IMG/VR virus record: IMGVR_UViG_3300030098_002773
Location: 1-25,669 of that record
Source: a virus
Direction: 5' to 3' (one strand)
DNA: 25,669 nt
In this document: positions 1-25,669 of the stretch, piece by piece
Layout of the letters: each line of letters begins with the position of its first letter
Position numbering within the stretch: the stretch's first letter is position 1
The notes under the pieces: generated by a model
Seen by the model: only the letters and a program-made list of their open reading frames with translations
The model's database searches: none
What the model was told of the DNA's origin: nothing
Program-made: the position numbers and the translations under genes

Positions 1-7
1 AACTTAG
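1..7 (+). other. Likely last codons of the capsid gene across the circular junction
   Basis: The capsid gene that runs off the right edge ends with two bases of an unfinished codon (GC). Adding base 1 gives GCA (Ala), bases 2-4 give ACT (Thr), and bases 5-7 give TAG. The stop overlaps the TAGGAG ribosome-binding site of the gene at 17, the same stop/SD arrangement seen before 1562 in this genome. This is seen in the sequence only if the ends are joined; circularity itself is inferred. Confidence 0.55.
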
Positions 8-16
8 GAGTAAGAC

Positions 17-1552
17 ATGACAATGAAAAAATCAAAACAGCAACCTTATAACAGATATGGGAATGGTGGTGATAGAGCAAAAAAACCAATATCCACTATC
101 AGAAAAAGCATTACATATAGCACAGATACTCCTGACTTGTTACTAGATTTAGATGCAACTGCAAGCAATACAGCTTCCAAAGAAGCTCCCATATCTATGG
201 TTAAAGTTAAAAATGATGGCTATGTTTCAGCTTTAGCTATATTTGCTTTCAATAAATACGAAGCAGCTGGGACTGTGCACGGAACAGAGTTTCTTCAGTT
301 TTTACTAAATCCAAACGAAGAAGTGTCTCTGCCTACCACAAAAGGAATATTAACAGATTCAGTAGAATATTTTGATGGAACATCAATAAACACAGAAAGT
401 CCACACCATACAATGAAAGCAACTACAGGGAACACAGTAACTAGTGGAGAGCTAAATAATACAACAGACCCAGTAGTTTTTGAGCCAAATAATGGAGAGT
501 TAAGTTTTAAAGTTGGTGATTTAATTAGGGTAGACGATGAAATTATGGAAGTTTTGGGTGTGTATGGTGATAATCCAACAACGACTGCATTAGCAGACAA
601 TCATATTGTTGTTAAAAGAGGAGTTGCAGGGACAGACCCAGCCACTCATTCTGGTACACCTGCTATAGATTTTGCTTTTCATAATCACTATCATTCTTTA
701 GCTAGATACAGTGTCGCTCAGACAGACTCACTAGGTAGATACAAGAGTAGTAATTTATATGGCAAAGGAAGAGCAGACAGTGGACAGTCTGGAATTGTAG
801 CTGGTAGTTTAGCTTTCCAGTTTTACACACAAGGCACAGCAACAATACCAATCAATGGTGGGGCTACACCAGATGGTGAAACAGGTTTAGTTGCTTCAAC
901 AGAGTATGGATTTGACATTACTGTTGATGGCTCTGGCAATCTAACATCAGATTTTATGAAGTTCACAACTTCAACTAACACTAAGTTTGGAGGTTCTGAT
1001 GGTGTCATACAGAAAATACAAGATGCACTAGATACATATTATTATACTAATGGCTCTAATATATTAAATGAAAGAGTGACTGTTGGTTTAGAAAATGGAG
1101 ATATAGTATTTAGAAGTGGTTCATTTTTATCAACATCAGCGATAACTATAGCTAATCCAAGTGCTGGAGAGACAACACCATTCGGTGTAGGAAGAATACC
1201 AGCTTTGTCAGCAGTTGTCCATGAGGACGCTAGAATGGAAACCGAAATAGTATATGACCCAGTAACTCACGGAACAACTTACAAAGAAATATTTATAAGA
1301 GATGATGGTAATGGTAACTTGATATGGAAGAACGAAAGAAAAGTAGGCGAAATAAACTATGAGACAGGTGCTCATTTTTTTACAATTCCAGAACGCCCCA
1401 ACGCAGAGTACAAATTTAGTGCATTACACACAAGCCCATTTAGTGGCAAACTAGACGGAACTGCTTCTGGTAGAACTAACGCATTAAGACAAGTTCTTGG
1501 AAATACAACACAACAAAAGTGTGAAGCAAAATTAACAGTCACAACCTACTAG
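17..1552 (+). CDS. Virion structural protein next to the capsid gene (possible head decoration or fibre)
   Basis: A 511-residue protein, rich in Gly, Thr, Ser and Asn and predicted beta-rich, with no membrane segment. AGGAG lies six bases before the ATG at 17; a second ATG at 23 is too far from it. Around residues 165-215 it has a pattern common in phage structural proteins (GDLIRVDDEIMEVLGV followed by VKRGVAGT and a His). The C-terminal 100 residues (FIRDDGNGNL, then YETGAHFF) also look like a virion beta domain. If the molecule is circular it directly follows the major capsid gene, and the head-tail adaptor comes downstream, so a capsid-surface or connector role is likely. I cannot assign a named family. 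A tail-fibre role is the main alternative. Confidence 0.6.
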   Translation: MTMKKSKQQPYNRYGNGGDRAKKPISTIRKSITYSTDTPDLLLDLDATASNTASKEAPISMVKVKNDGYVSALAIFAFNKYEAAGTVHGTEFLQFLLNPNEEVSLPTTKGILTDSVEYFDGTSINTESPHHTMKATTGNTVTSGELNNTTDPVVFEPNNGELSFKVGDLIRVDDEIMEVLGVYGDNPTTTALADNHIVVKRGVAGTDPATHSGTPAIDFAFHNHYHSLARYSVAQTDSLGRYKSSNLYGKGRADSGQSGIVAGSLAFQFYTQGTATIPINGGATPDGETGLVASTEYGFDITVDGSGNLTSDFMKFTTSTNTKFGGSDGVIQKIQDALDTYYYTNGSNILNERVTVGLENGDIVFRSGSFLSTSAITIANPSAGETTPFGVGRIPALSAVVHEDARMETEIVYDPVTHGTTYKEIFIRDDGNGNLIWKNERKVGEINYETGAHFFTIPERPNAEYKFSALHTSPFSGKLDGTASGRTNALRQVLGNTTQQKCEAKLTVTTY

Positions 1553-1561
1553 GAGATAGAT

Positions 1562-1660
1562 ATGCCATATCATTACGGTGGTAAAAAAAAGATGAAAAAA
1601 GGAAAGAAAAAAGTTCGTAAAATGAAAAGAAAGCCAATTACTAAAAGGAAGAGGAGATAA
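1562..1660 (+). CDS. 32-residue hyperbasic peptide
   Basis: A short ORF starting MPYHYGGKKK and ending RKRR. Of 32 residues, 13 are Lys and 5 Arg, with no acidic residue. It has its own SD (AGGAG, overlapping the TAG stop of the gene before it) and its stop directly abuts the ATG of the head-tail adaptor gene at 1661, so it fits the operon exactly. The composition suggests nucleic-acid binding, for example DNA neutralisation inside the head, or binding to an acidic virion surface; this is inference from charge and position. It could also be a translated spacer that couples the two larger genes. Function unknown. Confidence 0.65.
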   Translation: MPYHYGGKKKMKKGKKKVRKMKRKPITKRKRR

Positions 1661-2650
1661 ATGGCAACTGATTTTAAATATGCAAGTCAAAGTGATTTAG
1701 AAATGTATTATCCTAACTTCTCCCAATATGATGCTAAAAGACAAATACTAGGCTGGGAAACAACAGGGACAAGTAATTTTTACAAGGCATATAATACTGG
1801 ATTAATTACTAATTTATTTTTTGATGGCATAGAAGGTACAGCAGTAACAGATGACCCTAATGCAAATTATGAGTTTAGATATTCTTCTGGAAATGATTCT
1901 GTTGAAGTCTTTATAGATACAGCAAATCCAATAGACTTACTCATTGAAGGTGGTATTGACAATGCTACCTATTTTGACCAAATGCTAGTAAATGCGTCAA
2001 TGGAGCTCAATAATTTGCTTGATGGTAGATATGCTACCCCATTGCCAAAAATTACGCAAATAGATGAAAATACAGTGTCTGTGTCACAAGCAAAAGAATA
2101 TGATGCAATCGTAATTAAAATGACTTGCTATTTATGCGTAGCAAATATACTAAGAGCAGAGAATCAAACAGAAGAAGCTGATTATTACTATTCACAAGTC
2201 ACGAATCCAGAAAGAACAGGTATAGCTGATAGGCTAAATGCTGGTGAGTTTAAACTGTCATACGAAGTAGACGCAAAAGATAAGCAAGGTAGAGTGACCT
2301 ATAAATCTGTCTCAGGAAGTATGGACATTGTAGAAGTTGCTGGTGTGTATGTAGGCGAAAAATACGACTTATTAAAAATAGAATGTACAGTGTCAGGTGC
2401 ATACGGCGTAGCTAAAGCAAAAGTGCATTATTACGCTGATAATAAATTGTTTGGTGCCGAATCGGCTGAAAAAATTGTCACAGGTGGACTACAAACATTA
2501 CAAGGTATGGGTGGGCTGCTTGTTAGATTTCAAGGTGCGTCAATGACAGATGGAGATATATGGGAGATAGAAGTGACAAGTGCAGAAAGAGAAATATCTA
2601 ATGCACAAACCACAGCGATAAATCTAACTAGAAGAGGGTATGGGTACTAA
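1661..2650 (+). CDS. Head-tail adaptor protein (DUF1320/gp6-like) with extra beta domain
   Basis: A 329-residue protein. Residues about 100-185 (ASMELNNLLDGRYATPLPK, then a helix with YDAIVIKMTCYLCVANILRAE) match the helical core of the DUF1320/gp36 connector adaptors, which sit under the portal and close the filled head. An N-terminal part (about 30-95) and a beta-rich C-terminal part (about 190-305, with GAYGVAKAKVHYY and DGDIWEIEV) are additions to the usual compact adaptor of roughly 130-150 residues. GAGGAG in the end of the preceding mini-gene serves as SD. Its stop overlaps the next start as TAATG. The adaptor call rests on motif recognition and gene order; the role of the extra domains is unknown. 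Confidence 0.7.
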   Translation: MATDFKYASQSDLEMYYPNFSQYDAKRQILGWETTGTSNFYKAYNTGLITNLFFDGIEGTAVTDDPNANYEFRYSSGNDSVEVFIDTANPIDLLIEGGIDNATYFDQMLVNASMELNNLLDGRYATPLPKITQIDENTVSVSQAKEYDAIVIKMTCYLCVANILRAENQTEEADYYYSQVTNPERTGIADRLNAGEFKLSYEVDAKDKQGRVTYKSVSGSMDIVEVAGVYVGEKYDLLKIECTVSGAYGVAKAKVHYYADNKLFGAESAEKIVTGGLQTLQGMGGLLVRFQGASMTDGDIWEIEVTSAEREISNAQTTAINLTRRGYGY

Positions 2651-3087
2651 TGCCAATAACTCCTATTAATAATTTTAAAAACATAATGGACGCTTTGTTG
2701 AACAAAATACGTACTGAGTTTGGCAACACATTGCCTGTATATGTAGCACACGAAACAAAGAACGTGAGTAGTCAGTATTTAAAGCTACAGCCAGTAAGCG
2801 ATACACTATTAGAGTACGCAACTTTTTCAGAGACTAGAGAATATGCACTTAATATGTTATATTATAGCAACACAAAAGACATAGAAAAGGTAAAACTTGA
2901 GAATGTAATGAGAGTAGTAGCTAGGATAGAAGCACTTATCCATGATAACATTGTACTCACTTTATCTGATGGCTCAAAAGCGTATGACTGTAGAATAGAA
3001 ACATCTGAATACAACACAGAAGAAGAAGAAGAAAAGTATGTAGTGACCATGACTTTTAATTGTAAACATTTAGGAAATGTAGCATAG
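2650..3087 (+). CDS. Tail completion / tail terminator-like protein
   Basis: A 145-residue protein beginning with a helix (NNFKNIMDALLNKIRTEF), followed by alternating strands and a C-terminal acidic stretch (NTEEEEEKYVVTMTFNCKHLG). This size, fold pattern and place between adaptor and tail tube match tail terminator or completion proteins (lambda gpU / HK97 gp10 neighbourhood), which stop tail-tube growth and join tail to head. Start overlaps the previous stop (TAATG), indicating translational coupling. No catalytic motif is present. The assignment comes mostly from order and general shape, so another neck protein is possible. Confidence 0.55.
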   Translation: MPITPINNFKNIMDALLNKIRTEFGNTLPVYVAHETKNVSSQYLKLQPVSDTLLEYATFSETREYALNMLYYSNTKDIEKVKLENVMRVVARIEALIHDNIVLTLSDGSKAYDCRIETSEYNTEEEEEKYVVTMTFNCKHLGNVA

Positions 3088-3095
3088 GAGCAAAA

Positions 3096-3281
3096 ATGAA
3101 CGTAAAACCATTAACAGATAAACTAGTAAAATTTAATTATATTGGTATGCCTTGCACGTCAAAAGAGTTTGATGATTTAAAAAGTGGGAAATCAATAGCG
3201 TTGCCGAAAGAAGTTGCATTACAGATGCAGTCTATGGGATTGGTAACATTAATAGAAAAAAAGAAAAAAGGAGATAAGTAA
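3096..3281 (+). CDS. Small protein of unknown function in the tail operon
   Basis: A 61-residue protein with a Lys-rich end (EKKKKGDK). SD AGGAG lies at the preceding stop codon, and its own TAA overlaps the tail tube ATG (TAATG). No domain is recognised. The position just before the tail tube gene is often filled by small neck or tube-related proteins, but nothing in the sequence proves that. Translational coupling with the tube gene is evident from the overlap. Confidence 0.6.
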   Translation: MNVKPLTDKLVKFNYIGMPCTSKEFDDLKSGKSIALPKEVALQMQSMGLVTLIEKKKKGDK

Positions 3282-4375
3282 TGGCTATAGATACAACAAT
3301 AGTTCCCATAAGTGACGTTAAGGTTGGCATTAAAGGAGAGACTTCTTTTGGGGTAGGATTAGATAGTGCAGGAAATGATGGGACAGCATATAGACAACTT
3401 CCTATTGTGCAACCAACAAAACCAACTTTTAATGTGACTAGAGAGTCAAGATTGTTATCAGGAAGGGGCTTGGTTAAAAATTCAAGTGACACTATTTTAA
3501 ACACTAGAGGTGGAACAGTTACCATGCCATTTGACATGATTGCTACACCTAAACTTTTAGCACAGCATTTAGCACTGGTTTCACAAGAGCATAGTGAGTC
3601 TGGAAGTTATGTGCATCTAACAGAGATAGGTGGACAGGGTGCCAATATTTCTAGCATAGGTGGCTCTATTTCAAACAACATACCACATACTGTTAATCTA
3701 GCATACTATCCAAAGGCTGGTGAAGGAATAAAGCTGACTGGTGTAATGTGTTCAGACTTAACATTGTCTTTAGATTTTGGGACAAATGGTGGCTTTATGA
3801 ATATGAGTGGCAACTACTATTCTGGTTTTTCTAATCCAGTTTCGACAGGAACAGTTTTAGAGCAAACATTTGATGGCACTTTTTTAGCCCCTGAAACAGC
3901 AGGCTACTACAATATAGCTGACATGTCTACAAAGACGCTTACAGTTGATGGAGCAAATATGGATATAGTTCTTAAAAGTTTTGACGTAACTATATCAAAC
4001 GGAGTAAATAGAGTTGGATTTAACTCTAATGGTGACGCAGAAGCCTACTCTATACCAGAGTATGCAGTAACAGGTAACATGACTGTTAAGTACGATGCTA
4101 ACGTAGATTATGGAGCAGGCGAAAATGTGGTGCAAGACTTCCTTGATGGAGACACTCTAGCAATAGCAATTAATATTGGTGATGGAACAGTGTCATCGAT
4201 TGGAGAAGCAAACATCGCAATGAATGTTCAATACACAGGAGACCCATCACAAGACATATCTGAAAATGGAATCTTTCACTCATTGGCTTTTGAAGGTGTT
4301 TCAACAGGCTCTAGTGATACAAACGAAGCACTGCAAATGTCAGTATTTAGTGGTGAGTCTCAATCAGCTTGGTAA
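3281..4375 (+). CDS. Major tail tube protein
   Basis: A 364-residue, beta-rich protein. The N-terminal half has the typical layout in which a peptide carrying RESRLLSGRG is followed by strands such as GGTVTMPFDMIATP. The C-terminal half has the tube-fold signature LKSFDVTISNGVNRVGF, then YAVTGNMTVKYD. It lies right before the frameshifted chaperone pair, which is where tail tube genes sit in siphoviruses. The proteins polymerise into the non-contractile tube around the tape measure. No tail sheath gene follows, supporting a siphovirus. Start overlaps the preceding stop; an AAGGAG SD lies upstream. Confidence 0.8.
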   Translation: MAIDTTIVPISDVKVGIKGETSFGVGLDSAGNDGTAYRQLPIVQPTKPTFNVTRESRLLSGRGLVKNSSDTILNTRGGTVTMPFDMIATPKLLAQHLALVSQEHSESGSYVHLTEIGGQGANISSIGGSISNNIPHTVNLAYYPKAGEGIKLTGVMCSDLTLSLDFGTNGGFMNMSGNYYSGFSNPVSTGTVLEQTFDGTFLAPETAGYYNIADMSTKTLTVDGANMDIVLKSFDVTISNGVNRVGFNSNGDAEAYSIPEYAVTGNMTVKYDANVDYGAGENVVQDFLDGDTLAIAINIGDGTVSSIGEANIAMNVQYTGDPSQDISENGIFHSLAFEGVSTGSSDTNEALQMSVFSGESQSAW

Positions 4376-4392
4376 ACTAAAGGGTAACTAAA

Positions 4393-4653
4393 ATGGTTAA
4401 AATTAAAGGCGAAAACAAGCAAAGCATAGAAGTAGACGTAAAAGAGTTAAACTTGCGTGATAGGGGTAAATTTAACAATTTATACCACAAAGCAGAGCTA
4501 TCTGAGCCATTAGATTGGTTGTCTTTTGCAGAATGTTGTTTGGTTGGCTCTAATTTTACGGAAGAAGAACTAAACGAATTTACTGACATTGAAATCATTA
4601 TGATTGCTAAAGAATGTTACTTTGTAGTGAATAAAAAAAAATTGAAGAAATAG
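4393..4653 (+). CDS. Tail assembly chaperone, short (G-like) form
   Basis: An 86-residue protein (MVKIKGENKQSIEVDVKELN at the start) with predicted helices through the middle, ending KKKLKK at a TAG. It sits between tail tube and tape measure, the conserved place of the lambda G/GT chaperones that bind the tape measure and bring tube subunits to it. The gene ends just after a nine-A run that allows a -1 shift into the downstream frame. Length is shorter than lambda G (140 residues) but within the range for small siphoviruses. SD AGGG precedes the ATG. Context makes the call stronger than sequence similarity does. Confidence 0.75.
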   Translation: MVKIKGENKQSIEVDVKELNLRDRGKFNNLYHKAELSEPLDWLSFAECCLVGSNFTEEELNEFTDIEIIMIAKECYFVVNKKKLKK

Positions 4654-5048
4654 TCTTACGTCTTAACGTACAAATTTCTTTACAAGGGATAGCAGAAAAC
4701 CCATATTTTAAACAGTTTCCTTACGATGCAATTAATCCTTGCACTGGGAAAAAAGTAACTTTAGGTGACATTGATGATGTGCATAAAATCATGTTTGAGT
4801 GTTACAATGACTGTAATAAAAGAGGATTTACAAAATTGGGATTAGCTTTATACGAACAGAGCACGATGTTTGCAGATATGAGCAAACTTATTGACCCAGA
4901 GTGTCAAATAAGAATTAGAGAATATCAATTCTGTAAAGAGTTTAACTGTCCCCCTTATCCATCATTACAAGAAACCCCAGCAGACATAGTAGATGAGTTT
5001 ATGGTAATTCATGAAGAAATGTTACAATATAGGCTAAAAGGAGATTAA
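4393..5048 (+). CDS. Tail assembly chaperone, frameshifted (GT-like) form
   Basis: Read to base 4641, then -1 so that reading resumes at 4641 (83 codons plus 135 residues, about 218 in total). After the shift the frame is open to TAA at 5046-5048 and continues with IEEIVLRLNVQISLQGIAEN and NPYFKQFPYDAINP, then a helical, Cys-containing tail. The downstream part has no credible start of its own: the first candidate is a GTG at 4779 without SD, and the open frame reaches back to the slip site. By analogy with lambda GT, the extension should bind tail tube protein while the shared part binds the tape measure. Its stop overlaps the tape measure ATG (TAATG). Confidence 0.8.
4633..4670 (+). promoter_or_regulatory. 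-1 programmed frameshift site with small downstream hairpin
   Basis: Nine A residues (4633-4641) contain the classic slippery heptamer A AAA AAA at 4635-4641 in the zero frame. Two Lys codons in the P and A sites can re-pair after a -1 slip. The zero-frame TAG follows at 4651-4653. A short hairpin (TACGT 4657-4661, loop CTTA, ACGTA 4666-4670) lies 15 bases beyond; this is farther than usual, so it may or may not stimulate shifting. Confidence 0.75.
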
Positions 5049-6751
5049 TGGCTAACAGAACCATATATGAAATCATAGCTAAGGCTATTGGTTTTGGAAA
5101 TACAGATAAAAAAGTAAAAGGTCTAACAGGTAGTTTAAGAGCAATGGCAGGTGGTTTAGCAACCACAGCAGCTGCTTATAAAGGTTTTTCGGTAGCAGTA
5201 GAATCTGTAAGACTTGCAGGTCAATTAGAAGGTGTAGAAAACGCATTTAATAATCTAAGAAAAGAAGCTGGATTTTCAGAAAACACATTCCAAAAACTAG
5301 ACAGGGCTCTAAATGGTACAGCAGACCGTATGACTATAATGGAGCAAGCCAACAATGCAATGTTGCTTGGTATAGCTGAATCTGATGACCAGATGGCTGA
5401 AATGTTCGACACAGCCCAGAGGTTAGCACAAGCAGTAGGGCAAGATGCTACATTTGGTATAGAATCTCTTGTGACTGGATTAGGAAGACAATCAAAATTG
5501 ATGCTTGACAACTTGGGTATTATAGTTGATGTCGATAAAGCGAATAGAGAATATGCAGCAAGTTTAGGTAAAACAGCTAAAGAACTTACAGATGCTGAAA
5601 GAAAACAAGCGTTTATAAACAAAGCGTTGTCAGAAGGTAAAAGGCTTGTAGAGGGAATGGGTAAAGAGCAATTAACTACAGCACAAACACTAGAGCAATT
5701 AACTGCTGGATATACAGATTTAAAGGTAGCTATAGGCGAGTCATTAATAGACGTGGGAGCTGTTGGTTTTGTAGAGGAATTTGTTACCTCGCTAAAAGGA
5801 TTACTCGATATTAGAAGGAATGAGCAGCAAATAATAGAAGATACTGCTTTTAAATATGGAAAAAATACAAGTGCAATAAGCGAATTAGAAAATAGACTTA
5901 CTTTTTTAATACAAAAACAAATTCAATTAAAAAATGAAACTTTCGAGGTAGGTACAAATACTCGTATTTTTAGCACAAACGCAGATGCTGCAAGAGATGC
6001 TGTTAATAATTATAGTGGATTTGTTTCTCAAAACACTAGTGATATGCAAAAAAATAAAGAAGAAATTATAAATGTAAGAAAAGAAATTAATAGTTTAATA
6101 GAAGCATATAGCATATCAACTGAAAACAATGTATCAAACACAGCAGCGTTAAAAGAGAATGACATTCAAATGTCAAAAATAACTTCTTCAACTTTAGAGT
6201 ACATAAAAGCTACAAATGAAGCAAGGAAAGCTGAGAAAGAAGCAGCAGAAGAAGGTAGAAAAAATGCTAAAATAAAAAAACAAACTAATCGTGAAACTGT
6301 AGCCATATCATTAGGAGCTTTGAAATCAGTTGGCGAAGCTGTTGGTGCTGATGCTGAAACACAGCAATATTTGACAATAGCACAGGCTTTAGCTGATACA
6401 TATGCTGGAGCAAACAAAGCATTTGCACAAGGTGGTCCGTTAGGATTTGCGACAGGTGCAGCCGTTATAGCAGCTGGTTTGGCTAACGTAAGAAATATAA
6501 ATCAAGCATATAAACAATCACAAGCACAGTATGGATTCGAGGGTGTAGTTTCTGAGCCTACACAGTTCACTGTTGGTGAGCAAGGTCAGTCAGAGTTTGT
6601 ATCTGTTACACCATTAGAGGGCGTAAATAACGCTACAGCTGGAGGAATTACCGTAAACATACAAGGCAACCTCATGACGAGTGAATATATTGAAACAGAG
6701 CTTGCTGAGCAGGTGAGTGAAGCAATAAGAAGAGGAGTGTCGTTCGCTTGA
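5048..6751 (+). CDS. Tail tape measure protein
   Basis: A 567-residue protein with a long helical middle, a hydrophobic Gly/Ala segment near the N-terminus (about 33-55) and a second near the C-terminus (AFAQGGPLGFATGAAVIAAGLANVR region, about 455-485, typical of tape measures). It ends with GEQGQSEFVSVTPL and a final helix, also typical. It follows the chaperone gene and precedes the tail-tip gene. Tape measures set tail length at about 0.15 nm per residue, so this one suggests a tail near 85 nm (inference). Residues about 60-240 resemble a common tape measure N-terminal domain. Start codon overlaps the chaperone stop (TAATG), with SD AAAGGAG. Confidence 0.88.
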   Translation: MANRTIYEIIAKAIGFGNTDKKVKGLTGSLRAMAGGLATTAAAYKGFSVAVESVRLAGQLEGVENAFNNLRKEAGFSENTFQKLDRALNGTADRMTIMEQANNAMLLGIAESDDQMAEMFDTAQRLAQAVGQDATFGIESLVTGLGRQSKLMLDNLGIIVDVDKANREYAASLGKTAKELTDAERKQAFINKALSEGKRLVEGMGKEQLTTAQTLEQLTAGYTDLKVAIGESLIDVGAVGFVEEFVTSLKGLLDIRRNEQQIIEDTAFKYGKNTSAISELENRLTFLIQKQIQLKNETFEVGTNTRIFSTNADAARDAVNNYSGFVSQNTSDMQKNKEEIINVRKEINSLIEAYSISTENNVSNTAALKENDIQMSKITSSTLEYIKATNEARKAEKEAAEEGRKNAKIKKQTNRETVAISLGALKSVGEAVGADAETQQYLTIAQALADTYAGANKAFAQGGPLGFATGAAVIAAGLANVRNINQAYKQSQAQYGFEGVVSEPTQFTVGEQGQSEFVSVTPLEGVNNATAGGITVNIQGNLMTSEYIETELAEQVSEAIRRGVSFA

Positions 6752-9700
6752 TTCCATTAATAGATAAAAACAAAATCAATAATGATTCAAGGTCACCCAT
6801 AACGCATTTCGATTATTTAGTCCAAATTATAAGTCAAGACAGAACATTCTATTTAGGCACTAACGCTTTTACGGTAGATGATATATTCTACGATGACATT
6901 ATAGAAAAAATATCTGGTGCCAGTGAAAGTATTGACCTGTTTACAAAAAAAATTAAATTAAGTGGCACAACAATAGTCATAAATAATGGCAAGATTGACT
7001 ATCAAAGTAGATTCTCTGATAAAATACAAGGTGAGATGTTTGGTGCAGTAGTAGACATTTATATCAAATCTGCATCTTGTGACACCCTCCAAGACTGTAT
7101 TAAAATATCTAGCTTGCAAATTACAAGAATAACTCATGATGACAAAACACTTACTATTTCAACAGAGGATAGATACATAGATGAGTTCCATAAAGAACTG
7201 CCATTAACTGAAGACACTTTATATGAAGGCGTAGACACTTTTGTTGGAGACAATGAAAGTAGAATCCCAATACTTTATGGACACTTAAAAGAAGCTCCTG
7301 CTGTTGCTATTATAGAAAACAATGAAGAAGAAAATCCTTTTACAGATAATAATATTATTATAGTTCCAGACAGGGCATTTAAGGAAGAAAATAGAGACAT
7401 TATTGGAATCAAGCCCATATCACCACTAGTTGAGACAGACTCAGAGCCAAATCAATTAATAGAAAAAGATTCATTAAAAATTAAACTAGGAGACTCAGCT
7501 GCTACAGTATACTCTACGCCACCAGACAGGTTGCACAGAGAAATGGCTTTAGGTAATAGCCTTAGAGAGTTTGAGTTTGATACTAAATGGAATACACAAT
7601 ATACTGTATCAGAAGACAAAACACATATTAGATTGCAAACAGAATCTAAACCAGAAAATTCTGAATACACACTACAATCAAATTTATTGTGTGGCGAAGT
7701 AAGTAAGTTGATTGGAACAGAAACATTTAAAACTAAAATATATAGAGCAGATGATGTTATAATTAATATGTCTGATGACGATTATTCTGTTCCACATTAT
7801 AGTGATGATGATACTTATTTAGACTCAACAGCCCCAGTGCCAGAGAACTACGACATGTTAAGTTTGCCTGCGTTTTATTTAGATGATAAAGACACAGATA
7901 CAAATGAGGAAATATTTGAAAACGCTGAAAATGGAATACTTGTAAACATAAATCAATCTAATTATTTGTTTCAAGTTGCAGAAGAAAATTTTGGAGGATT
8001 TCCTTGGACTTCTGCAGTTGGGACGCATTTTGATTTTGACATTCCAGTATTTCAAATAGAATTTGAGCCACTCAAGTGTAGTATTGACCAGTCAAAAGGT
8101 GAAGATGACAGTTATAGTGACGCAATGATTGTTGGCAGGTTTAAACATTTTTCAAAAAAAGTATCATTTGAAAATGGAACTGTTGGGGACGTAGAGCATT
8201 TAGAATATGCTATTTATCCTGCAATAGGTAATCAAGAAACAGAAAATCTTGTAAATGTACAATCTTACAGTTTCGCTCAAGGACAAGCTAGTCCAGATGA
8301 GGTAATACAAATGTCAGAAGATATTTTAGGTTTGCCATCATTTGCAACTGGAGCACTAAATACTTCTTTTACAAATAGACCAGATTGGTTTTCTGGTTAC
8401 TTAGATGGATACGAATTAAACTTAGCTAATTTTTCTAATAGTATATTGCAAAAGTCACCACTTAGAATATATGTAGCAGAAGCACCATCATTAGGTGCTA
8501 CTATAACAGACCATCGACACACATTTCACACTTTGAGACAATCAGATTCTAATACTTGGGTAAATACATGGAGGAACTATTATGAGTCTGTAGAAAGAAT
8601 TAATTGGGTAAATCAAAATATTTTTACTGGTATTGTTATGCCACGTTTTGAAGATGATGTTGTCGATTTCAACCCAACACAACCAAGGGAACTACAGTTA
8701 GCAACTAAAGCTAATTTTAATGGAATGTTTTTAAAACGAGTGTGGTATCAAAAAGACGTATTTAATAAAAAGTTTTTTGTAGATGCAAAGGGTAAATTTA
8801 CAAACAAAACATCTAACACTCTTGGAGATGGTAAAAAACAAATATTAAAAGCAGAAAACGTGTCAATGTTTTATATATCTACAGAGCCTGACTCTGATGA
8901 GAATCTTACAGTTGCACGAGATAAAACTGACCAAGCACTTTTTGAGCTGTATGATTACCTAACAAAAGATAGATTTAAAACTAAATATATAGATGGAGTT
9001 GAGTATGATTTAGTAGTTACGGCATCTTTAAAAAATGATACGAATAACAAAATCGTGTTTTATGATATAGATATTAATGATTTTAGAGTAATTCCAGAAC
9101 CATCAAGAATAAACTATTTATTTAATTTTAATTGTAAAATTTTTAGGAATGTGAACAATGAAACTGATTATGTAGATTTGACAGACATACAAGGCAATAA
9201 CCTTGAGTTTATAGATGTTCAATTAAGATATGCTTCAAAAAATATAAACTCTGCTACAAGTATACATGATAGCTGGACATATTTTGATGAAACAGACAGT
9301 GTGGAAACACCATTTGTTTCAGTTAATTTAAGTGACCAGCTAACATATCAAAACAAATTAGCATATTTTTCTTCAGATTTTCAATTAACAACCAATAGAG
9401 TTGTTAGAATATCAATGGGCAATAATCACCCAATTACATCAAATACTGATGCACAACATGCGTACGCAGAAACATTGATACTAGAAGAAAATAAGGAATT
9501 AATTAGAAAGCCAACTAATGTGATACAAGATATTGCATATAGAGAGCTAGGTATAAATCAGCAAGTATACACAAAAAATGTAAAAGATAATAATTATAAA
9601 CTTGACTTCTCTGTTGATAAAGAATTAGAAGGAATTGAGGTGATGGAGAATATAGCAAAGTCATCACCATTTTTTTATAAAACTCAACTTCACTCAGGTC

Positions 9701-11613
9701 GTCCATCAGTTATAGGAATTAAAGAGTTTTATGATAGTAACGATGTTGATAAAAAAATTAATATTAACAATTTATTTAATTATAAATTTACAAAATCTAA
9801 AAAGGAAGATGTCGTCTTAGAGTGTGTAGTTAAATATGGATATGATTATGTAGCAGAGGAATATAAAAAAACGACTAACCCTGAAACAACCTTAGCTAAA
9901 CACGCATCTGAAGTAAAACAAGACTACATTGACAGATATGACATAAAAGATGAAAAAACACATGTGTTAGAACATGAAGCTCAATACATACAAGACCAAA
10001 AAACAGCAGAAATATTATCTAAGCATTTATTTGAGTTGTACAAAAATCAACACCTCGTAATAGATTTTAGTTTACCAATACAAGACGCATTAGAGTTAGA
10101 GGTTGGAGATGTTGTTTCTTTTGTAGACAACAAAGGCAATCGAGCTAACATTGGAGACGTAAAGCCTTTTGGTATAGATAAACGAAAAGTTAATATTATT
10201 GGCAATCAAGCAGCGTTTCCTTTTTTTATGATTACATCTATTAAAAAAGATTTAAGCCAAGTAAAAATCAAAGTAACTCAGTTACACGAATTGGCACCAT
10301 CACCGTATGATAATTGGACTGTAACAGATTGGGGACTTTTTGAGTTTGATGAAGAAACAGGAGAGCCATTTATTCCAGTAATACCAGAAGCTCCTGTGTT
10401 GTTTGATTTGCAATTTAGTGTTGATGAATTGTTTAATTTAGATGAAGCACAAGGTGCTGTTGATTTTACTTTGTCAGTAACTGATGCTGATAATAGTATA
10501 GCACTAATACAAACAAAATTAGAGAACTTAGATACTAATGAAATAGTTTATGATTATAATGAGCAAAACGTATATGATGTTAGTGATTTGAATGTTGATA
10601 GTATAGATTTACAAGAAACATTACAGCTTGATTCTTATGGTAATTACAAGTTATATGCTAGAGCGATAGACTATACTGGCTTAGTTTCCAATGTAGAGGT
10701 TATTACTATTAACTATCAAGCGTTTCCAATAACAGAACCAGTTGCAACTATATCGCATGTACAAGGTTTGCTTGGTGTAGAAGAAAACGAAATACTAGCA
10801 TCAACAGCAATAGATATTGATATTGATTCTTACGAAATTACATTGCCATATAATGAAGAAGGTTATGAAGTTCAACTAAGTGCAGAACAAAGCTATGTTA
10901 CAGTGCCTTTGCAGGGCAATCTATCACAAATTTTATACAAAGAATGGACTATAGACAATGATAGTGGTGAAAGTATTTTTATTGAAAATGACGTTTTTGC
11001 TAATACTGTGACTATAGAAATTAATGAAGACAACATGGCATCGAAAATAGAGCTTGTTGTCACAGATGTTATGAATACAAGCTCACAAAACATTGAAGTC
11101 AATATAGAAATGGAGCCATTTCAGCCAGAGGTATTTGTTTTACCTGAAAATTTAAATGAGGTTTTCACTTTGACAACGATAGGGCAATTTTTACAAAATG
11201 TAGATTTCACTACTAATGATATTTATGCCTATCAAAATAATATAGCACCAATTAATAATTGTTATTTTAGAGTACAAGTTCTAGCTGATACAGACCTGAT
11301 GAATTTTCAATACGTTAAAACAACACAACATTTAACAAGCGATGACTCATTAACAAATTTTGAAACTCATTATGAGCCACAGTTTGGATATACTGGTGGC
11401 AGTACAACACTTTTTATACCAGATGGGGCTATGAATGGATATAGTGTTTTAGCTAGTGCAAATGGACAAAATTTCTATTTTAAATTTCAATTAATAGATA
11501 ACAATGAGGAAGTTATATGTGAGCGTAGAATTTATTTTGTTTTAGATGTAAACCAACCAAACAATCCAACTAGCCGAACAGAAAATAGAAATGGTGGGGC
11601 ATACTCCAAATGA
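6748..11613 (+). CDS. Large tail-tip / host-recognition protein (central tail hub-like)
   Basis: A 1621-residue protein, the largest in the window. The start is TTG at 6748, overlapping the tape measure TGA as TTGA, with AGGAG ten bases upstream; the first in-frame ATG is near residue 95 and would remove conserved-looking N-terminal sequence. The N-terminus (about 1-200) resembles baseplate hub proteins. The middle is long, acidic and Asn-rich. Residues about 960-1210 (EVGDVVSFVDN, then FFMITSIKKDL) resemble the C-terminal part of hub/tip attachment proteins. Two Ig/fibronectin-like segments follow (about 1215-1330 and 1330-1460), then a terminal beta domain. It probably forms the tail tip and contacts the receptor. 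No peptidoglycan hydrolase motif is recognised. Confidence 0.72.
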   Translation: MIPLIDKNKINNDSRSPITHFDYLVQIISQDRTFYLGTNAFTVDDIFYDDIIEKISGASESIDLFTKKIKLSGTTIVINNGKIDYQSRFSDKIQGEMFGAVVDIYIKSASCDTLQDCIKISSLQITRITHDDKTLTISTEDRYIDEFHKELPLTEDTLYEGVDTFVGDNESRIPILYGHLKEAPAVAIIENNEEENPFTDNNIIIVPDRAFKEENRDIIGIKPISPLVETDSEPNQLIEKDSLKIKLGDSAATVYSTPPDRLHREMALGNSLREFEFDTKWNTQYTVSEDKTHIRLQTESKPENSEYTLQSNLLCGEVSKLIGTETFKTKIYRADDVIINMSDDDYSVPHYSDDDTYLDSTAPVPENYDMLSLPAFYLDDKDTDTNEEIFENAENGILVNINQSNYLFQVAEENFGGFPWTSAVGTHFDFDIPVFQIEFEPLKCSIDQSKGEDDSYSDAMIVGRFKHFSKKVSFENGTVGDVEHLEYAIYPAIGNQETENLVNVQSYSFAQGQASPDEVIQMSEDILGLPSFATGALNTSFTNRPDWFSGYLDGYELNLANFSNSILQKSPLRIYVAEAPSLGATITDHRHTFHTLRQSDSNTWVNTWRNYYESVERINWVNQNIFTGIVMPRFEDDVVDFNPTQPRELQLATKANFNGMFLKRVWYQKDVFNKKFFVDAKGKFTNKTSNTLGDGKKQILKAENVSMFYISTEPDSDENLTVARDKTDQALFELYDYLTKDRFKTKYIDGVEYDLVVTASLKNDTNNKIVFYDIDINDFRVIPEPSRINYLFNFNCKIFRNVNNETDYVDLTDIQGNNLEFIDVQLRYASKNINSATSIHDSWTYFDETDSVETPFVSVNLSDQLTYQNKLAYFSSDFQLTTNRVVRISMGNNHPITSNTDAQHAYAETLILEENKELIRKPTNVIQDIAYRELGINQQVYTKNVKDNNYKLDFSVDKELEGIEVMENIAKSSPFFYKTQLHSGRPSVIGIKEFYDSNDVDKKININNLFNYKFTKSKKEDVVLECVVKYGYDYVAEEYKKTTNPETTLAKHASEVKQDYIDRYDIKDEKTHVLEHEAQYIQDQKTAEILSKHLFELYKNQHLVIDFSLPIQDALELEVGDVVSFVDNKGNRANIGDVKPFGIDKRKVNIIGNQAAFPFFMITSIKKDLSQVKIKVTQLHELAPSPYDNWTVTDWGLFEFDEETGEPFIPVIPEAPVLFDLQFSVDELFNLDEAQGAVDFTLSVTDADNSIALIQTKLENLDTNEIVYDYNEQNVYDVSDLNVDSIDLQETLQLDSYGNYKLYARAIDYTGLVSNVEVITINYQAFPITEPVATISHVQGLLGVEENEILASTAIDIDIDSYEITLPYNEEGYEVQLSAEQSYVTVPLQGNLSQILYKEWTIDNDSGESIFIENDVFANTVTIEINEDNMASKIELVVTDVMNTSSQNIEVNIEMEPFQPEVFVLPENLNEVFTLTTIGQFLQNVDFTTNDIYAYQNNIAPINNCYFRVQVLADTDLMNFQYVKTTQHLTSDDSLTNFETHYEPQFGYTGGSTTLFIPDGAMNGYSVLASANGQNFYFKFQLIDNNEEVICERRIYFVLDVNQPNNPTSRTENRNGGAYSK

Positions 11614-12107
11614 AATATCAATTAACGCAAAACTATAACTATATTGATATACAAAATATGTCAAATATATATAGAATTGTTTTTAAATACAGGGGTGCAT
11701 TTTTAGCTAGTCTTGTAAACGAGGGTGTCGTTTTTATAGAAAACAACAAAGTTGAAATATTATTCCCAACTGTGCCTGTGACAGATATTTTGTTTAATTA
11801 TTATGGCAATATTAAAATGACAAAGATAGAAGCCTATGACAGAAAATACAAAAAAATAAAAATTATAAAAAAAATAGTAAATGATGAAATACAGCTATCT
11901 AATGAAGTATGGTCTACTAGTACAAAAAACATAGAAACTTTTAACAAGACAAATAGATATGTAGGAGATGTTAAAACATACATTGAATATACTTATAAAA
12001 GTAAAACTAAATATGCGTCTCCATTGGTTAATAACTTACGAAGCAAAGATTTACCCCCAAAATATAAAAATAAACTACAAAAATTGAGGAATGATTATGG
12101 CACTTAA
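11610..12107 (+). CDS. Distal tail operon protein of unknown function
   Basis: A 165-residue, strongly basic protein with an N-terminal beta-like part (YIDIQNMSNIYRIVFKY, then GVVFIENNKVEILFP) and a Lys/Tyr-rich C-terminal half ending in a charged helix. Its ATG overlaps the tail-tip TGA (ATGA) with GGTGGGG as SD, and its end overlaps the next gene. It is therefore co-translated with tail genes and is likely a tail-tip or fibre accessory protein. No family is recognised. Confidence 0.55.
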   Translation: MKYQLTQNYNYIDIQNMSNIYRIVFKYRGAFLASLVNEGVVFIENNKVEILFPTVPVTDILFNYYGNIKMTKIEAYDRKYKKIKIIKKIVNDEIQLSNEVWSTSTKNIETFNKTNRYVGDVKTYIEYTYKSKTKYASPLVNNLRSKDLPPKYKNKLQKLRNDYGT

Positions 12108-13248
12108 ATTATCTGGATATGGTGCTGTTGGTAGCGTTAGACTGTATTGCAGTGTGATACAATACGCCAAGAGCATTGGATATGTAAAAAACATTTTTAA
12201 TAGAAACTGCGAGCCCATAAATGATGAGCTTGCTACACCGTTTGAGTACAATCCAGCAAAATCACAAACATATCAAGCCAATACAGATGAGCCTGTTAGT
12301 GAAATAAGTTTTAACTGTGAGTTTAAAAGCATCGATGAGGGCGACAGAAACTTTGCACAATTATTAAAATTAATTAATTATTACGGAGTATATGGTCATA
12401 ATATATCAACAGCATCAGGCAGCTTTGCAAAAACAAGTATTAAATGCTATGGACTTTCAGCTTTTGAGGATTTTGAATATACAGCAGTTTCTGAAACAGA
12501 GCCACAGTCATATCAAGATATAGTGGGAACCAATCAATCTATGGGCAATGGATACAGCATAGTTGGTGTTGAAAATTTTATGGGTGAAGACACTTATTTT
12601 GAAGCCATAAAAATAGCTCTGGAAGCCAAAGATGGAGAATCTTTTCAAGGTGACCAGTTTGATATAAACGCTATAGATGCTGGTGTATATGTAGACCTGC
12701 CACAAAATGCCAACCTAAATATGAATATTAATTATGATTATGATGGAATCAAGTACAAAAGAACTACAAGTGGAAGAACTATTCCCAATGTTCAATATTA
12801 CAGGGCACCAGATTGGGGTAAATATTCAAGATGGACTCACGTATCAAACGAAGCACTAGACTTATCTAATAGCAATGATGACAACTGGCAAAACAAATTC
12901 AACATGAAAAACGTAGGAACAAACGGAAGAAGGTCATGGGATTTAACATGGTCGTTTTTATCTGAAGAAGACGTGATGCCATTTGTACACGAAGGAAATA
13001 TGTTTGCGAATGGTATGTTAAATGCAAAACACGACACTCACCCTAATTTGCATATCCATGGGGGTACGCCAAAAAGTATAATAGGAACCATTATGACACT
13101 TTCTTTAGGGGGCAAAATTCCCATGGTTTTCCAACCAGATAAAGAAGTTAGAGATTTTATTTGGGTATGTATAGACAAAGGCATATCAATACAACAGGTT
13201 GCACCTAAGATGTACACCATAAAACTAAAATTAACAGAATGTTATTAG
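12097..13248 (+). CDS. Putative distal tail / receptor-binding structural protein
   Basis: A 383-residue protein starting MALKLSGYGAVG. I chose the ATG at 12097 rather than 12091 because GAGGA (12086-12090) touches the earlier ATG and stands six bases from the later one. The protein has many aromatic residues and predicted strands; the segment GRRSWDLTWSFLSEEDVMP (about 275-300) is like beta cores seen in phage tail proteins. It is the last gene before the late terminator, a usual place for distal tail or adsorption proteins. No enzymatic motif is visible, and no specific family is claimed. Confidence 0.6.
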   Translation: MALKLSGYGAVGSVRLYCSVIQYAKSIGYVKNIFNRNCEPINDELATPFEYNPAKSQTYQANTDEPVSEISFNCEFKSIDEGDRNFAQLLKLINYYGVYGHNISTASGSFAKTSIKCYGLSAFEDFEYTAVSETEPQSYQDIVGTNQSMGNGYSIVGVENFMGEDTYFEAIKIALEAKDGESFQGDQFDINAIDAGVYVDLPQNANLNMNINYDYDGIKYKRTTSGRTIPNVQYYRAPDWGKYSRWTHVSNEALDLSNSNDDNWQNKFNMKNVGTNGRRSWDLTWSFLSEEDVMPFVHEGNMFANGMLNAKHDTHPNLHIHGGTPKSIIGTIMTLSLGGKIPMVFQPDKEVRDFIWVCIDKGISIQQVAPKMYTIKLKLTECY

Positions 13249-13266
13249 GCTATAAGTTTCCCTCCA

Positions 13267-13291
13267 ACTAATCGAATAACACTCGACTAGT
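13267..13291. repeat. Imperfect inverted repeat before the terminator
   Basis: Arms ACTAATCGA (13267-13275) and TCGACTAGT (13283-13291) are complementary at eight of nine positions around a seven-base loop. It lies 12 bases before the terminator stem and has no U-run of its own. It may protect the 3' end of the late mRNA, or be a protein-binding site. Confidence 0.45.
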
Positions 13292-13302
13292 AGGCATAAA
13301 AG

Positions 13303-13334
13303 AGCCCTTTTCTTAATCGTTAAGGGCTTTTTTT
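13303..13334 (+). terminator. Rho-independent terminator of the late (tail) operon
   Basis: AGCCCTT (13303-13309) pairs with AAGGGCT (13322-13328) around a 12-base loop, followed by seven T residues (13328-13334). It lies 54 bases after the last tail gene and before the early gene block, so it separates late and early transcripts. It is the only clear intrinsic terminator in the window. Confidence 0.88.
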
Positions 13335-13335
13335 A

Positions 13336-13424
13336 TTGTCAAAAAACACTTTTTTAAAATTAAATGTTTGGTTTTTAAATATAAAGTGTAATATATTCAT
13401 TTAAGGTTGTTGGGACTTTATAAC
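13336..13424 (+). promoter_or_regulatory. Candidate early promoter region
   Basis: This AT-rich gap between terminator and the first early gene offers several weak sigma70-like pairs: TTGTCA (13336-13341) with TTAAAT (13360-13365, 18-base spacer), and TTGGTT (13368-13373) with TATATT (13392-13397, 18-base spacer). A TATAAC at 13419-13424 also stands alone. A promoter here is expected because transcription must restart after the terminator, but the sequence does not decide which pair is used. Confidence 0.35.
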
Positions 13425-13427
13425 ATA

Positions 13428-13436
13428 AACAAGGAG
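13428..13436 (+). promoter_or_regulatory. SD leader AACAAGGAG of the first early gene
   Basis: AACAAGGAG precedes the ATG at 13442. The same nine bases occur before the genes at 13971 and 14237, and are the exact complement of 16681-16689 inside the structured element downstream. Confidence 0.6.
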
Positions 13437-13441
13437 TTAAA

Positions 13442-13849
13442 ATGAAATATATTGAAAATCACGGTGGTAGAGAAAAGTATTACCCCACTAAGCTAAAAAA
13501 AGACAGAGCAGGGGATTGTGTTGTTAGGGCAATAGCAATAGCAACTGAGCAAGATTATCTAGAAGTGAGAGATGGTTTGTTTGAGGTAGCGAAAGAGATT
13601 GGGTTTATGCCAAACGACACAAAGACCTATCGGTTGTATTTGGAAAGAAAAGGTTGGACTAGAAAATCTCCACTTAAAAATGGTAAGAAAAAATATAAAG
13701 TCAAAAACATCGCTAAGTTTTTTCAAGGGGAAAATGTTATTATCCACACTTGCCATCATTTAACAACATTGATTGACGGAAATTTAAACGACACTTGGGA
13801 TTGCAGGGAGTGGAAGGCAAATTCATATTATACAAAGGAGCAAGCATGA
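13442..13849 (+). CDS. Papain-like / C39-like cysteine peptidase-fold protein
   Basis: A 135-residue protein. GDCVVRAIAIAT (Cys26) opens a helix as in papain-like folds; HHLTTLIDG (His106) followed by NDTWD (Asp117) supplies the His and Asp of a plausible Cys-His-Asp triad, with a conserved-looking GW (71-72) between. Small phage proteins with this Cys...His...Asp pattern are common and usually uncharacterised. It is the first gene after the early promoter region, so it is probably expressed early, and its stop overlaps the next start (ATGA). It could cleave a host protein, act on peptidoglycan, or be a transglutaminase-like or inactive relative. No signal peptide is visible. The fold call is by motif; the substrate is unknown. 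Confidence 0.55.
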   Translation: MKYIENHGGREKYYPTKLKKDRAGDCVVRAIAIATEQDYLEVRDGLFEVAKEIGFMPNDTKTYRLYLERKGWTRKSPLKNGKKKYKVKNIAKFFQGENVIIHTCHHLTTLIDGNLNDTWDCREWKANSYYTKEQA

Positions 13850-13971
13850 ATGTAGAACATCAATACATAGACGGAGTGCAGTGCGACAATGAGGATTGCT
13901 ATGCCTGTGCTAAGATGAAAGATTGTAATAGGTTAGATGAGTTAGATAAACAAAACAAGGAGAACAAGTAA
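13846..13971 (+). CDS. 41-residue Cys-rich microprotein
   Basis: A short ORF with overlaps at both ends: ATG within ATGA of the preceding gene, and TAA within TAATG of the next. An AAAGGAG SD lies before it. It contains four Cys (residues 13, 18, 21, 27) in a spacing that could bind one zinc ion, and a charged helical end rich in Lys, Asp, Glu and Asn. Too short for family recognition. The precise fit between neighbours and good SD argue that it is translated. Confidence 0.6.
   Translation: MNVEHQYIDGVQCDNEDCYACAKMKDCNRLDELDKQNKENK
13954..13962 (+). promoter_or_regulatory. SD leader AACAAGGAG of the gene at 13971
   Basis: The second copy of AACAAGGAG, eight bases before the ATG at 13971. 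It is fully complementary to 16681-16689 of the structured element. Confidence 0.55.
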
Positions 13972-14237
13972 TGAACTATATAACAGAGCTATGTGGCAGT
14001 GTATTTGGGTCAAATACGCAAGAATTACTAGAGTCGCATGATAAGCATAGCAAAGATAAAACCTTGCTTAAAATCAAAGAAAAGATTAAACTAATCGGTT
14101 GGGGTGGGTATCATATTGTCGGCTATATAAACGGACATAAATACTACAAAGTCAAATTGCATGATGGGACATTAATCACAATGGAGAAGAATGGACGTGT
14201 CATGCACATATTACAAGATAAAACAAGGAGGTCATAA
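13971..14237 (+). CDS. Small early protein of unknown function
   Basis: An 88-residue basic protein; the central part (GWGGYHIVGYINGHKYYKVKLHDGTLITME) looks like a small beta barrel or sheet, preceded by a Lys-rich helix. Start and stop overlap neighbouring genes (TAATG at both ends), so it is translationally coupled to the annealing-like protein that follows. Possibly nucleic-acid binding by charge and context, but no family is recognised. Confidence 0.6.
   Translation: MNYITELCGSVFGSNTQELLESHDKHSKDKTLLKIKEKIKLIGWGGYHIVGYINGHKYYKVKLHDGTLITMEKNGRVMHILQDKTRRS
14222..14231 (+). promoter_or_regulatory. SD leader AACAAGGAGG of the annealing-like gene
   Basis: The third copy, extended by one base: AACAAGGAGG, with the full consensus SD AAGGAGG five bases from the ATG at 14237. 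All ten bases are complementary to CCTCCTTGTT at 16680-16689. Confidence 0.6.
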
Positions 14238-14716
14238 TGCCAGTTAAAATACATGGTAAGGAATATTACACAGTAGCAGAACGATTAAACGAATTAAATA
14301 AACATACTGAGGGACAATACTCTTTAGAGACAGAAATGGTTTATTTTCAAGATGGTATGGTTGTTTTTAAAGCGAGCCTGCAAGTTGGTGACAGCACTTA
14401 CGTTGGACATGCGATGGAAAAGGAAAGTGCAAACATGATTAATAAAACTAGTTATGTTGAGGTAGCAGAGACTTCAGCGATTGGACGCTGTCTCGCATCA
14501 GCAGGCTACTTGGGTTCTGAGTTTGCTTCGGCTGATGAGGTTGCAACTGCTATTTATAATCAAAGTCCAAATTCGCAAGCGGCATCGGATAAGCAAATAA
14601 ACTATATTAAAAAGCTATGCGAAAAAAATGGGCTACAAGTAGACCAATATGTAACAAAAGAAATGAGCATGCAAACTGCAAGCGAAGTAATAGAAAAACT
14701 TCACAACACAATTTAG
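14237..14716 (+). CDS. Erf/ssDNA-annealing-like phage recombination protein
   Basis: A 159-residue protein. Residues about 55-115 include TSYVEVAETSAIGRCLASAGYLG and ASADEVATA, a pattern widespread in phage proteins in the position of Erf/RecT-type annealing or ssDNA-binding proteins. The C-terminus (about 120-159, ASDKQINYIKKLCEKNGL ... ASEVIEKL) is the small helical module often fused to such proteins. It lies beside replication genes and upstream of RusA, consistent with annealing and resolution of replication intermediates. It has the strongest SD in the window. Biochemical activity is inferred; Erf itself is longer (about 200 residues), so this may only be a related core. Confidence 0.5.
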   Translation: MPVKIHGKEYYTVAERLNELNKHTEGQYSLETEMVYFQDGMVVFKASLQVGDSTYVGHAMEKESANMINKTSYVEVAETSAIGRCLASAGYLGSEFASADEVATAIYNQSPNSQAASDKQINYIKKLCEKNGLQVDQYVTKEMSMQTASEVIEKLHNTI

Positions 14717-14726
14717 GGGGTGTAAA

Positions 14727-14921
14727 ATGGTAATACATGAAGTAGAGTTTACAGGTACAGGACAAACGCAATCGGCTTACTTTTCTAGTAAGTCGAAAGC
14801 TGACAAGTTTATATCAGCAAATGCTACACATATAAACGTCAAGAGTGTTAAAATACATACGATGGAAAAGACTAAACAGCAATTTATTAAGTTTTTAAAT
14901 CGCAATAACGGAATAGGTTAG
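14727..14921 (+). CDS. Small early protein of unknown function
   Basis: A 64-residue protein (MVIHEVEFTGTGQTQSAYFS at the start) with an alternating strand-helix-strand pattern and a basic C-terminus. It has a strong SD (AGGGGGTG). The TAG stop lies inside the 19-bp repeat that carries the SD and start of the methyltransferase. No recognisable motif. Confidence 0.55.
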   Translation: MVIHEVEFTGTGQTQSAYFSSKSKADKFISANATHINVKSVKIHTMEKTKQQFIKFLNRNNGIG

Positions 14922-14937
14922 GAGAACATATGGCAAA
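14919..14937 (+). repeat. Direct repeat copy 1 (TAGGAGAACATATGGCAAA)
   Basis: This 19-bp unit contains the stop of the preceding gene, the SD and the first codons of the methyltransferase gene. It is identical to 15524-15542, so the methyltransferase gene is bounded by exact direct repeats. Confidence 0.9.
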
Positions 14938-15526
14938 TCAAAATAAAATTATATTAGATTTATGTGGTGGAACTGGTTCTTGGAGCAAACCATATAAACA
15001 GAATGGATATGATGTAAGATTGATAACATTGCCTGATAATGACGTTAGAGAGTATAATCCCCCTAAAAATGTGTACGGAATACTTGCAGCACCTCCATGC
15101 GACCAATTTAGCTTTGCTAAAACAACTGGCAAGCCAAGGGATTTAGAATCTGCATATGAGATAGTCAATGCGTGTTTAAACATTATAGCTAAATGTCAAT
15201 ATGAACTAATAAGTCCATATGCTAAAACTACATCATTAAAATTTTGGGCATTGGAAAACCCTAAAGGTTTATTAAAAAGGTTTTTAGGCAGACCTTGCTA
15301 TGAATTTAATCCATATGACTTTGGTGATAATTACAAAAAAGCTACTTGTTTATGGGGTTGGTTTAATTTTCCAAAAAAAAATCCAATAAAATGTGATAAG
15401 GTTAAATTTGACAGAATGAAATCGAAAGACATTCACCCTGAGTATTTTGGTAAGTATACTAGATTAGAAAGAAGGTCAATGACACCACAAGGTTTTGCAA
15501 AAGCATTTTACAACAAAAATAAATAG
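14930..15526 (+). CDS. Small C5-cytosine DNA methyltransferase-like protein
   Basis: A 198-residue protein with the C5-methyltransferase motifs in order: motif I ILDLCGGTG (8-16, AdoMet binding), motif IV APPCDQFS with the catalytic Cys57, and motif VI ENPKG (109-113). It should methylate cytosine in DNA, protecting phage DNA from host restriction, or modify a hypermodification precursor. At 198 residues it is much shorter than Dcm-type enzymes (usually above 300) and lacks room for a standard target-recognition domain; such compact forms are common in phages. No cognate restriction enzyme gene is adjacent. The gene is flanked by an exact 19-bp direct repeat of its own initiation site, suggesting a separately acquired cassette. 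Confidence 0.75.
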   Translation: MANQNKIILDLCGGTGSWSKPYKQNGYDVRLITLPDNDVREYNPPKNVYGILAAPPCDQFSFAKTTGKPRDLESAYEIVNACLNIIAKCQYELISPYAKTTSLKFWALENPKGLLKRFLGRPCYEFNPYDFGDNYKKATCLWGWFNFPKKNPIKCDKVKFDRMKSKDIHPEYFGKYTRLERRSMTPQGFAKAFYNKNK

Positions 15527-15542
15527 GAGAACATATGGCAAA
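15524..15542 (+). repeat. Direct repeat copy 2 (TAGGAGAACATATGGCAAA)
   Basis: Identical to 14919-14937. Here it holds the methyltransferase stop plus the SD and start codons of the HTH gene. Recombination between the copies would delete the methyltransferase gene exactly and leave the HTH gene with an intact ribosome-binding site. Confidence 0.9.
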
Positions 15543-15789
15543 GCAATCACAAAAAGATAAAATATTAAAACATTTAGAAGACGGCAACTCGATTACTCCA
15601 ATAGAAGCATTAGATCAGTTTGGTTGTTTTAGGCTAGCAGATGTAATCTTTCGCTTAAAACAAGATGGTTATGATATACAAACTAGTATGATAGAAAAAG
15701 GTGAAAAAAGATATGCTAGCTATCGACTGATGAGTACTAATGGCGAACTAAATCTAGGAAATACTACTAGATTTAAATACCCTGATTAA
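15535..15789 (+). CDS. Winged helix-turn-helix protein
   Basis: An 84-residue protein. DKILKHLEDGNSITPIEALD, then FGCFRLADVIFRLKQDGYDI, matches the small phage HTH family (Pfam HTH_39-like) in which a recognition helix is followed by a two-stranded wing (KGEKRYASYRL). It likely binds DNA as a regulator or replication accessory. It lies just upstream of the replisome organizer. It shares its initiation sequence with the methyltransferase gene through the 19-bp repeat. Confidence 0.7.
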   Translation: MAKQSQKDKILKHLEDGNSITPIEALDQFGCFRLADVIFRLKQDGYDIQTSMIEKGEKRYASYRLMSTNGELNLGNTTRFKYPD

Positions 15790-15820
15790 ACTATATTAAC
15801 TACAAGGATAGGAGCAAAAT

Positions 15821-16657
15821 ATGAGGAATAGAATCTTGCAAAAGACATTTTGGACATCTGATGAGATACTTGAGCTAGAGCTATATGAGAGATTATTATT
15901 CTTAGGCATGACGAACTATGCAGATGACGAAGGCATAATAAAGACATCGCCAAAAGGCTTAAAAGCAAAGATATTTCCTGCTGATGAAATTGCAATAGTA
16001 AAAATATCAGAGTCGCTTGAAAAGATGGCAGATTTAGGCTTAATTAAGTTTAATGAAGATAGGTCACTTTGCAGATTTACAAAATGGCATGATCATCAAA
16101 AAATTAACAGACCCTATCCATCAAAATTTAATTTTATAGACGAGAACAATGATGATTCAGTGAATGTTCATGGAATGGTGCGTGATGATTCACCCCCTAA
16201 TAATAATAATAATAAGAAAAAGAATAGTAAAAAGAAAAAGATAGAAAATAATGAATTTCGTGTGTGGTATGATATTTATCCTAGAAAGATAGCAAAGCCA
16301 AAAGCTAAACATAGTTTTAATGCTATGATGAATAAGTATGACCTAGAAGAAATAATGGACGGCACTACAAGATGGGTGGAATATTGGGAGAACGCACATA
16401 CAGAAAAAAGATATATACCTTACCCTGCTACATTTTTAAATCAAGCAAGGTTTTTAGATGAACCTGATGAGTTAGAGACAGAGGTATTGTTTTCTTTAGA
16501 TTCCACAGGACTTTTCTATGTGGGATTCTGTGCTCAATGTAAAAAATCAGCTTTTTATAAAAAAGAAGAACTAAGTCAAGACTCTAAATGTTGTAAGAGT
16601 AAAATATTACCTAACAGAGATGTTAATTTAATACAAGACGTTAATGCAGAAGCATAG
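15821..16657 (+). CDS. DnaD-like replisome organizer / replication initiation protein
   Basis: A 278-residue protein. The N-terminus (about 1-105: TFWTSDEILELELYERLLFL, then a wing and FTKWHDHQKINRPYPSKF) is the winged-helix domain typical of phage replisome organizers. A low-complexity linker (NNNNNKKKNSKKKK, about 127-140) leads to a helical domain (WYDIYPRKIAKPKAKHSF ... IPYPATFLNQARF, about 147-213) found in helicase-loading replication proteins. A C-terminal module has Cys237-x2-Cys240 and Cys257-Cys258, a possible zinc site. It probably binds the phage origin and recruits host helicase, since no phage helicase or polymerase is present. SD is TAGGAG before ATG 15821. The downstream non-coding element could be part of the origin. 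Confidence 0.75.
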   Translation: MRNRILQKTFWTSDEILELELYERLLFLGMTNYADDEGIIKTSPKGLKAKIFPADEIAIVKISESLEKMADLGLIKFNEDRSLCRFTKWHDHQKINRPYPSKFNFIDENNDDSVNVHGMVRDDSPPNNNNNKKKNSKKKKIENNEFRVWYDIYPRKIAKPKAKHSFNAMMNKYDLEEIMDGTTRWVEYWENAHTEKRYIPYPATFLNQARFLDEPDELETEVLFSLDSTGLFYVGFCAQCKKSAFYKKEELSQDSKCCKSKILPNRDVNLIQDVNAEA

Positions 16658-16660
16658 ATT

Positions 16661-16750
16661 TATAGAGCAGTCACTTGCTCCTCCTTGTTCGTGTTCCCAA
16701 CAACATCGAACATACTCACCTATAACTCCAGTAGTGAGGGCTGCTCTATA
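16661..16750 (+). ncRNA. Structured non-coding element (predicted three-way junction, anti-SD loop)
   Basis: A 90-base element fills the only gap in the replication block. P1: TATAGAGCAG (16661-16670) pairs perfectly with CTGCTCTATA (16741-16750). P2: TGTTCGTGTT (16686-16695) pairs with AACA/CGAACA (16702-16705, 16707-16712), ten pairs with one bulged T and a six-base loop. P3: CTCAC (16715-16719) pairs with GTGAG (16734-16738). An alternative extends P1 with TCACT/AGTGA (16671-16675, 16733-16737), breaking P3. The single-stranded joint 16671-16685 holds CCTCCT of an anti-SD sequence. No known RNA family is recognised. It may be a small RNA, a leader switch for the next gene, or a DNA structure such as an origin. 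Strand is assumed from the operon. Confidence 0.5.
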
Positions 16751-16984
16751 ATGCACGTACTTGAAAGCTATTTTATGGCACTAGTTTTGTTTCAGCCAAT
16801 AGAAGAACTATACACTTGTAATCACCCAAACACCATAGACAACAATCAACAATTTTTGTGTAACTGGGTAGATCAAGATTTTAGAGTAAACAAATATGGA
16901 AACAGAGTGTTAAAAAAATACAATAAAGATGACAATTTTATAAAAGCATATTACAGACGTAAATATTGGAGTAAGAATGACTAA
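16751..16984 (+). CDS. Small protein of unknown function after the structured element
   Basis: A 77-residue protein starting MHVLESYFMALVLF. A longer reading from 16685 is open, but its first 22 codons would be translated through the folded element, so ATG 16751, immediately after the closing stem, is preferred. The only SD-like sequence, GAGGG (16736-16740), is 10 bases upstream and lies inside the predicted stems, so initiation may depend on RNA refolding. The C-terminus is basic and aromatic (FIKAYYRRKYWSKND). No family recognised. It overlaps the next gene by eight bases. Confidence 0.5.
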   Translation: MHVLESYFMALVLFQPIEELYTCNHPNTIDNNQQFLCNWVDQDFRVNKYGNRVLKKYNKDDNFIKAYYRRKYWSKND

Positions 16985-17198
16985 ACTAGATAGATTTGTA
17001 GGACAAAGAAACATAGAGAAGTCAAGAAAATACAAGGAAAGTTTTGTAGATGGTGGCAAGATATGCAGCAAATGTAAAGAAATAAAACCATTAGAAGAAT
17101 ACAATAAGAGACAAGGTGGAGTAACAGCTAATTGCAAATCATGCATATATGAATATAACAAAAAACGATGGGCAAGAAATAAACAACCATTATGGTAA
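16977..17198 (+). CDS. Small zinc-finger protein (HNH-leader type)
   Basis: A 73-residue basic protein with Cys30-x2-Cys33 and Cys53-x2-Cys56 around KEIKPLEEYNKRQGG. This four-Cys layout is the N-terminal zinc-binding part often found in phage HNH endonucleases, but the HNH domain itself is missing and the gene ends at 17198. It could be a stand-alone DNA-binding protein or a remnant of a homing-type nuclease. SD GGAG precedes the ATG. Confidence 0.6.
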   Translation: MTKLDRFVGQRNIEKSRKYKESFVDGGKICSKCKEIKPLEEYNKRQGGVTANCKSCIYEYNKKRWARNKQPLW

Positions 17199-17207
17199 GG
17201 AGTTAAT

Positions 17208-17453
17208 ATGAAAATATCAAGAATGACAAGAGGTAGTTGGGGTAAGATTGTAGCTTTTTTTGATGTAGAGCTAAGTGGTATGACAGTAAAAGGATTTAAA
17301 CTTATAAGTGGGCAAGATGGCTTGTTTGTAGGGGTACCATCAATAAAAAAAGAAGACGGCACATACGATAACACAGTATTTGTAGAAAAAGAAAAGATGC
17401 CAATGCTTAATCAAATAGCTACAATGGAATATGACAAAGAACAAGATTATTAA
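17208..17453 (+). CDS. SpoVG-like nucleic-acid-binding protein
   Basis: An 81-residue protein matching the SpoVG fold and length: MKISRMTRGSWGKIVAFFDVEL, then VKGFKLISGQDGLFVGVPS and a KKEDGTYDN turn. The GxxGLFVxxPS block is the family hallmark. Bacterial SpoVG proteins bind DNA and RNA and act as regulators; phage copies are known but poorly studied. The C-terminal helix that bacterial SpoVG uses for DNA recognition is short here. Strong SD (AAGGAG). Its end overlaps the nuclease-like gene by 23 bases. Confidence 0.8.
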   Translation: MKISRMTRGSWGKIVAFFDVELSGMTVKGFKLISGQDGLFVGVPSIKKEDGTYDNTVFVEKEKMPMLNQIATMEYDKEQDY

Positions 17454-17949
17454 AATAAGACATGAGTTTGTTGAAGAAGCTAGAATATATGCTGACAAGT
17501 CTAAATCTTATACATCTAACAGGCATGATTTTCATAAAGGAACATTAAAAGACAAACAACAAAAAATGTTTGAGGGTAAGTTGGGTGAAAAAATATTTAA
17601 AGAGTATATGTTAGAAAATAATATATTTTTTTTGGAAGATGATTCACATTACACAAAAGCAGACGATTATGATTTTAAGATAAAAAATTATTTAGTTGAT
17701 GTAAAGACTAGGACAAAAAAATATCACACAAGAACGCTAGAGATGGTTGAGCAGTTTAAAAACAAACCTAAAGATATATATGTTTCTGTTAGACTATACC
17801 CTGAAAAATATACTGGATATATTATAGGGTGGGTAGGCAAAAAAGATTTTAAAACAATTAATAGAATAGAAAATCAAGGATATTTAGACAACTATGTTTT
17901 TTATGATGATGATTTAAGAGATATAGATGAGCTTAAAATATATATATAA
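17431..17949 (+). CDS. PD-(D/E)XK nuclease-like protein
   Basis: A 172-residue protein. Glu53 in GKLGEKIFKEYM, Asp79/Asp81 in DDYDFKI and Asp90-Val-Lys92 in YLVDVKTRT form the E...D...DxK pattern of the PD-(D/E)XK nuclease fold. Such phage proteins may degrade host DNA, process recombination intermediates or act as restriction-type enzymes. It sits between SpoVG-like and RusA genes, supporting a recombination/DNA-processing role. No target-recognition domain is visible. Start ATG 17431 overlaps the preceding gene. Confidence 0.7.
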   Translation: MTKNKIIKIRHEFVEEARIYADKSKSYTSNRHDFHKGTLKDKQQKMFEGKLGEKIFKEYMLENNIFFLEDDSHYTKADDYDFKIKNYLVDVKTRTKKYHTRTLEMVEQFKNKPKDIYVSVRLYPEKYTGYIIGWVGKKDFKTINRIENQGYLDNYVFYDDDLRDIDELKIYI

Positions 17950-18357
17950 TTGTTTAAGTTTTTAATTAAGACAAGACCAAAGCCACAACAGAGACACAGG
18001 CACAAGGGTCGTTATCAATATGACCCATCAGCAAAAGACAAAAAAGATTTTGTGCTCTTGTCAAAAGAATACGCACCTAAAAAGCCAACAGCAAGAAATA
18101 TAGAGATGTATCTAACATTTTGTTATAAAAGACCAAGGAACCACTACACATCTAAAAATAAAATATTGAAACTAAAGCCTGACGCTCCAGTATATAGAGC
18201 GAGTACACCTGATCTAGATAATTTAGAAAAGTTTGTGCTTGACAGTTATGAAGGAATATTTTATAAAAATGACTCGCAAATAGTAAGATTATCATCAGAA
18301 AAGCTGTATGGGGAAGAAGACTATGTGTACATTAAAATGTTGTATACAAAGAAATAA
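17950..18357 (+). CDS. rusA: RusA-like Holliday junction resolvase
   Basis: A 135-residue protein with the RusA signature STPDLDNLEKFVLD (Asp88, Asp90) and YKNDSQI (Asp108), matching the three catalytic Asp of RusA, plus a basic N-terminus (RPKPQQRHRHKG). It cuts Holliday junctions, here resolving branched replication or recombination DNA before packaging. The start is TTG at 17950, directly after the previous TAA; no ATG precedes the conserved region, so a non-ATG start is needed. Length is typical for the family (about 120-140). Confidence 0.85.
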   Translation: MFKFLIKTRPKPQQRHRHKGRYQYDPSAKDKKDFVLLSKEYAPKKPTARNIEMYLTFCYKRPRNHYTSKNKILKLKPDAPVYRASTPDLDNLEKFVLDSYEGIFYKNDSQIVRLSSEKLYGEEDYVYIKMLYTKK

Positions 18358-18392
18358 TTAGAAATCAAAGAAAAAATATTATAAATTAGGAC

Positions 18393-19541
18393 ATGAAAAT
18401 AGTAAATAAAAACATAGATTCGTTAATATTTGCAGAATATAATCCACGACAACTTACAGATGAGCAATATCAACATCTAAAAGATTCTATAACACGATTT
18501 GGATTAGTTGATCCGATCATAGTAAACCAACATCAGGATAGAAAAAATATAATAGTGGGTGGTCATCAACGAACAAAGGTAGCAAAAAAATTAGGCATAG
18601 AAGAAGTACCTTGTGTATTTGTGAACCTACCTTACGAAAAAGAAAGAGAATTAAATGTTAGGTTGAATAAGAATACAGGTGGTTGGGATTATGATATACT
18701 AGCTGATATGTTTGATTTAGATGAGCTTATTGACTGGGGATTCAAAAAGGAAGAACTCGTAGGATTTGATGCAGAGATAGAAGTAGAAGGTAAAATAGAT
18801 GATGACGAGATACCTGAAGATGTAGAGCCAGTATGTAAATTAGGCGATATATGGGAATTAGGGAATCACAGGCTATTGTGTGGCGATTCTACTGTAAAAG
18901 AAAATGTAGAATTATTATTAGATGGCAATAAAGCAGAACTATTATTAACAGACCCACCTTATGGAATAAATTATGGCAAAATGTTAAAAGGCAAAGGTGA
19001 TGGAAAGGGTGGCAGCGACAAAAACGGGTGGAAGTCTTGGAATACACCTGAATGGGATAAAGAAACTCCAAGTAAAACGACATTTGAAATGCTTATTGAA
19101 AAAACAAAATACCAAATTATATGGGGTGGCAATTATTTTACATATTATTTAAAACCATCTATGGGTTGGTTGATATGGGATAAAGGTCAAAGAGGATTTA
19201 GCCTTGCTGACGGCGAAATGGCTTGGACATCATTTAACAATGCACTAAGAATAAAAGAATATTCAAGAGCAAAGGCAAATAAAGAAGATAAAAGCCACCC
19301 TACGCAAAAGCCTATAAATATAATAAAATGGTGCTTAGAGTATGCAGATAGACATTCTAAAAATAAACCAAAAAAAATATTAGACACATTTCTTGGTAGT
19401 GGCTCAACACTAATAGCGTGTGAAAAAACTAAAAGAGTATGCTATGGAATGGAATTAGACCCACACTATTGCGACGTTATCATTAATAGATGGGAACAAT
19501 ACACAGGAAAGGAAGCAAAGTTATTAAATGGCTCGACCTAA
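18393..19541 (+). CDS. ParB-domain / DNA methyltransferase fusion
   Basis: A 382-residue two-domain protein. The N-terminal ParB/Srx-like domain (about 5-95) has NPRQLTDEQYQHLKDSI and GGHQR (56-60). After an acidic linker (about 128-146), the methyltransferase has TDPPYGINYG (motif IV, DPPY 187-190) before FLGSGST (motif I, 333-339), the beta-class order of N6-adenine or N4-cytosine enzymes. DPPY favours adenine. It methylates phage DNA, probably against host restriction; the ParB part may bind DNA or act as a nuclease/NTPase. Such fusions are common in phages. A second, C5-type methyltransferase lies upstream. The end overlaps the small terminase gene by 14 bases. Confidence 0.85.
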   Translation: MKIVNKNIDSLIFAEYNPRQLTDEQYQHLKDSITRFGLVDPIIVNQHQDRKNIIVGGHQRTKVAKKLGIEEVPCVFVNLPYEKERELNVRLNKNTGGWDYDILADMFDLDELIDWGFKKEELVGFDAEIEVEGKIDDDEIPEDVEPVCKLGDIWELGNHRLLCGDSTVKENVELLLDGNKAELLLTDPPYGINYGKMLKGKGDGKGGSDKNGWKSWNTPEWDKETPSKTTFEMLIEKTKYQIIWGGNYFTYYLKPSMGWLIWDKGQRGFSLADGEMAWTSFNNALRIKEYSRAKANKEDKSHPTQKPINIIKWCLEYADRHSKNKPKKILDTFLGSGSTLIACEKTKRVCYGMELDPHYCDVIINRWEQYTGKEAKLLNGST

Positions 19542-19842
19542 GAAATATGATTTAGATACAGACCAAGTAGAAAAGTTAGCAGGATTCGGTTGCACTAATA
19601 CAGAAATAGCTAGTTTTTTTGGGTGCGATGAATCTCTTATTCGCAAGAGTTATTCCGAATTTCTTACAAAAGGTAGAGAGAAGGGTAAAATACGATTAAG
19701 GCAGTTACAATGGCGACAAGCAGAAAGAGGTAATACATCTATGCTTATATGGCTAGGTAAACAGGTATTAAATCAAACAGATAAGCAAGAACTAGACACA
19801 AACATTAGACCTATATCAGGAATAGATTTTGAAGGCATCTAA
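19528..19842 (+). CDS. terS: Terminase small subunit
   Basis: A 104-residue protein with an N-terminal helix-turn-helix (about 10-42: VEKLAGFGCTNTEIASFFGCDESLIRKSY) followed by helices (RLRQLQWRQAERGNTSMLIWLGKQVL) typical of small terminase subunits. It recognises the packaging site and delivers DNA to the large subunit. It directly precedes and overlaps the large terminase gene. SD AGGAAAGGAAG precedes ATG 19528. Confidence 0.85.
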   Translation: MARPKKYDLDTDQVEKLAGFGCTNTEIASFFGCDESLIRKSYSEFLTKGREKGKIRLRQLQWRQAERGNTSMLIWLGKQVLNQTDKQELDTNIRPISGIDFEGI

Positions 19843-21094
19843 TATAAAACTATACCCTGAAGACTATTTACCACACCAGTGGGATTTTATAACTTGTAAA
19901 AAGCCAATTAACGCACTAGTTGGTGGGTTTGGTTCAGGTAAAACATACGCATTTCTTCATAAAACATTTATAAATCATGTCACTAAATTTAACGACAATG
20001 GTATATCTAACGGTTGGGTCATATATCCAACATATGAACTAGCAGAAGAATTGTTTGTCGAACCTATGAAAGAAATTTTTGAAAGAAATGGTATTGCATA
20101 CAAATACAATGTGCAAAAACATAAATTCAGCACAAACTATGGTACTATGAAAATATATCAACTTCAAAAGCCACAAAGGATCATAGGAGCAGAGCTTACT
20201 TTTATTGGGTTTGATGAGTTCGATGTAGAGTCTTGGAAGAATTGCGATATAGCATACAAAAAAGCTATTGGACGTATGAGAGGTAGTGATAATTGCGAGG
20301 TTTATATCGTCACAACACCCGAGGGTTTCAAGTACACTCACTTTGTGTTTTGTGAGCAAGAGAACGATTCAAAAGCATTAATACATGGAAAGACTACAGA
20401 TAATCCATATTTGCCTGATGCTTACGTAGATTTGTTAGAAGCAAACTATTCTAAAGAAATGCTCAAAGCATATCGTGACGGACAATTTGTTAATATATCT
20501 GCATTAAGCACGTACCATTCATTTGATAGGAGTAAAAATGTACAAAAATGTGAATACGACAGAAGCAAGCCAGTCAGGTTGGGACTCGACTATAATGTGG
20601 ACCCCATGTGTTCAGTTCTTTTCCAAATCTACCCAAACGAACCAAAAGTCAGAATCTTTGATGCAATATCATTATCACATCAAGGTCGAGGGGACTTATT
20701 AAGTGCTAGAATGTGTGCAGTAATTAAAGATAAATATCCTAATAGTCAGTATATAGTATATCCTGATGCTAGTGGTTTTCAAAGGCACACGTCAGCTATG
20801 TTTAGTGATATAGATATTTTAAAACAAAATGGATTTCAAGTTCAGGTTAGGAAAACAAATCCACCTGTGACTAACAGAGTTAATTCGGTGAACAAAATGT
20901 TGGAGGGAAACATCATTATAGACCCGAGATGCAAAGCGTTAATACAAGACCTAGAAAAGGTAACAAACAAACAAGGTACTAGAGATATAGATAAAAGCAA
21001 TAAGTTATTAACACACATGACAGATGCTCTCGGATATGCAATAGAATGGAACTTCCCAATCATTAAACCAACACTAGGAGCAATACAGAGATGA
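19829..21094 (+). CDS. terL: Terminase large subunit
   Basis: A 421-residue packaging motor. ATPase: Walker A GGFGSGKT (32-39), Walker B LTFIGFDE (Asp129-Glu130), coupling motif TTPEG (162-166). RuvC-like nuclease: LGLDYNVDP (Asp254), VYPDASG (near 315) and THMTDALGY (near 400) provide the acidic residues. It translocates and cuts DNA during packaging. The start is TTG 19829 inside the small terminase gene; no ATG comes before the Walker A region, and the usual N-terminal adenine-binding stretch (PHQWDF with Gln17) is kept by this start. Its stop overlaps the portal ATG (ATGA). Confidence 0.95.
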   Translation: MKASNIKLYPEDYLPHQWDFITCKKPINALVGGFGSGKTYAFLHKTFINHVTKFNDNGISNGWVIYPTYELAEELFVEPMKEIFERNGIAYKYNVQKHKFSTNYGTMKIYQLQKPQRIIGAELTFIGFDEFDVESWKNCDIAYKKAIGRMRGSDNCEVYIVTTPEGFKYTHFVFCEQENDSKALIHGKTTDNPYLPDAYVDLLEANYSKEMLKAYRDGQFVNISALSTYHSFDRSKNVQKCEYDRSKPVRLGLDYNVDPMCSVLFQIYPNEPKVRIFDAISLSHQGRGDLLSARMCAVIKDKYPNSQYIVYPDASGFQRHTSAMFSDIDILKQNGFQVQVRKTNPPVTNRVNSVNKMLEGNIIIDPRCKALIQDLEKVTNKQGTRDIDKSNKLLTHMTDALGYAIEWNFPIIKPTLGAIQR

Positions 21095-22437
21095 TACCGA
21101 ACGTAGGCAAACTATTATTACAACAAAGCAGATATGACGCACAACAAAACGAAAAAAACAGATGGCGTAAAAGACGATTAATAGCTAGAGACTATTACAA
21201 CGGAGAGACCAAGCCATACACAGAAGATTATTTTAGCGTATCTTTGCTTAACAAGGTGCCTATAGCTAACGTAAACATTACAAAGCGTATTATAGATAGA
21301 ATTAGTTTAGTATACATGAAGCCACCAAAAAGGGAATACAGTAACGAAAACTTTCCTAACTTGCTGCATGGCAAAGACTTTAAATTGCAACGTGCAGAGC
21401 GTATGACTAATCTACTAGAGCACATACTTATTAAACCAACTTACAGAAACGGTGTTATAGAACATGACATTATTATGGATTTTGAAGCACAATTCTTTGA
21501 TGATGACCCACTTAGACCTAGTTCAATAACGTATCCGTTGGCAATAAAAGCATCAGTATTAGATGACACTCCTGAACTTTATGCTTATTGGGACGCAGAA
21601 AACACTTTTGTTTATGACGTAGATGGTAAGATACAAGATGACCCTGACAATCCTGACCACATAAATCCTTATGGAGTGTTGCCGTTTGTAGAATGTTTTA
21701 GAAATGGAAGACCTGAATATTCATACATAGACACTTCGCCTGCTATGGACATACTGGCAACTAATCTAGAAGTTAATGTGTCAGAAACAAACAGCAACGC
21801 AAATACAATGTTCCAGTCGTTTGGATATATGTATGTGAATGGAAGTCAAATAGAAAAAGACACACTAGAAGTAGGGCAAGATAAAATTAGTTTTCTAGGT
21901 ATAGACGGGACTATGAACATTGTAAGTCCACCTAATACAGTAGAAGCCTTAGCTAATTCTATTGAGCATAGCTACAAACTGTTAGCACAGAACTACAATC
22001 TTAACATTGCTTTTGTAGAGGGTAGTACAGCAATGAGTGGTGTTGCACTAAAACTTAGAAACACTGAACTACAAGACGCACGTATCAGTGATGTCATTAG
22101 ATGGAAACAAGTAGAGCAGAAGTTGTTTAATTTAGAGTCTATAATATTGGGCGTAGAAGCAAATATAAATGCAGGCGAGCTTTTAAAAGTAGACTATGAA
22201 GAATCTATGGAGATATTATCAGACGAAGAACAAAGAGCTAAGTGGGATTGGGAGCTAGCAAATGGACTTATAGATAGAGCAGACATATTAATGCAACGTG
22301 ACCCTGATAGATTTCCTGACAGAGAAAGTGCACAAGATTATTTATTTGAAAGAAGCGAGCAAGACATAGATGAAACTGACGAAGATGAGCAGCCACAAGA
22401 TAGTCTATTGCAAGCATTAACAAGACCTGTTGAATAA
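21091..22437 (+). CDS. Portal protein
   Basis: A 448-residue protein with the features of SPP1 gp6-type portals: an N-terminal YYNGETKPY region, a central wing (SSITYPLAIKASVLDDTPELYAYWD), VLPFVECFRN, and an acidic C-terminal tail (EQDIDETDEDEQPQD). It forms the dodecameric ring at the head vertex through which DNA enters and to which terminase and adaptor bind. It lies right after the large terminase, with a four-base overlap, and before the MuF-like gene, as expected. Confidence 0.9.
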   Translation: MIPNVGKLLLQQSRYDAQQNEKNRWRKRRLIARDYYNGETKPYTEDYFSVSLLNKVPIANVNITKRIIDRISLVYMKPPKREYSNENFPNLLHGKDFKLQRAERMTNLLEHILIKPTYRNGVIEHDIIMDFEAQFFDDDPLRPSSITYPLAIKASVLDDTPELYAYWDAENTFVYDVDGKIQDDPDNPDHINPYGVLPFVECFRNGRPEYSYIDTSPAMDILATNLEVNVSETNSNANTMFQSFGYMYVNGSQIEKDTLEVGQDKISFLGIDGTMNIVSPPNTVEALANSIEHSYKLLAQNYNLNIAFVEGSTAMSGVALKLRNTELQDARISDVIRWKQVEQKLFNLESIILGVEANINAGELLKVDYEESMEILSDEEQRAKWDWELANGLIDRADILMQRDPDRFPDRESAQDYLFERSEQDIDETDEDEQPQDSLLQALTRPVE

Positions 22438-22733
22438 TGGCAGAATATCAAGGCAAAAAAGTACAGCTAGACAAGCCAAGCAGAATACAAAAAGGCGAAG
22501 CAGGGTATGGACGCAAGAAGTTTAAAGTCTATGTGAAAGATGGAGACAAGGTTAAAAAAGTAATGTTTGGTGACCCAGTTAGAAAAATTAAAAGCAATAT
22601 TAAGAAAAATAAAAAAAATTTTAGGTCTAGATTTAACTGTGATAGCAATCCACCTAAAGACAAAACAAAAGCAAGATATTGGGCGTGTAAATTTTGGTCA
22701 TCAAAATCAGTAACAGAGTTGTTGCGTGGCTAA
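22437..22733 (+). CDS. DUF5872-like small basic protein
   Basis: A 98-residue basic protein. The C-terminal half (KKVMFGDPVRKIK ... FRSRFNCDSNPPKDKTKARYWACKFW) matches a small family frequent in marine phages (DUF5872-like) with conserved FGDP, Cys and ARYWxCKxW. Function is not known; the gene is placed among head genes here, and the charge suggests DNA or capsid contact. It overlaps the neighbouring genes at both ends (TAATG; GTG of the next gene). Confidence 0.65.
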   Translation: MAEYQGKKVQLDKPSRIQKGEAGYGRKKFKVYVKDGDKVKKVMFGDPVRKIKSNIKKNKKNFRSRFNCDSNPPKDKTKARYWACKFWSSKSVTELLRG

Positions 22734-23433
22734 TCAAAACTATATAGACACAGTAGCAGAAAAAATAGCAAGTCAAGTAGAGCAATTACAAACAGAAATG
22801 GTCAGAGATTTGCTCAAACTATCTAAAGACAGACGATTTAAAAATATTAATGAGTTTTTATTTGCTATGGAGCAGATAAATATTGAGCAACTTGTTACGA
22901 TAAAAGCACAAAACATTCTAACTGGATACACAACAGCACACACGCAAATACTTAGCGACATGACGTTATTTGGAGAGATTACAGAAGATACGCTAAGAGC
23001 TGTGACAAACTTTAGTACATCTAGTTTTGCAGATACTTTAGGAAGAATGTCAGGCGTTATGAAAACAGAAATAATCAAAGGCGTTATAGGTGAATCAACA
23101 GAAAGAGGTATTTTACAAGCAATACAACAGCAAGCAGGCTTATCAAATGCACAAATGCAAACATTGGTCACTACAGGTCTAAACGATTATAGTGCATCAG
23201 TTGGAAAGATTATGATAGATACAAGCCCCGTAGCAACAAAATTTAGGTATGTAGGTGCACAAGATGACAGAACGAGACCTGTATGTAGAAGACTTTATGA
23301 AGCAGGTGAAATGACTAGAGATGAAATTAAAAGAGAGTTTGGTGCAGATGTGTTTGTGAATAGAGGTGGATATAATTGTAGACATCAATGGTTTCCAGTA
23401 GAAGCATCAGAAAAGAGTAAGAATGTTAGATAA
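22726..23433 (+). CDS. MuF-like minor head protein (head morphogenesis)
   Basis: A 235-residue protein. The C-terminus has the MuF/SPP1 gp7 signature: FRYVGAQDDRTRPVCRRLYE followed by NRGGYNCRHQWFPV, with Cys and His that may bind metal. The N-terminal 170 residues are helical. Minor head proteins of this family bind the portal and assist head assembly or DNA ejection. The start is GTG 22726 (GTGGCT), overlapping the preceding stop; no ATG is as well placed. No toxin domain is fused, unlike some MuF proteins. Confidence 0.82.
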   Translation: MANQNYIDTVAEKIASQVEQLQTEMVRDLLKLSKDRRFKNINEFLFAMEQINIEQLVTIKAQNILTGYTTAHTQILSDMTLFGEITEDTLRAVTNFSTSSFADTLGRMSGVMKTEIIKGVIGESTERGILQAIQQQAGLSNAQMQTLVTTGLNDYSASVGKIMIDTSPVATKFRYVGAQDDRTRPVCRRLYEAGEMTRDEIKREFGADVFVNRGGYNCRHQWFPVEASEKSKNVR

Positions 23434-23851
23434 AAAGTTTTTTACAACATTAGCAAACAAAATGCGTAAAGACTACGTAGACCATATTTTTGAAAAAGGT
23501 ATAGATGTAAATGGAAGCAAGTTTAAAAGTTATAGCTCAAAATATGGCATAAGAAAAAGACAAAACAAATTCAAAAGACAATCAGCAGCGTTTGCTAATA
23601 CAACATCACCTGTATTGACTGGCGATTTAATGAACGATGCAAAACCTAGTAGCACAACAAATTCTGCAAAAATAAGATTTGCAGCACATGGTGGCAAAAT
23701 TAATAATCTTGCTAAGTTAGGCAGGGTGCTTACTAGCGATAAACAGCCATTGCCTACAAAAGTTATTTCAATGATAGATAGAGAAGTAGAGAAAGAAATA
23801 AAACTAAAGCTACCTAAAAGCAAAAGATTTAAATTTAAATTTGGAAAATAA
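23423..23851 (+). CDS. Virion morphogenesis / tail completion-like protein
   Basis: A 142-residue basic protein. GIDVNGSKFKSYSSKYGIRKRQNKF, then SPVLTGDLMNDAK, resembles Mu-type virion morphogenesis and HK97 gp10-like proteins (G..F..YS..Y..RK and ..TG.LM..), which act in neck or tail joining. The C-terminus is strongly Lys-rich. It overlaps the MuF-like gene by 11 bases. It is the last gene before the scaffold promoter. The call is by motif pattern and context. Confidence 0.6.
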   Translation: MLDKKFFTTLANKMRKDYVDHIFEKGIDVNGSKFKSYSSKYGIRKRQNKFKRQSAAFANTTSPVLTGDLMNDAKPSSTTNSAKIRFAAHGGKINNLAKLGRVLTSDKQPLPTKVISMIDREVEKEIKLKLPKSKRFKFKFGK

Positions 23852-23863
23852 ATATTTTTTATA

Positions 23864-23892
23864 TTGACTTTAATGTTTAATATATGTATAAC
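23864..23892 (+). promoter_or_regulatory. Sigma70-like promoter before the scaffold/capsid genes
   Basis: TTGACT (23864-23869) and TATAAC (23887-23892) are each one base from consensus and are separated by exactly 17 bases. They lie in the 75-base gap before the scaffold gene, with transcription expected to begin near 23899, upstream of an AAGAGG SD. This is the best promoter match in the window. It would drive scaffold, capsid and, if circular, the tail genes. Confidence 0.6.
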
Positions 23893-23926
23893 GATTTTGT
23901 TAAAATAACTCACAAAAGAGGTACAA

Positions 23927-24505
23927 ATGTCAGAACAAAACGAAACACCCATCGCTGAAAACAACAGCGTAACAAATGACAGCACAAAAGCTGCAACAAA
24001 TGACAACATGGTTCCACAGCACAGGTTAGGCGAAGTTTCTGCACAAAGAAATCAATTAAGAGATGAAAATGCAGAGCTTTTATCTAAATTGCAAAAGTAT
24101 GAGCAAGCACAAGAACAGCAAAGAAAAGCAGACCTTGAAAAGCAAGGCGAGTATAAAACCTTGCTTGAAGAACAAGGTAGAGAGCTTGAAAAATACAAAG
24201 CTGATTCTAATGCGTGGAATGAATACAAAACCAACAAGCGAGCATCAATTATGGAAACAATAACAAATGATGACGATAAACTAATTGCAGAAGATTTATC
24301 ACTTGCGAAATTGGAGAAGTTTGCAAAAAGGGTGACGCAAACAAACACTGTAAATACCCCAAATCAAAGACCTGCGAACTCTAAAAAAGGGACAGGTGCA
24401 TATGGTGGGTATAGTTCTTATCAAGAATGGGCAACAAAAGACCCTGAAGGTTATCAAGAAGCTAACACCGTCAAAGGTCAAGGAATCAAGATTGCATATG
24501 AGTAA
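23927..24505 (+). CDS. Capsid scaffolding protein
   Basis: A 192-residue acidic protein with a coiled coil (about 28-100: RLGEVSAQRNQLRDENAEL, then Gln/Glu/Lys-rich heptads) and no cysteine, preceded by a Thr/Asn-rich disordered start. The end (GYSSYQEWATKDPEGYQ) is found in phage scaffold-type proteins of the GP20 kind. It lies just before the capsid gene, where it should guide assembly of capsid subunits and then leave. SD AAGAGG; a promoter lies just upstream. Its stop overlaps the next start. Confidence 0.8.
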   Translation: MSEQNETPIAENNSVTNDSTKAATNDNMVPQHRLGEVSAQRNQLRDENAELLSKLQKYEQAQEQQRKADLEKQGEYKTLLEEQGRELEKYKADSNAWNEYKTNKRASIMETITNDDDKLIAEDLSLAKLEKFAKRVTQTNTVNTPNQRPANSKKGTGAYGGYSSYQEWATKDPEGYQEANTVKGQGIKIAYE

Positions 24506-24746
24506 AAAACATAGCAAGATATTTGGTGTAGACCTTGACCCAAACAATGATATGGTATTAGATAAGAAACCTGATGGCGATTGTGATGTTAAATATAAAG
24601 GTCAAGATATAAATTTTGACACTTATATAGATGAGCTAGAAGATAGAGCAAATAAGCAACAAAAAGGCAAATCAATCACAGGTAATGACATAGGAATGTT
24701 TTCGGGCGTTTCGTTTGATAAGAGTGGTAAAATAATAAGAAATTAA
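24498..24746 (+). CDS. Small protein between scaffold and capsid genes, function unknown
   Basis: An 82-residue acidic protein starting MSKKHSKIFGVDLDPNNDM. I chose ATG 24498, which overlaps the scaffold TAA; a longer reading from 24396 would run 34 codons inside the scaffold gene with no reason to prefer it. It has a central acidic helix (FDTYIDELEDRANKQQKG). Position suggests a head accessory protein, such as decoration or scaffold helper. No family recognised. Confidence 0.6.
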   Translation: MSKKHSKIFGVDLDPNNDMVLDKKPDGDCDVKYKGQDINFDTYIDELEDRANKQQKGKSITGNDIGMFSGVSFDKSGKIIRN

Positions 24747-24761
24747 ACTTAGGAGAATGAA

Positions 24762-25669
24762 ATGAATCATTTATTAAATAATATACAAGGGTGGGCTCAA
24801 AATGGTTATGCAGGTAATCATTTGATGGCTGACGCTGTATCTGACACAGGTGCAGGCAGAGTAGTTGGTGGTCTAGGTAAGATTATTGGTGATGCTACTA
24901 TTGCCTTTAATCACTCAAATGTAATGCTACCTCTAGTAACATCAAAGCAAGCAGTTAAAGGTGCTATCACAGTACAGTTTGTTGATTACACAAAGATAGG
25001 CTCAGGAGATGTTTCAACGCCTGGCGATGGAGCAGACCAAACAACAATGACATCTATTGACACAGCAGCTAGGTCAGTGACTGTTTCTGAGCATGTTATT
25101 AGAACAGACGTATCAGACCTTGCAGCTATGGGTAGTGCTGAGGACTATACTGGCAATGTTGGTGCTGTACTAGGTAACGCAGTTGCAGCAAAGCTAGACG
25201 ATGACCTTGTGACACTAGGTGAAGCTTTTACACAAACTGAGTGTGGTGCAGGAACTGCATTATCACTAGACCACGTGTTTGGTGCAATGAGACAGCTAAA
25301 AGCAGCAGGTGCTCCAATGCCATATAATCTAGTATTGTCACCTAAGCAGGTGTGGGGCTCTAAAGGTTTATCAGGATTATTGATTGACCCGTCAGCAGGT
25401 GTACAGGCAGACAATCCGCTATCTCAATCTAAACTAGCAAACGGAGTAGTTGGAACTATTGCAGGTTTTGACGTTTACTGGTCAGACCAAATCAACGAAG
25501 ATGTTGGTTCAGGTGGAGATGCAGCAGGATTTGCATTTAGTAAAGGTGCACTTGGATTGGCTATTGGACCTGAAGGACTAATGAGAATAGAAACAGAGCG
25601 TAACGCTTCATTCAGGACAACAGAGTATGTTGCCACTGGATTTTGGGGTGAGATAGAAATACATGATGC
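24762..25669 (+). CDS. Major capsid protein (cut by window end)
   Basis: 302 complete codons are present, open to the window edge. The sequence is typical of a phage capsid: variable N-arm, MLPLVTSKQAVKGAITVQFVD, a long helix (GNVGAVLGNAVAAKLDDDLV), LDHVFGAMRQLKAAGAPMPYNLVLSPKQ, and the C-terminal FAFSKGALGLAIGPEGLMRIETERN. It resembles the N4 gp56/HK97-type capsid families; which one is uncertain. It follows scaffold, with SD TTAGGAG. If the ends join, it gains only Ala-Thr and is 304 residues long, a normal size. Confidence 0.88.
   Translation, partial: MNHLLNNIQGWAQNGYAGNHLMADAVSDTGAGRVVGGLGKIIGDATIAFNHSNVMLPLVTSKQAVKGAITVQFVDYTKIGSGDVSTPGDGADQTTMTSIDTAARSVTVSEHVIRTDVSDLAAMGSAEDYTGNVGAVLGNAVAAKLDDDLVTLGEAFTQTECGAGTALSLDHVFGAMRQLKAAGAPMPYNLVLSPKQVWGSKGLSGLLIDPSAGVQADNPLSQSKLANGVVGTIAGFDVYWSDQINEDVGSGGDAAGFAFSKGALGLAIGPEGLMRIETERNASFRTTEYVATGFWGEIEIHD

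Follow-up and report, generated by a model that had tools for sequence, protein, structure and literature searches.

What does a strongly structured 90-nt stretch do between a replication gene and the gene that follows it in a phage genome, and does it act as DNA, as RNA or as coding sequence? The window, i.e., the whole stretch of 25,669 nucleotides that was analyzed, represents most of a 30,419-base IMG/VR virus record (IMGVR_UViG_3300030098_002773). As the original prediction had stated from its place behind a replisome organizer gene, the element lies directly 3' of a gene for replication initiation (PHROG match, E 3.6e-26). The features of the locus are as follows.

15821-16657, plus strand: replication initiation protein (replisome organizer type), 278 aa, with a zinc-ribbon C-terminus; PHROGs 270, 2149 and 1408.
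16644-16751, plus strand: small 'transit' ORF of 35 codons plus TAA, MQKHRFIEQSLAPPCSCSQQHRTYSPITPVVRAAL; stop-free frame in 20 of 20 copies.
16661-16672, plus strand: 5' arm of stem P1; 10 perfect pairs, 12 with U-G and C-G; covariation, pairing probability about 1.
16686-16712, plus strand: P2 hairpin; ten pairs with one bulge, probability 0.8-1.0.
16715-16738, plus strand: P3 hairpin of the original prediction (16715-16719 with 16734-16738); weak and not conserved, probability 0.34-0.62.
16736-16740, plus strand: GAGGG, a Shine-Dalgarno (SD)-like word for the 77-aa gene, hidden by predicted pairing, with a probability of 0.00-0.01 of being unpaired in its context.
16739-16750, plus strand: 3' arm of P1, immediately before the start codon at 16751; from sequence and covariation.
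16751-16984, plus strand: downstream gene of 77 aa, the probable target of control; homologues found, no known family match.

The predicted folding of positions 16661-16750 (90 nt) was far from ordinary, with a minimum free energy of -30.7 kcal/mol and a z of -5.96, and none of 200 dinucleotide shuffles was as good, a comparison that had been proposed at the outset and that the element withstood. Among 1280 plus-strand windows of 90 nt, it had the lowest energy and ranked in the top three by z, with less distinct folding on the reverse strand (z -2.90). The lowest z of the same scan belonged to another strongly structured stretch at 9261-9350, within a 1621-aa gene (z -5.7 to -6.7). The perfect 10-bp closing stem (16661-16670 with 16741-16750) and the bulged ten-pair hairpin described originally were both present, P1 and P2 being near certain in the predicted ensemble. 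Of the proposed three-way junction, the stem and P2 stood, but the junction itself was one of several folds, and P3 was absent from the homologues, where its region lengthens P1. The competing pairing of TCACT with AGTGA, on which a switch had been postulated, had a probability of 0.00, and its region likewise serves to lengthen P1 in homologues, so that a two-state switch finds no support. The impression that the element belongs to no known RNA class was borne out, as the Rfam 15 search of the window gave no match to it at the gathering score and a tRNA search of the element gave none. Rfam matches of the window and its relatives at loose E-values were dismissed as chance, and a search of the relatives at E up to 1 returned gltS only (0.82, below gathering).

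A phage DNA search with the element found no match, and the element's own DNA, like exact scans with the stem word and with P2, retrieved near-identical phages only. The 77-aa protein as query yielded 20 loci and an alignment of 77-aa proteins 38, with more loci obtained via the sequence at the replication-gene end and remote ones via the replication-protein alignment. The element copies collected from related uncultured phages numbered 20, of which 14 are followed by the 77-aa gene and six (L064, L073, L074, L075, L076 and L077; the L064 subgroup) lack it while retaining P1 and P2. These copies sit 3' of the replication gene, of a gene for another protein whose C-terminal zinc region is similar, or, in L040 and L080, of an unrelated gene. 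In L080 (2124-2738), this unrelated gene carries the IQDINAQA tail and the DNA word AATGCANAAGCATAR found in the replication proteins, which looks as though the tail had moved together with the element as one module, and in L040 a gene related to that of L080 reads through the element. The model R1 recovered one convincing copy per genome, missing the diverged copy of L040, and no convincing second copy was found within the same genomes.

Comparison of the copies revealed that P1, 12-20 bp long (16 bp in L066 and L084, 20 bp in L082), was conserved by compensatory change. RNAalifold, applied to 19 sequences, found P1 unaided, with 7 of 9 pairs doubly changed; 91.9% of the P1 cells were paired vs 34-54% in a control with the partners slid, and double-change cells numbered 32 against a shuffled mean of 9.5. 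The paired positions thus compensate, as a genuine structure had been expected to do. Alignment columns 3-11 held a standard pair in 19 of 19 sequences, with G-U as the only wobble; the hand-paired stems gave 179 Watson-Crick, 40 G-U and 0 A-C pairs, although they end at the first mismatch by construction, so that the fixed columns are the fair wobble test. Since the wobbles are G-U and never A-C, the pairing pattern indicates that the element acts as plus-strand RNA. The remainder of the element was far more variable: P2 was a hairpin of varying sequence in most copies, with modest support from two doubly changed pairs in the L064 subgroup, and the interior differed greatly in length, with 3 invariant columns out of 118.

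The wobble type also bears on the role of DNA origin that the place of the element had implied, and origin DNA or a cruciform was rejected on this ground. An origin element beside the initiator gene, or else an independent noncoding RNA, would suit the position 3' of the replication initiator and the stable fold, but given the plus-strand G-U wobbles without A-C, an open frame across the region and no recognizable origin repeats, this explanation is very improbable.

All 14 copies with the 77-aa gene have its start codon either within the 3' arm of P1 or at the end of this arm, which also carries a G-rich SD-like word, and the register holds despite varying P1 sequence and element length, suggesting that the element controls translation of the next gene. 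In the window, 10 nt separate the SD-like word from the ATG, which is somewhat long, and the A of this ATG has an unpaired probability of 0.05 in the predicted ensemble; the SD and/or start codon are thus predicted to be paired in a stable helix, as in the ribosome-binding site (RBS)-sequestering hairpins of phages. Moreover, in 24 of 24 surveyed loci an upstream ORF has its stop codon overlapping the start of the 77-aa gene, as expected for coupled gene pairs. In loci without the element, it overlaps a long upstream gene directly (ATGA, GTGA and similar), and in those with the element the overlapping ORF is the small ORF or, in L040, the gene reading through the element. The 77-aa protein had no match in Pfam or PHROG or in a PDB fold search, including its AlphaFold model (mean pLDDT 82). 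With regard to the host, no relatives of it were found in genome contigs, where matches to the replication gene were distant. Further downstream, a phage-encoded SpoVG-family protein (Pfam PF04026) lies at 17208-17453.

Similar arrangements were observed among the relatives. In the remote L105-L108, the ATG of a different gene lies inside the 3' arm of a similar long stem (L105:1501-1900; z -5.9 and -4.8), the differences between the L105 and L106 stems are compensated, and the gene starting there encodes an endonuclease-VII-like zinc protein, judged by its similarity to the gene at 16977 of the window. In the remote analogues L106-L108 and L111, the through-running frame is broken, which counts against coupling. 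In L110-L112, an apparent long structure (TGGGAGTT/AACTCCCA) encloses further hairpins 3' of a replication-like gene that has only the zinc-ribbon tail in common with the replication protein. A second conserved RNA-like motif, absent from the window, consists of a hairpin, GTCGAAAAGGAGAAGGGTG and a hairpin near the next start codon (L064:400-470; L073 and L074, minus strand; L075:440-500; L077:1250-1315; L082:760-825; L053:945-1010; L066:2275-2345); it had no Rfam match at gathering, and its true matches were confined to the same phage group. In the L064 subgroup the small ORF continues past P1, in some copies into this second motif.

The original prediction had placed the element in a gap of the genome, which proved mistaken, as the small ORF, shorter than the 45-aa cut-off of the initial ORF search, spans the entire element and overlaps both neighboring genes. 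Its ATG at 16644 falls within the final codons of the replication gene, 11 nt before the stop codon, with no evident SD ahead of it, and the final A of its TAA at 16749-16751 is also the first base of the 77-aa start codon (TAATG). The sole real gap nearby, at 13249-13441, separates the structural genes from the replication gene block and contains an intrinsic-terminator-like hairpin (AAGAGCCCTT...AAGGGCTTTTTTT, about 13300-13335). The frame of the small ORF was open in every copy, with the other frames mostly interrupted; its per-copy chance of staying open in shuffles was 9-58%, and the product over nine copies, 2.7e-7, is overstated because the copies share ancestry. Substitutions over all pairs were synonymous at about chance level, and at expectation in most pairs, without the synonymous excess of a conserved small protein; the amino acids were not conserved and no codon run was present. 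A frame kept open while its amino acids drift suggests, at the sequence level, that the passage of ribosomes is favored over a peptide.

An ordinary small protein gene, structured by chance in its coding sequence, would account for the frame being open in all copies, for the conserved start M(Q/H)KH and for the comparison of L084 with L061, in which 3 of 3 differences are synonymous. It is nevertheless improbable, considering that synonymous changes over all pairs remain at chance level, that the conserved ends are explained by the replication-gene overlap and by P1, and that the P1 compensations change amino acids; a conserved peptide was rejected on the negative synonymous test. Frameshifting or readthrough of the replication gene was likewise rejected: the small ORF lies in frame +1 and keeps an in-frame ATG, and no convincing slip site was seen, so that a restart is probably simpler.

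From the computed stem, with its covariation, its plus-strand nature and its fixed position relative to SD and start codon, and from the open frame and the overlaps, we infer that the stem represses, that the small ORF is translated and that translation is coupled. The element would thereby serve in translational coupling, with ribosomes that read the small ORF opening the stem that masks the next start, a reading to which we give a probability of roughly 0.55. It would be an intercistronic, cis-acting RNA within the replication-gene transcript. In the untranslated state, the long stem P1, capped by variable hairpins, would pair the SD-like word and abut or contain the 77-aa start codon, and the gene masked in this way would have no independent initiation. 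Ribosomes finishing the replication gene would restart on the small ORF and translate through the stem, which would melt; upon termination on the next start codon (TAATG, ATGA, GTGA or ATGNTAG), the same or newly loaded ribosomes would start the 77-aa gene. For such coupling the open frame would count and the peptide hardly.

The best reading is that the element unites two known principles, namely RBS-sequestering phage hairpins and coupling by RNA unfolding or reinitiation. Hairpins of the first kind are known in T4-like phages for I-TevI, I-TevII, I-TevIII, segB and mobE, as well as soc and e (PMC2988022, PMC3014915). As in these, the SD and/or start codon of a phage gene is hidden in a stable RNA helix, here a predicted one (PMC2988022, PMC3014915), whereas in T4 a late promoter inside the structure avoids the mask and here an ORF runs through the stem; as far as tested, the two are not homologous. 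A search of 13200-17300, confined to sigma-70-like promoters, found none able to free the RBS. Coupling by RNA unfolding and restart at overlaps of 1-8 nt are both established (PMC12548453, PMC10666635). The element resembles the former (MS2 coat-lysis, rpmI-rplT) in upstream translation through a masking structure and termination-reinitiation coupling in its stop/start overlap (PMC12548453, PMC10666635). It differs from both in its dedicated small upstream ORF with free amino acids and in a stem that is itself a conserved, covarying element. Structure immediately following an upstream stop codon is reported to be able to lower coupling (PMC12548453), which counts against the model. The strongest objection to coupling is the L064 subgroup, in which six copies retain the stem without the 77-aa gene. 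As P1 and P2 were kept after the loss of this gene, the element may have a further role, e.g., in mRNA processing.

In T7, imperfect duplexes between early genes serve as intercistronic RNase III sites. A duplex of this type, cut or protecting mRNA ends, would make the fate of the replication gene independent of that of the following genes. It agrees with the retention of the stem in the L064 subgroup, with a long stem conserved more in shape than in sequence, and with the intercistronic place, and the element shares with the T7 sites an imperfect duplex, here known as a predicted stem, between genes. P1 alone, however, has only 12-20 bp, shorter than usual, and is fixed to a start codon, a register that such a duplex leaves unexplained together with the open frame; this explanation is conceivable but unlikely.

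In leader-peptide regulated translation of the erm type, a short ORF precedes a structure that masks the next start. The element is similar in having a short, leader-like ORF ahead of a predicted start-masking stem, and a regulated switch could accordingly operate by leader-peptide stalling, as a riboswitch, or as a protein-bound operator, e.g., for autogenous control by the replication protein. Loop words partly conserved within subgroups and the absence of further sites from the genome, which an autogenous operator would also show, would be compatible with this. However, the element is intercistronic and has neither a conserved stalling peptide, its small ORF being neither conserved nor bearing a codon run, nor a conserved alternative pairing; with so variable an interior, no ligand-binding core common to the homologues was found, and Rfam gave no match. 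A regulated switch is therefore quite unlikely, and coupling through the small ORF is preferred.

The structured RNA is a conserved, uncatalogued family in uncultured phages, of a known functional kind. Its discovery carries the caution that, in compact genomes, structures that look intergenic may in fact be translated. Moreover, stem copies with a through-running ORF and stemless loci with direct gene overlap offer a natural contrast for coupling by RNA unfolding. More tentatively, these phages may possess a 'transit ORF' RNA family, in which the frame is selected to be open and the amino acids are free, the ORF solely carrying ribosomes through a start-masking stem and thereby tying later genes to replication-initiator output.
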